DNA of 64,000 bases, taken from positions 62,001 to 126,000 of the forward strand of contig WLOQ01000002.1 in the NCBI GenBank assembly GCA_009699245.1, written 5' to 3'. Below, in pieces: positions 1-64,000 of this stretch (position 1 is its first letter; the number at the start of each line of letters is the position of its first letter). Source of the stretch: Actinomycetota bacterium (GTDB lineage: Bacteria > Actinomycetota > Thermoleophilia > Solirubrobacterales > Solirubrobacteraceae). The notes beneath the pieces were generated by a model. The model searched no databases. It had not been told where the DNA came from and saw nothing but the letters and a program-made list of their open reading frames with translations. The position numbers and the translations under genes are program-made.

Positions 1-1491
1 TGCCTGGAGCTCGTCGATTCCCGGCAACGGCCCCCAGTCGGCGACGCGCCCCCCGACGAGCCAGAAGACCTCCCAGCGATCGCCGCCCGACCCGTCGGCG
101 AGGACGAGCCGCGGACGGTCCGCCGTGCGGGCGAGGCCCGGGCCGACGCGCGCCAGCAGGACCTCAAGGCGCTCGCGGCGGCGGGCGAGCCAGGTGGCCC
201 GCTCGAACTGCGCCTGCGCCACCGCGCCGGCGAGCTGATCGTCGACGTGGGCGAGGATCGCCCGGCGCGGGTTGCGCGCCGTGAGCACACCGAGCGCGTC
301 GTCCAAGCGGCGGCGGTAGAGGTTGGGATCGAGGTCGCCGAGGCATGGCGAGAGGCACCGCCCCATCTGGCCGTACGCCGACGGATGCTCGCGCAGCATG
401 AGCTTGCGCCCGCAGCGACGCAGACCGAAGAGCGAGGTGAGCTGCTCCGCAAGCTCCGCCGCGGCGGCGCGGCCGCGCAGCGGACCGGCGTTGACCGCCG
501 CGCCCGCAGCCGGCTCGCGCGCGACCTCGAGCACGGGGAACGGGATGTCGAGGCGGCAGCGCAGCCAGACCCACTCGTCGACCTCCTTGAGCAGCGCGTT
601 GCCGGGCGGGCGCAGCTCGTCCACGAGGCGGCGCTCGAGGACGAGCGCGCCGAGCTCCGAGATCGTCGGGTGGTGCTCGACCGTCTCCGCGCGCGCCGTC
701 CACGCGGTGGAGGGCGACGACGGGGCGAAGTGCGCGCGCACCCGCGTGCGCACGCGCATCGACTTGCCGACGTAGAGGACCTGCCCGGCATCGTTGCGCG
801 CGACGTAGACCCCGGGATCGTCCGTGACCCCGGAGAGGTCGGGGAGCCGCCGCCGCGCCCCGGCGGGGAGGTGGCCGCCGTCGGTCGCCCCGGCGGTCCG
901 GCGACGGGCCGGGCGCACGGGGCCGAGAAGATCCTGTGCCTCGGCGATCGTGACCGCGTTCGCGCAGAGCCGCGGGAAGAGCGCGCTGAAAATGCGCGCG
1001 CAGGTCTCGGCGTCCGCGAGCGCGCGATGGGAGACCTCGACCTCGATGCCGAGCGAGGCTGCGAGCAGGGCGAGCTTGCGCTGCCGCGCCAGCGGGTGCA
1101 GCCGGCGCGCCATCGCGACGGTGCACAGCACCGGCGGCTCCGGCCACGGCACCCCGGCGCGGCGGAACGCCTGGCGCAGGACGCGGACGTCGAACGACGC
1201 ACTGTGCGCGACCATCACGCGGCCGCGCAGGAGCACGGCGAGCTCCGGGAGTGTCGCGGGCGCGGGCGGGGCCTCGTCGACCATCGCCTGGCTGATCCCT
1301 GTGTACGCCTGGATGCGCCGCGAGAGCGGCCGCCGCGTCGGCACCAGCGTCTCCCACCGGTCGTGGAGTTCACCGCCGCCGACGAGCACCGCACCGATCT
1401 CGGTGAGCTCGCAGGCGTCGCCACCGAGACCGTTCGTCTCCGTGTCGACGACGAGGAATTCCGCTGTGCGAAGGGGATCCGACGGGTCCAT
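1..1491 (-). CDS. DEDDh exonuclease / GIY-YIG (UvrC-Cho-like) fusion nuclease, 3' part missing
   Basis: 497 codons are visible and the frame runs off the window edge. The N-terminal domain is a DnaQ-type 3'-5' exonuclease: VDTETNG at residues 15-21 supplies the first acidic pair, ASFDVRVL lies near 98-105, and H155 with D160 gives the DEDDh ending. A GIY-YIG domain follows: GVYV at 227-230 and LYVGK at 239-243. The family pairs proofreading-type exonuclease with a UvrC/Cho-like endonuclease and is thought to act in DNA repair. The ATG at 1491 is one base from a LexA box and has no Shine-Dalgarno, so a leaderless, damage-induced transcript is inferred. The domain calls are firm. The exact substrate is unknown. 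Confidence 0.88.
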   Translation of the reverse strand, partial: MDPSDPLRTAEFLVVDTETNGLGGDACELTEIGAVLVGGGELHDRWETLVPTRRPLSRRIQAYTGISQAMVDEAPPAPATLPELAVLLRGRVMVAHSASFDVRVLRQAFRRAGVPWPEPPVLCTVAMARRLHPLARQRKLALLAASLGIEVEVSHRALADAETCARIFSALFPRLCANAVTIAEAQDLLGPVRPARRRTAGATDGGHLPAGARRRLPDLSGVTDDPGVYVARNDAGQVLYVGKSMRVRTRVRAHFAPSSPSTAWTARAETVEHHPTISELGALVLERRLVDELRPPGNALLKEVDEWVWLRCRLDIPFPVLEVAREPAAGAAVNAGPLRGRAAAAELAEQLTSLFGLRRCGRKLMLREHPSAYGQMGRCLSPCLGDLDPNLYRRRLDDALGVLTARNPRRAILAHVDDQLAGAVAQAQFERATWLARRRERLEVLLARVGPGLARTADRPRLVLADGSGGDRWEVFWLVGGRVADWGPLPGIDELQA

Positions 1492-1492
1492 G

Positions 1493-1506
1493 CGAACATA
1501 TGTACG
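1493..1506 (-). promoter_or_regulatory. LexA operator (SOS box) of the DEDDh/GIY-YIG nuclease
   Basis: On the gene strand this reads CGTACATATGTTCG, one mismatch from the perfect palindrome CGAACATATGTTCG found at 27615 and 30378. It is one base upstream of the ATG, and its flanks (TG on the left, CA on the right) extend the dyad to 18 bp. The form CGAAC-N4-GTTCG is the established actinobacterial/Gram-positive LexA target. Binding here would cover the -10 region and transcription start of a leaderless mRNA. Confidence 0.85.
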
Positions 1507-1609
1507 CATACCGGCGGACGGTCTGCACGCCGGGTTGCGGGGGGAACCGATCCAAACCGCCGCCCAGCCGGGTATACATCCCCGAACCGCACGAGGAGGT
1601 CACAGCGTC

Positions 1610-1813
1610 GTGAGCATCACCGCACCGAACGACATCGAGACCGAGGAGCGCACCCGCGAAGCGTGGGAGCGCTATGCCGAGGACCTGCGCGACCGCACCG
1701 GCGCCGCCTACGTCGAGGCTGAGGCCGAGGCCTGGGACCGCCTCCAGGTGGAGCTCGCCGACATCGCGGCCGAGCAGGCCGAGCTCGTCGGCGCAGGCGC
1801 CGACGGAGCCTGA
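1610..1813 (+). CDS. small acidic hypothetical protein (67 aa)
   Basis: Unrecognised protein, very rich in Glu, Ala and Arg, with no hydrophobic segment. It is predicted to be largely helical, possibly a coiled coil. The GTG start is chosen because an excellent Shine-Dalgarno (GAGGAGGT at 1593-1600) sits 9 nt upstream. A TATACAT-like -10 lies at about 1573. The gene is divergent from the SOS-controlled nuclease and its stop lies 19 nt before the next lipoprotein gene. Third codon positions are almost all G or C, as in real genes here. No function can be assigned. Confidence 0.7.
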   Translation: MSITAPNDIETEERTREAWERYAEDLRDRTGAAYVEAEAEAWDRLQVELADIAAEQAELVGAGADGA

Positions 1814-1832
1814 CCGACAGCGAGCCGGGCCC

Positions 1833-2261
1833 GTGCGCTCGTCCGGGCCCGTCCTCGCCGCCGCGGTCGCCGCGGCCCTCGCCCTCAGCGCCTGCGGGTC
1901 ATCTGCATCGCGCAGCAGCGAGCTGCGCCCCCCGGCCCCCGTGGTCCTGTCGGCCGCGATCACGCCGCGGGCCATCACCGTCTCACCGGCGAGTGTCGGC
2001 GCCGGGCCCATCCGGCTCGTCACCGCGAACCTCACGGGCGGCCCGCAGCGCGTCCTGCTGGAGCCGGTGACGGCGACCGCCGACGCCGCCCGCACGCCGC
2101 GCCGCACGGGTGCGATCGAGCCGCAGCACACGCGCTCGCTCCAGACGACGCTCGCCCCCGGGGTCTACCGCCTGCGCGTCGTCGGCGGCCTCGTGGCACC
2201 CGCGATTCTGCGGATCGGGCCGGAGCGCCCGTCCTCGCAGAACGACCTGCTCCTTCCCTAG
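1833..2261 (+). CDS. putative lipoprotein (142 aa)
   Basis: The N-terminus is a lipoprotein signal: a short charged start, an Ala/Leu-rich hydrophobic run, then the lipobox LSAC with the acylated cysteine at residue 21. The mature part, about 120 residues, has alternating hydrophobic strands and no domain I recognise. It ends only 6 nt before the start of a DHA2-type exporter, so the two are very probably co-transcribed and the lipoprotein may be an accessory surface component of that exporter (inference). The start is a GTG that follows the upstream stop by 19 nt. Confidence 0.75.
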   Translation: MRSSGPVLAAAVAAALALSACGSSASRSSELRPPAPVVLSAAITPRAITVSPASVGAGPIRLVTANLTGGPQRVLLEPVTATADAARTPRRTGAIEPQHTRSLQTTLAPGVYRLRVVGGLVAPAILRIGPERPSSQNDLLLP

Positions 2262-2267
2262 AGGGCC

Positions 2268-3872
2268 ATGCCCGTCATCACTGAGGAGAACCGCCGCTGG
2301 TGGACGCTGGCCGCGATGTGCTTCGCGCTCTTCATGGTGATGCTCGACAGCACGATCGTGAATGTCGCGCTGCCGTCGATCCAGCGCGACCTGCAGACGT
2401 CGATCAGCGGCCTCGAGTGGACCGTCAACGCGTACACGCTGAGCTTCGCCGTGCTGCTCGTCACCGGGGGACGGCTCGGGGACATCCTCGGCCGACGGCG
2501 GATCTTCCTGGCGGGCGTCGTGATATTCGGGGCGTCGAGCCTCTTCATCGTCTTCGCCCAGAGCTCGGCGTGGCTCGTCGCCGGACGTGCGGCACAGGGC
2601 GTCGGCGCCGCGCTGATGATGCCCGCCACCCTGTCCATCATCACGACGGCCTTCCCACCCGAGGAGCGCGGAAAGGCGATCGGCACCTGGGCCGGGGCGA
2701 GCGCCATCGCGCTCGCGATCGGGCCCGTCATCGGCGGCTTCCTCGTCGAACAGGTCTCCTGGCAATCGATCTTCCTCATCAACGTGCCGGTGGCCGTGGC
2801 TGCGGTCATCGTCACACTCTGGGCCGCCCCGGAGTCCCGTGACGAGAGCGCCGAGCGATCGGTCGACGTCGCCGGCGTCCTCACGCTCTCGCTCGGACTC
2901 GGCGCCCTCGTCCTCGGGCTCGTCGAGGGCAACTCGTGGGGCTGGGGATCCGCCGGGGTCCTGCTCCTCCTGGGCGGCGCCGTCGCGAGCCTCGTCGCCT
3001 TCGCCATGATCGAGCAGCGCGTCCGGGCGCCGATGGTGGACTTCTCGTTCTTCCGCGCGCGGTCGTTCCTCGGGTCCAACATCGCGGCCTTCATCACGAG
3101 CTTCGCGATGCTCGCGATGTTCTTCTTCCTCGCGATCTACCTCCAGAACATCCTCGGCTATTCGCCGCTGCAGGCCGGGGTGCGCTTCCTCCCCTCGACC
3201 TTCGTGATCATCGTCGCCGGCCCCGTCGCGGGGCGCCTCGCCGACCGTGTCGGCCCGCGCCTGCCGATGGTCGTCGGCCTCGTGCTCACCAGCGGTTCAC
3301 TCGCCCTGCAGAGCCGCATCGGCCTCGACACGAACTACGGGTATCTCGCCCTGTGCTTCGCGCTCATGGGCCTCGGGATGGGGCTCGTGATGTCGCCGAT
3401 GAGCACGGCCGCGATGAACGCCGTCGACCCGGCCAAGGCGGGCGTCGCCTCCGGGATCCTCTCGATGAGCCGCATGGTCGGCGGCACGTTCGGCGTCGCG
3501 GTCCTCGGCGCGCTGATCGCGGGGCTCGCCCGCGCCGGGCTGAAGGACTCAGCGGCCGTGGCCGCCCTGCCCGACGCGGCCCGGGCGAAGCTCGACGAGG
3601 CGGTGACGATCGGCGCGCCCGGCGCGCCGGCCCCCTACGGGCGGATCGCCCAGCAGGCCTTCCTCGACGGCATGCAGACGAGCCTGCTGATCGCGGCCGG
3701 GGTGACGCTCATCGGCGCGCTCATCGCATGGCTGACGGTGAACCCCATCCCCGCCCATGAGGCGCACCCGACGAGCCGCGCCGAACGGCTCGAACTCGAC
3801 CTCGTCGAGGCCGGCGACAGCGGCGGCGCCGTGCAGGGCGAAGCGGCCTTGCGCGACCTCACCGGACGCTGA
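2268..3872 (+). CDS. MFS transporter, DHA2 (EmrB/QacA) family
   Basis: 534 residues, the usual size of a 14-helix drug:H+ antiporter. LDSTIVNVALP in helix 1 is the family's motif D1, GRLGDILGRRR between helices 2 and 3 is motif A, and the first helices match EmrB/QacA-type proteins. The soluble C-terminal tail, roughly the last 35 residues, is charged. The likely role is proton-driven efflux of hydrophobic or cationic compounds across the cytoplasmic membrane. The substrate cannot be read from sequence. It is translated directly after a lipoprotein gene. No dedicated regulator gene is adjacent. Confidence 0.93.
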   Translation: MPVITEENRRWWTLAAMCFALFMVMLDSTIVNVALPSIQRDLQTSISGLEWTVNAYTLSFAVLLVTGGRLGDILGRRRIFLAGVVIFGASSLFIVFAQSSAWLVAGRAAQGVGAALMMPATLSIITTAFPPEERGKAIGTWAGASAIALAIGPVIGGFLVEQVSWQSIFLINVPVAVAAVIVTLWAAPESRDESAERSVDVAGVLTLSLGLGALVLGLVEGNSWGWGSAGVLLLLGGAVASLVAFAMIEQRVRAPMVDFSFFRARSFLGSNIAAFITSFAMLAMFFFLAIYLQNILGYSPLQAGVRFLPSTFVIIVAGPVAGRLADRVGPRLPMVVGLVLTSGSLALQSRIGLDTNYGYLALCFALMGLGMGLVMSPMSTAAMNAVDPAKAGVASGILSMSRMVGGTFGVAVLGALIAGLARAGLKDSAAVAALPDAARAKLDEAVTIGAPGAPAPYGRIAQQAFLDGMQTSLLIAAGVTLIGALIAWLTVNPIPAHEAHPTSRAERLELDLVEAGDSGGAVQGEAALRDLTGR

Positions 3873-3907
3873 CCCCTCGCGGCAGAGCGCTCCGCGGCGC
3901 GCAGCCG

Positions 3908-3913
3908 TAGTAT
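3908..3913 (+). promoter_or_regulatory. -10 element, probable leaderless promoter
   Basis: TAGTAT ends 8 nt before the ATG at 3922. No Shine-Dalgarno sequence precedes that ATG, so transcription probably starts at or next to the start codon. Confidence 0.6.
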
Positions 3914-3921
3914 TCCCACCG

Positions 3922-4248
3922 ATGGCCGCCGTCGACTCATTCCACATCACCTGGTACGCCACCGGTCTGCGCGCCGAGCGCCTGCAGTCTGCGCTCGCGG
4001 ACGTGACCCCGACCGCCCTGCGCTACGGCGCAACGCAGTGGTCGGTGCACCGCTCGAACGATGACCGGTTCAAGTTCCTCCAGATCGTCCACTTCACGGA
4101 CAAGCTCGACTTCGAGCGCTGGTGGGAGAGCAGCGAGATGACCGAGTTCCGGGCGATCACGTCCGGATGGTGGCAGGTCCCGGCGCTCTACGTGCCGAAC
4201 ACGCTCGTCGGCCAGGGCTCCATCGCCCCGGCCGCCACCGCCGGTTGA
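3922..4248 (+). CDS. hypothetical protein, possible dimeric alpha/beta-barrel fold (108 aa)
   Basis: A short soluble protein whose pattern (FHITWYATGL at the start, a helix, then a strand FKFLQIVHFTD, then an aromatic helix with WW) resembles small monooxygenase-like or NIPSNAP-like ferredoxin-fold proteins. I see no catalytic signature, so this is only a fold guess. The ATG is chosen because a TAGTAT -10 lies 8 nt upstream, indicating a leaderless mRNA. The gene is alone on its strand and is convergent with clpS, 14 nt away. Confidence 0.7.
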   Translation: MAAVDSFHITWYATGLRAERLQSALADVTPTALRYGATQWSVHRSNDDRFKFLQIVHFTDKLDFERWWESSEMTEFRAITSGWWQVPALYVPNTLVGQGSIAPAATAG

Positions 4249-4262
4249 GCCGGCCCCGTCGG

Positions 4263-4550
4263 TCAGCCCTGCTCGAGCGGGGCCATCGTCAGGCCCACGT
4301 CGCGCAGCTGCTCCCAGTAGAGCTCTGCGCGCTCCAGGTGGCCGCTCCAGACGAGCGCAAGGCCCGCGCTGTGGATGCGGTCCGCGATCGCGTAGCCCTG
4401 CTGCAGTCCGACGCCGGGGATGAAACGCGCGAGCATCGCGGCGACGTGATCGAAGGTGTTGTGGTCGTCATTGCGGACGATCACGCGCCACTCTCCGCCC
4501 AGGCCGGATCCGGGCCCCTGCGTGCGGGGAAGCTCAATGGTCTGCGACAT
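4263..4550 (-). CDS. clpS: ATP-dependent Clp protease adaptor ClpS
   Basis: 95 residues with the ClpS core: a flexible N-terminal tail followed by WRVIVRNDDHNTFDHV, in which the N-D-D-H-N-T-F stretch is the conserved strand and loop that recognises N-degrons. The helix GYAIADRIHSAG then carries the conserved H that contacts ClpA/ClpC. ClpS delivers N-end-rule substrates to the ClpCP protease. The ATG at 4550 gives the normal length. No clpC or clpP is adjacent. The nearest same-strand neighbour is the MBL-fold hydrolase 44 nt upstream. Confidence 0.92.
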   Translation of the reverse strand: MSQTIELPRTQGPGSGLGGEWRVIVRNDDHNTFDHVAAMLARFIPGVGLQQGYAIADRIHSAGLALVWSGHLERAELYWEQLRDVGLTMAPLEQG

Positions 4551-4594
4551 CGGCTCGAAACGGTAGCGCGCAACGGGCCGGCGGGCCGGGCCGA

Positions 4595-5434
4595 TCAGCC
4601 CGCGTCGTGGCGCGCCCAGTGCCGCGCGAGCCCGTCGAAGTACGAGGGGAGGACGCCGACGCCGCCGTACTGCGTGAGCGTCTCGGGCGCAGCGCGCTCG
4701 GTCATCCAGGCGAGGACGTCGGCCTCGAAGGTCTCCCGCGGGCCGGTGCGCGCACGGCGACCGAGGAAGGCGAGCGACTCGCGCAGGAGGCCCAGATGCT
4801 CGGCGACGTCGGTGTAGGTGCCGAAGTGCGTGATCCCGAGCGCCTGAGGATCCCAGGACTCGAGCAGCCGGATCGACGCCTCCCACGCATCGAGGTCGAT
4901 GTCCGGCGGCGGGGTCGGCGGGAGCACGAACCCCGAGCCGTAGCGCATGCCCGCGACATCGCCGGTGAAGGCGATGCCGGTCTCCTCGTGCAGGAAAGAG
5001 ACGTGGTGGACGGCGTGCCCGGGCGTGTACGCCACGCGGAAGCCGTCGACCGTCTCGCCGCCGTGGAGCACACGCACGCGATCGGCCGCGATCGGCTCGA
5101 TCGGCCCCCAGAGCTCGTCCATGCGATCGCCGTAGATCCGCAGGGCGCTCGCCAGCAGGCGCGACGGATCGATGAGGTGCGGCGCACCGCGCTCGTGGAC
5201 CCAGATCTCCGTGTCGGGCCAGAGCCGGGCGAGGGTGCCCGCCCCGCCGGCGTGGTCGAGGTGGATGTGCGTGAGAAGGATCGCCCGGGGTGCCTCGCCG
5301 CCGAGCGCCGCGACGACGTTCTGACAGCTCACCGCCGGACCGGGATCGATGATCACGTCCCCGATGCGGTGACAGCAGATGAAGCGCTCGCGCCCGTGGT
5401 GCTGCGCGTCGATCTCCTCGTGCAGGACGGTCAT
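4595..5434 (-). CDS. MBL-fold metallohydrolase (279 aa)
   Basis: Metallo-beta-lactamase-fold protein. The zinc motif HIHLDHAGG lies near residues 75-83, a second ligand region TPGHAVHHVSF near 147-157, and FTGDVAG near 166-172. This set is typical of the glyoxalase II/MBL hydrolase superfamily, in which the bound dinuclear metal hydrolyses thioesters, phosphodiesters or lactones. The substrate is unknown. The ATG at 5434 is only 24 bp from the divergent start at 5459, and no ribosome-binding site fits between them, so a leaderless mRNA is likely. Translation would start a few bases from the shared promoter. Confidence 0.88.
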   Translation of the reverse strand: MTVLHEEIDAQHHGRERFICCHRIGDVIIDPGPAVSCQNVVAALGGEAPRAILLTHIHLDHAGGAGTLARLWPDTEIWVHERGAPHLIDPSRLLASALRIYGDRMDELWGPIEPIAADRVRVLHGGETVDGFRVAYTPGHAVHHVSFLHEETGIAFTGDVAGMRYGSGFVLPPTPPPDIDLDAWEASIRLLESWDPQALGITHFGTYTDVAEHLGLLRESLAFLGRRARTGPRETFEADVLAWMTERAAPETLTQYGGVGVLPSYFDGLARHWARHDAG

Positions 5435-5443
5435 CGGCGGCCA

Positions 5444-5452
5444 CCATACAAT
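5444..5452. promoter_or_regulatory. compact bidirectional promoter
   Basis: The 24-bp gap between two divergent start codons contains TACAAT on the plus strand (5447-5452, 6 nt before the ATG at 5459). The overlapping minus-strand sequence reads TATGGT/TTGTAT (about 5444-5452) ahead of the ATG at 5434. Both genes lack room for a leader, so one near-palindromic -10 region probably serves both. Confidence 0.55.
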
Positions 5453-5458
5453 CCACCC

Positions 5459-5620
5459 ATGGCCCGGGCTCGCCTCATCGACCTCGCACTCATGCTCGGC
5501 GCGCTCGTGGTCGGCACGCTGCTCGCGGAGCTCTTCGGCGCGACGAACACCGGCACCGCGCTGACCTTCGGGACGATCGCCTTCCTCGCCACGCTCGTCT
5601 TCGTCCTGCTGCGGCGCTGA
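5459..5620 (+). CDS. small two-helix membrane protein (53 aa)
   Basis: A tiny protein with two hydrophobic segments (about residues 8-24 and 32-50) separated by a short loop, ending in two arginines, which suggests a cytoplasmic C-terminus. No family is recognised. The start is supported by TACAAT 6 nt upstream. It is divergent from the MBL hydrolase and 22 nt upstream of the LLM oxidoreductase, which has its own Shine-Dalgarno. Codon third positions are GC-rich, as in neighbouring genes. Confidence 0.65.
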   Translation: MARARLIDLALMLGALVVGTLLAELFGATNTGTALTFGTIAFLATLVFVLLRR

Positions 5621-5642
5621 CGGTCGGAGGGAGGCTCGAGCC

Positions 5643-6608
5643 ATGTCCATCGGGTGCTTCGTCTCCACCGGTCGTGCGCTTCAGACCGCGGTGGATCGCG
5701 TCCGGCTCGCCGAGGAGCTCGGCTACGACGCGGCCTACGTCACCCACATCAACGGCCGTGATGCCCTGCAGGTGTGCATGGCGTACACGTGCGCGACCGA
5801 GCGGATCCGCGTGGGCACCGGGGTCGTGCCGATCTACACACGCACGCCCGCGACGATGGCGATGGAGGCGGGGACGATCGCCGACGCCGGCGGCGGGCGC
5901 TTCAACCTCGGGCTCGGTGTCTCGCACCGGCCGGTCGTCGAGCATTGGCACGGTCAGCACATCCGCAAGCCGGTGAGCGAGATGCGCGAGTACGCGCAGA
6001 TCACGCGCGCCATCCTGCGTGGCGAGCGCCCGCCTGAAGGCGACATCTGGAAGACGAACATGCGCCTCGACGGCATCGGCCCGTTCCCGGATCTCCCGAT
6101 GCTCGTCGCCGCGCTCTCCCCAAACATGCTGCGCCTCGCCGGCGAGGTCGCCGACGGCGTCGTGCTCTGGCTCTGCAGCCCGTCCTACGTGACCGACGTC
6201 GTGATCCCGCACGTGCGCGAGGGCCGCGAACGCGTTGGCCTGACGCTCGAGGGCTTTGACATCGTCGCCGCCGTCCCATGCGCCCTGACGGACGATCGGG
6301 CGGCGGTCCACGCGACGATGCGGCGCGACCTGCTCCCGTACTTCGGCCTGCCGTTCTACCGCGCGATGATCGACCGCTCGGGCTTCGGCGCCGACCTCGC
6401 GGCCTACGACGCGGCAGGGGACGACCCCGCGGCGATGGCCGCCGGGATCTCCGACGACTTCCTCGACGCGCTCGCCGCCGTCGGCGACGAGGCGGCCGTG
6501 CGCGCCGGCGTGGAGCGCTATCGCGCCGCGGGCGTCACCTCACCGTGCGTCGGTCCGATCGCCCACACCGACGTCGACGCGACGCTGCGCGCGGCGGCTC
6601 CGTCATGA
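5643..6608 (+). CDS. LLM-class (F420-dependent type) oxidoreductase
   Basis: 321 residues of the luciferase-like monooxygenase TIM-barrel superfamily: AEELGYDAAYVTH near residue 23, RIRVGTGVVPIYTRTP near 55, and GRFNLGLGVSH near 84 are the conserved flavin/F420 pocket strands. In actinobacteria such proteins usually use coenzyme F420H2 to reduce or oxidise small molecules. The substrate is unknown. GGAGGGAGG lies about 7-15 nt before the ATG. The stop overlaps the next gene by four bases (ATGA), so it is translationally coupled to the class III aminotransferase and, through it, to moaA. Confidence 0.88.
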   Translation: MSIGCFVSTGRALQTAVDRVRLAEELGYDAAYVTHINGRDALQVCMAYTCATERIRVGTGVVPIYTRTPATMAMEAGTIADAGGGRFNLGLGVSHRPVVEHWHGQHIRKPVSEMREYAQITRAILRGERPPEGDIWKTNMRLDGIGPFPDLPMLVAALSPNMLRLAGEVADGVVLWLCSPSYVTDVVIPHVREGRERVGLTLEGFDIVAAVPCALTDDRAAVHATMRRDLLPYFGLPFYRAMIDRSGFGADLAAYDAAGDDPAAMAAGISDDFLDALAAVGDEAAVRAGVERYRAAGVTSPCVGPIAHTDVDATLRAAAPS

Positions 6609-7969
6609 GCGCCACGAGCATCGACCGCGGGCGACTCGCAGCGCTGCTCGGGCGCGAGCGCGAGCGCTTCGCCGGCGACCACCCGCGCTCCCGCGAGCTC
6701 TTCGAGCGCGCGAGCGGCTCGCTCGTCGGCGGTGTCCCGATGCCCTGGATGATGCGCTGGGCGGGCGGGCACCCGCTCTTCGCCGCGCACGCCCGCGGGG
6801 CGCGCGTCACCGATGTGGACGGCCACGAGTACATCGACTTCGCCCTCGGTGACACCGGGGCGATGGCGGGCCACGCCCCGACCCCGACCGCCACGGCCGT
6901 GGCGGCGCGCGCCACCGACGGCGTGACGATGATGCTCCCGACCGAGGATGCCGTCTGGGCGGGCGAGGAGCTCACGCGGCGCTTCGGGCTCGACCGCTGG
7001 CTCTTCACGCTCAGTGCGACAGATGCGAACCGCACCGCCCTGCGGCTCGCCCGGCAACTCACCGGCAGGCCGCTCGTCCTCGTCTACAGCTACAGCTACC
7101 ACGGCTCCGTCGATGAGGCGTTCGCCGTCTGCGAGGACGGCGTGACGGTCGCGCGCGAGGGGAACGTCGGAGCCCCGGTGCCGGTCGATCAGACGACGGT
7201 CGCCATCGAGTTCAACGATGTCGAGGCGCTCGAGCGCGCGCTCGCCACCGAGCAGGTCGCCGTCGTCCTCGCCGAGCCCGCGATGACGAATATGGGGATC
7301 GTCCTCCCGGACGACGGCTATCTCGACGCGCTGCGCGAGCTGACACGGCGGACCGGGACGCTCCTCATCATCGATGAGACACACTCCTTCTCCATGGGTC
7401 CCGGAGGCTGCACCGCCGCCTGGGGCCTTGAGCCCGACATGCTCGTCATCGGCAAGTCGATCGGCGGCGGCGTGCCGTGCGGCGCCCTCGGCCTCACGGC
7501 GCAGGTCGCCGAGCAGATGCTCGCCGACCCGGACGCCGACTACGAGGACACCGGGGGCATCGGCGGGACACTCGCCGGCAACGCGCTGTCGAGCGCTGCT
7601 GTGCGCGCGACGCTCGGCCACACGCTCGACGCCGTGGCGTTCGCCCACACGGTCCCGCTCGCCTCACGGTTCGCCGCCGGCCTGCAGGAGGTCATCGATC
7701 GGCATGCGCTGCCGTGGAACGTGACACAGCTCGGCTGCCGCGCCGAATACCAGTTCCTCCCCGAGCCCGCCCGCGACGGCACGACCGCGCACGCGGCGCA
7801 CGATGCCGAGCTCGAGGAGTACCTGCACCTCCACGCGCTGAACCGGCGCGTGCTGCTCACGCCGTTCCACAACATGGCACTGATGTGCCCGCAGACCACG
7901 CCCGCAGATGTCGACCGCCACACCGAGGTCTTCGCCGAGGCCGTGGCCGACCTCGTGGCCCGCCCATGA
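6605..7969 (+). CDS. class III PLP-dependent aminotransferase (454 aa)
   Basis: Glutamate-1-semialdehyde aminomutase-like fold. The substrate/PLP region includes SYSYHGSVDE near 160, the cofactor aspartate lies in LLIIDETHS near 255-263, and the Schiff-base lysine is in VIGKSIGGG near 283. This is not obviously a haem-pathway HemL: the surrounding residues match the broad aspartate-aminotransferase-family subgroup with unknown amino donor. It is the middle gene of an overlapping trio (LLM oxidoreductase, this gene, moaA), with ATGA overlaps at both ends. A second, distantly similar paralogue is encoded at 13790-15172. Joint action with the LLM enzyme on one metabolite is an inference. Confidence 0.88.
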   Translation: MSATSIDRGRLAALLGRERERFAGDHPRSRELFERASGSLVGGVPMPWMMRWAGGHPLFAAHARGARVTDVDGHEYIDFALGDTGAMAGHAPTPTATAVAARATDGVTMMLPTEDAVWAGEELTRRFGLDRWLFTLSATDANRTALRLARQLTGRPLVLVYSYSYHGSVDEAFAVCEDGVTVAREGNVGAPVPVDQTTVAIEFNDVEALERALATEQVAVVLAEPAMTNMGIVLPDDGYLDALRELTRRTGTLLIIDETHSFSMGPGGCTAAWGLEPDMLVIGKSIGGGVPCGALGLTAQVAEQMLADPDADYEDTGGIGGTLAGNALSSAAVRATLGHTLDAVAFAHTVPLASRFAAGLQEVIDRHALPWNVTQLGCRAEYQFLPEPARDGTTAHAAHDAELEEYLHLHALNRRVLLTPFHNMALMCPQTTPADVDRHTEVFAEAVADLVARP

Positions 7970-8961
7970 CCCGCGCGCCGCTCATCGACGGGCACGGCCG
8001 CGCGATCGGCGATGTGCGCATCTCGGTCACCGACCGCTGCAACTTCCGCTGCCAGTACTGCATGCCGGCCGAGGGGCTGCCGTGGCTTGAGCGCTCGGAG
8101 GTCCTGACCTTCGAGGAGATCACGCGCCTCGTCACGCTGCTCGGGCAGATGGGCGTGCACGACGTGCGCCTGACGGGCGGGGAGCCGCTCGTTCGCCGTG
8201 CCTTCCCGCGTCTCGCGGGCATGCTCGCCGCGCTCCCTGACGTCAAGGATCTCGCGGTCACGACCAACGGCTTCCTCCTTGAGCGCGACGCCGCGGCACT
8301 CGTCGCCGCGGGTGTGCAGCGCTTCAACGTCTCGATCGACTCGCTGCAGCAGGATCGCTTCTACGCGATGACCCGCCGCGACGCACTGCCCCAGGTCCTG
8401 CGCGGACTCGAGGCGCTCTCAGCGTTCCCGCAGGCGCATCCGATCAAGGTCAACGCGGTCGCCATCCGGGGGTTCACCGAGGAGGAGATCCTCCCGTTCG
8501 CCCGCTTCGCGCGGGAGTACCCGTACGAGGTGCGGTTCATCGAGTTCATGCCGCTCGACGCCGACCGCACATGGACGCGCGAGAGCGTCCTCACCGGCGA
8601 GGAGATCCGCGCCGCGATCCACGAGCATTTCCCGCTCGAGGAGGCCCCGCGCGCGCCGAGCGCCACCGCGCGCGTCTTCCACTTCGCCGACGGCCGTGGC
8701 CAGATCGGGTTCATCAACCCGGTCAGCGAGCCGTTCTGCGGCGACTGCAACCGGATCCGCATCACCGCCGAGGGCAGCCTGCGGACCTGCCTCTTCTCGC
8801 TCAACGAGACCGACCTGCGCGGCCCCCTGCGGGCCGGCGCCTCCGACGACGAGCTCGAGCGCCTGATCCGCGACGCCGTCTGGCGCAAGGAGCTCAAGCA
8901 CCACGCCGGCCAGCCGGGGTTCATCCAGCCCCCGCGCACGATGTCCGCGATCGGCGGCTAG
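7966..8961 (+). CDS. moaA: GTP 3',8-cyclase MoaA
   Basis: Radical-SAM enzyme of molybdenum cofactor synthesis that converts GTP to 3',8-cyclo-7,8-dihydro-GTP. The first cluster motif CNFRCQYCM is near residues 23-31, LTGGEPLVRR near 68 contacts SAM, and the second 4Fe-4S cluster is held by CGDCNRIR and a later cysteine in LRTCLF. The protein ends in Gly-Gly, the tail required for activity in MoaA. The 331-residue length is normal. The ATG overlaps the upstream stop (ATGA). No moaC, moaE or moeA lies nearby, so the rest of the pathway must be elsewhere. Confidence 0.96.
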   Translation: MTRAPLIDGHGRAIGDVRISVTDRCNFRCQYCMPAEGLPWLERSEVLTFEEITRLVTLLGQMGVHDVRLTGGEPLVRRAFPRLAGMLAALPDVKDLAVTTNGFLLERDAAALVAAGVQRFNVSIDSLQQDRFYAMTRRDALPQVLRGLEALSAFPQAHPIKVNAVAIRGFTEEEILPFARFAREYPYEVRFIEFMPLDADRTWTRESVLTGEEIRAAIHEHFPLEEAPRAPSATARVFHFADGRGQIGFINPVSEPFCGDCNRIRITAEGSLRTCLFSLNETDLRGPLRAGASDDELERLIRDAVWRKELKHHAGQPGFIQPPRTMSAIGG

Positions 8962-8972
8962 CCGCGGCGACC

Positions 8973-8978
8973 TAGAAT
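8973..8978 (+). promoter_or_regulatory. -10 element, probable leaderless promoter
   Basis: TAGAAT ends 6 nt before the GTG at 8985, which favours that GTG over the ATG two codons later. No Shine-Dalgarno is visible. Confidence 0.6.
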
Positions 8979-8984
8979 GGCCGG

Positions 8985-9545
8985 GTGAGCATGGACACCA
9001 AGTCCTGGCTGCGCTGCTACCGCTGCTGGTCGACCGACCTCGAGGTGCAGGTGCACTACGAGGGCATCCACCGGATCGACCCCCAGACCGGCGAGCGCGC
9101 GGAGGTCGTCGATGAGGTGCAGGAGGCCGTCGTCCAGTGCCTCGACTGCCTCCACGATCAGCCGCACCTGGGCTTCTTCGACGGGCGCGTCGAGCCGCTC
9201 GAGGACCGCTGGGAGCGGATGATCACCGGCACGCCGTGGGTCGCGTCGTGCACCGTCACGGTGCACGCCGATGAGATCGAGACCTGCTCCGGCCCGGAGG
9301 CCGGCGACGCCCTCTCCTACGCGGCGTTCGGCGACCACGGCACGCGCGAGTTCTTCACGCACGTGCGGTTCCACAAGCATGAGGACGACCGCGTCGTCGT
9401 CCACCTCATCGTCGAGCTCTACGCGCGCTCGAGCGAGGAGGCGACGGAGGTCCTGGAGACCTCCGCGCGCGGTCCGATCGCGATCACCTCACTGGCCGAG
9501 GAGTCGCGGCCGCCCGCGGCCACGGCCGACGGGCCCGCGCACTGA
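8985..9545 (+). CDS. hypothetical zinc-ribbon-like protein (186 aa)
   Basis: Unrecognised soluble protein. The first 60 residues carry two cysteine pairs, CYRC at about 11-14 and CLDC at about 52-55, spaced like the two knuckles of a zinc ribbon. The remaining 120 residues alternate strands and acidic helices, with a conserved-looking FHKHEDDRVVVHL segment. The GTG start is supported by TAGAAT 6 nt upstream (leaderless). The gene follows moaA by 23 nt but has its own promoter, and is convergent with pckG. A nucleic-acid or metal-binding role is only a guess. Confidence 0.75.
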   Translation: MSMDTKSWLRCYRCWSTDLEVQVHYEGIHRIDPQTGERAEVVDEVQEAVVQCLDCLHDQPHLGFFDGRVEPLEDRWERMITGTPWVASCTVTVHADEIETCSGPEAGDALSYAAFGDHGTREFFTHVRFHKHEDDRVVVHLIVELYARSSEEATEVLETSARGPIAITSLAEESRPPAATADGPAH

Positions 9546-9578
9546 CGCGAGCACTCGCCGGCCGCGGGGGGCGCAGAC

Positions 9579-11378
9579 TCAGGCGCCGAGGCGGCTCTCG
9601 AGCGCGGCGAGCTCGTCGCGCAGCGTGCTCGGCAGCGACACTCCGAAGCGGTCGAGGTGCTCGCGCACCTGCGGCAGCTCAGCGCGGACGGCGTCCGCGT
9701 CCACCGACAGGAGCTGGCGCAGGTCGGCATCGTCCATGTCGAGACCTTCAACGTTGAGGTCGCCCTCCGCCGGCACGTAGCCGATCGGGGTCTCGACGAC
9801 CTCGCCCTCGCCGTCGCAGCGGCGGAAGATCCACTCGAGGACACGGCTGTTCTCGCCGAAGCCGGGCCAGAGGAAACGCCCGTCGTCGTCCTTGCGGAAC
9901 CAGTTGACGTAGAAGATCTTCGGCAGCTTGGCGCCGGCCTCTTCGCCGACCTTCAGCCAGTAGCCGAAGTAGTCGGCCATGTTGTAGCCGCAGAACGGCA
10001 GCATCGCCATCGGGTCGAAGCGCAGCTGGCCGACACCGCCGGCCGCGGCCGCCGTCATCTCCGAGCTCATCGTCGCGCCGAGGAAGACACCGTGCTCCCA
10101 CGAGAAGGCCTCGCGGACGAGCGGCACGACGGTCGCGCGGCGCCCGCCGAAGAGGAATGCGTCGATCGGCACGCCGGCGGGGTTCTCCCACTCGGGGGCG
10201 ATCGCCGGGTCCTGACCGGCCGGCGCAGTGAAGCGCGCGTTCGCATGCGAGGAGGGCTCCTCCGACGCGGGCGTCCAGTCGTTGCCCTTCCAGTCGATGA
10301 GGTGCGCCGGCTTCTCCGGCGTCATCCCCTCCCACCACACGTCACCGTCGTCGGTGAGCGCGCAGTTCGTGAAGATCGTGTTCGCGTGGATCGTCTTGAT
10401 GGCGTTCGGGTTCGTGTCGACACCCGTGCCCGGCGCCACGCCGAAGAACCCGGCCTCCGGGTTGATCGCGTAGAGCCGCCCGTCCTCGCCGAACTTCATC
10501 CAGGCGATGTCGTCGCCGACCGTCTCGACCGTCCAGCCCGGGATCGTCGGGATGAGCATCGCGAGGTTCGTCTTGCCGCACGCGGACGGGAAGGCGCCGG
10601 TGAGGAACTTGACCTTGCCCTCCGGCGAGGTGAGCTTGAGGATGAGCATGTGCTCGGCCATCCAGCCCTCGTCGCGGGCCATGGCCGATGCGATGCGCAG
10701 GGCGAAGCACTTCTTGCCGAGCAGGGCGTTGCCGCCGTAGCCCGATCCGTAGGACCAGATCTCACGGGTCTCGGGGAAGTGGACGATGTACTTGTCCTCA
10801 TTGCACGGCCAGGAGACGTCCTGCTGGCCCTCGGCGAGCGGCGCGCCGACCGTGTGCATGCAGGGGACGAACTCGCCGCTGTCGCCGAGGACGTCGAGCG
10901 CGCCCTGGCCCATGCGGGTCATGATGCGCATCGAGACGGCCACGTAGGCGGAGTCGGTGAGCTGCACGCCGATGTGCGACTTGTCCGAGCCGAGCGGGCC
11001 CATCGAGAACGGGACGACGTACATCGTGCGGCCCTGCATCGACCCGGCGAAGAGACCGGAGAGCTTGGCGCGCATCTGCGCGGGGTCGGCCCAGTTGTTC
11101 GTCGGGCCGGCGTCGCTCTCGGACTCCGAGCAGATGTACGTGCGGTCCTCGACGCGGGCGACATCGCCCGGATCGGACGACGCGAGGTACGAGTTCGGGC
11201 GCTTGGCATCGCTCAGGCGCGTGAAGGTGCCCTGGTCGACGAGAAGCTGACAGAGGCGGTCGTACTCCTCGGCGGACCCGTCGCACCAGTGGACGGACTC
11301 GGCGCCGGTCAGCTCTGCAGCCTGGTCAACCCAGGCGATGAGCGTGGCGTTCTTCGTGGGAACGGTGACGTCAGACAC
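9579..11378 (-). CDS. pckG: phosphoenolpyruvate carboxykinase (GTP)
   Basis: 599 residues, the standard size of the GTP-using PEPCK class. The kinase P-loop-like motif PSACGKTN is near residue 262, and the substrate arginine loop precedes it in the N-terminal half ([11 protein letters not shown] and MYVVPFSMG). FGGRRA and the C-terminal nucleotide-binding half are also present. It interconverts oxaloacetate and PEP and feeds gluconeogenesis, matching the downstream glycolytic operon at 54-58 kb. GTG at 11378 is chosen because AGGAGG lies about 10 nt upstream. The gene is monocistronic: the flanking genes are convergent or separated by about 160 bp. Confidence 0.97.
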
Positions 11379-11537
11379 GTGCGTACTGCCTCCTGGCGGT
11401 GATCGGCTCGGCTGTGGCGCCGCGCCGACGACATGGAGGGCGGGCATCGACGGCCCAGCCCTTCGGGAACCCCAGCAGCGTAGCGAGCGGGACGGCCACT
11501 GCGCATCGCGATCCGCCGCGATTCGTATCCGGGGAAG

Positions 11538-12422
11538 CTACGGGGCGAGCGTCCAGACGGCGTCATCCCCGACCGGGTGCGACTGGACAGCGCCGGTCGA
11601 CGCGAGCTCAGCGAGTGCCGCGCGCGTGCCGGGGACGTCGCGAGGGTCGAGCTCCTCGCGCAGCACCTCGGCGACCTCGGCGGTGACGAGGCCGTCCGGG
11701 AATGCGGCGAGCACCTCGAGCGGACCTTCAGGGCCTGACTGCCGCGTCAGGCCCGGCTCGAGGTTCGCGAGTATCGTGTCGTACGCCTCGAACGGCTGGA
11801 ATCCGCCGACCTCGCCGGAGCGCCCGTCCGGGTGCAGAAAGCGCACGGACGGCGCGGTGTACCGCACGAGCCCATCGGTCTTCGCGGTGCGACGCTGGAC
11901 GTGGGTCGGGGCCCCCTCCGCGGAACGCGCCTGCGCGCGGTCGGCGTCGTAGCGCTCCCACGTCGCGGGCGCATCGAGGCGCGCGACGACCGCGTCGGCG
12001 TCGATGCCGTCGACCGTCGCGAGCGCCTCGCGGATCGCCTGCGGGTCCTCGAGCAGCCCCAGCGTCGTGAACTGCATGAGCTGCAGCGCGCGCAGCGCGG
12101 CGTCCACGCGGTCCGGCGCGTCCTCCCGCACGAGCACGAGGGCGCGGCAGCCCAGCGACGTCGCCGAGATGGCGGGCTTCTCGTCGTACTGGAACGGCAT
12201 CCCGAACCGCGTCGCGAAGCTGCGTGCGCCGGCAGCCTGCACGGCGGGTGTGTAGCCGCGATCGATGTAGAGCTGCGCCGACTCGGCGAGGCCGATCGTC
12301 ACGAGCTGCCAGTCGAGCTGGTCGCCGAAACGCCAGCGCAGGCGCGCGTGATACGGACGCGCCGAATAGGCCCACGGGCACCCCGGGTCGGTGAAGTGCA
12401 CGGCCGTGATGCGCATGGTCAT
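11538..12422 (-). CDS. DsbA-family thioredoxin-fold protein (294 aa)
   Basis: The N-terminal strand MRITAVHFTDPGCPWAYS matches the DsbA/FrnE/hydroxychromene-carboxylate-isomerase group: CPWA replaces the CXXC of a true disulfide oxidase, leaving one active-site cysteine. A helical insertion and the C-terminal thioredoxin part follow. The final 70 residues resemble a small winged-helix or MarR-like module (LEVLAAFPDGLVTAEVAEVL), which is unusual and worth checking. No signal peptide is present, so it acts in the cytoplasm, perhaps glutathione/mycothiol-linked. The ATG overlaps the upstream SCP2-like gene by four bases. A second in-frame ATG two codons later is possible. Confidence 0.8.
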   Translation of the reverse strand: MTMRITAVHFTDPGCPWAYSARPYHARLRWRFGDQLDWQLVTIGLAESAQLYIDRGYTPAVQAAGARSFATRFGMPFQYDEKPAISATSLGCRALVLVREDAPDRVDAALRALQLMQFTTLGLLEDPQAIREALATVDGIDADAVVARLDAPATWERYDADRAQARSAEGAPTHVQRRTAKTDGLVRYTAPSVRFLHPDGRSGEVGGFQPFEAYDTILANLEPGLTRQSGPEGPLEVLAAFPDGLVTAEVAEVLREELDPRDVPGTRAALAELASTGAVQSHPVGDDAVWTLAP

Positions 12423-12787
12423 CCGCGCGCGCGCTTCGTGCGCGTGCGCTCCTCTTGGCGCTCGACGACCTGCGCGATGAGCTGGAGGTACTGCTGGATG
12501 CCGGTCACCTTCACGCGCCCGGTGTCCAGCGCGTCGTGCCAGTCGGCCAGGTGACCCCCGTCGACGAGCTTGTTGAACTCCTCGCGGCGCATCTCGACGG
12601 TGACCTTCGCGTCGACCGCGATGTCCTTCGTCACAGTGACGTCGGGAAGCTCGAGCCGGAACTGCTGGACGTCACCGCGACCGATCAGCTCGATGCGCGC
12701 GACGAGCTTCAGCGGCTTCAGCGCGGGCACCTCCTCGAGCAGGCCGGTGACCGTGCGGGCGATGAGACCGCGGGCATCCTCGGACAT
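12419..12787 (-). CDS. SCP2-like sterol-transfer-domain protein (122 aa)
   Basis: The sequence pattern fits the small SCP2 sterol-binding fold: an amphipathic N-terminal helix, beta strands RIELIGRG and FRLELPDV, then VTVEMRREEFNKLVDG and VKVTGIQQYLQLI. In bacteria these domains bind or transfer hydrophobic acyl ligands, or serve as additional domains of other enzymes. It is translationally coupled (ATGA overlap) to the DsbA-like protein. The tail is strongly basic. Another SCP2-like gene occurs at 30451-30843. The fold is probable and the ligand unknown. Confidence 0.7.
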   Translation of the reverse strand: MSEDARGLIARTVTGLLEEVPALKPLKLVARIELIGRGDVQQFRLELPDVTVTKDIAVDAKVTVEMRREEFNKLVDGGHLADWHDALDTGRVKVTGIQQYLQLIAQVVERQEERTRTKRARG

Positions 12788-12814
12788 ACCTCGAACCCTA
12801 GCGGCCGCCTGTGC

Positions 12815-13327
12815 TCAGTGGACGAGGGTCTTGAGCAGGATCACGACGCCCGCCATCGCCACGCCGATCGCCGTCGCGATGATCCGGCCGCGCACGCCCG
12901 CCCCGGCGCGGTACGCGGTGTAGCCGCAGGCCAGTGCGAGCTCGACAAGCACGAGCGCGAGCGCCGCGTTGATCGCCCCGCGGTCGCTCGATGCGCGCAC
13001 GGTGCCGCCGATTACGAGCACGAGGAGCGGCGGGATGCCGGCGCTCACCATCGTCCACTCGCGCCGCATGATCGTGAGGACCGCCCGCGGCGTCGGCGTC
13101 TCGCGGCGGTCAGCCCACGCGCCGAGGGTCTGTGCGTAGCAGTGGGCGCCCCAGAAGATGACGAGCGTCGTCCCCGTGAACAGGGCGATGCGCCCGGCGA
13201 TGTCCCCGTGGCTCTCGCTCGATGCCGCGATCACCGAGGCCGTGAGGATCAGCCCGTAGACGCTCCCCGCGATGTTGGGCGAGCGCACCGTCGCGCCGGG
13301 GGTCAGGTGGGAGAGCACGCCGCGCAC
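12815..13327 (-). CDS. hypothetical integral membrane protein (170 aa)
   Basis: Four hydrophobic segments can be seen: about residues 24-38, 48-62, 95-110 and 118-132, with a further one near 148-165. Arginine-rich loops mark the cytoplasmic side. No known family is recognised. GTG at 13327 is taken as the start: a CAGTAT box ends 7 nt upstream and no Shine-Dalgarno is present, and an in-frame GTG three codons later is the alternative. It is divergent from the CopD-like protein at 13395. The two may be functionally linked only by location. Confidence 0.7.
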   Translation of the reverse strand: MRGVLSHLTPGATVRSPNIAGSVYGLILTASVIAASSESHGDIAGRIALFTGTTLVIFWGAHCYAQTLGAWADRRETPTPRAVLTIMRREWTMVSAGIPPLLVLVIGGTVRASSDRGAINAALALVLVELALACGYTAYRAGAGVRGRIIATAIGVAMAGVVILLKTLVH

Positions 13328-13394
13328 GGCGTGGATACTGACGCACGCACCGGAGCGCGACCGTCCCGCCTACGCTCCTGGCACACTCCCGGCC

Positions 13395-13793
13395 ATGGAC
13401 CTCAACGGCTGGGACTTCGTGCTCTGGATCCACCTGCTCGCGATGGCGGTCTTCGTCGGCGGTCAGCTCTTCCTCGGACTGGCGGTCGTCCCGACGTTCA
13501 TCGCGCAGGGCGGCAGCGACGGCGGCGCGAGCACCTGGATGAAGCCGATCGCGCGGCGCTTCGGCTGGGTCTCCCTCGGTGCGCTCCTCGTCCTCTTCAT
13601 CACCGGCCCGATGATGGCCTCGCACCTGGATCTGTGGAGCGAGACGGCGATGAACGTGAAGATGGCGCTCGTCGCCGTCGCGGTCGTCCTGACCGCCATC
13701 CACGTCTTCATCGCGAAGGGCGCGAACCACATGCTCCAGGGGCTGATCCTGCTCGACTCGCTGGCGATCGTGCTGGTCGCCACCGCGCTCTAG
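13395..13793 (+). CDS. CopD/DUF2269-like four-helix membrane protein (132 aa)
   Basis: Four transmembrane segments. The first carries WIHLLAMAVFVGGQLF, the His-containing helix typical of copper-resistance-D and related small integral membrane proteins, and the fourth region has a further His (AIHVFIAKGANH). These histidines often ligate haem or copper in the family. The true substrate is not known. The stop codon shares CTAG with the stop of the convergent aminotransferase. A TACGCT box about 20 nt upstream could be the -10. The family assignment is moderate. Confidence 0.7.
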   Translation: MDLNGWDFVLWIHLLAMAVFVGGQLFLGLAVVPTFIAQGGSDGGASTWMKPIARRFGWVSLGALLVLFITGPMMASHLDLWSETAMNVKMALVAVAVVLTAIHVFIAKGANHMLQGLILLDSLAIVLVATAL

Positions 13794-15172
13794 CGCGTCA
13801 GCTCGAAGGCCATCTCCTCGAAGCACGCGACGTAGGCGTCGACCGCCTCGTCGGTGTGCGTCACCGACAGGGTCCACTCCTCCTCGCGGCCGGGCGTCAT
13901 GAAGATGCCGCGGTTCATGTTGAAGAGCCAGGCGAGCTCACACAGCTCGGCATCCTGGCTGCCCTTGAATGTCTCGTAGTCGACGATCTTCGTCGGCGAG
14001 AAGGTCACGCAGCCCTTCGAGCCGATCCCGACGGCGTAGCCGGGCAGGTTGTAGCGCTCGATGACACCGGTGCAGCCGGTGAGGATCCGCTCGTTGAGCC
14101 GGTCGAGGACGGCGTAGGCATCCGCCGTCATGACCAGCTCGAGATTCGCCCGCGCGGCCGCCATGCAGAGCGGGTTGCCGTTGTAGGTCCCGACCTGCAG
14201 GACCGAGGCGTCCTCCACGCAGGCCATGACCTCCTCGGTGCCGCCGATCGCGCCGACCGGGAAGCCGCCGCCGAGCGCCTTGGCGAGCGTCACGAGGTCC
14301 GGGGTGACGCCGAAGTACTCCGTGGCACCGCCGGGGGCGACGGTGAGACCCGTCTTGACCTCGTCGAAGATCAGCACGATGCCGTGGCGCGCGGTGATCT
14401 CGCGGACCGCCTCGAGATAGCCGGGTTCGGGCAGCACGACCCCGAGGTTCATCATCGCCGGCTCCATGATCACGCAGGCGGGAAGGCGGCCCTCGGCCGC
14501 GAGGCGCTCGATCCGGCGCTCCATCGCCGGGGCGTCGTTGAACGGCACGGCGATGGTCATGTCCACGGTCGCCTGCGGGATGCCCGCGCCGTACGGGAGC
14601 GACGCGAGGTCGTCCCGGCCGCCGATCGCGTCGTAGGCCACGCCGATGCTGATCATCACCGCGTCGTGATGGCCGTGGTAGGAGCCGAAGATCTTCATCA
14701 CCGTGTCGCGGCCGGTGTGGCCGCGGGCGATGCGGATCGCATCCATCGTCGACTCGGACCCCGAGTTCGTGTAGCGCCACTTCGGCAGGCCCCAGCGGCG
14801 AGCGAGCTCGTCACCGACGACGATCGCGTCGTGCGTCGGGGCGGCGAAGTGCGTCCCCTGGCCGTAGCGCTCCTGCACCGCCGCGCCGATGACCGGGTGC
14901 GCGTGTCCCTGGACCATCGAGCCGAACCCGTTGTGGAAGTCCCAGTACTCGTTGCCGTCGACATCCCAGACCTTGGGCCCTGCGCCGCGGTCCATGTAGA
15001 TCGGCCACGGGTCGCGCAGCTGGTAGGAGGAGGCCACACCACCAGAGAGGTGCACCCGCGCCTCGGCGTAGGTGCGCTCCGAACCGCGCGTGGCGTCGTT
15101 CAGGCGCTGCGCCTCACGGGCGGTGAGCTCCGCGATCCTCGTCCGGTCGAGCTGGGTCGGGGTGATGGCCAT
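13790..15172 (-). CDS. class III aminotransferase, HemL-like (460 aa)
   Basis: Glutamate-1-semialdehyde 2,1-aminomutase/aspartate aminotransferase family member. It shows YTNSGSESTMDAIRIAR near residue 131, YHGHHDAV near 160, the PLP aspartate in LIFDEVKTG near 260 and the lysine in TLAKALGGG near 288. The long N-terminal region and the VMISIGVAYD insertion differ from true HemL, so an aminotransferase acting on another amino or keto acid is at least as likely. GGAGG lies about 6 nt before the ATG at 15172. It is convergent with a CopD-like gene, with shared stop bases. The paralogue at 6605-7969 has the same fold. Confidence 0.87.
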   Translation of the reverse strand: MAITPTQLDRTRIAELTAREAQRLNDATRGSERTYAEARVHLSGGVASSYQLRDPWPIYMDRGAGPKVWDVDGNEYWDFHNGFGSMVQGHAHPVIGAAVQERYGQGTHFAAPTHDAIVVGDELARRWGLPKWRYTNSGSESTMDAIRIARGHTGRDTVMKIFGSYHGHHDAVMISIGVAYDAIGGRDDLASLPYGAGIPQATVDMTIAVPFNDAPAMERRIERLAAEGRLPACVIMEPAMMNLGVVLPEPGYLEAVREITARHGIVLIFDEVKTGLTVAPGGATEYFGVTPDLVTLAKALGGGFPVGAIGGTEEVMACVEDASVLQVGTYNGNPLCMAAARANLELVMTADAYAVLDRLNERILTGCTGVIERYNLPGYAVGIGSKGCVTFSPTKIVDYETFKGSQDAELCELAWLFNMNRGIFMTPGREEEWTLSVTHTDEAVDAYVACFEEMAFELTR

Positions 15173-15268
15173 GCGGTACCTCCGTCGGTGGCACGTCTCG
15201 CCCGCAAGGCTAATCGGTCGGCGACGCCCAGGCGAGACCTTGGTGCGCCTGCTTGACTGCGCAGTCTC

Positions 15269-16014
15269 ATGGGCATCGCGCAACAGGTCCTGGTCGCCGG
15301 CGCCCTGTTGGCGGGTGGCGTGGCCGCTTCGGCGCTCGCCATGCACATGCGGGTCCCGGCGCTGCTCCTGTTTCTGGGCATCGGGATCGTCATCGGCTCG
15401 GAGGTCACCGGGTGGGTGCCGTTCTCCGACTACCGGCTCGCCAAGAACATCGGCATCGTCGCGCTCGCGCTCATCCTCTTCGACGGCGGGCTGCGGGCAG
15501 GGTGGCATGAGATCCGCCCGGTCATCGGCGTCTCGCTGAGCCTCGCAATCGTCGGGACGCTCGTCACCGCGGCGATCACCGGATTCGTCGCCGCGCCGCT
15601 GCTCGGGCCCGCGTGCTGCCGCGCCTGCGCCTCCCGGGAGCCGGCCTGCACCCTGCGGCGACCCTCGCGATCGCGGCGCTGAGCTTCGGCGGCGCGGCGT
15701 CGCTCGGCGGCTCGGGATTTCTCGCGGTCTACCTGACCGGCCTGAGGCTCGGTGGCGCACGCATCCCCGGACGACGGACGGTGGGCGCGTTCCACGACGG
15801 GCTCGAGCATCTGCGCCTGCGCCGCGACGCACCGGGCGCGCTCGTCTTCCTGGAGGACGGGCGCTACGCCATCACCGGGCGCCAGGCGGCGATCGGCGGG
15901 CGTGACGATGTGATGCGCTGGGCGCTGCGCCGGATCGCCGGCGCCGATGGCGGCGAGGAGCGGTCCTGGCTGCAGACGGCGCTCGCGGGCCTCGCGGGCG
16001 ACCGCCGCGACTAG
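15269..16014 (+). pseudogene. decayed K+/H+ antiporter (CvrA/NhaP2-like) gene
   Basis: The first 115 codons from ATG 15269 read as the N-terminus of a CPA1-type potassium/proton antiporter (helix pair, then ALILFDGGLRAG). At about 15608 the family sequence continues in another frame with LRLPGAGLHPAATLAIAALSFG and GGSGFLAVYLTGL, so roughly 100 codons of the core are lost, including the transport aspartates, and the frame has shifted. After FHDGLEHL the sequence jumps to the cytoplasmic C-terminal part (EDGRYAITGRQAAIGG). The last helices are therefore missing too. About 248 codons remain of a usual 500 or more. Its stop shares CTAG with ridA. Confidence 0.75.
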
Positions 16015-16403
16015 TCGGCGAGCGCGACGATCGCGTCGATCTCGACGAGCGCGTCGGCCGGCAGGCCGGCGACCGCGATCGCCACGCGCGCGGGCGGCTC
16101 GCCGGCGAAGAACGAGGCGTAGACCTCGTTGACCTCGCGGAAGGCCGCCATGTCGCGCAGCCACACGGTGCAGCGCACCGCGTCGCCGAGGGCCGCGCCG
16201 GCCGCCGCGCAGACCGCCGCGAGATTCTCCAGGCAGCGGTGCGCCTGCTCGGCGGCGGTGTCGCCGACGAGCGTCATCGTCTGCGGATCGAGCGCCACCT
16301 GACCCGAGCAGAAGAGCAGCCCGCCGGCCTTCACCGCGTGGCTGTAGGGGCCGAGCGCCGCGGGCGCTCCGAGGGCTGTGACGATCTCGCGGTGCTGGGT
16401 CAT
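16011..16403 (-). CDS. RidA family 2-iminobutanoate/2-iminopropanoate deaminase-like protein
   Basis: 130 residues of the YjgF/YER057c/UK114 family. GPYSHAVKAGGLLFCSGQ near the N-terminus, TVWLRDM near 90 and PARVAIAVAGLPADALVEIDAIV near the C-terminus are the family signatures, and the substrate arginine is in PPARVAI. RidA hydrolyses reactive enamine/imine products of PLP enzymes, which is fitting in a region with two PLP aminotransferases. The ATG is at 16403. Its stop overlaps the end of the decayed antiporter. The gene is divergent from the DUF255 protein, 45 bp away. Confidence 0.93.
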   Translation of the reverse strand: MTQHREIVTALGAPAALGPYSHAVKAGGLLFCSGQVALDPQTMTLVGDTAAEQAHRCLENLAAVCAAAGAALGDAVRCTVWLRDMAAFREVNEVYASFFAGEPPARVAIAVAGLPADALVEIDAIVALAD

Positions 16404-16436
16404 GGTGGCTGCTGATGCTCGCAGGCTGCGCGGCGC

Positions 16437-16442
16437 TACGGT
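16437..16442 (+). promoter_or_regulatory. -10 element, probable leaderless promoter
   Basis: TACGGT ends 6 nt before the ATG at 16449 of the DUF255 protein. No Shine-Dalgarno is visible in the 45-bp divergent spacer. Confidence 0.55.
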
Positions 16443-16448
16443 CCCGTC

Positions 16449-18434
<1,986 letters not shown>

Positions 18435-18492
18435 GCGCGCCGGCCCGTATATCCCGCTGTCCGGCCATCCGACTGCTAGAACGACCGCGCCC

Positions 18493-20625
18493 ATGAAGAA
18501 GCTCCTCACCGTCGCCGCCTCGCCCCGCACGAAGTGGGTCGTGCTCGCCGTCTGGCTCCTCGCAATGGTCGCCTTCGGGGCCGCGAACCTGCCGAAGAAG
18601 TTCGACGAGATCCAGAAGAACGATTCGGCGTCGTTCCTCCCCGCATCGGCGGAGTCGACGAAGGCGCTCGCGGCGACGCGCGAGCTCACGGGCCGCGAGT
18701 CGGTGACGATCCTCACGGTCTACCGGCGCGGCGCCGGGCTGACGGCCGCCGATCGCACCGCCATCGCCGGCGATCGTGCGCAGCTCAACGCCTTGAACCT
18801 GCCACGTACGACGGCATTCGCGGCGCCGGTGATCTCCAGCGACGGCACGACCGCGCTGCTCAGCGCCGACATTGCGACGAACGGCAAGCCGGAGACGATC
18901 AGCGATCCCGTCGACGCGGTGCGCGAGGTGGTCGGCGCGAGCGCCCGCGGCGGGCTGCAGGTCAAAGTCACGGGCTCTGCCGGGTACTCGGCCGACGCGA
19001 TCAAGGTCTTCGGCAACATCAACGGGACACTCCTGCTCGTCGCCGGGGCGCTCGTGCTCTTCCTCCTCATCCTCATCTACCGCAGCCCGATCTTCTGGCT
19101 CATCCCGATCCTCGCCGTCGGCTTCGCGGAGTTCACGAGCCGCTCGATCGGCTACCTCCTCGGCGAGCTCGGCGTGACGGTCAACGGCCAGTCGTCGTCG
19201 ATCATGTCGATCCTCGTGCTCGGCGCGGGCACGGACTACGCCCTCCTGCTCGTCGCGCGCTACCGCGAGGAGCTGCGTCGCGAACCGGACCGCCACATCG
19301 CGATGCAGCGGGCGCTCACGGCCGCCGGCCCGGCGATCATCGCCTCCGGCATCACGGTGACGCTCGCGGTCCTGACGCTCATGCTCGCCGAGGTCAACGG
19401 CACCGCCGGTCTCGGGCCGCTCGGCGCGCTCGGGGTCGTCGTCGCGATGCTGTCGATGCTGACCCTGCTCCCCGCCCTCCTCGTGATCGTCGGCCGGCGC
19501 GCCTTCTGGCCGCTGATCCCCCACGTTGGCGATGCGGGCACCGACGTGGCGCACGGCGCGTGGCGGCGCTGGGGCGAGTGGATCGCACGGCGGCCCCGTC
19601 CCATCTGGATCGTCACGAGCCTCGCACTCCTCGTCATGGCGGCCGGCCTGCTGAACTTCTCGACCGGGCTCACGCAGAACAAGGCGTTCCGCGGCGAGGT
19701 CGAGTCGGTCCAGGGGCAGCAGCTGCTCGAGCAGTCGTTCCCGAGCGGCGCGAATGCCCCCACCGAGATCGTCGTCCCTGACACCGGCAAGGCGGGCGCC
19801 GTCGCGGCCGCCGTCGACGCCGTTCCGGGCGTGGCGTCGGTGACGCAGTCGACCAGCGGTGCGCCGGGCACCCTGCTGCTGGCGACGCTCGACTACGACC
19901 CGTACGACACGCGCGCGTACGACCTCGTGCCGCCGATCCGCTCGGCCGCCAAGCAGGCGGGCGGACAGTCGGTGCTCGTCGGCGGCCCGACGGCGGTCGA
20001 GGCGGACCTCGCGCGCTCGTCCAAGCGCGACACGCGGTTGATCATCCCGATCGTCCTCGCGGTCGTGTTCCTCGTCCTCATGATCCTGCTGCGGGCGCTC
20101 GCCGCGCCGCTGATCCTCATGGCCACGGTGGTGCTGAGCTTCGCCGCCGCGCTCGGCTTCAGCGCGCTCGCATTCGACGTGATCTTCGGGTTCCCGGGCA
20201 GCGACACCTCGCTCCCACTCTTCGGGTTCGTCTTCCTCGTCGCGCTCGGGGTCGACTACAACATCTTTCTCATGGCACGCGTGCGCGAAGAAGCGCAGCG
20301 GTTCGGGACCGAGCACGGCATGATGCGCGGCCTCGCCGTCACCGGCGGCGTCATCACCTCCGCTGGCATCGTGCTCGCCGGGACGTTCGCGGTCCTCGGC
20401 GTCCTGCCGCTGGTGCCCCTCACCGAGATCGGCTTCCTCGTCGCGTTCGGCGTGCTGCTCGACACCTTCGTCGTGCGCTCGACGCTCGTGCCGGCGCTCG
20501 TCTTCGACCTCGGCAAGCGCGTCTGGTGGCCCTCACGCCTCGCCCACGAGGGTGAGCCCGGCGGCCTTGCGCCCCAGCCCGAGCCGGACCCGGACGCCGA
20601 GGAGCCGGTGACGGCCTCCGCCTAG
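18493..20625 (+). CDS. MMPL-family RND transporter (710 aa)
   Basis: Twelve-helix RND-type exporter with two repeats, each one helix, a periplasmic domain and five helices. The proton-relay motifs are GAGTDYALLLVARYREEL near 245-262 and GVDYNIFLMARVREEA near 585-600, the pair characteristic of MmpL/SecDF-like proteins. In actinobacteria MMPL proteins export lipids or lipoconjugates to the cell envelope, or act in efflux. No lipid-synthesis gene is adjacent, so the cargo is unknown. A TAGAAC box lies 10 nt before the ATG. The stop overlaps the glnA stop in a shared CTAG. The C-terminal 30 residues are acidic and proline-rich. Confidence 0.92.
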   Translation: MKKLLTVAASPRTKWVVLAVWLLAMVAFGAANLPKKFDEIQKNDSASFLPASAESTKALAATRELTGRESVTILTVYRRGAGLTAADRTAIAGDRAQLNALNLPRTTAFAAPVISSDGTTALLSADIATNGKPETISDPVDAVREVVGASARGGLQVKVTGSAGYSADAIKVFGNINGTLLLVAGALVLFLLILIYRSPIFWLIPILAVGFAEFTSRSIGYLLGELGVTVNGQSSSIMSILVLGAGTDYALLLVARYREELRREPDRHIAMQRALTAAGPAIIASGITVTLAVLTLMLAEVNGTAGLGPLGALGVVVAMLSMLTLLPALLVIVGRRAFWPLIPHVGDAGTDVAHGAWRRWGEWIARRPRPIWIVTSLALLVMAAGLLNFSTGLTQNKAFRGEVESVQGQQLLEQSFPSGANAPTEIVVPDTGKAGAVAAAVDAVPGVASVTQSTSGAPGTLLLATLDYDPYDTRAYDLVPPIRSAAKQAGGQSVLVGGPTAVEADLARSSKRDTRLIIPIVLAVVFLVLMILLRALAAPLILMATVVLSFAAALGFSALAFDVIFGFPGSDTSLPLFGFVFLVALGVDYNIFLMARVREEAQRFGTEHGMMRGLAVTGGVITSAGIVLAGTFAVLGVLPLVPLTEIGFLVAFGVLLDTFVVRSTLVPALVFDLGKRVWWPSRLAHEGEPGGLAPQPEPDPDAEEPVTASA

Positions 20626-21962
20626 AGGATCGGCAGGTAGCGGTCGAGCTCCCACTGCGTGACCTGCACGCGGTAGTCCTCCCACTCCTGCCGCTTGATC
20701 TCGATGTAGCGGTTGAAGATGTGCTCGCCGAGCGAGCGCAGCACGAGCTCCGACTCAGCGGCGAGCTCGATCGCCTCGCCGAGCGTCTCCGGGAGCTGCT
20801 CAACCCCCAGGCTGCGGCGTTCGTCGGCAGCGAGGTGGTAGAGGTTCTTGTCCATCGGCTCAGGCAGCTCGTAGCCCTTTTCGATCCCCTCAAGGCCGGC
20901 GTGAAGCAGCACGGCGAACGTCAGGTAGGGGTTGCACGCCGGATCCGGGCAGCGCAGCTCCATTCGTGTGGCCTGCTCCTTGCCCGGACGGTGCTGCGGC
21001 ACCCGCACGAGTGCCGAGCGGTTGCGACGCGACCAGGCGACGTAGACCGGCGCCTCGTACCCGGGGACGAGCCGCTTGTAGCTGTTGACCCACTGCGCGT
21101 AGATCGCAGACATCTCCCGCGCGTGCCGCAGCTGCCCGGCGATGAACGCCTTGGCGACCGGGCTGAGGAACTGCGGGTCGTCCGCGTCGTAGAAGGCGTT
21201 GCGGCCATCCTTGAAGAGCGACATGTGGGTGTGCATCCCGGAGCCGTTCTCGCCGAAGAGCGGCTTGGGCATGAAGGTCGCGTGCCACCCGTACTTCATG
21301 GCGTACTCCTTGACCGTGATGCGGTACGTCATGCAGTCGTCGGCCATCTTCAGCGCACCGGCATAGCGCATGTCGACCTCGTGCTGGCTCGGGCCGACCT
21401 CGTGATGGCTGTACTCCACGTCGATCCCCAGCTGCTCGAGCGCGAGCACCGTCTCGCGGCGCACGTCGGAACCCGCGTCGAGCGTCGTGAGGTCGAAGTA
21501 GCCGCCCTCGTCGAGGACCTCGGTGCCGTTCTTGTCGCGGAAGAGGAAGTACTCGAGCTCCGGGCCGACATTGAACGTGTCGAAGCCCATCGATGATGCT
21601 CGCTCGAGTGCGCGGCGCAGAACGTGGCGCGGATCGCCCTCGTACGGCGTGCGCTCGGGGGTCAGCACGTCGCAGAACATCCGCCCGACGCCTTGCTCCT
21701 GGGGCCGCCACGGCAGGACCGCGAAGGTCGAGGGATCCGGCATCGCGATCATGTCCGATTCCTCGATGGCGTTGAAGCCGGTGATCGAGGATCCATCGAA
21801 TCCCATCCCGTGCTCGAACGCATTCTCGAGCTCGTCGACGCCGATCGAGAACGACTTCAGCTGTCCAAGGATGTCGGTGAACCAGAACCGGATGAAGCGG
21901 ATGTCACGCTCATCGCAGAGGGCGCGCACATCGGCCGGGGTTCGCGGCTGCTCGCTGGCCAT
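20622..21962 (-). CDS. glnA: type I glutamine synthetase
   Basis: 446 residues. The beta-grasp N-terminus includes FWFTDILGQLKSF and the latch region GFDGSSITGF. The metal-binding motif GPELEYFLF is near residue 134, FMPKPLFGENGSGMH is near 233, the ATP/glutamate loop includes NSYKRLVPG near 294, and NRSALVRVP is near 317. It lacks the NLYDLP-type adenylylation tyrosine (here MDKNLYHLAADE), so regulation by adenylylation is uncertain, as in the shorter GSI-alpha type. It assimilates ammonium into glutamine. TAGCCT ends 6 nt before the ATG with no Shine-Dalgarno, indicating a leaderless mRNA. Confidence 0.95.
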   Translation of the reverse strand: MASEQPRTPADVRALCDERDIRFIRFWFTDILGQLKSFSIGVDELENAFEHGMGFDGSSITGFNAIEESDMIAMPDPSTFAVLPWRPQEQGVGRMFCDVLTPERTPYEGDPRHVLRRALERASSMGFDTFNVGPELEYFLFRDKNGTEVLDEGGYFDLTTLDAGSDVRRETVLALEQLGIDVEYSHHEVGPSQHEVDMRYAGALKMADDCMTYRITVKEYAMKYGWHATFMPKPLFGENGSGMHTHMSLFKDGRNAFYDADDPQFLSPVAKAFIAGQLRHAREMSAIYAQWVNSYKRLVPGYEAPVYVAWSRRNRSALVRVPQHRPGKEQATRMELRCPDPACNPYLTFAVLLHAGLEGIEKGYELPEPMDKNLYHLAADERRSLGVEQLPETLGEAIELAAESELVLRSLGEHIFNRYIEIKRQEWEDYRVQVTQWELDRYLPIL

Positions 21963-21968
21963 GGCAGG

Positions 21969-21974
21969 AGGCTA
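21969..21974 (-). promoter_or_regulatory. -10 element of glnA, probable leaderless promoter
   Basis: TAGCCT on the minus strand ends 6 nt before the ATG at 21962. The only purine-rich sequence nearby is on the opposite strand. Confidence 0.6.
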
Positions 21975-22003
21975 GCCGACAGCGGTGGCATGCCGGGGGC
22001 GGG

Positions 22004-22561
22004 TCAGGCGGTGATCAGTCGCGCGGCCTCACCGGACGCGTCGACCGGGACGTCCCCCGCGACGGTCACCAGCGCGGTGAAGGTTTCGAGTGCTACCACC
22101 GCGATCGCCTCGAGCAGCTGCTCATCGGTCCAGCCGAGATCCCGCGCCTCCTCGAGCAGATGCTCGGGCGGAGGCCCAGGCCGAGTGACGATCACCTCAA
22201 GGAGCCGCAGCAGCGCTGCCTGCTCGGGGAGTGCGGACGAGAACTGCCGCGCGGCGCCGACCTCGTCCGGCGTGAGGCCGACGTCACGCACCGGCTGGCC
22301 GTGCAGTACGACGCCGCGGCCGGATCCGTGGTGCTCAGCGACGGCGACGGCGATCCGCTCAAGCGTCCCGGCATCGAGGCTCCCGTGGTGCAGTTCCGCC
22401 CAGAGCCGCGCGTAGCCGCGCAACGCCGCGGGGGACCCGGCGAGCACACCGATGAAGTTCGGGACCCGATCGGCGGTTGAGAGCACTCCGCGCAGGACCG
22501 GCAGCGATCCATCGGGAGCGCTGAGTTCATCGTGCAGCGGGAAACGGCTGATCTGCGGCAT
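22004..22561 (-). CDS. AhpD/carboxymuconolactone-decarboxylase-fold protein without the cysteine pair
   Basis: 185 residues with the helical layout of peroxidase-related CMD-family proteins: PNFIGVLAGSPAALRGYARLW, then a helix leading to the active-site turn, then LTPDEVGAARQF and an EAIAVVALETFTALV helix. The turn that normally reads C-X-X-C-X-X-H has HHGSGRGVVLHG here, so both redox cysteines are replaced (Ser and Val) while the following His is kept. A peroxidase-reductase role is therefore unlikely; a hydrolase/decarboxylase or structural role is possible. The start ATG gives normal length. It lies 42 nt upstream of glnA on the same strand, but glnA has its own promoter. Confidence 0.75.
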   Translation of the reverse strand: MPQISRFPLHDELSAPDGSLPVLRGVLSTADRVPNFIGVLAGSPAALRGYARLWAELHHGSLDAGTLERIAVAVAEHHGSGRGVVLHGQPVRDVGLTPDEVGAARQFSSALPEQAALLRLLEVIVTRPGPPPEHLLEEARDLGWTDEQLLEAIAVVALETFTALVTVAGDVPVDASGEAARLITA

Positions 22562-22689
22562 GGGCGAACCTCGATCTCCATCACGGGCGTCGAGGGCGAC
22601 ATGCCCGCCCCGCATCCCGACGCGCTGAGCGCACCCCGGTCAGGGGTGGGCAGGGCGACCATGGGGCCGCTCCACCCACCGCGCGAGGG

Positions 22690-23541
22690 TCAGTGGTCGG
22701 CGTGGAGGGTGGCCCGGCCGATCGCCAGGATCCCGAGGCGCCGCGCAGCCGCCCAGGTGAGGTCGTAGTCGATCCCGGAGCCGTAAGGCCCGCGGTCGAC
22801 GACCGTCGCCACGACCGAGCGGCCGCGGAAGCTGAAGCGGACCTTCGTTCCGCACGGGAGCGTCTTATGCGCGACGCCGAGCAGCCGCGAGGTGAGCGTG
22901 TTGCCGCAGGCCGTCGTGCGGCCGTACCACCCCGGCCCGTACCAGGTGGCGACACGCGCGCGCATCGTTCCCCTGGGCGAGCGGGGCGCCGTTGCGGCGC
23001 GGTCATGGCAGCGCGGCTTGCGCGCGCGAATCGCGGCGATCGTCGTCGTCCCGGCGATCCCATCCGGCCTCAGGCAGCGTGAACGCTGGAAGCGCCGCAG
23101 CGCTGCGCGGGTGTGCGGGCCGAAGTGCGCTGTCGCGGGCGCCTTGAGCAGGCCCATGCGCCGGAGCTCGATCTGGAGGTGGCGCACATCGCGGCCCTCC
23201 ATCGGGACGTGCAATGTGCGGTCCCCGAGCCGGGTGGCCGCCTGCGAGGTGCCGGCCGCCACGAGGACGAGTGCGAACCCGAGTAGGACCGCCCAGAGCA
23301 CGATGCGATCCTGCCGCGCGAAGGAGCCGGAGCCCCGGCCTCCCTCCATCGCCCGCTTGGGAGCCGCCTCCCTGGCGACGAGGCGGCGCGGCTCGCGGGA
23401 CGGGGCAGGCGCCCTGCGACCCTCGATGCGCACGGTCCGGCGCTCGTTCGTCGAACGGTCAGGGTCGGTCCGCCGGCGCTCGATGCGCTCACGGACTTCA
23501 TCGACTTCGGCCCACCAGGAGTGGGCGTGCTGTGTTGCCAT
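22690..23541 (-). CDS. peptidoglycan-binding / RlpA-like double-psi beta-barrel wall protein
   Basis: 283 residues. A basic cytoplasmic N-terminus of about 80 residues is followed by one membrane helix (IVLWAVLLGFALVLVAAG). Then come a PG_binding_1 domain (VRHLQIELRRMGLL and FGPHTRAALRRFQ) and a C-terminal RlpA/expansin-like barrel with ATWYGPGWYGRTTACG and VVDRGPYGSGIDYDLT, whose aspartates are the catalytic or binding positions. It should act on the cell wall outside the membrane. A c-di-AMP riboswitch precedes it, the classic control of actinobacterial wall-remodelling genes. Start choice: GAGGTG is 9 nt from the ATG at 23541 but only about 3 nt from the one at 23547. Confidence 0.88.
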   Translation of the reverse strand: MATQHAHSWWAEVDEVRERIERRRTDPDRSTNERRTVRIEGRRAPAPSREPRRLVAREAAPKRAMEGGRGSGSFARQDRIVLWAVLLGFALVLVAAGTSQAATRLGDRTLHVPMEGRDVRHLQIELRRMGLLKAPATAHFGPHTRAALRRFQRSRCLRPDGIAGTTTIAAIRARKPRCHDRAATAPRSPRGTMRARVATWYGPGWYGRTTACGNTLTSRLLGVAHKTLPCGTKVRFSFRGRSVVATVVDRGPYGSGIDYDLTWAAARRLGILAIGRATLHADH

Positions 23542-23557
23542 CAGCATGCACCTCTTT

Positions 23558-23685
23558 CGTCGGCTTACGGGGTTAGCTGACGGGCTCGCGCAGAAAGAGC
23601 AGCGCTACGCCGGCTGGCCGACGATTCGCCCCAAATGATGGGTCCCCCGCTCCAGCGCGCACGGCGCACCGGATTCAGCGGTTAT
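23558..23685 (-). ncRNA. c-di-AMP riboswitch (ydaO-yuaA class)
   Basis: Read on the minus strand the leader contains, in the right order, the conserved blocks of this class: CGCTGAATCCGG (about 23671-23682), GGAGCGGGGGACCCA (23639-23654), GGGGCGAATCG, a variable GGCC-rich hairpin, GAGCCCGTCAGCTAACCCCG (23568-23587) and GTAAGCCGAC. The final block ends about 17 nt before the ATG with the Shine-Dalgarno just after it. Binding of c-di-AMP normally switches the gene off, linking wall hydrolase or ion-transport expression to turgor signalling. The ends are approximate because the outer helix was judged by eye. Confidence 0.93.
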
Positions 23686-23731
23686 GTGTACCGAGAACGG
23701 TAGCGCGAATGACGGCCGCAGGAGCGGGCGG

Positions 23732-24214
23732 TCAGCGACCGGCGACGGCCGCGACGTAGTCCGCGACGTGTTTGGCGTCCTCACCCAGGAGGAGCCCGAC
23801 CGGCATGTTGCCGTTGCCGCGCGCGCGGCCGAGGAGGATGGCGTTCTCGACGAGCGCGGCCTGCGGGCGGAGCTTGTCGAGGTTCGGACCGGTGGTGCCG
23901 ACCGAGTTCGATGCCGCGAGCGTGTGGCACGTCGAGCAGTTCGCGATGAAGAGCTGACGGCCGGCCGACTGCGCCTCGGTGAGCCGCACGTCGATGGGGG
24001 TGTTGCGCTCGGCGTCCGCGGCGTTCTCGTTCATGAGCAGGAACGGAATCGCGAGGCCGATGACGACCACGACGAACACCGTTCCGGCGTAGAAGAGGCC
24101 GGAGACCCGGCGCGAGGGCCCGGCGGTTGATGCCGGGCGACGGGTCACCACGAGAGCGGCGACAGTCCCGATCACAGCGGCGACGGCGAGGACGATCAGA
24201 CTTGCGACGAGCAT
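23732..24214 (-). CDS. membrane-anchored c-type cytochrome (160 aa)
   Basis: Two N-terminal hydrophobic helices (about residues 3-22 and 40-60) precede a single class I cytochrome c domain. It has CSTCH at about 92-96 for covalent haem and GNGNMPVGLL near 133-142 supplying the axial methionine. The haem domain would face outside the membrane and carry electrons between respiratory complexes. It needs the Ccm machinery encoded at 35-43 kb. TAGGCT ends 9 nt before the ATG and no Shine-Dalgarno is visible. The next minus-strand gene is the riboswitch-controlled wall protein, which is separately regulated. Confidence 0.88.
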   Translation of the reverse strand: MLVASLIVLAVAAVIGTVAALVVTRRPASTAGPSRRVSGLFYAGTVFVVVVIGLAIPFLLMNENAADAERNTPIDVRLTEAQSAGRQLFIANCSTCHTLAASNSVGTTGPNLDKLRPQAALVENAILLGRARGNGNMPVGLLLGEDAKHVADYVAAVAGR

Positions 24215-24255
24215 CGGGCGTTCAGCCTACACGCCCGGGCGCCAGGAAGGCCTGC

Positions 24256-27200
24256 TCAGCGACGACGCCCCTGGGCGAACGACATGACGGCCGGGGCGAC
24301 CGCCCGGAAGTCGCCGCCCTCTCCCTCCTGTTCGCGGCGCTCGCGCTCGCGCTCATCGAGCGGTGAGAGGACGCGGACGGCGGCTGCCGGACGCCCGGGC
24401 GCTTCGAGCGGCAGGAGCCGTCGGACGAGGACATTGACCGTCCCGCCCCCTGCCGGGTGGCGCTCGAGACGGCCCTCGGCGATGACGAGCGGCTCGGTGC
24501 GCACCGTGAGGCGGTGCCGCTCATAGACCTGCGGCGGGACGACGAGGTTGACCGTCCCGGTCTCGTCCTCCAGGAGCATGAAGCAGACGCCGCTCGCGGT
24601 CCCCGGGCGCTGGCGTGCGACGACGAGCCCGGCGACCCGAACGAAGGCCTCGTGGGGCACCTGCGCGAGGCCCGCGCTGGTCGGCGTGTCGCGCAGCGCG
24701 GGGACCGAGCGCCGCAGAAGCGCCAGCGGATGGCTCCCGGTCGTCAGGCCGGTGGTGGCGTAGTCGGCGAGCAGCTCCTGCCAGCGGTCGAGGCCCGCGA
24801 GGGCGGGCGCCGCGGGCAGCTCGAGCGGCAGCGCGAGCTGCGTCCCCCCACGGTCGCGCACGGGTGCGGCGGCGACCCCGAGACGCCAGAGCGCCTCACG
24901 GCGCGCGTGGCGCGCATCGACCCCGTCGCGCATCGCCAGCCGATCGCAGGCGCCGGACCATGCCAGGCGCTCGAGCGAGCGCCGGCCGGCACCGGCCCGC
25001 GCGGCGAGGTCCGCGAGCGACCGGAACGGCCCGTGGGACTCCCGCTCCCCGACGAGCTCGGAGACCTCCTGCACCTTGACCCCCAGGACGTGACCGAGCC
25101 CGAGCCGCACGGCCCCGTCCGCGGTCACGGTGCAGCCCAGGGCGCTCTCCTCGACATCCGGTGGGTGGACCGTGATCCCACGCCGCTGCGCCTCGTGGAC
25201 GAGCGCGTCCGGCGGGTAGAAGCCCATCGGCTGCTCGTCGATGAGCGCGGCGAGGAACTCCGGCCCGTAGTGGACCCGCAACCACGTGGACTGGTAGGCG
25301 AGCAGCCCGAAGGCGGCGCCGTGCGCCTTCGGGAAGCCGAACCCCGAGAAGCCGCAGATCATCGTGAAGACCCGCTCCGCGAGCGCCTCGTCGACATCCG
25401 GCCAGCGCGTCATCGCGCCGTCGATGAAGCGCCGGTGGTGGGCCTCCATCGCGCCCTTCGAACGCTTGCGGCTCATCGCCCGGCGCAGACTCTCCGCCTC
25501 TCCCGAGGAGAAGCCCGCAAAGGCCATCGCGACCTCGATGACCTGGTCCTGGAAGATGATCGTCCCGAGCGTCTCGCGCAGGACCGGCTCGAGCGACGGG
25601 TGGTCGTAGGGGATCTGGAAGCCGGGGTCGCGGCGCAGGCGCTCCCGCCGCGCGATGTACGGATTGACCGCGCCGCCCTGGATCGGCCCCGGGCGGACGA
25701 TCGCCACCTGCACGGTGAGATCGTCGAGCGTCTCCGGTCGCGTGCGCACGATCGACGCCATCTGGGCGCGACTCTCGATCTGGAAGACCCCGGTCGTCTC
25801 TCCCCGCTGGATCGTGCGGTAGACCTCGGGGTCGTCGTAGGGGATCCGCGAGAGATCGATGCGCTCCCCACGCCGCGCGGCGATCTGCTCGACGCAGCGC
25901 TCGACCGCGGAGAGCATGCCGAGCCCGAGCAGGTCGATCTTCAGGAACCCCGCGTCCGCGCAGGAGTCCTTGTCCCACATGACCATCTGGCGGCCCTCCA
26001 TCGCCGCGGGGACCACCGCACAGCAGTCGATCAACGGCCGGGTCGCGACGATCATCCCCCCGGAGTGCTGGGAGAGGTGGCGCGGGAGCCCGTGAGCCTC
26101 GGCCGCCAGGTCGGCGAGATGGCGCCAGCGCGACGGCTCGTCGCCGGCGAGGCGCTCCGGCCCGAGGGCGCTGACGATGTCCTCCTCGACCTTGTGGCCC
26201 GACCACCCCTCAGAGGCGCGGGCGACCCGCTCGATCTCACCGGGCGGCAGGCCGAGCGCCCGGCCGAGCTCCCGGATCGCCGAGCGGGCGCGGAAGGTCG
26301 GGAAGGCGGCGACGAGCGCCGACCGCTCGCGGCCGTGGCGCTCGTGGATCGCGGGGATCAGCCGCTCGCGCACGTCGCGCGGGAAGTCGAGGTCGATGTC
26401 CGGGAGCGCAGTGATCCCCTCGTTGAGGAAGCGGCCGAGGAGCAACCGGTTGGCGACCGGGTCCACGTGGGAGAGCCCGGTGAGGTAACAGACGATCGAG
26501 GAGACCGAGGAGCCGCGCCCGCGACCCGGCGGCAGCAGCGCCCGTGCGGTGTCGGGACCGCGGACCTCGACGGCGACCTCACGCGCCAGGTCGAGGATGT
26601 CCCGATGCAGGAGGAAGAAGCCGGAGAGCCCGAGCCCATCGATGAGCGCCAACTCCTCCTCAAGGCGGGCGGCGGCCTCCTCCCGGATCCGATGGCCCTG
26701 CGGGTAGCGCTCCTCAAAGCGCGCGTGGCACGCCTGCGCGAGCGCGCGCGCGGCGGTGGTGTCCTCGGACCCGGGATAGCGGTACCCGAGATCCTGCGCG
26801 AGGTCGAAGTCCAGCGTCTGCGCGAGGCGCACCGTCTCGGCGACCGCGTCGGGATGGTCCTCGAACCGGGCGACCATCGCCTCGGGCGTGGCGAGCACAT
26901 GCGCGTGGTTCCCCCGGCGCAGCGGCTCCGATGCGTCGAGCGTCATCCCCTCGCGCACGGCGACGAAGGCGTCCTGGAGCCGCGCGCGCGCCGGCGTGTG
27001 GGCGTGGACGTTGCCGGTCGCCACGCACGGCACCCGCAGCCGCTCGGCGAGCCCGGCGAGCCCGCGGTTGAGCGCGCGGTCGTGGCGCGAGAACGGCCGC
27101 TGGAGCTCGACGCGAAAGGCGTCGCGCCCGAAGCCGGCGAGCAGCCGGCGCATCGTCGGCTCGTCCCGGACCCCGTCGCGCGCACAGCCGCTCAGGCACA

Positions 27201-27615
27201 CCAGCCCCTCCGCGTGCTCGAGGATGTCCTCCATCCGCAGGCTCGGCGCAGCCCGGCGGCGCATGGTCCCGCCACGTGTGTCCGCGTGCGCGCGCGTGAG
27301 GAGGCGGCAGAGGTTCGACCAGCCACGCGCGTCACGGACGAGCAGCGTCAGATGCCGGTGATGCGCATCCGGGCCGGCCTCACCCTCGTCGTCGCGCACG
27401 CGGACCTCTGCGCCGTGAATCGCCCGCAGGCCGAGATCCCTCGCCGCCTGGGCGAACTCCATCGAGCCGCTGACCGTGTCGTGGTCGGTGAGCGCGAGGG
27501 CGGTGTGCCCCCGCTCGAGCGCGGCCACGACGAGCTCCTCAGGCAGCGATGCCCCGTCGAGGAAGGAGAAGGCCGAGTGGCAATGGAGCTCGACGTAGGG
27601 GACCACCGATGACAC
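24256..27615 (-). CDS. dnaE2: error-prone DNA polymerase DnaE2 (ImuC)
   Basis: About 1119 residues, the DnaE2 length. The PHP domain begins at once (YVELHCHSAFSFLDG, LTDHDTVSG). The polymerase palm has PGRGRGSSVSS and the catalytic PDIDLDF. A helix-hairpin-helix and an OB domain (VRVAGLVVARQRPG) end the protein. DnaE2 performs mutagenic translesion synthesis with ImuB. Start choice: an ATG at 27621 lies inside the LexA box, so I prefer GTG at 27615, which begins on the last base of the box just as imuB and the nuclease start 1-3 nt after theirs. A leaderless SOS transcript is inferred. Confidence 0.95.
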   Translation of the reverse strand: MSSVVPYVELHCHSAFSFLDGASLPEELVVAALERGHTALALTDHDTVSGSMEFAQAARDLGLRAIHGAEVRVRDDEGEAGPDAHHRHLTLLVRDARGWSNLCRLLTRAHADTRGGTMRRRAAPSLRMEDILEHAEGLVCLSGCARDGVRDEPTMRRLLAGFGRDAFRVELQRPFSRHDRALNRGLAGLAERLRVPCVATGNVHAHTPARARLQDAFVAVREGMTLDASEPLRRGNHAHVLATPEAMVARFEDHPDAVAETVRLAQTLDFDLAQDLGYRYPGSEDTTAARALAQACHARFEERYPQGHRIREEAAARLEEELALIDGLGLSGFFLLHRDILDLAREVAVEVRGPDTARALLPPGRGRGSSVSSIVCYLTGLSHVDPVANRLLLGRFLNEGITALPDIDLDFPRDVRERLIPAIHERHGRERSALVAAFPTFRARSAIRELGRALGLPPGEIERVARASEGWSGHKVEEDIVSALGPERLAGDEPSRWRHLADLAAEAHGLPRHLSQHSGGMIVATRPLIDCCAVVPAAMEGRQMVMWDKDSCADAGFLKIDLLGLGMLSAVERCVEQIAARRGERIDLSRIPYDDPEVYRTIQRGETTGVFQIESRAQMASIVRTRPETLDDLTVQVAIVRPGPIQGGAVNPYIARRERLRRDPGFQIPYDHPSLEPVLRETLGTIIFQDQVIEVAMAFAGFSSGEAESLRRAMSRKRSKGAMEAHHRRFIDGAMTRWPDVDEALAERVFTMICGFSGFGFPKAHGAAFGLLAYQSTWLRVHYGPEFLAALIDEQPMGFYPPDALVHEAQRRGITVHPPDVEESALGCTVTADGAVRLGLGHVLGVKVQEVSELVGERESHGPFRSLADLAARAGAGRRSLERLAWSGACDRLAMRDGVDARHARREALWRLGVAAAPVRDRGGTQLALPLELPAAPALAGLDRWQELLADYATTGLTTGSHPLALLRRSVPALRDTPTSAGLAQVPHEAFVRVAGLVVARQRPGTASGVCFMLLEDETGTVNLVVPPQVYERHRLTVRTEPLVIAEGRLERHPAGGGTVNVLVRRLLPLEAPGRPAAAVRVLSPLDERERERREQEGEGGDFRAVAPAVMSFAQGRRR

Positions 27616-27628
27616 GAACATATGTTCG
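27615..27628 (-). promoter_or_regulatory. LexA operator of dnaE2
   Basis: A perfect 14-bp palindrome CGAACATATGTTCG, preceded by TATG on the gene strand. It overlaps the preferred GTG start by one base. The internal TATGTT has the TANNNT form of a -10 box, so LexA would block RNA polymerase directly. Confidence 0.93.
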
Positions 27629-27652
27629 CATACGTGATGGACGCGCGCCGGG

Positions 27653-28879
27653 TCATCGCGTGCAGTCGGTGCGACGGCGCTCCCCCACCACCGGATCACG
27701 GACGACCGCGCCGACGAGCTGGAGCTCCTCTCCTGCTCGGTCATATGTGAGCCCCAGCCCCACCCCGACACCGGCGTCGACGCCGGTCGTGCGTCGCGCC
27801 GCGCGCTCGACGCGATAGAGGCGCACGTGTTCGGTCCCGGCGCGGGCGAACCGCCGCAGCAGCGCCGATGGGACCGCCCCGGTGCGATGCGGCGCCGCGC
27901 TGCGCAGCGACCGCACGAAGGCCGCGGCGACGGCGAGGTTCTGCGGATCGGTGAGATCGAGGTGGCGCTCGCGCTCGAGCAGGCCGCCGCCGCGCAGGCG
28001 CACACCGGCCCGGCCCGCGAGCGCCGCCAGCGGCGCGGGGAGCGCCACGCCGCCGCGCAGCCCGTGGACCGTCGTCACGACGAGGTCGAGCGGCCGGCCG
28101 CGAGCCTGCGTGACGAGCGCCCACTGCTCGGCGCCGCTGACGCCGCCCGTCGCCGTGATCCCGGCGAGCGACGCGTCGGCGAAGAGGTCGGTGCGCCGGC
28201 GCAGGAGCAGCGTGCGCTCCCCCGTGCGACGGTCCGTGCGCACGCCGCGCAGGTCCTCGATCGCGAGTGCGACGCCGACGCGGCCGAGCCCGGCGGAGAG
28301 CCCGGTGTCGAGCCCGCCCTCGGAGAGCACCGCGTCGGGCGGCGGGCCGGCGCGACGTCGCCCGCCACGGCCCACCCGTGGACGCACCCGGCGGTCCCGG
28401 CGGTCCAGGCGCACGAGGAGCAGGTCGGCCTGGCGCTCCCCGGCGACGGTCCACGAGCGCCCGGCGCCGAGGCGCATGAGCGCCGACGCCTCGAGCCGCG
28501 CACCGGCGCTCAGGCGCCCCACCGAGACGCCGCCACCGAGCAGCACCCCGAACCCGAGCCCCTTGCGCGCGATGACGCTGACGCGCACGCGGCCGTCCGA
28601 GAGCCGCTCGCGCAGCACCGTGCGCCCGCCGCGCAGCCGCACGACGGCGATGCGCAGGGCGAGGCCCTCGGTCGCCGTGCTCGCGCGCACGACGCAGGGC
28701 GCACGATCGCGCTCGCAATCGCCGGCACGCACGATGCACAGCCCGCGCGCGAACTGGACGGCGAGTGCTTGGGGGATCCCGGCGCCGGCGCCGACCACCG
28801 CCGTCAGTCCGAGGATCGCCGCGAGCAGGAGGACGAGCGCGAGGTATTCGATCGAGGACTGGCCGACCTGGGCGCGCAC
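27653..28879 (-). CDS. Tad-pseudopilin-like protein with a large unknown C-terminal domain (408 aa)
   Basis: The N-terminus GQSSIEYLALVLLL is a class of prepilin signal used by Tad/Flp systems: Gly at residue 6, Glu at mature position 5 followed by Tyr, then a 20-residue hydrophobic helix. The other 370 residues are Arg/Gly/Leu-rich, mostly predicted beta strand, with no domain I know. The usual Flp pilin is under 80 residues, so this is a minor-pseudopilin or surface-anchored protein. It starts with GTG at 28879. It lies between the DUF6504 gene and dnaE2, 69 nt and 37 nt from them respectively, with no LexA box of its own visible. Confidence 0.7.
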   Translation of the reverse strand: MRAQVGQSSIEYLALVLLLAAILGLTAVVGAGAGIPQALAVQFARGLCIVRAGDCERDRAPCVVRASTATEGLALRIAVVRLRGGRTVLRERLSDGRVRVSVIARKGLGFGVLLGGGVSVGRLSAGARLEASALMRLGAGRSWTVAGERQADLLLVRLDRRDRRVRPRVGRGGRRRAGPPPDAVLSEGGLDTGLSAGLGRVGVALAIEDLRGVRTDRRTGERTLLLRRRTDLFADASLAGITATGGVSGAEQWALVTQARGRPLDLVVTTVHGLRGGVALPAPLAALAGRAGVRLRGGGLLERERHLDLTDPQNLAVAAAFVRSLRSAAPHRTGAVPSALLRRFARAGTEHVRLYRVERAARRTTGVDAGVGVGLGLTYDRAGEELQLVGAVVRDPVVGERRRTDCTR

Positions 28880-28948
28880 CCGAGCACGGTCGCTCGAGCG
28901 ATGTCACAGAGCAACGACCGCCGTGTCACGAAGCTGCGCCGGGATCGC

Positions 28949-29194
28949 TCAGCGCTGGCGCGACCATCCACCGGTCACGAGGTCGCGGAAGACGACGAGG
29001 TCGCGCCCGTCCACGGTCACGACCTCCCAGTAGCGGCGGCGCAGTGGGCGGGGCGTCCACCAGCGATCCTCGACGAGCCAGGACTCGCGCACCGACACCA
29101 CCTCGTGGCCGTCGACCTCGAGCGGCCGCCCACGCGGTCCGGGGATGATGCGCGCGGGACGCGGCTCGGCGAGCCGCCGTGCGGCAGGGGTCAT
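28949..29194 (-). CDS. DUF6504 family protein (81 aa)
   Basis: Small basic protein. The conserved core is VRESWLVEDRWWTPRPLRRRYWEVVTVDGRDLVVFRDL in form (tryptophan pair, R-R-R-Y, then strand and F-R-D). In actinobacteria genes of this family sit with imuB and dnaE2, and the protein is presumed to belong to the mutasome, though no biochemical role is known to me. The ATG at 29194 follows the imuB stop by 4 nt, so it is translated with imuB from the SOS promoter at 30378. The protein ends in GGWSRQR, a short basic tail. Confidence 0.85.
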   Translation of the reverse strand: MTPAARRLAEPRPARIIPGPRGRPLEVDGHEVVSVRESWLVEDRWWTPRPLRRRYWEVVTVDGRDLVVFRDLVTGGWSRQR

Positions 29195-29198
29195 CGCC

Positions 29199-30374
29199 TC
29201 AGCCCTCGAACGGCGCGAGGACGACACGCCGCTCCGGGATCCGCGAGTCCGGGTCGACCTCAAGCACGCGCAGCGCCGCCTCCGGGCCCGCCGCGGTGCG
29301 CGCCTGCCGCACGGCGTCGCGCAGCCGCTCACGCCGGCGCTCGGCGGGCTCCTCGAGGAGCGCCGGCCCCGTGGCGGCGGCCGCACCGAGACCCTCGGCC
29401 GTCAGTCGCAGCGACTCGGCCGGTGCCGGAAGGAGCACCAACCTTGCGACGAGCGCCGGGCGCATCCGCGCCGGGTCTGCGGTCGGCTCGCGGAAGACCG
29501 CGCGCTCACGCCAGGTCCCGCCCTCGACGAGGGTCGCCGCGAGGACGGCGGCGCGCAGTGTGCGCCCGCGGCGCTCCGGGCGGGCGAGCAGGCGCTCGAT
29601 GAGCAGGACGAGCGCGCGATCGAGCTGCACCCCCGAGGCGGCCTCCTCAAGGTCGAGCGTTTCCTCGAGCGTCTCCTGCGGCGCGCGCGGACGCAGCGGA
29701 CGGTCGAGCCCGTGCGCGAGGTCGTGAGCGAGCAGCCCGGCGGCGCCGAAGCGGTCGGCGAGCGCGGCCCGCGAGAGCGCGGCGACGTCACCGAGCGCCG
29801 TCAGGCCGAGACGCTCGAGCTCCGCCGGCAGCCGCGCCGTCTCCTCCCGGCGGCGCAGCAGCGCGACCGGTTCGCCCGCGAGATCCTCAGCGCCACGGAT
29901 GTGGTGCGCGCGGCGGGTCCGAGCGCGGGCGGCTCCGGCGAGCGCGCAGAAGCGCGACGGGCCTGCGCCGATGCGCGCGGGCAGGCGCAGGGCATCACGC
30001 ACCGCGCCGACGACGCCGTCGATGGAGCCGCCGTGGAGCCGCCGCAGCCCGGCGGCCTCAAAGCACGCTTCGCCTGCGCGCTCGCTCTCGACCGCGGCAC
30101 CGACCGTCTCCAGACGCTGGAGCACCCGCTCCCACGCATCCGCCACGCCGACCGGGTCGGGTGGGATCAGCGCGAGTCGCGGTGCGCGGGCGAGCGCCTC
30201 GCCGAGGCGCATGCCCGGGTGGATGCCCAGCGCCTCCGCGGCCTGCGAGACCTCGCCGACCGCCTGCTCGCGGCCCGACTCAGGTGCCAGTGCCATCGGC
30301 CCCTGCGCGAGCGCAGCGCGGCCGCCTGCGGCGATCGCGAGCTCAAAGCGGGGTAAGAGGACACAGACGACCAC
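29199..30374 (-). CDS. imuB: ImuB-like Y-family DNA polymerase homologue
   Basis: 391 residues with the Y-family palm/fingers/little-finger layout. Catalytic acids are absent: the first motif reads CVLLPRFELAIAAG where an active polymerase has D-M-D-A-F-F, and the second reads ACFEAAGLRRLHGG instead of S-I-D-E. This is the defining feature of ImuB, a non-catalytic adaptor that links DnaE2 to the beta clamp. LexA box CGAACATATGTTCG ends 3 nt before the GTG at 30374, so I chose that start over the ATG at 30425, which would place the operator inside the gene. The operon continues with DUF6504. Confidence 0.9.
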   Translation of the reverse strand: MVVCVLLPRFELAIAAGGRAALAQGPMALAPESGREQAVGEVSQAAEALGIHPGMRLGEALARAPRLALIPPDPVGVADAWERVLQRLETVGAAVESERAGEACFEAAGLRRLHGGSIDGVVGAVRDALRLPARIGAGPSRFCALAGAARARTRRAHHIRGAEDLAGEPVALLRRREETARLPAELERLGLTALGDVAALSRAALADRFGAAGLLAHDLAHGLDRPLRPRAPQETLEETLDLEEAASGVQLDRALVLLIERLLARPERRGRTLRAAVLAATLVEGGTWRERAVFREPTADPARMRPALVARLVLLPAPAESLRLTAEGLGAAAATGPALLEEPAERRRERLRDAVRQARTAAGPEAALRVLEVDPDSRIPERRVVLAPFEG

Positions 30375-30377
30375 GAT

Positions 30378-30391
30378 CGAACATATGTTCG
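30378..30391 (-). promoter_or_regulatory. LexA operator of imuB
   Basis: A perfect palindrome CGAACATATGTTCG, identical to the dnaE2 operator and 3 nt from the imuB GTG. The flank TG on the left matches the other boxes. TATGTT inside the box could be the -10. Confidence 0.93.
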
Positions 30392-30450
30392 CATGCGGCT
30401 CGCCATTCGGCAAGGACCGCAGCACGCCTTGCGCGGCGCGGTCTCGTCGG

Positions 30451-30843
30451 TCAGCCGAAGATCAGGCTGGAGAGGCGCATCGCCACGGCCCAGTCACCGG
30501 CGAGGTCGAGGCGCCCGACGAGCAGCAGCCCGTCGGCACGCTCGACCCCGGTCCCGATGCGCAGGAGGTCCGCGACGCTCAGCGCCACAGACACCGCAGG
30601 CTCGCGCGCCGGCCGTCGTCTGAGCCGCACGCCGTCCGCATCGACGGTGATGGCCCACGCGAGCGGTGGGCCCGTCACACGGGCCAGGTCCAGGCCGAGC
30701 TCGCCGACGAATCCGCCCGCAGCCGCCGGGTCGGCGCGGCGCAGGCGCAGCTTGAGGATCAGCGCCAGCAGGGCGGGCCGGCCGAGCGTGCGCTCAAGGC
30801 GCTGGTCGGAGGCTCCGCGAACGAGGCGGGCGGCGAGGTCCAT
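30451..30843 (-). CDS. SCP2-like domain protein (130 aa)
   Basis: A predicted amphipathic N-terminal helix (LAARLVRGASDQRLERTL), a short helix, then strands WAITVDADGVRLRRR and AVSVALSVADLLRIGTGV and a final hydrophobic helix region. This suggests the SCP2/alkyl-sulfatase C-terminal lipid-binding fold. ATG at 30843. The start region overlaps the rnpB terminator hairpin closely (13 nt from its base). It lies upstream of imuB on the same strand, separated by 76 nt containing the LexA box, and would not be part of the SOS unit unless read-through occurs. Assignment is moderate, function unknown. Confidence 0.65.
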   Translation of the reverse strand: MDLAARLVRGASDQRLERTLGRPALLALILKLRLRRADPAAAGGFVGELGLDLARVTGPPLAWAITVDADGVRLRRRPAREPAVSVALSVADLLRIGTGVERADGLLLVGRLDLAGDWAVAMRLSSLIFG

Positions 30844-30855
30844 GGGCGCAACATA

Positions 30856-30883
30856 GAAGGGCCCCGCTTGCGCGAGGCCCTTC
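30856..30883 (-). terminator. intrinsic terminator after rnpB
   Basis: An 8-bp perfect stem, GAAGGGCC with GGCCCTTC, around a GC-rich 12-nt loop that itself can pair, immediately after the 3' end of RNase P RNA on the minus strand. A short T-containing tail (TATGTTG) follows. It also ends 13 nt before the SCP2-like ATG. Confidence 0.8.
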
Positions 30884-30887
30884 CGTA

Positions 30888-31213
30888 GCGTGCCGATAAG
30901 CCGGATTCTGTCGTGAACGGCCATCCATCTCTGCGGCCTACCTGGACCTCGGCGGGCAGCCTGCAAACGGTCCTGCTTGGCCTTGCATCCGGTGGGGTTT
31001 ACCTGGCCGCCGCGTCACCGCGACGCCGGTGCGCTCTTACCGCACCATTGCACCCTTACCTGTGCGCAGCCCACGTGAAGCTGCGCCATCGGCGGTGTCT
31101 TTCTGTGGCACTGTCCCGCGGGTTTCCCCGGGTCGGTCTCCCGACCACCGCGCCCTGTGATGTCCGGACTTTCCTCGACGGGTTGTCTCCCCCGCCGCGG
31201 CCGTCTAGCACGC
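30888..31213 (-). ncRNA. rnpB: RNase P RNA (type A)
   Basis: The catalytic RNA of RNase P, which matures tRNA 5' ends. Minus-strand reading shows the conserved 5' core GAGGAAAGTCCGGAC, ACAGTGCCACAGAAA, GCAAGGCCAAGCAG and the 3' core ACAGAATCCGGCTTA. Ends were set by the P1 helix: GCGTGC at the 5' end pairs with GCACGC at the 3' end. At about 326 nt it is shorter than most type A RNAs (around 350-430), so some peripheral helices are reduced. A terminator follows directly. Confidence 0.95.
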
Positions 31214-31245
31214 ATCTCTGACGGTAGCGCGCACCCGGCCCGATG

Positions 31246-31764
31246 TCACTTCTCGATCTGCACGAGGCCCTGCGTGTTCTTCACGACGAGCGAGACCTGG
31301 TTCTGCTGTCCGTCGATGGTGACGATGCAGCCGATCTTCGTCCCGGGGTCGACGATGAAGAGCTTCTCCTCGCCGCAGGTGACGTCGGTCTTCAGGCGCC
31401 GGGCGAGACTCGGGTTGAGATTGTCCGTGACGTACTTCACGACCGACGCGGACGGAATGATCGCCTTCGCCGGCTCGGCCTCAAAGTGGACCATGTCGGC
31501 CTTCACGTTCGTGAGGGTCACCGTGTACGGCGCGGGGGTGCCGTCGATCAGGAGCGTGCACTCGAAGGTGAAGCCCTCCGTGAGCGTCACGTCCTTCGGG
31601 CAGGTCGCCTTCCCGAGCGGCAGGCCGCCGACCTTGCCGACCTGGGAGGCGCGCAGGTTCTTCTCCACCGTCCCAGCGTCATACTCGTTGCCGCCGCAGG
31701 CGACGAGCAGCAGGGAGAGGCTGAGCAGGGCGACCATCACGATCCATCGCATGGGACGCATCAT
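31246..31764 (-). CDS. DUF4333-type lipoprotein (172 aa)
   Basis: A lipoprotein signal with VACGG, cysteine at residue 23, leads into repeated small beta modules: VEKNLRASQVG with CPKDVTLTEGFTFECTLLIDGTPAPYTVTLT, then a second copy-like segment with VTCGEEKLFIVDPGTKIGCIVTIDGQQNQVSLVVKN. This is the DUF4333 arrangement, whose paired cysteines form a disulfide on the outer face of the membrane. The role is unknown. Three ATGs (31764, 31761, 31752) are possible; GGGAGG lies 2 or 5 nt from the first two, so 31761 is a good alternative. It is downstream of lexA and the zinc-ribbon gene, 79 nt away. Confidence 0.82.
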   Translation of the reverse strand: MMRPMRWIVMVALLSLSLLLVACGGNEYDAGTVEKNLRASQVGKVGGLPLGKATCPKDVTLTEGFTFECTLLIDGTPAPYTVTLTNVKADMVHFEAEPAKAIIPSASVVKYVTDNLNPSLARRLKTDVTCGEEKLFIVDPGTKIGCIVTIDGQQNQVSLVVKNTQGLVQIEK

Positions 31765-31843
31765 GGCCTCCCTGCCCGATGGTGACGAGCGGGGTTTCCC
31801 CAGTCACCTCAGCAATCGCGACCGCGACGCCGATCGGCCCAGC

Positions 31844-32113
31844 TCAGCTCAGCGCCGAGCCGCAGCGCCGGCAGCTCCCGGCCACGGGCAGAGGCCCGGC
31901 TGCGAACCGCGCGACCATCGCGCCGCCGCAGACCGGACACTCCGCCGCATGGTCGGCGCGGAGGCCCTCCCATACGCCGACGATGAGCTCGTCGAGCGTG
32001 AGCCTCCCCTGGTCACCGCGCGCCTGGGCTCCGGACGCGCCGGGGTCGGCGCCGAGGCCCGGCACGGGACCGAGGTTGAAGAAGATGGTCGGCGCGGCGA
32101 CGGCGTGGGCCAT
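31844..32113 (-). CDS. zinc-ribbon protein co-encoded with lexA (89 aa)
   Basis: The ATG at 32113 overlaps the lexA stop (TGATG), so the two are translationally coupled. The C-terminus carries CPVCG at about 60-64 and CRRCG at about 80-84, an intact four-cysteine zinc ribbon. The N-terminal half is Gly/Ala/Pro-rich with one helix (LDELIVGVWEGLRAD). A nucleic-acid- or protein-binding partner induced together with LexA is a plausible inference, but no family name is known to me. Confidence 0.72.
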   Translation of the reverse strand: MAHAVAAPTIFFNLGPVPGLGADPGASGAQARGDQGRLTLDELIVGVWEGLRADHAAECPVCGGAMVARFAAGPLPVAGSCRRCGSALS

Positions 32114-32760
32114 CAGACGCTCCTCAGAAGCCCGACCACCCGCCCGACGATGCGTACGTCCGTGGCGATGATCGGCTCCATCGTGGAGTTCTCCGGCTGC
32201 AGGCGAATGTGGTCGGCCTCACGGAAGAACCGCTTCACCGTCGCCTCATCGGCCTGCTCGCCGACCAGGGCCACGACGATCTCCCCGTCGGCGGCGGTGT
32301 CCTGCGGCCGCACGACGACGAGGTCGCCTTCGAGGATCCCCGCGTCGATCATCGAGTCGCCGCGCACGCGCAGGACGAACTCGCCCTCCGCGCCGCCCGC
32401 GGCCTGCGGGACGTCGATGTACTCCTCGATGTGCTCCTCGGCAAGCACCGGACCGCCGGCCGCGACGGCGCCGACGAGCGGCAGGCCCGCTCCACCGCCG
32501 GTGAGCCCGACGAACGCCCCCGACATCGCGGCGCCTGCCTGACGCGTCGCGCGGTCGAGCAGCTCGAGCGCTCGCGGCTTGGTCGGGTCGCGGCGGATCG
32601 CGCCGAGACGCTCGAGATTCGCCAGGTGCGCGTGCACCGTGGACGACGAGGCGAGGCCGACGGCCTTCCCGATGTCGCGGACCGTCGGCGGATATCCGTA
32701 CTTCGCCGAGTGGGTCTTGATGAAGTCGAAGATCTCCTGCTGGCGCTTCGTGAGGTCCAT
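32113..32760 (-). CDS. lexA: LexA repressor
   Basis: 215 residues. The winged helix-turn-helix is at 1-65 (YPPTVRDIGKAVGL, then SSSTVHAHLANLERLG). The auto-cleavage Ala-Gly bond is at 101-102 (AVAAGG). The catalytic serine is S136 in RGDSMIDAG and the lysine is K176 in EATVKRF, so self-cleavage stimulated by RecA filaments should work. GAGGAG lies about 6 nt before the ATG. Its own operator lies 22 nt upstream, just after a TACTGT -10. It represses the boxes at 1493, 27615 and 30378 as well as itself. Confidence 0.97.
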   Translation of the reverse strand: MDLTKRQQEIFDFIKTHSAKYGYPPTVRDIGKAVGLASSSTVHAHLANLERLGAIRRDPTKPRALELLDRATRQAGAAMSGAFVGLTGGGAGLPLVGAVAAGGPVLAEEHIEEYIDVPQAAGGAEGEFVLRVRGDSMIDAGILEGDLVVVRPQDTAADGEIVVALVGEQADEATVKRFFREADHIRLQPENSTMEPIIATDVRIVGRVVGLLRSV

Positions 32761-32781
32761 GGCTCCTCGTGGGGACTGGAT

Positions 32782-32802
32782 CGAACGTGTGTTCGCACAG
32801 TA
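32782..32802 (-). promoter_or_regulatory. lexA promoter with LexA operator
   Basis: On the gene strand, TACTGT (32797-32802) is a -10 box followed at once by the operator CGAACACACGTTCG (32782-32795), which would cover the transcription start. Unlike the other three SOS genes, lexA keeps a leader with a Shine-Dalgarno, allowing efficient translation while being autorepressed. Confidence 0.88.
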
Positions 32803-32861
32803 GCGCGGTCCATGGACGGAACGCAAGCCGGAGGGACCCTCGGCCGCCCGGAGGCCGATGC

Positions 32862-32867
32862 TATCCT
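32862..32867 (+). promoter_or_regulatory. -10 element of tRNA-Leu
   Basis: TATCCT lies 28 nt before the first base of tRNA-Leu, giving a transcription start near 32874. The -35 region is not distinct. Confidence 0.5.
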
Positions 32868-32895
32868 CGCCGTCCCGTGCGTCCACGGGCCATCT

Positions 32896-32979
32896 GCGCC
32901 GATGGCGGAATTGGTAGACGCGCTAGGTTGAGGGCCTAGTCCGGGAAACCGGGTGGAGGTTCGAGTCCTCTTCGGCGCA
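32896..32979 (+). tRNA. tRNA-Leu (GAG)
   Basis: 84 nt with a seven-pair acceptor stem (GCGCCGA with TCGGCGC, discriminator A), D arm AATTGGTAGAC, anticodon stem CTAGG/CCTAG around TTGAGGG, a long variable arm and GGTTCGAGTCC in the T arm. The long variable arm plus GAG anticodon makes it leucine, reading CUC/CUU. CCA is not encoded. Confidence 0.96.
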
Positions 32980-32985
32980 TCACGC

Positions 32986-33007
32986 ACACCCCGCCCCGGC
33001 GGGGTGT
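32986..33007 (+). terminator. hairpin after tRNA-Leu
   Basis: ACACCCCGCC pairs with GGCGGGGTGT around a tiny loop. The tail is GTCGTTCC-like rather than a T run, identical to the tail of the tRNA-Gly hairpin near 38925. Confidence 0.7.
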
Positions 33008-33075
33008 CGTCGTTCCAGGGACATGAGGGTGGCACCGGGCTGCGCCGACCGCCCCGTCCCTGTCACGCTTGCGGC

Positions 33076-34074
33076 GTGCCCGAGGACTTCACCTGGCGTG
33101 ACGGGGACCGGACGATCCGCTTCGGGCGGACCGCGCTCGACGACGCGCCCAAGCTCCTCGGTGAGGGATATCTGCTGCTCGCGAGCGCCCGCGCAGCCGC
33201 CGCCGCGCCCGCGCTCGTGGACGCCGCGGGCCGCGTGTGCACCATCGGCCCGGGCCGCGTCGACGATCTCGCAGGCGACCTCCTCGACGAGGTGCGCGCC
33301 GCGCGGCCGACCGCCATCGTCGCGCTCGGCGGCGGCCGCGTGATCGACACCGGCAAGGCGCTCGGCGCGGCGCTGGGCGGCGACGTCCCGGTCGCCGCGG
33401 TGCCGACGACGCTCAGCGCAGCCGAGATGACGTGGGTCCATCGCCAGGCCCGCGGCGCGCCTGCTGGGACGACGGGCCTGCGGCCGCGGCTCGTCCTGAA
33501 CGATCCGCAGCTCAGTGCCTCACAGGAGGAGCCGGACCTCGCCGCGAGCGCCGCCAACGCCTTCGCCCATGCCGTCGAAGGCGCCATGACCGCCATTGCG
33601 AGCCCTGTCCCGACGCTCGCCGCGCACGACGCGGCCCGGCGCCTGGCCGCCGGGATGCGTGACGGGGCGCGCGTGGACCGCGATGCGCTCGCGCTCGGCG
33701 CGCTCCTCGCCGGTTACGCGATCGACGCGAACTGGTACGGCCTCCATCACGTCATGAGCCAGACGCTCGTGCGCGAGACGGGGGCCGGTCACGGCGCCGT
33801 CAATGCGGCGCTCCTGCCGGTGACGGCCGCTGCGCTGCGCCGCCGCCAGCCCGAGGCGTTCGCGCTGATCGACGAGGCCATCGGCGAGCAGGTCGAGGAG
33901 GTGGCGCAGCGCCTGGCCCGGCGCGCCCAGGCGATCAGACTGCGAGACCTGGGCATCGACGAGGACCAGCTCGCCCACTGCGCCGAGCTCGCCGCCACCC
34001 GACCCGAGGTCGCCCTGACCCCCTCTCCGGCCGGTCCGCGGGAGATGCATCAGCTGTACCTGGAGGCCTGGTGA
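33076..34074 (+). CDS. iron-containing alcohol dehydrogenase / maleylacetate-reductase-like protein
   Basis: 332 residues of the glycerol dehydrogenase/group III Fe-ADH fold. The N-terminal NAD domain has GRTALDDAPKLLGEG and IVALGGGRVIDTGKALGAALG, the latter being the pyridine nucleotide G-G-G motif. PTTLSAAEMT precedes the helical metal domain, with NAFAHAVEGAM near 158-168 and HHVMSQTLVRETGAGHG near 230, giving the His metal ligands. It may reduce maleylacetate or a related carbonyl compound. The GTG start gives a normal domain start. Its stop overlaps the TldD-like gene (GTGA). Confidence 0.82.
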   Translation: MPEDFTWRDGDRTIRFGRTALDDAPKLLGEGYLLLASARAAAAAPALVDAAGRVCTIGPGRVDDLAGDLLDEVRAARPTAIVALGGGRVIDTGKALGAALGGDVPVAAVPTTLSAAEMTWVHRQARGAPAGTTGLRPRLVLNDPQLSASQEEPDLAASAANAFAHAVEGAMTAIASPVPTLAAHDAARRLAAGMRDGARVDRDALALGALLAGYAIDANWYGLHHVMSQTLVRETGAGHGAVNAALLPVTAAALRRRQPEAFALIDEAIGEQVEEVAQRLARRAQAIRLRDLGIDEDQLAHCAELAATRPEVALTPSPAGPREMHQLYLEAW

Positions 34075-35255
34075 CCGACGTGCCCATGATTCCCGCCGAC
34101 CGCGCCGAAGCTGAACTCGGCGAGCAGGATCGGCCTGCGCTCGTCATCGTCACGCGCCGGCGGGCGCTGCGCATCGGTGGGGCAGGCGCCATCCGGGACG
34201 ACAACACCTTTGTGCAGGTGTCGCACCCGGGCGCGGACGAGCTGCCGCCGGGCGGCACGCCGCGCGCCCACAAGGGATTCGAGCTCGGCACCGCCGCGCT
34301 GCGTGAGACCGACGGGCAGGCCGCGCTCGATGCTGCGGCCGAGGTCTGCGCCGCCGCGGGCGCGCGCCTCACGGCGGCGTGGGTGGCTGAAGACGTCGAG
34401 TTGCGGCTCGCCGCATCCAACGGCACCCGCCTGAGCGATCGCCTCACGTCCGCGCGCCTCTTCGTGGTCGTCGAGGGCGCGGACGGCGCGACGGCGCGCG
34501 CGACCGGCGCCGCCGTCGCCGCCGCCGATGTCGACGGCGCAGCGGTCGCCCGCCGCGCGCTGATGCGACTGCCCTCAGCTTCGGCGCCGAGTCCGATCGT
34601 GGCGGGCCCGACCCGCGTCGTGCTCGACGCCGACGCGGTCGCAGGCATCCTCGACCACCTCGGCGAGGTCGCCTTCAGCGGCAGCGCCCACGCCGCAGGG
34701 CACGGACCGCTCGCGGGTCGCCTCGGCACCCGCGTCGCCGCATCGGCCATCAACCTCTCCGACTCGCCGCGCTTCGCGCGCACGCTCCCGCGCGCCTTCG
34801 ACGCGGAGGGCACGCTGAAGGCGCCGCTGCCGCTGATCCAGGATGGCGTGGCCCATCGCGTGGTCCATGACCGCGCCTCGGCGGCGCTCGCCGGAACCCA
34901 GAGCACCGGCAATGCGACCGGCGCGGGCGGTCCGCGCCCGACGAACATCGTCCTCATCGGTGGAGGCGCTGCCGACGTTCACGAGCTCGCCGCACCGATC
35001 GAGGACGGGCTCTACGTCACCGGGTTCCAGGCGCCCGACCTGCTCGTCGGCGTGCGCGTCATCCGCGGCGGCACGATCACCGCCGATCCGGCGCTCGACG
35101 CCCGGCTCGCCGGCGACGCCCTCGAGGCGCTGACGCACACCGAGGCGCTCGAGTCCGTCCAGCGACTCGTGCCGCTCGGGCCGGACGAGGAGCTGCCGTT
35201 CAGCTACGGGGTGGTGTGCCCGTCGCTGCGCACCGTCTTGACGCTCGCCGGCTGA
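34071..35255 (+). CDS. TldD/PmbA-family protein (metallopeptidase-like)
   Basis: 394 residues with the TldE/PmbA layout: an N-terminal half lacking the zinc motif and a C-terminal barrel that ends with the conserved FSYGVVCPSLRTVLTLAG-type tail. PmbA forms a heterodimer with TldD, which holds the HEXXXH zinc site; no TldD is visible in the window and no HEXXXH is seen in this protein. In other bacteria the pair processes peptides such as microcin precursors or CcdA antitoxin. The GTG start overlaps the ADH-like gene by four bases. The link to that gene is unexplained. Confidence 0.75.
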   Translation: MTDVPMIPADRAEAELGEQDRPALVIVTRRRALRIGGAGAIRDDNTFVQVSHPGADELPPGGTPRAHKGFELGTAALRETDGQAALDAAAEVCAAAGARLTAAWVAEDVELRLAASNGTRLSDRLTSARLFVVVEGADGATARATGAAVAAADVDGAAVARRALMRLPSASAPSPIVAGPTRVVLDADAVAGILDHLGEVAFSGSAHAAGHGPLAGRLGTRVAASAINLSDSPRFARTLPRAFDAEGTLKAPLPLIQDGVAHRVVHDRASAALAGTQSTGNATGAGGPRPTNIVLIGGGAADVHELAAPIEDGLYVTGFQAPDLLVGVRVIRGGTITADPALDARLAGDALEALTHTEALESVQRLVPLGPDEELPFSYGVVCPSLRTVLTLAG

Positions 35256-35262
35256 CGCTGGG

Positions 35263-35278
35263 CGCGCCGACCGGCGCG
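35263..35278. terminator. weak bidirectional hairpin
   Basis: CGCGCC-GACC-GGCGCG, a perfect 6-bp stem with a four-base loop, between the convergent TldD-like and secG genes. It lacks a T tail, so it is only a weak candidate. Confidence 0.4.
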
Positions 35279-35280
35279 GG

Positions 35281-35511
35281 TCACCAGGGCTTCTTGACGA
35301 GCAGGACGATGTCGACGACCCAGAGGATCGCGAGGACGACGGTCCAGCGGTTCAGGTTGCGCTCGACGAGCGACCCGCCGCCGAGGGAGCCCTGGCCGGT
35401 GCCGACGCCGAAGGCCCCGGAGAGCCCCGCGTCCTTCCCCGAGTGCATCAGGATCAGGAAGATCACGGCGATCGACAGCAGCACGCAGATGGCAGAGAGG
35501 ACGAACGTCAT
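35281..35511 (-). CDS. secG: preprotein translocase subunit SecG
   Basis: 76 residues with two helices (MTFVLSAICVLLSIAVIFLI and TVVLAILWVVDIVLLV) joined by a Gly-rich loop (SGAFGVGTGQGSLGGGS), the SecG signature. It stabilises the SecYEG channel. It is the last gene of the ccmE-ccmF-ccmI-like operon and overlaps the upstream gene by four bases (ATGA). The usual neighbour of secG, tpiA, is in the distant glycolytic operon. Confidence 0.93.
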   Translation of the reverse strand: MTFVLSAICVLLSIAVIFLILMHSGKDAGLSGAFGVGTGQGSLGGGSLVERNLNRWTVVLAILWVVDIVLLVKKPW

Positions 35512-35861
35512 CGTTGCGCGATGGTAGCGCGCTCAACCCGCTCAGGGGCCGAGGCGAGCCCGGGTCCGTCGCCGTCCGCCGCGTTGAGCTCGTCGAGGCG
35601 ATGCAGCAGGTCGACCGCCTCGGCGCGGAGGCCGCGATCGAGCTGGCGCCAGTCCTCGTCGGAGAGCTTGCCGGTGCGGTGATCCATCTCGAGGTCGCGG
35701 ATCTCGCGGTACTTCGCGTCGCGCGCCGCCTCGAGATCGGCGCGCTGCCCGTCGATGGCCTCGACGGCGCGCTCAACGGCACCGCGGCGCAGCGGCGCCG
35801 AGACGAACCAGGCGACCAGCCCGAAGAGGGCCACGACGAGGATCGGCCCCGCGACGCTCAT
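35508..35861 (-). CDS. CcmI-like cytochrome c biogenesis protein (117 aa)
   Basis: One N-terminal membrane helix (about residues 4-24, ending SAPLRRG) is followed by an amphipathic helical segment LEAARDAKYREIRDLEMDHRTGKLSDEDWRQLD in form, typical of the membrane-proximal part of CcmI (CycH). The TPR domain of full CcmI is absent, which is common in actinobacterial versions. It should help chaperone apocytochrome c to the CcmFH haem lyase. It overlaps both ccmF (upstream) and secG (downstream) by ATGA, so co-translation is expected. Confidence 0.82.
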   Translation of the reverse strand: MSVAGPILVVALFGLVAWFVSAPLRRGAVERAVEAIDGQRADLEAARDAKYREIRDLEMDHRTGKLSDEDWRQLDRGLRAEAVDLLHRLDELNAADGDGPGLASAPERVERATIAQR

Positions 35862-38068
35862 GCGGTCCGGCCGAGATCCTGCGCGACCCGCGCGGCATAC
35901 CGGGCGCGCACGCGGCCGCGGACGGCGCCGGGCTCAGGCCAGATGGCGATCAGGCCGCCGCCGATGACGATCAGCGAGCCGATCCAGATCCACATGACCA
36001 TCGGGCTCACGATGACGCGGAAGCGCGAGGGCGGCGGAGCAGCCGCGTATTCGCGCACGATCCGCGCGAGCGTCAGGTCGCGCACCTGGGACGCCTGCGT
36101 CATCTGGATCCTGCCGGAGCGCACGAGCTGGACGAAGACGCGGTCGGCACGCTCGAGCTTCTTGAGCAGCGCCGTGATGTCCGGCTGCTGGGCGACCCAG
36201 ACGTCGCGCACGACGCCGGCCTTGAGGCCGATCTCGCTCGTCGACTCGCCGGCGAAGTAGCGGCTCAGCACGCCGAGCTCGAGGCCGCCCATGCCCGGGA
36301 AGTAGTCGCGGCTCGGCTCGACCAGCGCGACCTGACGACCGTCCTTCGTCACACGGACCTTCGAGCCGAACGTGATGTTCTCAATCGCCCCGTTCGCGGC
36401 GCGCTCGACGCCGCCGGTCGACGAGAGGTAGGTGAACGTGTAGCCGTTCATCGTCGTCGACTGGCCCGGTGCCAGGCGCACGTCCCGCTCGTGCTTGAAC
36501 GCCGATGAGGCAGCGACGCCGATGAAGATCACCGCGATGCCGATGTGGACGATGTAGCCGCCGTAGCGGCGGCGGTTGCGCTTCACGAGCGTGCCGAACG
36601 CGACGACGATGTTGCCGCCGCTCATCGCCTGGCGCGCGCGGGTCCCGCGCCACAGCTCCTGCAGGGCGACGGAGATCGCGAACGCCGCGACGAGGAAGAG
36701 GAGAACGGTCGTCACATGGTCGGTGGCCGTGTCCGCGAAGACGAGGACCGCCGCGGTGACGAGCACCGCGACGACGACCGGGCCGCGCAGCGTGCGCCAG
36801 AGCCGGGAGACCGTGATCCGGCGCCAGGGCACGACGGGGCCGATCCCGGTCAGCAGGACGAGGATGAGCACCAGCGGGACGGTGTAGCGGTCGAACCACG
36901 GCGGGCCGACGGCCGCCTTGTTGCCCGTGATCGCCTCGGAGATCAGCGGGAAGAACGTCCCCCAGAGCACGACGAAGGTGAGGGCGACGAAGACGAGATT
37001 GTTGGCGAGGAAGAGCGACTCGCGCGAGAGCAGCGCGTCGAGCCGCGCCTCTGAGCGCAGGACGTCCGATCGGCGCGAGACGACGAGGTAGACCGACCCC
37101 GCCAGCATCACGCAGATGAGCGCCGTGAAGGCCCAGGCGATCTGGTTGCCCTCGGTGACGAAGGCGTGGATCGAGTCGAGGATCCCCGAGCGCACGAGGA
37201 AGGTGCCGAGGATGCAGAGGATGCCGGTCGCCAGGATCAGCGATGCATTCCAGACCTTCAGCATCCCGCGACGCTCCTGGATCATCACGGAGTGCAGGAA
37301 CGCGGTGCCCGTGAGCCACGGCAGCAGCGACGCGTTCTCGACCGGATCCCAGGCCCAGTACCCGCCCCAGCCGAGCTCGGCGTACGACCAGCGCGCGCCC
37401 AGCACGATCCCGATGCCGAGCGCGAGCCATGCGCCGAGCGCGAACATCCGGGTCGCCCGGATCCACTCGGCGTCCACGCGGCGCACGATCAGCGCGCCGA
37501 CCGCGAAGGCGAAGGGCACGCTGAAGAGCGTGTACCCCGAGTAGAGCATCAGCGGGTGGATCATCATGCTCGGGTAGCGCAGCAGCGGGCTCAGGCCGAC
37601 GCCCTCGACCGGCGCGAGCGCGACCCGCTCGAACGGTGACGCGGTGAAGATCAGCAGCGTCGCGAAGAACGCCCCGAGGACGAGGAGGACGGCCGTGGCG
37701 TACGGCGCGACGTCACGTAGGCGCCCGCGCAGCAGGAAGACGCAGAGCGCCGACCAGAGCGAGAGCAGGAAGAGCCACAGCATGAGCGACCCCTCCTGCG
37801 AGGACCACGCGGCGGCGAGCCGGTAGTACCAGGGAGTGGTCGTCGATGAATGGCTCGAGACGACGGCGAAGTGGAAGTCGGAGCGCAGGAACGCGAGCTC
37901 CATCACCACGAACGCGACGGTGACCACACCGGCGAGCGCGTAGAGCGACCGGCGCCCCGAGAGCACGAGCGCGACGCTGCCCGAGCGCGCCCCGGCGACG
38001 GAGGCGATCGCCCCGTACAGGCACAGGCCGAGCGCGATGATGAGACATGCCTGGCCGAGGACGGCCAT
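35858..38068 (-). CDS. ccmF: cytochrome c haem lyase subunit CcmF
   Basis: 736 residues, about 15 transmembrane helices. The WWD motif WGGYWAWDPVENASLLPWL near 246-264 binds haem in the periplasmic site, and HPLMLYSGYTLFSVPFAF and MIHP supply the external and transmembrane histidines. A large extra-cytoplasmic C-terminal domain follows (YTFTYLSSTGG, then YFPGMGGLELGVLSRY). CcmF transfers haem from CcmE to apocytochrome c. It starts 4 nt after the ccmE stop, and its stop overlaps the CcmI-like gene. Confidence 0.95.
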   Translation of the reverse strand: MAVLGQACLIIALGLCLYGAIASVAGARSGSVALVLSGRRSLYALAGVVTVAFVVMELAFLRSDFHFAVVSSHSSTTTPWYYRLAAAWSSQEGSLMLWLFLLSLWSALCVFLLRGRLRDVAPYATAVLLVLGAFFATLLIFTASPFERVALAPVEGVGLSPLLRYPSMMIHPLMLYSGYTLFSVPFAFAVGALIVRRVDAEWIRATRMFALGAWLALGIGIVLGARWSYAELGWGGYWAWDPVENASLLPWLTGTAFLHSVMIQERRGMLKVWNASLILATGILCILGTFLVRSGILDSIHAFVTEGNQIAWAFTALICVMLAGSVYLVVSRRSDVLRSEARLDALLSRESLFLANNLVFVALTFVVLWGTFFPLISEAITGNKAAVGPPWFDRYTVPLVLILVLLTGIGPVVPWRRITVSRLWRTLRGPVVVAVLVTAAVLVFADTATDHVTTVLLFLVAAFAISVALQELWRGTRARQAMSGGNIVVAFGTLVKRNRRRYGGYIVHIGIAVIFIGVAASSAFKHERDVRLAPGQSTTMNGYTFTYLSSTGGVERAANGAIENITFGSKVRVTKDGRQVALVEPSRDYFPGMGGLELGVLSRYFAGESTSEIGLKAGVVRDVWVAQQPDITALLKKLERADRVFVQLVRSGRIQMTQASQVRDLTLARIVREYAAAPPPSRFRVIVSPMVMWIWIGSLIVIGGGLIAIWPEPGAVRGRVRARYAARVAQDLGRTA

Positions 38069-38071
38069 GAC

Positions 38072-38524
38072 TCAGGACGGGGACCCGGAGGCGGGCGAGG
38101 CGCCGTCGGCCGGCTGTGCGTCGGTCCCGTCCGGGCTGTCCTTGAACTTCGAGGGGCACTTCGTCGTCAGCGTGTCCTTCTCACCGATGAAGGTCGTGCC
38201 GGATTTGCGTACGTCGATGATGATCTCGCGCCCGTCACGGAACGGATCCGGAACGGCGCCGGAGTAGCGCACCGGCACCGAGACGGTCCCATCACGGTCG
38301 CTCACGCGGAAGTCGATGCCGTCGGCCCGCTGCTTGATCGAGCCTGCCACGACCTTGCCGGTCAGCTGATAGGTCTGCGCGGGCGTGGCGCTCGCGAGGA
38401 GCTGACTCGGCTGGACGGCCGATGAGGAGGCCGAGAAGCTCGTGTAGACGAGGGCTCCGGCGAGGATCACGGCGGCCGAGAGCGCGACGACGAGGCGGAT
38501 GCGACGCTTGCGAGCGGGGTCCAT
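38072..38524 (-). CDS. ccmE: haem chaperone CcmE, cysteine-type
   Basis: 150 residues: one N-terminal helix (RLVVALSAAVILAGALVYTS), then the OB-fold beta barrel (YQLTGKVVAGSI, DFRVSDRDGTVSVPVRYSG, PFRDGREIII). The usual HXXXY haem-attachment motif is replaced by CPSKF near residues 123-127, a cysteine-type variant that some archaea and sulfate reducers are known to use, here with Phe in place of the Tyr. It carries haem to CcmF. GATAAT ends 9 nt before the ATG at 38524 and there is no Shine-Dalgarno. The operon continues with ccmF. Confidence 0.88.
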   Translation of the reverse strand: MDPARKRRIRLVVALSAAVILAGALVYTSFSASSSAVQPSQLLASATPAQTYQLTGKVVAGSIKQRADGIDFRVSDRDGTVSVPVRYSGAVPDPFRDGREIIIDVRKSGTTFIGEKDTLTTKCPSKFKDSPDGTDAQPADGASPASGSPS

Positions 38525-38654
38525 GCGCGTCCCATTATCGCAGGAAATGTGGCGCATAGGCCCGCCTCGCCCCGCCCGCAGCCTTGCAGGATCGCCACCG
38601 CCCGGCCGGCGCGCGGCAGGGGACCGCCGGGTCCCCGGCGAACCACTGCGAGTC

Positions 38655-38906
38655 ATGCACCTGCGCACCGCCGTCCTCCGCGACCACCGACCAGCTCCGC
38701 GCCGCCGTCGCGGCACACCCGCGACGTACCTCCAGGCACTCGCCCGCGGTCCGCTCGCCCCGACCCTCCCGCGCAGCGACCGCCTGCGCTCAGGTGGCGC
38801 GCCGCAGGACCGCGCGCTCTACGTCTGCGGCTGCGGGGCGGCGTTCCACGCGCCGGTCAGCGCCTCGGTCGACTGCCCGAGCTGCGGCAGCGACCAGACC
38901 TGGTAG
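38655..38906 (+). CDS. small zinc-ribbon protein (83 aa)
   Basis: The C-terminal half has CGCGAAFHAPVSASVDCPSCGSD, i.e. C-X-C and C-X-X-C with His, a probable zinc ribbon; the N-terminal half is a basic, Arg/Pro-rich linker. Most codons end in G or C, supporting a real gene. I chose the ATG at 38655, though an upstream in-frame ATG at 38499 exists but would run into the ccmE control region. The hairpin at 38925 follows 19 nt after the stop. The function is unknown. Confidence 0.55.
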   Translation: MHLRTAVLRDHRPAPRRRRGTPATYLQALARGPLAPTLPRSDRLRSGGAPQDRALYVCGCGAAFHAPVSASVDCPSCGSDQTW

Positions 38907-38924
38907 GCCCGCTGCCGGAACGAC

Positions 38925-38950
38925 GAAGGCCCGCACGGGGGCGGGCCTTC
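38925..38950. terminator. strong bidirectional hairpin terminator
   Basis: GAAGGCCCGC pairs perfectly with GCGGGCCTTC (10 bp, 6-nt loop). On the minus strand it follows tRNA-Gly by 5 nt; on the plus strand it follows the small zinc-ribbon gene. The minus-strand tail is GTCGTTCC. Confidence 0.75.
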
Positions 38951-38955
38951 GGACA

Positions 38956-39028
38956 AGCGGCGGACGAGATTCGAACTCGCGACCCTCAGCTTGGGAAGCT
39001 GATGCTCTACCAACTGAGCTACCGCCGC
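38956..39028 (-). tRNA. tRNA-Gly (CCC)
   Basis: 73 nt on the minus strand. Acceptor GCGGCGG pairs with CCGCCGC, discriminator T. The D arm is TAGCTCAGTTGGTAGAGCA, the anticodon loop TTCCCAA gives CCC within the TCAGC/GCTGA stem, and the T loop is GTTCGAATC. It reads GGG. CCA is not encoded. Confidence 0.96.
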
Positions 39029-39057
39029 AGGAGTGCGCAGGATACCCGCACGTGCGC

Positions 39058-41217
39058 TCAGGCAGCGGGCGGCAATGGGGCCGCCGGGGTCCACGCGCGA
39101 ACGATCGCCGCGAGGCGCCGGTCGAGGATCGGGCCGAGCGTCGTCGCAAAGACCTTCGTCAGGTGGTGGCCGTCCTTATAGACGAGCGCGCCGCCGATGA
39201 CCGTGAAGCACCGGCTCGTGTCGCAGAGCAGGTCGTTGACTCCCACGAGGCGCCAGCGCGGATTGTCCTCGCGACGGACCGCTTCGACGCCCGCGTCCGG
39301 ACCGAGGACCTTGGCGCGCGGCAGGGCGCACACCGAGCGCGGATCCTTGCCCGCGGCGAGGGCGTCCTCGACGCACTGGAGCGTCGAGAGACTCGCCTTC
39401 GGCGTGTCACGCAGATACACGAGATCGGTGACATGGGCGGGCAGCGCGCGCCACATGGCGCGGTAGCCCTCGACCGCGGTCTCCTGGCGGCTCATGCTCC
39501 CCGTGGGGATGATGTCGCCGCCGCTGATCCCGGCAACGAAGACGACGCTCACCTCCGGGTGCGCTGCGATCCAGGCCTGCGTCTGACGGCGCCACTGCCG
39601 GCAGATCGTCTGTTCGCGGGGAGCGAGCGTCTTCTCCGCCTTGGAGAAGGCGCAGCCGGTGTGGGTGATCGAGATGCCGGCCCACGCGCGCTTGCGGGCG
39701 ACCACCTCGAGCGTCGCGCGGAACATCGACGCGTGGCTGTCGCCGACGAGGAGGACGAGACGCTTCGCCTTCGCGTACGGCACGCCGAAGCGACACGTGA
39801 GCACCCGTCCCGTGAGCTTCGGTGCGCGGCACGGGGCGTTCTTCTCCCCGGCCGCCGACCCGGGGCTCGGGACGACCTTCTTCACCATCGCCGGCGTCGT
39901 GCAGGTGTTGAGCGGGTCACGCGCACCGGCGCCGAAGCAGCGCGGGAGCTTCTTCACGACCGCCGCTTCGGCGGCGTGTGAGCGATTGATCTGCCGCGTG
40001 AGGTCCGCCCGGGCGACGCCGACGACGAAGAGGACGCAGGCCATCGCCGCGGCGCCCAGCCCGAGCATCCCGATCGGCCGACGGATGACGGCGGCGGAGC
40101 TGAACCGGACGGGGTCCTCGACGAACCGCTTGCTCAGCCAGCCGAAGAGCACGACGAAGACGATGACGAGGAGACGGATCACAGTGGTGCTCGCAGAGGT
40201 GAGGATGTACGGGAGGAAGATGAGGAGCGGCCAGTGCCAGAGATAGACCGAATAGGAGATATCACCCAGGAACTGCATCGGGCGCTGCCTGAGCACGGGC
40301 ATCGGCGAGATCCGGCTCCCCGGAGCACCGGCCCAGAGGACCGCGACGGCGCCGAGGACCGGGAGCAACGCCGGCGGGCCGGGGAAGTGCGTCGTCTCCG
40401 TGAACACGAACCCGGCGATGACGATCGCGGCGAGCCCGCCCCAGCTGACGAGCGCGCGCAGACGCGCGGGCAGGCCCCGCCCGCGGATGCCCGCGAACGC
40501 GAGCAGCGCCCCCGCGCCGAACTCCCACGCGCGCGCGAACGTGTTGAAGTACGCGGGCTGCGGGTCGTCTCCGGTGAGGATGATCGCGATCACGAAGCTG
40601 CCGATCGTCACCGCCGTCAGCGCGACCGCCGCGATCGGGCGCAGCAGCGAGGTGCGTCGCAGGGCCCGAGCTGCGAGCCCGGCGAGCGCGATGATCACCG
40701 GCCAGGCGAGGTAGAACTGCTCCTCGACGGAGAGCGACCAGTAGTGGCGCACCGGCGAGGCGGCATCGCCCTGCGCCCAGTAGTCGACCGCACGATCGGC
40801 GAGGAACCAGTTCTCGTAATAGAGCGTGCTCGCGCGGATCTCACCGAGGAACTGCTCCCAGTGGACCCGTGCGATGAGCGTGACGACACCGATCGCGCAG
40901 ACGAGCAGGACGAGCAGCGCCGCAGGCAGCAGGCGCCGTGCCCGGCGCGCCCAGAAGCGCAGCAGTGAGAGGCGGCCCGACCCGTCCGCCTCGCGCAAGA
41001 GGTGCGACGTGATGAGGAAGCCGGAGATGACGAAGAAGACGTCGACGCCGACGTAGCCGCCCGGGAGGGAGGACGGCCAGAGATGGAAGATCACGACGAG
41101 CGCGACCGCGACCGCGCGCATCGCCTGGATCTCCGGGCGCACCTCCGAGGTGGTGCCGCGCGATGGGTCAGGGGACGCCGGGGCCTTGGGCGTGCTCGGT
41201 TTCAGCACGCCGGGCAT
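39058..41217 (-). CDS. acyltransferase 3 / SGNH membrane acyltransferase (OafA/YrhL-like)
   Basis: 719 residues. The N-terminal acyltransferase-3 domain has about ten helices: EIQAMRAVAVALVVIFHLW, GGYVGVDVFFVISGFLIT and the RHYWSLSVEEQFYLAWP motif with the conserved R-x-x-x-S-x-E-E-Q. The C-terminal extracytoplasmic SGNH hydrolase-like domain has LVGDSHAS near 510 and a closing DGHHLT near 698, giving Ser, Asp and His. Such enzymes O-acetylate cell-surface polysaccharides or peptidoglycan. The ATG at 41217 is chosen because TAGATT ends 7 nt upstream. It is flanked by tRNA-Gly and the ccmG-like operon. Confidence 0.9.
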   Translation of the reverse strand: MPGVLKPSTPKAPASPDPSRGTTSEVRPEIQAMRAVAVALVVIFHLWPSSLPGGYVGVDVFFVISGFLITSHLLREADGSGRLSLLRFWARRARRLLPAALLVLLVCAIGVVTLIARVHWEQFLGEIRASTLYYENWFLADRAVDYWAQGDAASPVRHYWSLSVEEQFYLAWPVIIALAGLAARALRRTSLLRPIAAVALTAVTIGSFVIAIILTGDDPQPAYFNTFARAWEFGAGALLAFAGIRGRGLPARLRALVSWGGLAAIVIAGFVFTETTHFPGPPALLPVLGAVAVLWAGAPGSRISPMPVLRQRPMQFLGDISYSVYLWHWPLLIFLPYILTSASTTVIRLLVIVFVVLFGWLSKRFVEDPVRFSSAAVIRRPIGMLGLGAAAMACVLFVVGVARADLTRQINRSHAAEAAVVKKLPRCFGAGARDPLNTCTTPAMVKKVVPSPGSAAGEKNAPCRAPKLTGRVLTCRFGVPYAKAKRLVLLVGDSHASMFRATLEVVARKRAWAGISITHTGCAFSKAEKTLAPREQTICRQWRRQTQAWIAAHPEVSVVFVAGISGGDIIPTGSMSRQETAVEGYRAMWRALPAHVTDLVYLRDTPKASLSTLQCVEDALAAGKDPRSVCALPRAKVLGPDAGVEAVRREDNPRWRLVGVNDLLCDTSRCFTVIGGALVYKDGHHLTKVFATTLGPILDRRLAAIVRAWTPAAPLPPAA

Positions 41218-41224
41218 CGTCAGG

Positions 41225-41230
41225 AATCTA
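41225..41230 (-). promoter_or_regulatory. -10 element, probable leaderless promoter of the acyltransferase
   Basis: TAGATT on the minus strand ends 7 nt before the ATG at 41217. No Shine-Dalgarno is present. Confidence 0.6.
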
Positions 41231-41310
41231 GCGACGGCGGCGTGCCGAGGGCCGCGCCTGGCGACCAGGCGCGTCACCGCCGGGCGACGGTCCCTACCCT
41301 TCGCAGGGCC

Positions 41311-41874
41311 GTGAAGCGCCCGGGCGTCCTTCCCTCCGTCGTCATCGTGCTCAGCGCTGCGCTGATCGCGCTGATCATCTACGGCGTGGTCAACACCGGC
41401 GCCGACACGTCGCTCGACGCCGCCGCACGGCGCGGGGAGCAGCCGGTCGCGCCCGGCGCGAGCGTCGCCCTCCCGCGGCTCGACGGCGACGGCTCCATCT
41501 CACTCGCACAGCTGCGCGGCAAGGTCGTCGTCCTGAACTTCTGGGCGTCGTGGTGTGAGCCATGCAAGGCGGAAGCGCCGGTCCTCGAGCGCGCGCAGCA
41601 GCGCCTCACGGCCGCCGGCGCGGGGACCGTGCTCGGCGCGACCTACAAGGACTTCGCCACGGAGTCCCGCCGCTTCGAACGCCAGCAGGGGGTGACGTAC
41701 CCGTCGGTCCGCGACGACCAGCTGAAGCTCGCGCCGAAGTACGGCACGACGAAGCTGCCCGAGACGTTCGTGATCGATCGCCAGGGTCGCATCGTCGCGA
41801 TCTCGCGCGGGCAGATCGATGAGAAGTTCCTCAGCGCGGCGCTGGATCGGGCGCTCAAGGTGCCGGCGCCGTGA
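41311..41874 (+). CDS. CcmG/ResA-like thiol:disulfide reductase
   Basis: 187 residues. One N-terminal helix anchors a thioredoxin domain outside the membrane; the redox motif is WASWCEPCKAEAP, with CEPC near 79-82, and KLPETFVIDRQGRI gives the cis-Pro region. CcmG/ResA keeps the cysteines of apocytochrome c reduced for haem attachment and receives electrons from CcdA, which is encoded two genes downstream. The GTG start at 41311 follows TACCCT by 10 nt. The stop overlaps the ccmH start (GTGA). Confidence 0.9.
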   Translation: MKRPGVLPSVVIVLSAALIALIIYGVVNTGADTSLDAAARRGEQPVAPGASVALPRLDGDGSISLAQLRGKVVVLNFWASWCEPCKAEAPVLERAQQRLTAAGAGTVLGATYKDFATESRRFERQQGVTYPSVRDDQLKLAPKYGTTKLPETFVIDRQGRIVAISRGQIDEKFLSAALDRALKVPAP

Positions 41875-42344
41875 CCCTGCGCCGCCTCACCGCCTTCCTC
41901 GCGCTGGCCCTCGCGCTGCTCACCTGCGCCGGGAGCGCGCTCGCCGCCACGCCGCGTGCCGACTTCGCGGACATCGAGGACGAGGTGATGTGCGACACGT
42001 GCAACGTGGCGCTGTACGTCGCCGAGTCCCCGCGCGCGGACCAGCTGCGCCGTGAGATCCGCGCGCTGATCGCCCAGGGGCTGACGAAGAGTCAGATCAA
42101 GCAGACGCTGAAGGACCGGTACGGCCCGGCGATCCTCGCGATGCCGCAGCGCAGCGGGTTCAGCCTCGCGGCGTATCTCATCCCGATCGTCGCGGCGCTC
42201 GGCCTGCTCGCGCTGCTCGCGATCCTGCTGCCCCGCTGGCGGCGGCGCGGTCGCGGCGCGGCGCGCACGGACGCGGACTCCGACCTCACCGATGCAGACC
42301 GCGGTCGCCTCGAGCGCGAACTCGCCGAGTTCGACATCCGATGA
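41871..42344 (+). CDS. ccmH: cytochrome c maturation protein CcmH
   Basis: 157 residues with a signal peptide ending near ALA. The redox loop is EVMCDTCNVAL with CDTC near 40-43, followed by the three-helix core (RADQLRREIRALIAQGLTKSQIKQTLKDRYG) and a C-terminal membrane helix with a basic anchor. CcmH helps CcmF by holding or reducing apocytochrome c. The usual family motif is LRCXXC; here MCDTC. Overlaps of four bases join it to the ccmG-like gene and to ccdA. Confidence 0.92.
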   Translation: MTLRRLTAFLALALALLTCAGSALAATPRADFADIEDEVMCDTCNVALYVAESPRADQLRREIRALIAQGLTKSQIKQTLKDRYGPAILAMPQRSGFSLAAYLIPIVAALGLLALLAILLPRWRRRGRGAARTDADSDLTDADRGRLERELAEFDIR

Positions 42345-43090
42345 TCCTCGCCGCGGCCGACGCGACGATCCTCGCCGCCTTCGCCGTCGGCTTCATCTCG
42401 TTCGCCTCCCCCTGTGTCCTGCCGCTCGTCCCGGGCTACCTCTCCGCGATCTCCGGGGTCAGCATCACGGAGATGCGCGACGGCGAGCGGCGCATGTCGC
42501 GCGTCCTCGTCCCGGCGATCATCTTCTGCCTGTCCTTCACGCTCATGTTCGTGGCGCTCGGCATGACGGCGACCGGGCTCGGCTCGACGCTGCGCGATCA
42601 CAAGCAGACGCTCGACACGATCGCCGGCAGCCTCATCATCGCGATGGGCGTGTTCTTCGTGCTGACGCCGTTCGTGCCGCGCCTCAACCAGGACTGGCAC
42701 CCTGAGGCGCTGATCCGCCGCGCCGGCACCGGCGGCCCGATCGTCGCGGGCCTCGCCTTCGCGATCGCCTGGACCCCCTGCGTCGGCCCGACGCTCGCGG
42801 CGATCCTCGCCGCCGCGTCGACCGCGGACTCCGTGGCCCGCGGCGGCGTGCTGCTCGCCTGCTACTCGCTCGGGCTCGCCATTCCGTTCCTGCTCACGGC
42901 GCTCGCGTTCGACAAGGCGACGAGCGCGTGGCGCTGGCTGCGCGACCACTACCTCGCCGTCACGTTCGTCTCGGGGGCGATCCTGATCGCCATGGGGGTC
43001 CTGATCCTCACCGGGGAACTGACCCGGCTGAACATCGAGGCGCAGAAGATCCTGAACGACCTCGGGCTCGACTTTCTCTACACGACCTGA
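42341..43090 (+). CDS. ccdA: thiol-disulfide electron transporter CcdA
   Basis: 249 residues with six transmembrane helices. The two active cysteines lie in ASPCVLPLVPGYLS near 23-36 and WTPCVGPTLAAIL near 146-158, the inverted-repeat PCVLP/PCVGP pair that defines CcdA. It shuttles electrons from cytoplasmic thioredoxin to CcmG/ResA. It is last in a coupled operon ccmG-like, ccmH, ccdA; ccmC and ccmAB are not in the window. Confidence 0.95.
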   Translation: MILAAADATILAAFAVGFISFASPCVLPLVPGYLSAISGVSITEMRDGERRMSRVLVPAIIFCLSFTLMFVALGMTATGLGSTLRDHKQTLDTIAGSLIIAMGVFFVLTPFVPRLNQDWHPEALIRRAGTGGPIVAGLAFAIAWTPCVGPTLAAILAAASTADSVARGGVLLACYSLGLAIPFLLTALAFDKATSAWRWLRDHYLAVTFVSGAILIAMGVLILTGELTRLNIEAQKILNDLGLDFLYTT

Positions 43091-43135
43091 CCCGCGCGGG
43101 CAGGGAACCCCGGCGATTGCCCGAACGCCGGAGGG

Positions 43136-44674
43136 ATGGCCCTCTCCTGGGGTGGACTGCGCGAGCTTCCAGCGTCGCTGACGGCGGCACCGGCCCCTGC
43201 CCCAGCGCGGGCGCTGCTGCGCGCCGCACGCGCGTTCGCGCAGCCCCGAGTGGCGATCATCACCCTCTGCGTTATCGTCCTCGCGGGCTTCGGGCTGCGG
43301 GCTGCGCAGGCCGCCGACCCGGGCCGCTACCTCTCCAGCGACGAGCGCTCGTACGCCCGCGTCGCGGTGAGCATCGCCGACCACGGCTCCTACCAACCTG
43401 CCGGCACGCGCGACCCGTGGCACTGGGCGCCCGGGACGCCGGTGCTCTTCGCCGCCGCCCACCTCATCGCCCCAGGACTCGACGGTGACGGCAGCCCGCA
43501 GGAGCTGCGCAGCGCGTTCTGGGCGCAGGCGCTCGTCGGCACGGCGCTCATCATCGCCGTCTACCTCCTCGCCGCCGGGATCGCGGGCGCGCTTGCCGGT
43601 CTGCTCGCCGCCGGGCTGATCGCGTTCTATCCGCCGCTGATCCGCGCGACCGGGGACCTCATCAGCGAGCCGCTCGCCGCGCTCACCCTGACGCTCGCGA
43701 TGCTCGCCCTGCTGGCGGCGTGGCGCGCCCCATCCCTGCGGCGGCTCGGGCTCGCCGGCGCCGCGCTCGGCGTGGCGCTGCTCGTCCGCGCCGACCTGCT
43801 CGTGCTTCCCGTGGTGCTCGGCGCGTGCTGGCCCCTCGGCGCGCGCGCACGCGCGGGCGGCCTGCGGGCGCTCGGTCAGGGCGCGCTGCTGGCCGCGATC
43901 CCGCTGCTGATCGTCCTCCCGTGGAGCGTCGCGGCCTCGGCGCAGGCGGGGCGCATCGTCCCCATCGCATCGAGCGGCCCGTCCACCCTCTTCGTCGGGA
44001 CCTACTTGCCCGGTGACGGCCGGATGAGCGGGGTGCGCGAGGAGCTCCAACTCTATGTGCGGCGCAACATCACAAACCTCCACGACGTGCGCACCGCGAA
44101 CATCCCGGGCGCCTATGTGATCCGCGCGTACATCCGCGAGCGGCACCCGGAGATCATCCCGGCGCCCCATCGGGCGATCCCCGAGGACCGGCTGCGCGCG
44201 GCGATCGCCTTCGAGGCCCGGCGCAACCTGAAGACCTACGCGCTCCACGAGCCGCTCGCCTTCCTCGCCATGGACGCGCGCAAGGCGGCGCGCATGTGGG
44301 CCGGGCCCTACACCGGGCGCTACGGCGCTCGCAGCGGCTGGGTGCGGGGCTGGCACCTTGCGCTCGTTGGCCTCGCGCTCGCCGGGGCGCTCGCCGGCCT
44401 GCTCGTCGTGCGTCGACGCCGCGGCGAGCTCGCCCTCCTGCTCGTCCCCATCCTTTTCGGGACGCTGATGAGCGCGATCTTCGTGGCGCAGGCGCGGCAC
44501 AACCTCAAGGTCCTGCCGCTGCTCGTCGCCGCCGGGGCAGCCGGGGCCGTCCTCGCCGCGCGCGCCGTACGCGAGCACCGGCGCAGGGTGATCGTGGCGG
44601 ACCCACCAGGCGAGCAGATCGTCGTGCGCGACCGGCGGCCGCGCCCGCAGGTCACATCTCCTGCGGCGCGCTGA
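43136..44674 (+). CDS. glycosyltransferase family 39-like membrane protein
   Basis: 512 residues and about 12 helices. The first extracytoplasmic loop after helix 1 has GRYLSSDERSYARVA, the acidic D-E pair typical of GT39/ArnT-like enzymes (GT-C fold). Further loops contain WHWAPGTPVLFA and TGDLISEPLAALTLTL. Such enzymes transfer sugars from polyprenyl-phosphate donors to proteins or lipids outside the membrane. The last 12 codons overlap the convergent argS by 23 bp. The donor and acceptor are unknown. Confidence 0.82.
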   Translation: MALSWGGLRELPASLTAAPAPAPARALLRAARAFAQPRVAIITLCVIVLAGFGLRAAQAADPGRYLSSDERSYARVAVSIADHGSYQPAGTRDPWHWAPGTPVLFAAAHLIAPGLDGDGSPQELRSAFWAQALVGTALIIAVYLLAAGIAGALAGLLAAGLIAFYPPLIRATGDLISEPLAALTLTLAMLALLAAWRAPSLRRLGLAGAALGVALLVRADLLVLPVVLGACWPLGARARAGGLRALGQGALLAAIPLLIVLPWSVAASAQAGRIVPIASSGPSTLFVGTYLPGDGRMSGVREELQLYVRRNITNLHDVRTANIPGAYVIRAYIRERHPEIIPAPHRAIPEDRLRAAIAFEARRNLKTYALHEPLAFLAMDARKAARMWAGPYTGRYGARSGWVRGWHLALVGLALAGALAGLLVVRRRRGELALLLVPILFGTLMSAIFVAQARHNLKVLPLLVAAGAAGAVLAARAVREHRRRVIVADPPGEQIVVRDRRPRPQVTSPAAR

Positions 44675-46280
44675 TCCCGAGGAGGTCGAGCGCGCTCGCG
44701 AGCGCCCGCTGCGCTGCGACGGCCAGGCGCAGGCGGAAGGCCTCGGCCTGCGGCTCGGCGCCGACGACCTGGCAGTCGCGGTAGAACGCGCTGAAGAGCT
44801 GCGCCGTCTCGAGCGCGTAGGACGCGATGCGGTGCGGCGCGCGCCGCTCGGCGGCCTCGCGCACCTCGTCCGGCAGCTCGGCGACACGCCGCAGCAGCGC
44901 GCGCTCGCCCGGATGAAGGCCCTCTGACGGGGCGACGTCCCCGGCGGCGAGCGCCTGGGCGACGAGCTCCGGGCCGGCCTTGCGCAGCACCGAGGCAATC
45001 CGCGCGTGCGCGTACTGAACGTAGAAGACCGGGTTCTCGCTCGACTGCTGGCGGGCGAGGTCGAGGTCGAGGTCGATCGTCGTGTCGTGCGACCGGGCGA
45101 GCAGGAACCACCGCGCCGCGTCGACCCCGATGTCCCCGACGAGATCGTCGAGCGTCACGAACTCGCCGGCGCGCTTGCTCATCTTGCCGCGCTCGCCACC
45201 CTCCACGAGGTGGACGAACTGCATGATCAGCAGCTCCAGCTCGTCCGCGCCGCCGCCGAGCGCACGGTACGCCGCGTGCATGCGCGGGACGTAGCCGTGA
45301 TGGTCGGCGCCCCACACGTCGATCAGCAGGTCGAAGCCGCGCTCGCGCTTCTCCTGGTGATAGGCGATGTCCGACGCGAAGTACGTGTGCTCGCCGCTCG
45401 AGCGCTCGAGGACGCGGTCCTTGTCGTCGCCGAACTCGGTCGTCCGCAGCCAGAGGGCGCCGTCCTCGCGGAAGGTCCGCCCCTGCTGCTCGAGGACGTC
45501 GAAGGCGTGCTCGACCGGCGTCGGTGACCCCTCGTGGAGGTCGCGCTCACTGAACCAGCGGTCGAAGATCACGTGGAAGCGCGCAAGGCTCTCCTGCGCT
45601 TGGGCGACCATGAGCTCGACGGCGAGCTGGGCGACCTCGTCGACCGGGAGGTCGGCGGCGCCCTCGATCTGCGCCGCCAGCTCGGTGACGTACGCGCCGA
45701 GGTACCCGCCCTCCGGGGGCTCCTGCCCGCGCGCGCGGGCCTGGACGGACTCGCCGAGGCGACGGACCTGGCTCCCGTAGTCGTTGACGTAGAACTCGCG
45801 GTGCACCGCGTGACCCTGGAAGCTGAGGATCCGCCCGAGCGCGTCGCCGTAGGCCGCGTTGCGCGTTCCGCCGACGTGGATCGGCCCGGTCGGATTGGCG
45901 CTGACGAACTCGAGGTTGATCCGGCGCACCGGGTCGGCGCCGCCGCCGCCCCAGCTGTCGCCCGCGGCGAGCACCGTGCCGAGCGCTTCGATGTACCAGG
46001 CGTCGGCGAGCCGGAGATTGAGGAAGCCGGGGCCCGCGACCTCGGCGCTCGCGAGCGCCGGGCCGAGGCGGGCAGCGAGGGCGTCGGCGAGCTCCTGCGC
46101 GACCTCGCGCGGCTGTCGCCCGGCCGCCTTGGCGACGAGCATTGCGGCGTTCGTCGCGACGTCGCCGTGGTCCGCCTGGCGCGGCGCCTCGAGCGACGGC
46201 GCGCTCTTCGGCGCGGGGAGCCCCAGGTCGGCGAGCGCCGCGTCCAGCGTGGCGCGCAGGTCGTGCAGCGGCCCGGTCAT
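44652..46280 (-). CDS. argS: arginyl-tRNA synthetase
   Basis: 542 residues, class I. Signatures are SANPTGPIHVGGTRNAAYGD with the HIGH-like HVGG near 128-131 and GKMSKRAG near 372. The N-terminal Add-1 domain is present (LHDLRATLDAALADL), as is the anticodon-binding tail (FYRDCQVVGAEPQ). It charges tRNA-Arg. The ATG overlaps the stop of the RCK channel gene by four bases, so both are translated from one message that begins with rlmH. Confidence 0.96.
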   Translation of the reverse strand: MTGPLHDLRATLDAALADLGLPAPKSAPSLEAPRQADHGDVATNAAMLVAKAAGRQPREVAQELADALAARLGPALASAEVAGPGFLNLRLADAWYIEALGTVLAAGDSWGGGGADPVRRINLEFVSANPTGPIHVGGTRNAAYGDALGRILSFQGHAVHREFYVNDYGSQVRRLGESVQARARGQEPPEGGYLGAYVTELAAQIEGAADLPVDEVAQLAVELMVAQAQESLARFHVIFDRWFSERDLHEGSPTPVEHAFDVLEQQGRTFREDGALWLRTTEFGDDKDRVLERSSGEHTYFASDIAYHQEKRERGFDLLIDVWGADHHGYVPRMHAAYRALGGGADELELLIMQFVHLVEGGERGKMSKRAGEFVTLDDLVGDIGVDAARWFLLARSHDTTIDLDLDLARQQSSENPVFYVQYAHARIASVLRKAGPELVAQALAAGDVAPSEGLHPGERALLRRVAELPDEVREAAERRAPHRIASYALETAQLFSAFYRDCQVVGAEPQAEAFRLRLAVAAQRALASALDLLGISAPQEM

Positions 46281-47335
46281 GCGCGTTCCGCGTGGCGCCT
46301 GGGGGCGAGCGCGGCTTCGAGGCGCTTCAGGGTGTGCGGCTGGCCGAGCGCGACGAGCACATCGCCGCCGCAGAGCGGGGTGCTGCCGGGCGGCTGCGGC
46401 ACGAAGCTCCCATCGGCGTGGCGGACGCCGACGACGATCGCCTCGCCGCGCACACCGACGATGTCGCGCCCGTCGGCCTCCGAGCCCGGCTCGACCTCGA
46501 TCTCCTCGAGGCGATACTCCGGTGCGACATCGATCGCCGCGAAGATCTGCGGCGTGAGCGCGGCGCGCGCCATCGCGGAGCCGGTCGTGCGGTACGGCGA
46601 GATGACGCGGGTCGCCCCGGCGGCCGTGAGCTTCGGCTCCGTGGCCTGGCTCGCTGCGCGGGCGATGATCGGCAGGCCCGGGTTGAGCTGGCGTGCCGAC
46701 AGCACGATGAAGACGTTCTCCGCGTCGGAGTCGACGCAGGCGATCAGCGCACGCGCGCGCTCAATGCCCGCCTGGCGCAGGTGCTCGTCGTCGGAGGCAG
46801 TGCCGGCGATGAAGCGCACGCCGACGGCGAAGGCCTCGTCCTGGTGCTCCTGGAGCTGGTCGATCACGACGTAGCGCTCGCCCGCGGCCTGGAGGTCGCG
46901 GGCCACCTGGCGGCCGACCCGGCCGAAGCCGCAGATGATCACGTGGTTGCTCAGGGAATTGATGGCGCGCAGCTCCCGACGCTCGTCGAGCAGGGTTCGC
47001 AGATGCCCGGAGACGAGGACCTCGACCACCGTCACCAGGGCGTAGAGGAGCGTACCGACGCCGAGGACGATGAGGACGACCCAGGTGATCTCGCCCGCAA
47101 GCGTGTCCGGCTCGTTGCGTGCGCCCTCGGTCGCGATCGTGTCGAGCGACCAGAGGAAGCCGTTCCAGACCGAGACGTCCTCGAAGAGCGAGTAGGCGAG
47201 CGTTCCGGCCGTCAGCAGCACGACGAGCACGAGCGCGACCCAGCCGAGCCGCTGGAGGAAGGGCAGCAGGTCGGCGCGCGTGCGCTCGCGCGGGCCGAAG
47301 GAGTCGAGGGCGTGCCTGGGGCGTCGCTCGGGCAT
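46277..47335 (-). CDS. RCK-domain ion channel with non-canonical selectivity filter (352 aa)
   Basis: Two transmembrane helices (about residues 33-52 and 84-107) flank a pore loop; then a TrkA-N/RCK nucleotide domain (HVIICGFGRVGRQVARDL near 131-148) and a TrkA-C domain (ASSEADGRDIVG type region near 288) follow. The architecture matches MthK-type potassium channels. The filter is not TVGYGD: the loop reads SLDTIATEGARNEPD. Ion selectivity is therefore uncertain. It overlaps rlmH by one base (TGATG) and argS by four bases. Confidence 0.85.
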   Translation of the reverse strand: MPERRPRHALDSFGPRERTRADLLPFLQRLGWVALVLVVLLTAGTLAYSLFEDVSVWNGFLWSLDTIATEGARNEPDTLAGEITWVVLIVLGVGTLLYALVTVVEVLVSGHLRTLLDERRELRAINSLSNHVIICGFGRVGRQVARDLQAAGERYVVIDQLQEHQDEAFAVGVRFIAGTASDDEHLRQAGIERARALIACVDSDAENVFIVLSARQLNPGLPIIARAASQATEPKLTAAGATRVISPYRTTGSAMARAALTPQIFAAIDVAPEYRLEEIEVEPGSEADGRDIVGVRGEAIVVGVRHADGSFVPQPPGSTPLCGGDVLVALGQPHTLKRLEAALAPRRHAERA

Positions 47336-47742
47336 CAGTGGTGGTAGGGCTCGCCGGCGAGGATCTTGTGCGCGCGGAAGATCTGCTCGAGCAGCACGAC
47401 GCGCGCGAGCTGGTGCGGGAGCGTCATCGGGCCGAGCGAGATGCGTTGGTCAACATGCGCGAGGTCGATGCCATAAGCGCCGCCGATGATGAAGCACAGG
47501 TCCATCCCCGTCATGCGCCGTGCCTCGAGATAGCGACTGAACCCGACGCTGTCGTACGTGTCGCCCCCCGCATCGAGCAGGACGACGTGTGCGCGCTCGG
47601 GGATGCGCCGATCGACCTGCTCCTCCTCGCGCACCTCGATGAGCTCGACCCGCGCCTGGCGCGTGAGCAGGCGCTGGTAGTGCTCGACGTCGTCGACGTA
47701 CGGCGGGCGCAGACGACCGACCGCGACCACGGTGATCTTCAC
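47335..47742 (-). CDS. rlmH: 23S rRNA pseudouridine-1915 N3-methyltransferase RlmH
   Basis: 135 residues, SPOUT fold. FIIGGAYGID near 86-95 is the SAM-binding knot strand, and SLGPMTLPHQLARVVLLEQIFRA near 102-124 is the conserved C-terminal knot. It methylates the m3-psi at position 1915 in helix 69 of the ribosome. The ATG starts a three-gene operon, rlmH, RCK channel, argS. The opposite-strand DUF3467 gene lies 44 bp upstream. Confidence 0.96.
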   Translation of the reverse strand: MKITVVAVGRLRPPYVDDVEHYQRLLTRQARVELIEVREEEQVDRRIPERAHVVLLDAGGDTYDSVGFSRYLEARRMTGMDLCFIIGGAYGIDLAHVDQRISLGPMTLPHQLARVVLLEQIFRAHKILAGEPYHH

Positions 47743-47786
47743 GCGAGTGCGCCGTCCTCACCCATTCGCGGGGATACTAGGTGGCA

Positions 47787-48101
47787 ATGAGCGACACCCC
47801 GATGGAGCCCGAGCGTCAGATCAGCATCCACGTGGAGCCCCAGCACATGGCTGGGCACTACGCGAACTTCGCGAACGTCAGCCACTCGGACTATGAGTTC
47901 ACGGTGACCTTCGCCCGCGTCGACCACGAGGTCGAGGAGGCCGTCATCCCCGGCGTCGTCGTCTCGCGCATCAGCCTCGCGCCGCGCTTCATGCGCGAGC
48001 TGATCGACGCGATGGAGGAGAACTACGCGCGCTGGCAGGCTCGCGAGCACATCAAGAATCTGCCGGAGTTCGAGCGCGGCGACGACGCCGAGCAGGGCTG
48101 A
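47787..48101 (+). CDS. DUF3467-type small protein (104 aa)
   Basis: Typical DUF3467 sequence: HYANFANVSHSDYEFTVTFARV, then VSRISLAPRFMRELIDAMEENYARWQ. The protein is small, soluble and acidic, and common in actinobacteria with no established function. I chose ATG 47787 over GTG 47781 because a GATACT -10 ends 8 nt before the ATG. It is divergent from rlmH by 44 bp and convergent with the Ste24-like protease, 9 nt away. Confidence 0.82.
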   Translation: MSDTPMEPERQISIHVEPQHMAGHYANFANVSHSDYEFTVTFARVDHEVEEAVIPGVVVSRISLAPRFMRELIDAMEENYARWQAREHIKNLPEFERGDDAEQG

Positions 48102-48110
48102 AGCGCGGCC

Positions 48111-49349
48111 TCATGGCCGCCGCCCCGCCTCCCACGCCACGCCCACCCCGATGCGCTCGCGCGCCGTCGGGTGCGTGCGCAGCAGGAACCGCACGGCCGC
48201 CGCGGGGTCCGGATCGGCGACGTTCTGGACCGCGAGCCGCTGCTGCTGGTCGATGAAGGTCCGCGCCTCCCCGGTGAGCTCGAGCGCGTAGGTGTCGGCG
48301 CGCGCCTCGACGCGGCGCGAGAGCTGGTTCGAGACGGTCGTGATGAGCAACGCGACGAGCGTGAAGGCGACAAAGAGCGCCGGGACGGTCGCGGGGCCGG
48401 CGCGGCTTCCTGCGGGGAGCGGCGCCCACCAGCGCGTCAGCAAGGCCACCGCGAGCATCCCGAGCGGCGCTGCAAGGAGGATGAAGAGCAGCGCGCGCGG
48501 CACGTCGCGGTAGTGGACGTGGCCGAGCTCGTGGGCGACGACGAGCCGCGTCTGCGCGCGCGGGAAGTCGCGCAGCAGCGTGTCGTAGAGCACGACGCGC
48601 CGCGACGAGCCGAATCCGGTCACGTAGGCGTTCGCGGCCGTCGTGCGCCGTGAGGCGTCGACGACGTACACCTCCCCCACGTTCACCCCGGCCCGCTGCG
48701 CGAGGTTCAGGACCTCGGTGCGCGTCGGCCCGGGGGGGAGACGCTCGAAGCGGTTGAAGAGCGGATCGAGCACCAGCGGCCCCGCGAACACGAGAACCGC
48801 GGCGATGGCGACGACGACGCCGGAGGCGGGGGCCCACCAACCGCGCGGCAGGCGCCGCATCAGCGCGACGGCGGCGGCCGTGGCGATCGCAGCGAGCAGC
48901 GCACCGAGCGCGGCCGACCGGGCCACGTCCCAGAGCCAGCCGCCCCAGGACTGCGTGACGAGTCCGACGTCGATCGCCCGGGCCCGCATCACCGCGAGCA
49001 CCGGCAGCGTCGCGAGGACGAGGAGCACCGAGATCCCCGCCCCGGCGGCGGCGCTGACGAGCACCGGGCGCCGCCACGGGCGCGCGAGCAGCGTGCCGAT
49101 GCGCCCGGAGCGCAGGACGAGGAGCGCGAGCACGGCGGCCTGCACGAGCAGCGTTCCGACGAAGAGCCAGAGCTGCGGCCCGCGGAAGTCCGCGGCATGA
49201 TCGAGCTGCCGCGCGGTGAAGAACCGTCCGAGATCCACCTGAGCCGGGTCGAGGACGCCGGATCGCGGCGCGAGCAGCGCGACAGCGAGCTCCGCCATGG
49301 CGACGGAGCCGACCAGCGCAAGCACGGCTGCGGACCGGCGTCCAGGCAT
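48111..49349 (-). CDS. M48-family (Ste24/HtpX-like) metalloprotease (412 aa)
   Basis: CAAX prenyl protease 1-like membrane peptidase. Five or six helices and an N-terminal membrane region with several helices lead to the zinc motif VVAHELGHVHYRDVP, i.e. HELGH near residue 279, and a third metal ligand in ARADTYALELTG near 362. No CAAX prenylation is expected in a bacterium, so the role is likely membrane-protein quality control. ATG 49349 gives a full-length protein. It is divergent from the phosphoesterase at 49387. Confidence 0.9.
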   Translation of the reverse strand: MPGRRSAAVLALVGSVAMAELAVALLAPRSGVLDPAQVDLGRFFTARQLDHAADFRGPQLWLFVGTLLVQAAVLALLVLRSGRIGTLLARPWRRPVLVSAAAGAGISVLLVLATLPVLAVMRARAIDVGLVTQSWGGWLWDVARSAALGALLAAIATAAAVALMRRLPRGWWAPASGVVVAIAAVLVFAGPLVLDPLFNRFERLPPGPTRTEVLNLAQRAGVNVGEVYVVDASRRTTAANAYVTGFGSSRRVVLYDTLLRDFPRAQTRLVVAHELGHVHYRDVPRALLFILLAAPLGMLAVALLTRWWAPLPAGSRAGPATVPALFVAFTLVALLITTVSNQLSRRVEARADTYALELTGEARTFIDQQQRLAVQNVADPDPAAAVRFLLRTHPTARERIGVGVAWEAGRRP

Positions 49350-49386
49350 GCTCGGCACGCTACCGTCGCTGCAGATCGCCCGCGTC

Positions 49387-50118
49387 ATGCAGATCGCCGT
49401 CATCTCCGACATCCACGGGAACCGCCATGCCCTCGAGGCCGTCCTCGAGGACATCGGGCGGACCGCGGCGCGCGAGGTCTGGTGCCTGGGCGACGTGGTC
49501 GGGTACGGCGCGGACCCGAACGACTGCGTCCGACTCGTGCGCGCCGCGAGCGCCGTCTGTCTTGCCGGAAACCACGACCTCGGCGTGACCGGCGGGCTCT
49601 CGCTCGATGACTTCTCCCGCGGCGCGGCCCTCGCCGCCCGCTGGACGCAGGAGGTCATCGGCGACGAGGAGTTCGCATGGCTCGCGTCGCTCCACCCCAC
49701 CGCGACCCGCGAGGGCATCGCCCTCAACCACGCGAGCCCCCGGGACCCCATCTGGGAGTACGTGCTCAGCGTCCTGCTCGCGGAGCTCTGTTTCGATGCG
49801 ATGCCTGAGGACATCGGCCTCGTCGGCCACAGCCACGTCGCGCTCGCCTTCACCCGTCGTGAAGGCGAGGCGGCCACCGGCGACGCGCGCCGCGAGGGTG
49901 AGACGGCCGACATCTCCTCGGGGTCCTGGCTGCTCAATCCCGGCAGCGTCGGGCAGCCGCGCGACGGCGACCCGCGCGCCTCCTGGCTCCTCCTCGACCT
50001 CACCGCCGGCAGCGCATCGTGGCGCCGCACGCCCTATGACATCGACGGCGCCGCCGCGGCGATCCGCGCTGCGCGGCTTCCCGACTCGCTCGCCGAGCGC
50101 CTCCAGTACGGTCAATGA
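49387..50118 (+). CDS. metallophosphoesterase (calcineurin-like, 243 aa)
   Basis: Binuclear metallophosphoesterase: DIHGNRHALEAVL near 8-20, GDVVGYGADPNDC near 35-47 and GNHDLG near 60-65 are the GDXXG and GNHD/E motifs; GHSHVAL near 146 and a final INPGSVGQPRDGD-like segment give the last His and the Gly-rich end. Family members hydrolyse phosphodiesters or dinucleoside polyphosphates, and some are protein phosphatases. It is the first gene of a coupled trio with a Thr-rich lipoprotein and a Ser/Thr kinase (ATGA and GTGA overlaps), so it may oppose the kinase (inference). Confidence 0.9.
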   Translation: MQIAVISDIHGNRHALEAVLEDIGRTAAREVWCLGDVVGYGADPNDCVRLVRAASAVCLAGNHDLGVTGGLSLDDFSRGAALAARWTQEVIGDEEFAWLASLHPTATREGIALNHASPRDPIWEYVLSVLLAELCFDAMPEDIGLVGHSHVALAFTRREGEAATGDARREGETADISSGSWLLNPGSVGQPRDGDPRASWLLLDLTAGSASWRRTPYDIDGAAAAIRAARLPDSLAERLQYGQ

Positions 50119-50633
50119 GGATGCTCCGTCGTCCCGCCGCGCTGGCCCTCGTCCTCCTTGCGAGCGCGGCGCTCGGTGCCTGCGGCTCGGGCGCGGCGCT
50201 GATCCCGGCCAACACGGCGATGAGCCTCGACGAGGCGCTGCAGCAAGTGCGCGATGCGACGACCGCAGGCAACTGCCGCACGGCGCACGCGAGCCTTGAG
50301 CGCGCGCGCACCCTCGCGCGCACGCTGCCGGCGACCGTCGACGAGCGCCTGCGTGCACGTCTGACTTCGGGCCTCGCCCAGCTGGCGCGAACGGTCCCGG
50401 ACCAGTGCAGCGCGGCCGCTGATCGGACACCCTCGGGCTCCTCGACGTCGACCACGACCCCTTCGACGACCACGACGACGGCACCGTCGACGACCACCAC
50501 GACGACGGCACCGTCGACGACCACCACGACGACGCAGCCGACGACCACGACGACCGCGCCGACGACGACCACGATGACCGGGCCGAACGGCGGCATCTCG
50601 CCCGACCAGCCGCCCGGCGGCGGCGCGCCGTGA
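50115..50633 (+). CDS. Thr-rich lipoprotein (172 aa)
   Basis: Lipobox LGAC with cysteine at residue 23. The middle part is helical (LDEALQQVRDATTAGNCRTAHASLERARTLAR type region) and resembles a short tetratricopeptide-like domain. The C-terminal third is a Pro/Thr/Ser/Ala low-complexity stalk (PSTTTTTTA units) that should extend from the membrane and might be O-glycosylated. It overlaps the phosphoesterase by four bases and the kinase start by four bases, so stoichiometric production is expected. The likely role is an extracytoplasmic sensor or partner of the kinase, an inference from location. Confidence 0.78.
   Translation: MRMLRRPAALALVLLASAALGACGSGAALIPANTAMSLDEALQQVRDATTAGNCRTAHASLERARTLARTLPATVDERLRARLTSGLAQLARTVPDQCSAAADRTPSGSSTSTTTPSTTTTTAPSTTTTTTAPSTTTTTTQPTTTTTAPTTTTMTGPNGGISPDQPPGGGAP
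50481..50534 (+). repeat. 27-bp direct tandem repeat in the lipoprotein stalk
   Basis: Two near-identical 27-bp copies (unit begins GCACCGTCGACGACC) encode the nonapeptide APSTTTTTT; degenerate ACGACC copies extend to about 50580. It is prone to length change by slippage while staying in frame. Confidence 0.75.
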
Positions 50634-51730
50634 GCGGCGACATCCTCGCCGGGCGCTACGAGCTCGGTCAGCGGCTGGGCAGCGGCGGCATGTCGACCGT
50701 CGTCCTCGCATTCGATCGGCGCCTCGAGCGCCATGTCGCCGTCAAGCTCCTCGCCGAGCACCTCGCGGACGATCAGGCCTTCGTCACCCGCTTCAAGCGC
50801 GAGGCGCTGTCTGCAGCGCGCCTCGTACATCCGAACATCGTCCAGGTCTACGACTTCGGTCTCGACGAGCGCTCCGGCCGCCACTACATCGTGATGGAGC
50901 ACGTCACCGGCAACTCGGGCGCGGAGATCCTCCGCGACCAGGGCGTGCTGCCGGTCCCCGAGTCGATCTCGATCGTCGCCCAGGCCTGCCGCGGCCTCGA
51001 CTATGCCCACCAGCAGGGCGTCGTGCACCGCGACGTCAAGCCGGGCAACCTCCTGCGCTCAGAGGACGGCGTCGTGAAGCTCGCCGACTTCGGCATCGCC
51101 AAGGCGGTCGGCGACGAGTCCTCGATCACGCAGGTCGGATCGGTGCTCGGCACCGCCGCCTATCTCGCCCCGGAGCAGGCCTCCGGGCACGAGGCGACCG
51201 CGGCGTCCGACATCTACTCGCTCGGCGTCGTGGCGTACCAGTTCCTCTCCGGCCGGCTGCCCTACGAAGCGCAGTCGCTCACCGAGCTCGTCCTGCGCCA
51301 GCAGCAGGAGGCGCCGATCCTGCTCGACGAGATCAGCGCCGAGGTCACGCCGCAGCTCGCGCACGCGGTGGACCGCGCCCTCGCCTTCGCGCCCGGGGAC
51401 CGCTACGCCACGGCACAGGATTTCGGCGACGCGCTCCACGATGGGGTTCGGGGCGTCGAGCCCGCAGCGCCGCCCACGGCGGTGCGCCAGCGCACGCCGG
51501 TCGCACCGATGGCGTCCGTCCATGCGGCGCCGGTGAGCGTGCCCGCTCAGCGCCGCCGTCGACGACTCGCTCCCGCGCTCGTCGTGCTGGTCACGCTCCT
51601 CGCGGGTATCGCGGCGATCCTCTACAGCACAAGCTCGACCGACACCGTGCGCCTGCGCCGCGTCGTCTACGAGCAGGTCGACCGCACCTCGCAGGAGCTC
51701 CAGCAGCTCGTGCGCCAGAACACGCGCTGA
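50630..51730 (+). CDS. eukaryotic-like Ser/Thr protein kinase (PknB type, 366 aa)
   Basis: The kinase domain is complete: GSGGMSTVVLAFD near 18-30, VAVKLL with the ATP lysine near 38-43, HRDVKPGNLL near 133-142, DFGIAKAV near 152-159, and APEQASGHEA near 177. A Pro/Ala-rich linker and one transmembrane helix (LAPALVVLVTLLAGIAAILY, about 311-330) precede a short 35-residue extracellular tail. PASTA repeats are absent, so the external sensor may be the co-encoded lipoprotein. GTG overlaps the lipoprotein stop (GTGA). It is convergent with tgt, 7 nt away. Confidence 0.94.
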   Translation: MSGDILAGRYELGQRLGSGGMSTVVLAFDRRLERHVAVKLLAEHLADDQAFVTRFKREALSAARLVHPNIVQVYDFGLDERSGRHYIVMEHVTGNSGAEILRDQGVLPVPESISIVAQACRGLDYAHQQGVVHRDVKPGNLLRSEDGVVKLADFGIAKAVGDESSITQVGSVLGTAAYLAPEQASGHEATAASDIYSLGVVAYQFLSGRLPYEAQSLTELVLRQQQEAPILLDEISAEVTPQLAHAVDRALAFAPGDRYATAQDFGDALHDGVRGVEPAAPPTAVRQRTPVAPMASVHAAPVSVPAQRRRRRLAPALVVLVTLLAGIAAILYSTSSTDTVRLRRVVYEQVDRTSQELQQLVRQNTR

Positions 51731-51737
51731 GCGCCGG

Positions 51738-52928
51738 TCAGGGTGCGACGCCGGCGAGGATCTCGGCGGCCGCGCGGTCGAACGTGCCGCTGATGATCGC
51801 GTCGCGCAGGCGCGCGACGGTGCGCTGGACGAAGGCGAGGTTGTGCACCGTGAGCATCCGCATCGCCGTGAGCTCGCGGTTCTTCGCCATGTAGCGCAGG
51901 TAGCCCCGCGACCAGCCGATCGCGCAGGCCGGGCACGGGCAGCCCTCCATCAGCGGCTCGTCGGAGTCCTTCAGCGCCCCGGCGGTGATGTCGACGCGCC
52001 AGCGCCGATCCGGGTCGGGGATGAGCGCCATGCCGTGGCGCCCCAGCCGGGTCGGCATCGCGCAGTCGAAGGTGTCGATGCCGTGCCCAATGCCGGCGAC
52101 GAGATCGTCGATCTCGCCGATGCCGAGCAGGTGGCGCGGCTTGTGCGCCGGCAGCACCTCGGTCGTCCAGCGCACGACCTCGTACATCTGCGCCTTCTCC
52201 GCGCCGAGCGAGCCGCCGATCGCGATCCCGTCGCACGCGCTGGCGGCAACGGCCTGCGCGCTCTCGATCCGCAGGTCCTCGTAGACGCCGCCCTGAACGA
52301 TGCCGTAGACGATCTGTCCTTCTGGGCCGTGCTCGTCGTGCCAGGTGAGACAGCGATCGAGCCAGCGGTGGGTGCGCTCCGTCGAGCGGGCGGTGTACTC
52401 GCGGCTGACGTGGAACGGCGTGCACTCATCGAAGACGAGTGCGATATCCGACGCGAGGTTGCCCTGGATCTCCATCGACGTCTCGGGCGCCATGAAGCGC
52501 TCGCGGCCATCGGTGTAGCCGCGGTAGCGCACACCGTCCTCTTCGATCGACAGCACCCGGCCGCTGCGGCTCGGGCCGTTGGGTGCCCGGCCCTTGATCT
52601 CGTCGGCGACCGTCCCGTGACCCATCGAGAAGACCTGGAAGCCACCGGAGTCGGTGATGATCGGGCCGTCCCAGCGCATGAAGCGGTGGAGCCCGCCCTG
52701 GCGCGCGATCAGGTCGTCGCCCGGGTCGAGGTGCAGGTGGAACGTGTTGCCGAGCACCATGTCGAAGCCCAGGTCGCGGACCTCCTGCGGTGTGAGGCCG
52801 CGCACCGAGCCCTTCGTCGCGAGCGGCACGAACGCGGGCGTGCGGATCTCCCCGTGGGCGACCGTGAGCACGCCGGCGCGGGCCTGCGAGCCGGCGTCCT
52901 GCGCGAGGATGCGGAAGTCGGCGGCCAT
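51738..52928 (-). CDS. tgt: queuine/preQ1 tRNA-ribosyltransferase Tgt
   Basis: 396 residues, TIM barrel. DSGGFQVFSMG near 92-102 carries the catalytic Asp, VFDECTPF is near 160, GGSLGAEKAQMYEVVRW includes the second base-binding stretch, and the zinc site is CPCPACAIGW near 331-340 with a later His (TVHNLAF). It exchanges guanine-34 for the queuosine precursor in GUN-anticodon tRNAs. Start is ATG at 52928. YugP-like peptidase lies 25 nt upstream on the same strand, so they may share a message. Confidence 0.95.
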   Translation of the reverse strand: MAADFRILAQDAGSQARAGVLTVAHGEIRTPAFVPLATKGSVRGLTPQEVRDLGFDMVLGNTFHLHLDPGDDLIARQGGLHRFMRWDGPIITDSGGFQVFSMGHGTVADEIKGRAPNGPSRSGRVLSIEEDGVRYRGYTDGRERFMAPETSMEIQGNLASDIALVFDECTPFHVSREYTARSTERTHRWLDRCLTWHDEHGPEGQIVYGIVQGGVYEDLRIESAQAVAASACDGIAIGGSLGAEKAQMYEVVRWTTEVLPAHKPRHLLGIGEIDDLVAGIGHGIDTFDCAMPTRLGRHGMALIPDPDRRWRVDITAGALKDSDEPLMEGCPCPACAIGWSRGYLRYMAKNRELTAMRMLTVHNLAFVQRTVARLRDAIISGTFDRAAAEILAGVAP

Positions 52929-52953
52929 CAGCGCCGGGCCCGGTTCGAGCGCC

Positions 52954-53637
52954 CTAGCGGTTGTTGCCGAGGAACGTCAGCACGAAGTAGAGGAGCTGCG
53001 AGAGGGCCGCGAGCGCACCGGCGACGTACGTCATCGCAGCGGCGGTCAGCACCTTGCGCACGCCGACGCTCTCCTCCGGGTTGGCGATCCCGAGCGTCTT
53101 CAGCTGCACCGCGGCGCGACGCGAGGCGTCGAACTCGACCGGCAGGGTGACGAACTGGAAGAGCACCACCGCCGCGTAGAGCGCGACCGCGACGATGATG
53201 AGGTTCGTCGCGCCGAGAACCGCGCCGATGATGAGCAGAATCATCCAGGTGCTCGAGGCGAAGGACGTCACCGGCCAGAGGCTCGAGCGGACCGTCATCG
53301 GGAAGTACGCCTTGGCGTGCTGGATCGCGTGACCGACCTCGTGTGCCGCGACGGCCGTCGAGCTGAGGCTTGCTCCGCCGTACACCGGCTCAGAGAGATT
53401 GACCGTCCGCGCACGCGGGTCGTAGTGGTCGCTGAGTGCGCCGGGGACGGCGTTGACCGGGACGTTCTGCAGGCCGTTGGCGTCGAGGATCTGACGGGCG
53501 ACCTGGGCACCGGTGAGGCCCGTGTCCTCCGGGACCTCCATGAACTTCGTGAACGTGCTCTTCACATAGTGCTGAGCCCAGAGGCCGAAGACCATCGGGA
53601 CGACGAGGCAGACGAGATAGAGGCCCAGATTGTTCAT
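52954..53637 (-). CDS. YugP-like neutral zinc metallopeptidase
   Basis: 227 residues. An N-terminal helix, then a soluble domain with STAVAAHEVGHAIQHAKAY, i.e. HEVGH near 98-102, and three more helices. This is the DUF/YugP family of membrane zinc peptidases with unknown substrates; the zinc-binding HEXXH is intact. ATG 53637: TACCAT ends 10 nt upstream and no Shine-Dalgarno exists, so a nearly leaderless start is likely. It has tgt immediately downstream and a MarR gene upstream on the same strand, 43 nt away. Confidence 0.88.
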   Translation of the reverse strand: MNNLGLYLVCLVVPMVFGLWAQHYVKSTFTKFMEVPEDTGLTGAQVARQILDANGLQNVPVNAVPGALSDHYDPRARTVNLSEPVYGGASLSSTAVAAHEVGHAIQHAKAYFPMTVRSSLWPVTSFASSTWMILLIIGAVLGATNLIIVAVALYAAVVLFQFVTLPVEFDASRRAAVQLKTLGIANPEESVGVRKVLTAAAMTYVAGALAALSQLLYFVLTFLGNNR

Positions 53638-53680
53638 TGTCAGCTGAATGGTAGATCGTGCGCGGGCGGGTTGGCCCCGA

Positions 53681-54169
53681 TCACCCGCAGGCGACGCCGT
53701 CCTCGGCCGAGTCGCCGAGGACGCGCTCCCAGCAGCTGCCGAGGAGGTCCTGCTCATCCGCCGCGACATGGTCGAGGAAGCGGGCGCGGACGCCGGCGAG
53801 ATGCGTGCGCCGGGCGGCCGCAAGGAGCGTGAGGCCAGCCGGCGTGATACGCGCGTATGCACCGCGTGCGTCGCTGTCGCAGGTCTCGCGCTCGAGCAGG
53901 CCGTCGCGGGCCATCCGATCCACGAGCCGGGTCAGGCCGCTGCGACTCAGCAGCACCGCGTCGGCGAGGTCCGACATCCGCATCCGGTGGTCCGGGGCGT
54001 CGGCGAGGAGCAACAGCACCTCGTACGACGTGAGCGGGATTCCGTGCTGCGCCTCGAGGTCGGCGTCGAGCGCCTTCGTCAGCGCCGCGTGGGCGCGCAG
54101 CATGCCGCGCCAGGCGCGCAGCTCACGCGCGGAAAGGGAGGAGCTCTTGGACGCTGAGGTGGTCGCCAT
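53681..54169 (-). CDS. MarR-family transcriptional regulator (162 aa)
   Basis: Winged helix-turn-helix of the MarR type: LTSYEVLLLLADAPDHRMRMSDLADAVLLSRSGLTRLVDRMARDGLLERE-like region near 52-100, with the DNA-recognition helix SRSGLTRLVDRM and the wing (CDSDARGAYARITPAG). The dimer helices lie at each end. It probably represses genes in response to a small ligand; no efflux gene lies immediately next to it, and the nearest target could be its own promoter or the divergent gpmI side. ATG 54169; the upstream in-frame extension would be unusually Ser-rich. Confidence 0.92.
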   Translation of the reverse strand: MATTSASKSSSLSARELRAWRGMLRAHAALTKALDADLEAQHGIPLTSYEVLLLLADAPDHRMRMSDLADAVLLSRSGLTRLVDRMARDGLLERETCDSDARGAYARITPAGLTLLAAARRTHLAGVRARFLDHVAADEQDLLGSCWERVLGDSAEDGVACG

Positions 54170-54222
54170 GGTGGCCCATGAGGCTAGCAGCGCTGGTTGC
54201 GCGAACAATCACTCTTGGGCCG

Positions 54223-55749
54223 TCAGCCGAGCAGCAGCGAGCGCCCGGTCATCCCGTCGGGATGCGCGATGCCGAGCAGCTGCAGGAGCGTCGGCGCGAC
54301 GTCGGCGAGCACGCCCCCGGAGCGCAGCTCCACGCCCTCGACAGTCACGACGCACGGCACCGGGTTGAGCGAGTGCGCCGTGTTCGGCGACCCGTCGTCG
54401 TTGAGCATGTGATCGGCGTTGCCGTGGTCGGCCGTGATCAGCAGCACGCCGCCGCTCTCCTGCACAGCGGCGACGACATCACCGAGGCATGCATCGACGG
54501 TCTCGATCGCCGTGACGGCGGCCGGGATCACGCCGGTGTGGCCGACCATGTCCGGGTTGGCGAAGTTGATGATCCCGAACCGCGGCGCCTCCTCGCGCCA
54601 CGCCGACACGAACGCCGCGGCGGCCTCACGGGCGCTCATCTGCGGCTTGTGGTCGTAGGTCGGGACGTCGCGCGGGGACGGCACGACCTCGCGGCGCTCC
54701 CCGTCCTGTGGGGTCTCCTCGCCGCCGCCGAAGAAGTACGTCACGTGGGGGTACTTCTCGGTCTCCGCGACGTGGAGCTGGCGCCCGCCCTCGCGGGCGA
54801 TGACCTGCGGCAGCGTGATGCCGGGGCGGTCCGGGAGGAAGGCGATCGGGTACGGCCAGCCCTCCTCGTACTCGGTCAGGCACGTGTACCGCTCGACGAC
54901 GGCCGCGCCGCCGCGCTCGATCTCGGTGAAGGCGGGGTCGGCGAGTGCGCGCGTGATCTCGCGCATGCGGTCCGGACGGAAGTTGAAGGCGACGACGCTG
55001 TCACCCGAGCGGATGCGCGACTCCTCACCGACGGTCGTCGCGGCGATGAACTCATCGGTCTCACCGCGGTCGTAGGCGTCCCGCGCGGCCGCGGCGGCAT
55101 GGGCGACGTGGTGCGCTGCGCGACCGTGGACGAGCAGGTCGTAGGCCTGCTGGACGCGGTCCCAGCGCCGGTCGCGGTCCATCGCGAAATAGCGCCCGAT
55201 GACAGTGCCCACTCGCGCGTTGCCGGCGGCGACGCAGCGGTCCTCGATCTGGTCGAGGAAGGCCTCGCCACCGGTCGGCGAGGTGTCGCGCCCATCGGTG
55301 AAGGCGTGGACGACGAGGTCGGGGACGCCGAGGTCGCGTCCGAGCGCGATCAGCGCTTCAAGGTGCTCAAGGCTCGAGTGAACGCCGCCGTCGGAGACGA
55401 GTCCGATGAGGTGGACGCGCGGGGCGCCTCGCAGCGCGTCGCGCAGCGCGGGGTTCTCGTCGAGCTCCCCCTCCGCGACCGCGTCGTCGATCCTTGTGAG
55501 GTCCTGCCGCACGATCGAGCCGGCGCCGAGGTTGAGGTGCCCGACCTCGCTGTTGCCCATCTGACCGTCGGGGAGACCGACGGCGCGCCCGCAGGCGGTC
55601 AGCTCGGTGTGCGGGAAGCGCTCCCAGAGCGCGTCGAACACGGGCGTGCGGGCGAGCTCGACGGCGTTCCCCGGGCCGGGCGGCGCGAGGCCCCAGCCGT
55701 CGAGGATGACGAGGACCGCGCCGGGCGCGGGGAGCGCCGACGGGCTCAC
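54223..55749 (-). CDS. gpmI: 2,3-bisphosphoglycerate-independent phosphoglycerate mutase
   Basis: 508 residues, alkaline phosphatase superfamily. The catalytic serine is in GQMGNSEVGHLN, near 61-72; metal ligands include ILDGWG near the N-terminus, AFTDGRDTSPTG, NFANPDMVGHTG and ADHGNADHM near the C-terminus. It interconverts 3- and 2-phosphoglycerate without a 2,3-BPG cofactor. It starts with GTG at 55749, overlapping the tpiA stop by four bases (GTGA), and is last in the gap-pgk-tpiA-gpmI operon. Confidence 0.96.
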   Translation of the reverse strand: MSPSALPAPGAVLVILDGWGLAPPGPGNAVELARTPVFDALWERFPHTELTACGRAVGLPDGQMGNSEVGHLNLGAGSIVRQDLTRIDDAVAEGELDENPALRDALRGAPRVHLIGLVSDGGVHSSLEHLEALIALGRDLGVPDLVVHAFTDGRDTSPTGGEAFLDQIEDRCVAAGNARVGTVIGRYFAMDRDRRWDRVQQAYDLLVHGRAAHHVAHAAAAARDAYDRGETDEFIAATTVGEESRIRSGDSVVAFNFRPDRMREITRALADPAFTEIERGGAAVVERYTCLTEYEEGWPYPIAFLPDRPGITLPQVIAREGGRQLHVAETEKYPHVTYFFGGGEETPQDGERREVVPSPRDVPTYDHKPQMSAREAAAAFVSAWREEAPRFGIINFANPDMVGHTGVIPAAVTAIETVDACLGDVVAAVQESGGVLLITADHGNADHMLNDDGSPNTAHSLNPVPCVVTVEGVELRSGGVLADVAPTLLQLLGIAHPDGMTGRSLLLG

Positions 55750-56504
55750 GAGCGGGCCGCCTCGACGATCGCGGCGAACGAGGCCGGGTCGAGCGATGCT
55801 CCGCCGACGAGCGCGCCATCGACGTCCGGCAGCGGGAGCAGCTCGGCCGCATTGTCCGGCTTCACGCTGCCGCCGTACTGGATGCGGATCGCCTCTGCGG
55901 CGTCCGCGTCGAGGCCGGCGACGACGCCGCGCACGAACGCGCACGCCTCCTGCGCCTGCTCGGGGGTGGCGACCTTCCCGGTCCCGATCGCCCAGATCGG
56001 CTCGTAGGCGATCACGACATCCGCAAGGCGCCCGGCGGGCACCTGCGCGAGACCCGCTTCGAGCTGCCGGCGCAGCATGGACTCCATCTCACCCGCGTCG
56101 CGCTCGGCCTCCGTCTCGCCGCAGCAGAGGATCGGCACGAGGCCCGCCTCCAGCGCCGCCGGGACCTTCTCGGCGAGCGCGGCGTCGGTCTCGCCGAAGA
56201 GCTCGCGGCGCTCGGAGTGGCCGAGGACGACGCCGTGGACGTCGAGGTCGGCGAGCATTGGGGCGCTCACCTCGCCGGTGAAGGCGCCCTCGGCAGCCTG
56301 GTGCATGGTCTGCGCGAACACCTGAACCCGCGAGCCGCGCGTCGAATCGACCATCGCGCCGAGCGCCGTGAACGGCACGCAGATCGCGACATCGACGCCC
56401 TCGGACGAGGACACCCGCGGCAGGAGCCCGCTGATGAACATCTCGGCGTCGCCGACGGTCTTGAACATCTTCCAGTTGCCGGCGATGAACGGGGTGCGGG
56501 ACAT
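55746..56504 (-). CDS. tpiA: triosephosphate isomerase
   Basis: 252 residues. GNWKM near 9-13 gives the catalytic Lys, GHSERRE near 95-101 the His, YEPIWAIGTG near 166-175 the Glu, and YGGSVKPDN near 211 the phosphate-binding loop. It interconverts dihydroxyacetone phosphate and glyceraldehyde 3-phosphate. It overlaps pgk by one base (TGATG) and gpmI by four bases. Confidence 0.97.
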   Translation of the reverse strand: MSRTPFIAGNWKMFKTVGDAEMFISGLLPRVSSSEGVDVAICVPFTALGAMVDSTRGSRVQVFAQTMHQAAEGAFTGEVSAPMLADLDVHGVVLGHSERRELFGETDAALAEKVPAALEAGLVPILCCGETEAERDAGEMESMLRRQLEAGLAQVPAGRLADVVIAYEPIWAIGTGKVATPEQAQEACAFVRGVVAGLDADAAEAIRIQYGGSVKPDNAAELLPLPDVDGALVGGASLDPASFAAIVEAARS

Positions 56505-57676
56505 CAGCTCAGGGCCTCCACGCCGGGAAGGGTCTTGCCCTCCACGAGCTCCAAGGTGGCGCCGCCACCGGTTGACAGGTGTGTCACATCGTCCTCGAGC
56601 CCAAACGCGGCGAGCGCGGCGGCGCTGTCGCCACCGCCGACGACCGTCGTGCCCGGGCAGGTCGCGACGGCCTGCGCGACCGCGCGCGTGCCGCCGCTGA
56701 ACGGCTCGAGCTCGAAGGCGCCCATCGGGCCGTTCCAGAAGACCGCTCCGGCACCCGCGACCTCCGCGGCGTAGAGCGCTGCGGTGCGCGGTCCGACGTC
56801 GAGCCCCATCCAGCCCTCGGGCACGTCGACCCCGTCGAGCTCGCGTCGCGGTGTGTCCGCCGCGAACCGCTCACCGAGGACGAGATCGACAGGGAGCAGC
56901 AGCCGCTTGCCGCGCGCCTGCGCATCGGCGAGGACCCGGCGCGCCGGCTCGAGATCCTCATCGGAGCAGAGCGAGGCACCGACCTCGTGCCCCTGGACCT
57001 TGAGGAACGGGAAGCACATCGCGCCGCCGATCAGGACGGCGTCGGCGCGGTCGAGGAACGCATCGAGGACGCCGATCTTGTCCGTGACCTTCGCGCCCCC
57101 GACGACCGCCACGAGCGGGCGCGGCGGGCCGGCGAGGATGGCGCCGATCGTCTCCACCTCGCGCTGAAGCAGCAGGCCGGCGGCGCTCACCGGGACGACG
57201 GCGACGATGCCGACGTTCGACGCGTGCGCGCGATGCGCGACCCCGAAGGCGTCATCGACGTAGGCGTCGGCGAGGCGCCCGTAGGCTGCGGCGAGCTCCG
57301 GGTCGTTCTTCGTCTCGCCCGCCTCGAAGCGGACGTTCTCGAGCATCAGCACCTGGCCGGGCTCCAGCGCCTGCGCGAGCGCCTCGACCTCCGGGCCGAC
57401 GACGGCGGGTGCGAGCGTCACGTCCCATCCGGTGAGCTGTGCCAGCCGGTCGGCGGCAGGGCGCAACGAGAACGCGGCGTCCGGCCCCTTCGGCCGTCCG
57501 AGATGCGCGGCCAGCACGAGCGCGCAGCCCTGGTCGCGCAGGCGCTCGAGTGTCGGGAGCGCGGCGCGGATGCGGGTGTCGTCGGTGATCTGCCGGGCCT
57601 CGTCGAGGGGGACGTTGAAGTCCACTCTGACGAGGACCCGGCGGCCCGACAGCTCGACGTCGTCGAGGGTGCGCAC
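56504..57676 (-). CDS. pgk: phosphoglycerate kinase
   Basis: 390 residues with RVDFNVPLDE near 17-26, the substrate arginines (AHLGRPKG near 58), VGGAKVTDK near 194 and the ATP-binding GGGDSAAAL near 348. It makes ATP from 1,3-bisphosphoglycerate in glycolysis and runs in reverse in gluconeogenesis. GTG at 57676 directly follows the gap stop codon (TAGGTG). Its stop overlaps tpiA by one base. Confidence 0.97.
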   Translation of the reverse strand: MRTLDDVELSGRRVLVRVDFNVPLDEARQITDDTRIRAALPTLERLRDQGCALVLAAHLGRPKGPDAAFSLRPAADRLAQLTGWDVTLAPAVVGPEVEALAQALEPGQVLMLENVRFEAGETKNDPELAAAYGRLADAYVDDAFGVAHRAHASNVGIVAVVPVSAAGLLLQREVETIGAILAGPPRPLVAVVGGAKVTDKIGVLDAFLDRADAVLIGGAMCFPFLKVQGHEVGASLCSDEDLEPARRVLADAQARGKRLLLPVDLVLGERFAADTPRRELDGVDVPEGWMGLDVGPRTAALYAAEVAGAGAVFWNGPMGAFELEPFSGGTRAVAQAVATCPGTTVVGGGDSAAALAAFGLEDDVTHLSTGGGATLELVEGKTLPGVEALS

Positions 57677-60692
<3,016 letters not shown>

Positions 60693-60699
60693 GCATTCG

Positions 60700-60705
60700 A
60701 GGATA
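60700..60705 (-). promoter_or_regulatory. -10 element of uvrC, probable leaderless promoter
   Basis: TATCCT on the minus strand ends 7 nt before the GTG at 60692. Confidence 0.6.
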
Positions 60706-60829
60706 CGGGCACGGATCGGGCACGGATGCGGGGATACCGCGACATCACGACGCAGATCGCCCTGTAGAGTCTGGTCGACCAAGCAGGTTCCATCTGGATC
60801 CGGCACGTATTTCTAGGAGAGAGGTTCAC

Positions 60830-62119
60830 ATGATGAAGAGCAAGCGGGGCATCTTCGCCCTCCTTTGCGCGCTCGTCGTGGCCCTTGCCGTCGCCGCCTG
60901 TGGCAGCGACAACAAGGACAGCGGCAGCAGCTCGACGTCCGGCAATGCGTCGGGCAGCACGCTTTCGGACAGCACGATCAAGGCAGCGCTCGAGTTCACC
61001 GGCGGCAAGGCCGGCAAGGCCGACGCGAGCCTGGAGCCCGTCACGATCGGCTACGTCAACCAGGAGGCCGGCACGCCCGCGTTCCCCGAGTACGGCATCA
61101 CGACGCAGACCGCGGTCGACTTCGTGAACAACGAGCTCGGCGGCATCGGCGGTCACCCGCTGAAGGTCGAGAAGTGCGTCATCCAGACGGAGGAGGACGG
61201 CCAGAAGTGCGCGTCCCAGTTCGTCAACGGCGGCAAGGTGTCGATGGGCATCCTCGGTCTCGCAGTCGTGGGCAACAAGTCGTTCTACGACACGGTCGGC
61301 GGGAAGTTCCCGGTCGTCGTGGACGTGGCCGCGACCGGTCCTGACGCAACCACCCCGAAGGTCTACAACCTCGACGGTGGCGGCATCGGCGTCCTCAACG
61401 CGATGAACGTGGCCGTGAAGAACACGGGCGCGAAGACCGCCGCGATCCTCACGACCGACAACCCGGCCGGCAAGAACACGGCGCTGCAGATTCAGGCGCC
61501 GGGCCTCAAGGCCCTCGGCATCAAGCCGACGGTCGTCCTCTTCAAGGACACGGCCACCACGCCGGAGTTCGCTGCGGCGATCACGAACGCGAACGCGAAG
61601 AACGTCGACGCGATCCTGTTCAGCCCATCGGCCCCCAGCCAGTGCGTCCAGCTCTCACAGGCGCTCAAGCAGCTCGGCGTGACCACCCCGGTCGTCACGA
61701 ACGTGTTCTGCGCCGCCGATGAGGTCATCGAGGGCGTCGGGTCCGGCCTCAACGGCTGGGTGTTCGCGTCGTTCGGTTGGAACCCGCGGGTTCCGGGCAA
61801 CGCGCAGAGCGATGCCTTCGTGAACGTGATGAAGGCCGCCGGCAAGTCGAAGGAGACGAACTCGGGCTACACGTTCAAGTCGTTCGCCGACGTCATGGCC
61901 CTGACGAAGCTCGCCAACGAGGTCGGCTTCGACAACATCAGCGGTGACGCGATGAACAAGGCGATCCTTGGTTTCAAGGGCCCCGCCTTCATGATCGAGG
62001 GCGAGCTCGCCTGCGGCACGAACAAGACGCTGATCAGCGTCTGCGGCAACACCGGCGCCAACAGCTCCTACCAGGACGACGCCTGGAAGAGCGACGGCAC
62101 CGTGGTCGTCGGGGGCTGA
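60830..62119 (+). CDS. branched-chain amino acid-type ABC transporter substrate-binding lipoprotein
   Basis: 429 residues. Lipobox VAACG with cysteine at residue 24, a Ser/Gly-rich linker, then a type I periplasmic-binding fold of the LivJ/Leu-Ile-Val-binding family: VTIGYVNQEAG and TAVDFVNNELGGIGGHPL near the start. The ligand may be a branched-chain amino acid, amide or aromatic acid. AGGAGAGAGG precedes ATGATG, so either methionine can start. No permease or ATPase gene is downstream; two hairpins terminate the transcript at once, so it is an orphan receptor in this window. Confidence 0.88.
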   Translation: MMKSKRGIFALLCALVVALAVAACGSDNKDSGSSSTSGNASGSTLSDSTIKAALEFTGGKAGKADASLEPVTIGYVNQEAGTPAFPEYGITTQTAVDFVNNELGGIGGHPLKVEKCVIQTEEDGQKCASQFVNGGKVSMGILGLAVVGNKSFYDTVGGKFPVVVDVAATGPDATTPKVYNLDGGGIGVLNAMNVAVKNTGAKTAAILTTDNPAGKNTALQIQAPGLKALGIKPTVVLFKDTATTPEFAAAITNANAKNVDAILFSPSAPSQCVQLSQALKQLGVTTPVVTNVFCAADEVIEGVGSGLNGWVFASFGWNPRVPGNAQSDAFVNVMKAAGKSKETNSGYTFKSFADVMALTKLANEVGFDNISGDAMNKAILGFKGPAFMIEGELACGTNKTLISVCGNTGANSSYQDDAWKSDGTVVVGG

Positions 62120-62129
62120 TCGTCCCCTC

Positions 62130-62157
62130 CCGCGGCCCGCGCTCGCGCGGGCCGCGG
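62130..62157. terminator. first strong hairpin between convergent genes
   Basis: A perfect inverted repeat: CCGCGGCCCGCGC with GCGCGGGCCGCGG, a 12-13 bp stem with a loop of a few bases, starting 10 nt after the binding-protein stop. It lacks a T run, as do most terminators here. Confidence 0.75.
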
Positions 62158-62167
62158 GGCCCCGGCC

Positions 62168-62194
62168 CCCGCCCGGCGTGTAGCGCCGGGCGGG
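62168..62194. terminator. second strong hairpin between convergent genes
   Basis: CCCGCCCGGCG pairs with CGCCGGGCGGG around TGTAG (11 bp, perfect), 13 nt before the stop of the convergent VanY-like gene, so it likely terminates that gene too. Confidence 0.75.
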
Positions 62195-62206
62195 CGTGCC
62201 GGATCG

Positions 62207-63370
62207 TCACTCGAGGAGCCGCACGAGCGCCGTGCCCGGCTCCCCGGAGCCACGCGCGAGCGCCACGACGCGCCGCACGTAGGACTGTGTCGCGGGATCC
62301 GGCGGGACGCACATGCACCCCGCCACCTGCCCGAGACCCGCGTGGTACGCGGCCAGAGCGAGCGGGACCGACCCGAGGCGCCGCAGCAGGGCGCGCATGC
62401 GGCGACCCTGCACCTCGATCGCGGCGGAGGTGACGTGCGCGAACCCCGCCCCCACCTCGCGCTGGGCGGCGAGCAGCGCCGCACCGACACCCCAGCGGGC
62501 GGCCGCACGGCGCAGCCACGGGGCGGCGCGCTCGGGCACGTACCCCGGGACGGCCGAGCCCGCGGCGCGCGCCGCGCCGAAGCCGACCGACGCGCTCCCC
62601 GGCGAGCCGGTGTAGCCGTAATGCCAGGGCTCCCAGGGGTAGCGCCGCAGGAAGCCGAACCGGCCGGCGTTGGCGAGGAGCCAGCCAAAGGCGGCGGGCG
62701 GTCCGAGGTCGAGCTCGGTGCCGAGCCGGTGAAGCGAACGGCCCGGCGGCGCGACCCACCTGGGATCCGGGTGCGCCGCGAACAGCGCGGCCTGCTCAGC
62801 GTAGGTGCGAAACCCACTGATCACCGCGAGCCGCAGCCCGGCCCGATGGGCCGCGGCAGCCATGCGGTCGTACGCGAGCGCGACATCCGGGCGGATCGGC
62901 TTGCCGTCACGTTCGAAGAAGGGACCGCGGTACTCCCCGTCCGCCGGCGCTGGGGCGAGGAGCGGCGCCTCTGCGCGGGCGTGCGCGGCGCCGCCGATGC
63001 GCACGCCGCCCGGGAGCCGGAGCGCCGCATCCGTCGTGACCCGCACCTCGGCCGGCAGCGGTCCGCCATCGAAGCGCACCTGGACGGCCGCGACGCCGTT
63101 GCGCTCAGCGGTGCGTGACGCGACCACGCGCGCCCGGGCGAGGACCTCATCGCGCCCCGCCCCCGCGTCCGCGCCCTCAAGGAGCTGGGGCCGCAGGTCC
63201 GCCAGGACCCGCGCGCCCGCCAGCGCGGCGAGATCGACGGCGCGCTGACGCTCACCGCGCGCCAGCAGCGCACCACCGACCCACGCCAGCGCGACGGCGC
63301 AGCCGACGATCAGGATGAGGCCGCCGAGGAGCGCCGGCAGCGCCTGGCCGCCATCGGCTCGCGGCGTCAC
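62207..63370 (-). CDS. Tad-like N-terminus fused to VanY peptidase and lytic transglycosylase-like domain
   Basis: 387 residues. Residues 1-60 resemble a TadG/pseudopilin-like anchor (GGQALPALLGGLILIVGCAVALAWVGG, then ERQRAVDLAALAGARV). Residues about 150-255 form a D-alanyl-D-alanine carboxypeptidase of the VanY type with SLHRLGTELDLG and WEPWHYGY as zinc-ligand motifs. The last 110 residues look like a shortened SLT lytic transglycosylase: LLAAQREVGAGFAHV with the Glu and ALAAYHAGLGQVA near the end. It would cut peptidoglycan at the base of an envelope-spanning apparatus. GTG overlaps the upstream stop. Confidence 0.78.
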   Translation of the reverse strand: MTPRADGGQALPALLGGLILIVGCAVALAWVGGALLARGERQRAVDLAALAGARVLADLRPQLLEGADAGAGRDEVLARARVVASRTAERNGVAAVQVRFDGGPLPAEVRVTTDAALRLPGGVRIGGAAHARAEAPLLAPAPADGEYRGPFFERDGKPIRPDVALAYDRMAAAAHRAGLRLAVISGFRTYAEQAALFAAHPDPRWVAPPGRSLHRLGTELDLGPPAAFGWLLANAGRFGFLRRYPWEPWHYGYTGSPGSASVGFGAARAAGSAVPGYVPERAAPWLRRAAARWGVGAALLAAQREVGAGFAHVTSAAIEVQGRRMRALLRRLGSVPLALAAYHAGLGQVAGCMCVPPDPATQSYVRRVVALARGSGEPGTALVRLLE

Positions 63371-63915
63371 GTCAGACCTCGCAGTGCGCGACGCACACCC
63401 GCGCTTACGCCGATCCCGAGCCGCGCAGCCGTGGCCGCGAGGCCTGGTGGGAGCTCCAGCGCGGCTGCCCGCGCGCCGTCGCGGCGCAGTGCGTCGAGGG
63501 CGAGCCGGCAGGCCGGGTCCTCCTCCGCACCGACGATGTACACCACCGCCGCGAGCGCGAGCAGCGACTCGCCGACGTCGCTGCGCGCGCCGCAGAGTGC
63601 GAGGACGCACGAGCCCGGCGCGGCCGCCGCGGCGCGACGCGCCTGCGCTGCCGGGGCGTCCTGCGACAGCGCGGCCCACACCAGCCTGCCCGCTGCCGCC
63701 CCTGGAACGTCCCAGCTCGCGAGGTGCGCTGCAAGTCGGCGCGCCGCGGGGAGCGCGAGCCCGCTCGCTGCGAGCGCGGGCGGATCCGCCCCGAAGGTCA
63801 GTACGAGCGCCGTCGCGCCACCGGGATCACGCGGCAGCGCGAGCGCCACGGCCGCCGCTGCGCTCTGCGCCGCAGCGGGCGGTCCGACGACGGCGACTGC
63901 GAACTCCCCGCTCAC
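63367..63915 (-). CDS. hypothetical Ala-rich protein of the Tad-like cluster (182 aa)
   Basis: No family recognised. It starts VAVVGPPAAAQSAAAAVALAL, suggesting a short phosphate-loop-like or Rossmann-type beginning but without a true P-loop; a central strand CVLALCGARSD and a final helix follow. It overlaps both neighbours by four bases (GTGA), so it belongs to one coupled operon with the fusion protein and the truncated gene at the window edge. Alanine content is extreme, though third-position GC supports coding. Confidence 0.6.
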   Translation of the reverse strand: MSGEFAVAVVGPPAAAQSAAAAVALALPRDPGGATALVLTFGADPPALAASGLALPAARRLAAHLASWDVPGAAAGRLVWAALSQDAPAAQARRAAAAAPGSCVLALCGARSDVGESLLALAAVVYIVGAEEDPACRLALDALRRDGARAAALELPPGLAATAARLGIGVSAGVRRALRGLT

Positions 63916-64000
63916 GCGGCCGGCCCTGCATCGGCGACCGAGCGCGCGCTGAGCAGCCCGGCGAGGCCCGGCAGGACGGCGGGGGCGCGCAGCACGACGG
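63912..64000 (-). CDS. C-terminal end of an unidentified protein, partial
   Basis: Only 28 codons and the stop are inside the window (reading VVLRAPAVLPGLAGLLSARS and on). Its stop overlaps the start of the downstream hypothetical gene (GTGA), so it is the upstream member of the same operon. Too little remains for a family call; Tad/pilus-related function would fit the context. Confidence 0.5.
   Translation of the reverse strand, partial: VVLRAPAVLPGLAGLLSARSVADAGPAA

What the first reader, a model, noticed from the sequence alone, without database searches (positions are those of the whole stretch)
27600..30400. SOS boxes abut or overlap start codons: leaderless damage-induced transcripts
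The distance from box to start is +1 nt (nuclease ATG 1491), +3 nt (imuB GTG 30374) and -1 nt (dnaE2 GTG 27615), leaving no space for a Shine-Dalgarno. The inner TATGTT fits a -10. lexA alone keeps a leader with ribosome-binding site. The layout predicts that LexA covers the transcription start and that start calls further upstream (27621, 30425) are wrong.
Basis: partly seen in the sequence, partly recalled or inferred. Interest (0 to 1): 0.6.

Follow-up and report, generated by a model that had tools for sequence, protein, structure and literature searches.

The report
SOS operators doubling as leaderless promoters
In this actinobacterium (a member of the Solirubrobacteraceae) the DNA-damage repressor's binding site is fused with the core promoter and touches the first codon of its mutagenic-repair genes, so these genes are very probably read from messages with no leader; leaderless damage genes are known from mycobacteria, but this fused arrangement looks like a clade-specific variant.

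Summary
Family orthologues confirm it: 31/35 dnaE2 and 27/30 imuB loci carry a box with the start codon 6-12 nt beyond the same box position, without Shine-Dalgarno, and in all three reading frames relative to the box. This supports leaderless (or 1-5 nt leader) messages and speaks against the upstream start calls. The -10 is the upstream half of the box, TGC-GAACAT (57/58 loci), with TTG 17 nt upstream (imuB) or CGTC 16 nt upstream (dnaE2). In lexA the same elements stand at the same distances before a separate TANNNT just upstream of a flipped box. The CGTC element, also at recA and the nuclease, has the register of the mycobacterial PafBC motif, and the genome encodes a fused PafBC. Best reading: LexA blocks the -10 and start site of leaderless, probably PafBC-assisted promoters. 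No 5' ends were mapped; this is inference from sequence.

The parts
27615..27628 (.). LexA box of dnaE2, CGAACATATGTTCG; its last base on the - strand is the first base of the GTG start
   Evidence: conserved in 31/35 family dnaE2 loci
27622..27627 (-). predicted -10 hexamer GAACAT of dnaE2, 6 nt before GTG 27615
   Evidence: TGnGAACAT in all 31 box-bearing family dnaE2 loci
27628..27630 (-). TGC, extended -10 position of dnaE2
27640..27643 (-). CGTC element 16 nt before the -10 of dnaE2 (PafBC-like -26 element)
   Evidence: register
24256..27615 (-). dnaE2 coding sequence with the preferred start GTG 27615
30378..30391 (.). LexA box of imuB, CGAACATATGTTCG
30385..30390 (-). predicted -10 hexamer GAACAT of imuB, 10 nt before GTG 30374
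   Evidence: GAACAT in 26/27 family imuB boxes
30391..30393 (-). TGC, extended -10 position of imuB
30408..30413 (-). -35-like TTGCCG, 17 nt before the -10 of imuB
   Evidence: TTG at this spacing in 16/27 imuB loci
29199..30374 (-). imuB coding sequence, start GTG 30374
1493..1506 (.). LexA box of the nuclease, CGTACATATGTTCG on the - strand
1499..1504 (-). predicted -10 TACATA of the nuclease, 7 nt before ATG 1491
1517..1520 (-). CGTC element 16 nt before the -10 of the nuclease
   Evidence: L087
1..1491 (-). DEDDh exonuclease/GIY-YIG nuclease, start ATG 1491, runs off the window
32782..32795 (.). LexA box of lexA, downstream of its -10
32797..32802 (-). -10 TACTGT of lexA, 2 nt before GAAC
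   Evidence: TANNNT 2-4 nt upstream of the box in 30/30 lexA loci
32815..32818 (-). CGTC element 16 nt before the lexA -10
32763..32768 (-). GAGGAG, ribosome-binding site of lexA (2 nt before ATG)
   Evidence: SD-like 4-mer in 24/30 lexA leaders
32113..32760 (-). lexA
   Evidence: TIGR00498 above cut-off

Best explanation
At dnaE2, imuB and the nuclease the LexA operator is superposed on the core promoter of a leaderless gene. The upstream half of the operator plus the first two spacer bases is the -10 element (TGC-GAACAT at dnaE2 and imuB; TACATA at the nuclease). RNA polymerase starts 6-9 nt downstream, at or 1-4 nt before the start codon, so the message has no ribosome-binding site and is read from its 5'-terminal AUG/GUG. 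Bound LexA covers the -10 and, at dnaE2, the start site; LexA cleavage after damage frees the promoter. At lexA the -10 is a separate TANNNT just upstream of the box, so its message keeps a leader with a ribosome-binding site. An element CGTC(C/G) 16 nt before the -10 (dnaE2, lexA, nuclease, recA) is probably the binding site of the fused PafBC activator; imuB has a TTGC -35 instead. Shown from sequence: positions, spacings, conservation, presence of LexA and PafBC genes. Inferred: the transcription starts, LexA occlusion, leaderless translation, PafBC binding.
For: Genome: TANNNT-Nk-ATG/GTG is enriched only at k=6-9 (ATG 22, 25, 17, 22 against about 3.6; GTG 15, 16, 8, 11 against about 4; CTG flat), so leaderless starts are common here. 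Family: start codon at k=6-11 after GAACAT in 31/31 box-bearing dnaE2 loci (11 genera) and k=6-12 in 27/27 imuB loci (16 genera); no SD-like 4-mer between box and start in any of them, against 24/30 in lexA leaders. TGnGAACAT: TG in 57/58 and GAACAT in 57/58 dnaE2+imuB boxes in the sense direction, while the last two spacer bases vary; lexA boxes have GAACAT in 1/30. TTG 17 nt before GAACAT in 16/27 imuB loci; CGTC 16 nt before GAACAT in 16/40 dnaE2 loci; lexA has TTG (20/30) and CGTC (26/30) at the same distances before its TANNNT; generic leaderless promoters have 0/135 and 1/135. The box occurs in all three frames relative to the gene (dnaE2 20/2/9, imuB 5/11/11), in-frame stops lie within 60 nt upstream in 12/31 dnaE2 loci, and 10/31 have no in-frame start upstream. 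PafBC: 699-aa protein matching A. aurescens PafBC 6SJ9 end to end, with HTH_PafC and two WYL domains.
Against: No RNA 5' ends, no LexA or RNA polymerase binding data for any member of the clade. GAACAT is a poor -10 (lacks T at position 1). The imuB start in the window is at k=10 and some relatives at 11-12, so a leader of a few nt is as likely as none. dnaE2 has a further in-frame GTG at 27606 (k=15) that sequence alone cannot exclude. Fewer than half of dnaE2 loci show the exact CGTC element. A genome scan for TCCGTCS-N11-TANNNT with one mismatch gives no more hits than the reversed control, so that element rests on gene-anchored conservation. My start rule (smallest k of 5 or more) favours starts near the box, although the start nearest the conserved core gives nearly the same picture.
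Confidence: 0.82

Rival explanations
1. One reading: inner TATGTT is the -10 and transcripts start at GTG 27615, GTG 30374 and ATG 1491.
For: TATGTT fits TANNNT in the window, and for imuB the distance (5 nt) is borderline.
Against: TATGTT to start is 1 nt (dnaE2) and 3 nt (nuclease), outside the 6-9 nt leaderless peak. Inner TANNNT is present in only 9 of 31 dnaE2 boxes (spacers ATAT/ATAC). TTG and CGTC elements are 5 nt too far from it.
Confidence: 0.06
2. Translation starts upstream of the box (ATG 27621 in the box, GTG 30425, ATG 1509) and the operators are intragenic, with an ordinary leader from a promoter further upstream.
For: Open frame runs through the boxes in the window; S. venezuelae dnaE2 was reported with an intragenic LexA site (PMC9380542).
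Against: The box lies in different frames in different orthologues, in-frame stops intervene in 12/31 dnaE2 loci, and 10/31 dnaE2 loci have no upstream in-frame start. Promoter elements are locked to the box. In S. venezuelae dnaE2 was the only gene with an intragenic site that was damage-regulated, which fits a start called too far upstream.
Confidence: 0.06
3. The layout is real, but the messages have leaders of about 5-10 nt and initiate at the next codon downstream (dnaE2 GTG 27606) in a Shine-Dalgarno-independent way, not as leaderless messages.
For: In-frame GTG 27606 exists; imuB starts at k=10-12 exceed the main peak.
Against: No conserved second start; most relatives have their start at k=6-9.
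Confidence: 0.1
4. GAACAT is conserved only because LexA prefers AT there, so the promoter lies elsewhere.
For: LexA half-sites constrain most of the sequence.
Against: lexA's own boxes use the mirror orientation (CGAACACATGTTCG), so LexA accepts either. TG at the extended -10 position is in 57/58 dnaE2/imuB boxes but 9/30 lexA boxes. TTG and CGTC have fixed spacing to GAACAT.
Confidence: 0.06

Closest known systems
Leaderless lexA of Mycobacterium tuberculosis (PMC2897130) and leaderless mycobacterial genes in general (PMC4633059)
   Same: Damage-regulated gene whose translation start coincides with the transcription start; ATG or GTG at the 5' end suffices.
   Different: Here lexA is the leadered one and the translesion genes are leaderless. 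In the passages read, these papers do not describe an operator that is itself the -10.
Actinomycetia dnaE2 promoters (loci L247-L266, read here)
   Same: LexA box plus a start spaced like a leaderless gene.
   Different: There the box usually sits just upstream of a separate TAnnnT (GTTCGATAnnnT-N6/7-ATG); here the box contains the -10 and reaches the start codon.
PafBC / RecA-NDp promoters of mycobacteria (TGTCGG-N10-TANNNT, PMC8151990; tTGTCRgtg-8 nt-TannnT, PMC5656591; -26 motif, PMC11804915)
   Same: GTC at the same distance from the -10, at recA and other repair genes; PafBC encoded in the genome.
   Different: First base C not T and usually CGTCC; here the -10 it aligns with is inside a LexA box at dnaE2. 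Binding untested.
Deinococcus: -10 next to the reading frame (PMC12340547) and DdrO/RDRM radiation regulon (PMC5552922)
   Same: Leaderless messages are common; at DR_0053 the damage-repressor site overlaps the mapped transcription start.
   Different: Unrelated repressor (DdrO/IrrE) and operator; no fusion of a LexA box with the start codon.

Membership tests
LexA/SOS regulon (Gram-positive type box) | GAACN4GTTC operator in the promoter | tested here: met
LexA/SOS regulon (Gram-positive type box) | LexA with HTH and S24 peptidase domains encoded | tested here: met
   TIGR00498, PF01726, PF00717
LexA/SOS regulon (Gram-positive type box) | LexA binding and RecA-dependent induction | not testable with these tools
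   no binding or expression data for this clade
Leaderless mRNA | -10 at the spacing to ATG/GTG seen in leaderless genes of the genome | tested here: met
   k=6 (dnaE2), 7 (nuclease); 10 (imuB, edge of the peak)
Leaderless mRNA | no Shine-Dalgarno before the start | tested here: met
   0/31 dnaE2 and 0/27 imuB loci with an SD-like 4-mer between box and start
Leaderless mRNA | RNA 5' end at the start codon | not testable with these tools
   needs dRNA-seq or Cappable-seq
Extended -10 promoter | TGn directly before the hexamer; A and T at hexamer positions 2 and 6 | tested here: met
   TGC-GAACAT, TG in 57/58 and GAACAT in 57/58 loci
PafBC (RecA-NDp) promoter | TGTCnG-N10-TAnnnT | tested here: inconclusive
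   GTC core and spacing met at dnaE2, lexA, nuclease and recA; first T is C, and the dnaE2 hexamer is GAACAT
PafBC (RecA-NDp) promoter | PafB/PafC encoded | tested here: met
   fused 699-aa PafBC, 6SJ9 E=4e-25 over 22-684, HTH_PafC, two WYL/WCX
PafBC (RecA-NDp) promoter | PafBC-dependent induction | not testable with these tools
   no expression data
ImuB-DnaE2 mutasome | error-prone DnaE2 plus ImuB-type Y-family protein | tested here: met
ImuB-DnaE2 mutasome | ImuA/ImuA' present | not tested
   not looked for

The most novel reading that the evidence does not exclude
In Thermoleophilia a single sequence of about 20 bp is at once LexA operator, extended -10, transcription start and start codon, with the direction of transcription set by an asymmetric spacer (GAACAT reads towards the gene; the flipped box serves lexA). 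A PafBC-type -26 element is phased to the same -10, giving a two-input (activator AND NOT repressor) leaderless switch for the mutagenic polymerase.
Probability: 0.5. Interest if true: 0.62.

Novelty: new variant of a known kind. Interest (0 to 1): 0.5.

Why it matters
It shows how tightly repression, promoter recognition and translation start can be packed when a message needs no leader: the same bases are read by LexA, by sigma factor and by the ribosome. It predicts protein N-termini and start sites that gene callers may get wrong. It also gives Thermoleophilia, whose damage response I found no paper on, a testable two-regulator model (LexA plus PafBC) for the genes behind induced mutagenesis.

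Tried and rejected
Inner TATGTT as -10: rejected on conservation and spacing. Upstream starts 27621, 30425, 1509: rejected because the box changes frame among orthologues and stops intervene. CGTC as a general -35 of the genome: rejected, 1/135 generic leaderless promoters have it. Genome-wide regulon search with TTGNNNCCGTC-N12-TA or TCCGTCS-N11-TANNNT: too unspecific; the second is not above the reversed control, though its three exact hits include lexA and a recJ-like gene. Davis et al. 2002 (the mycobacterial SOS box) is not held. A search for a Corynebacterium LexA paper found nothing. The nuclease box as an old SOS site: only about 7 of 30 family orthologues have a box-like sequence, so it looks like a gain at an already leaderless, CGTC-bearing promoter.
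Full report
WHERE IT IS. The window is part of a 1.95-Mb, 71.6% G+C genome (19 contigs, 99.4% complete). Named relatives of its dnaE2 are Solirubrobacteraceae (Actinomycetota, Thermoleophilia), the closest at 74-82% identity. All four genes lie on the minus strand: nuclease (start 1491), dnaE2 (27615), imuB (30374), lexA (32760).

OBSERVATION. Two are perfect CGAACATATGTTCG. Seven matches within 3 mismatches occur in the window against a chance mean of 0.95, with no shuffle of 100 reaching 7. The whole genome has only six sites within 2 mismatches, four of them in this window.

ARE LEADERLESS STARTS NORMAL HERE? Without calling any gene, I counted TANNNT followed by k bases and a start codon in 440 kb of this genome. 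ATG is enriched at k=6, 7, 8, 9 (22, 25, 17, 22 against a background of about 3.6) and GTG likewise (15, 16, 8, 11 against about 4); CTG is flat and Shine-Dalgarno words show no comparable peak. So leaderless genes are common, and the usual -10-to-start distance is 6-9 nt, with a tail at 10.

From the inner TATGTT the starts would be 1 nt (dnaE2), 5 nt (imuB) and 3 nt (nuclease) away. The inner hexamer is also not conserved: in 31 family dnaE2 boxes the spacer is ATGT (18), ATAT (5), ATAC (4), ATGC (3), ATCT (1), so only the first two spacer bases, AT, are fixed.

THE -10 IS THE UPSTREAM HALF OF THE BOX. In orthologues of dnaE2 and imuB the near-invariant sequence is TGC-GAACAT (TG in 57 of 58, GAACAT in 57 of 58). 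It carries TG at the extended -10 position and A and T at hexamer positions 2 and 6. From its end the start codon is at k=6-11 in 31/31 dnaE2 loci (11 genera) and 6-12 in 27/27 imuB loci (16 genera). In the window: dnaE2 k=6, imuB k=10. The commonest dnaE2 arrangement puts the last G of the box as the first G of the GTG start.

TWO INDEPENDENT UPSTREAM ELEMENTS AGREE. imuB has TTG exactly 17 nt before GAACAT in 16/27 loci (window: TTGCCG-N17-GAACAT). dnaE2 has CGTC exactly 16 nt before GAACAT in 16/40 loci. lexA, which has a separate TANNNT 2-4 nt upstream of its box in 30/30 loci, shows TTG (20/30) and CGTC (26/30) at the same distances before that TANNNT. Generic leaderless promoters of the genome show 0/135 and 1/135. 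Aligning on GAACAT for dnaE2/imuB and on TANNNT for lexA therefore brings the same elements into register; aligning on TATGTT does not.

ORIENTATION. The lexA box is CGAACACATGTTCG in most relatives, the reverse complement of the commonest dnaE2 box CGAACATGTGTTCG. LexA thus accepts either orientation, but dnaE2 and imuB use only the one that points GAACAT at the gene (GAACAT forward 57/58 against 1/30; Fisher P=6e-21, not corrected for relatedness).

UPSTREAM STARTS. The box lies in all three frames relative to the protein (dnaE2 20/2/9, imuB 5/11/11), in-frame stops lie within 60 nt upstream in 12/31 dnaE2 and 8/27 imuB loci, and 10/31 dnaE2 loci have no in-frame start upstream at all. The operator is therefore not coding, and 27621 and 30425 are not credible starts. 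A published parallel: in Streptomyces venezuelae a LexA site in dnaE2 was filed as intragenic, and dnaE2 was the only gene with such a site that was damage-regulated (PMC9380542), which fits a start called too far upstream.

THE NUCLEASE. Only about 7 of 30 family orthologues have a box-like sequence, yet 29 of 30 have CGTC or TGTC 16 nt before a hexamer that is followed at k=4-12 by an in-frame start. The hexamer is typically TAnnAC/TAnnCC. That test over-counts slightly because several starts are tried; under a stricter rule (k=6-9, A at hexamer position 2, CGTC only) offset 16 gives 22 loci against at most 6 at any other offset. In the window: CGTC-N12-TACATA-N7-ATG 1491. So the nuclease was probably leaderless first and gained a LexA box on top.

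WHAT THE CGTC ELEMENT MAY BE. recA shows the same element: 21 of the 23 family loci whose start could be anchored carry CGTC-N12-xAnnnT, mostly as TTCCGTCCG (an earlier notebook entry gave this count wrongly as 24 of 25). The M. tuberculosis PafBC motif is TGTCGG-N10-TANNNT with variants (PMC8151990; also PMC5656591), i.e. GTC in the identical register. The genome encodes a fused PafBC (699 aa, E=4e-25 to 6SJ9, PF19187 plus two WYL domains). In this genome two other nucleotide/DNA-metabolism genes have near-perfect copies: a recJ-like DHH gene with GTG at k=6 and a class II ribonucleotide reductase. I rate a PafBC role at about 0.6. Scans for the element alone are not above control.

HOW FAR IT EXTENDS. 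The fused layout is seen in dnaE2 of two Solirubrobacterales families and in another family of the same class (L269, L272, L273). Orthologues without a box mostly start right after the stop codon of a small upstream gene, as expected inside an operon. In Actinomycetia (L247-L266) the dnaE2 box usually lies just upstream of a separate TAnnnT, often 6-7 nt before an ATG/GTG: probably leaderless too, but with the box in another position.

MECHANISM, step by step. Shown from sequence: operator, predicted -10 and start codon share the same bases; leaderless spacing; upstream elements in register; LexA and PafBC genes present. Inferred: polymerase uses GAACAT; the 5' end is at or within 4 nt of the start codon; LexA occludes polymerase; cleavage of LexA releases it; PafBC helps at dnaE2, lexA, nuclease and recA; ribosomes initiate on the 5'-terminal GUG/AUG as shown in mycobacteria (PMC4633059).

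KNOWN OR NEW. Leaderless SOS genes are known (M. tuberculosis lexA, PMC2897130), and so are PafBC promoters. I found no paper that describes a LexA operator serving as the -10 of leaderless translesion genes, or any study of this response in Thermoleophilia, within an open-access library only. Hence: new variant of a known kind.

LIMITS. No experiment; related genomes are not independent (counts by genus); many are metagenome assemblies; the window's imuB start is at the edge of the leaderless distance; GTG 27606 remains a possible dnaE2 start.

Noticed in passing
lexA loci L121-L146 (not the window species): In 23 of 30 lexA orthologues the centre of the LexA box supplies an ATG 8-10 nt after the -10, i.e. 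at leaderless distance. It opens a frame of mostly 10-22 codons that mostly ends around the lexA start (two are in frame with lexA): a possible leaderless upstream frame controlling lexA. The +10 stop is partly forced by the conserved MDLT codons.
   Followed up: partly
G000:C1:237638-237651 (L005 1501-1514): A further box, CGAACGTCTGTTCG, upstream of TACCGT and a lysine/alanine-rich, histone-like reading frame; box upstream of the -10 as in Actinomycetia.
   Followed up: partly
G000:C13:236682-236695 (L004 1501-1514): Box AGAACATATGTTCG (minus strand) about 200 nt upstream of a murA-like frame near a contig end, close to what looks like rRNA; no convincing gene starts at it.
   Followed up: partly
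window 30881-31216 (-) and 32896-32979 (+): RNase P RNA (class A) lies between imuB and lexA, and a tRNA gene lies upstream of lexA.
   Followed up: yes
window 27653-28879 (-): Open frame between imuB's downstream gene and dnaE2 with no Pfam or NCBIfam hit; if real, it separates dnaE2 from imuB here.
   Followed up: no
G000:C13:91724-91747 and C2:91090-91113: PafBC-like element before a recJ-like DHH gene (GTG at 6 nt) and before a class II ribonucleotide reductase.
   Followed up: partly
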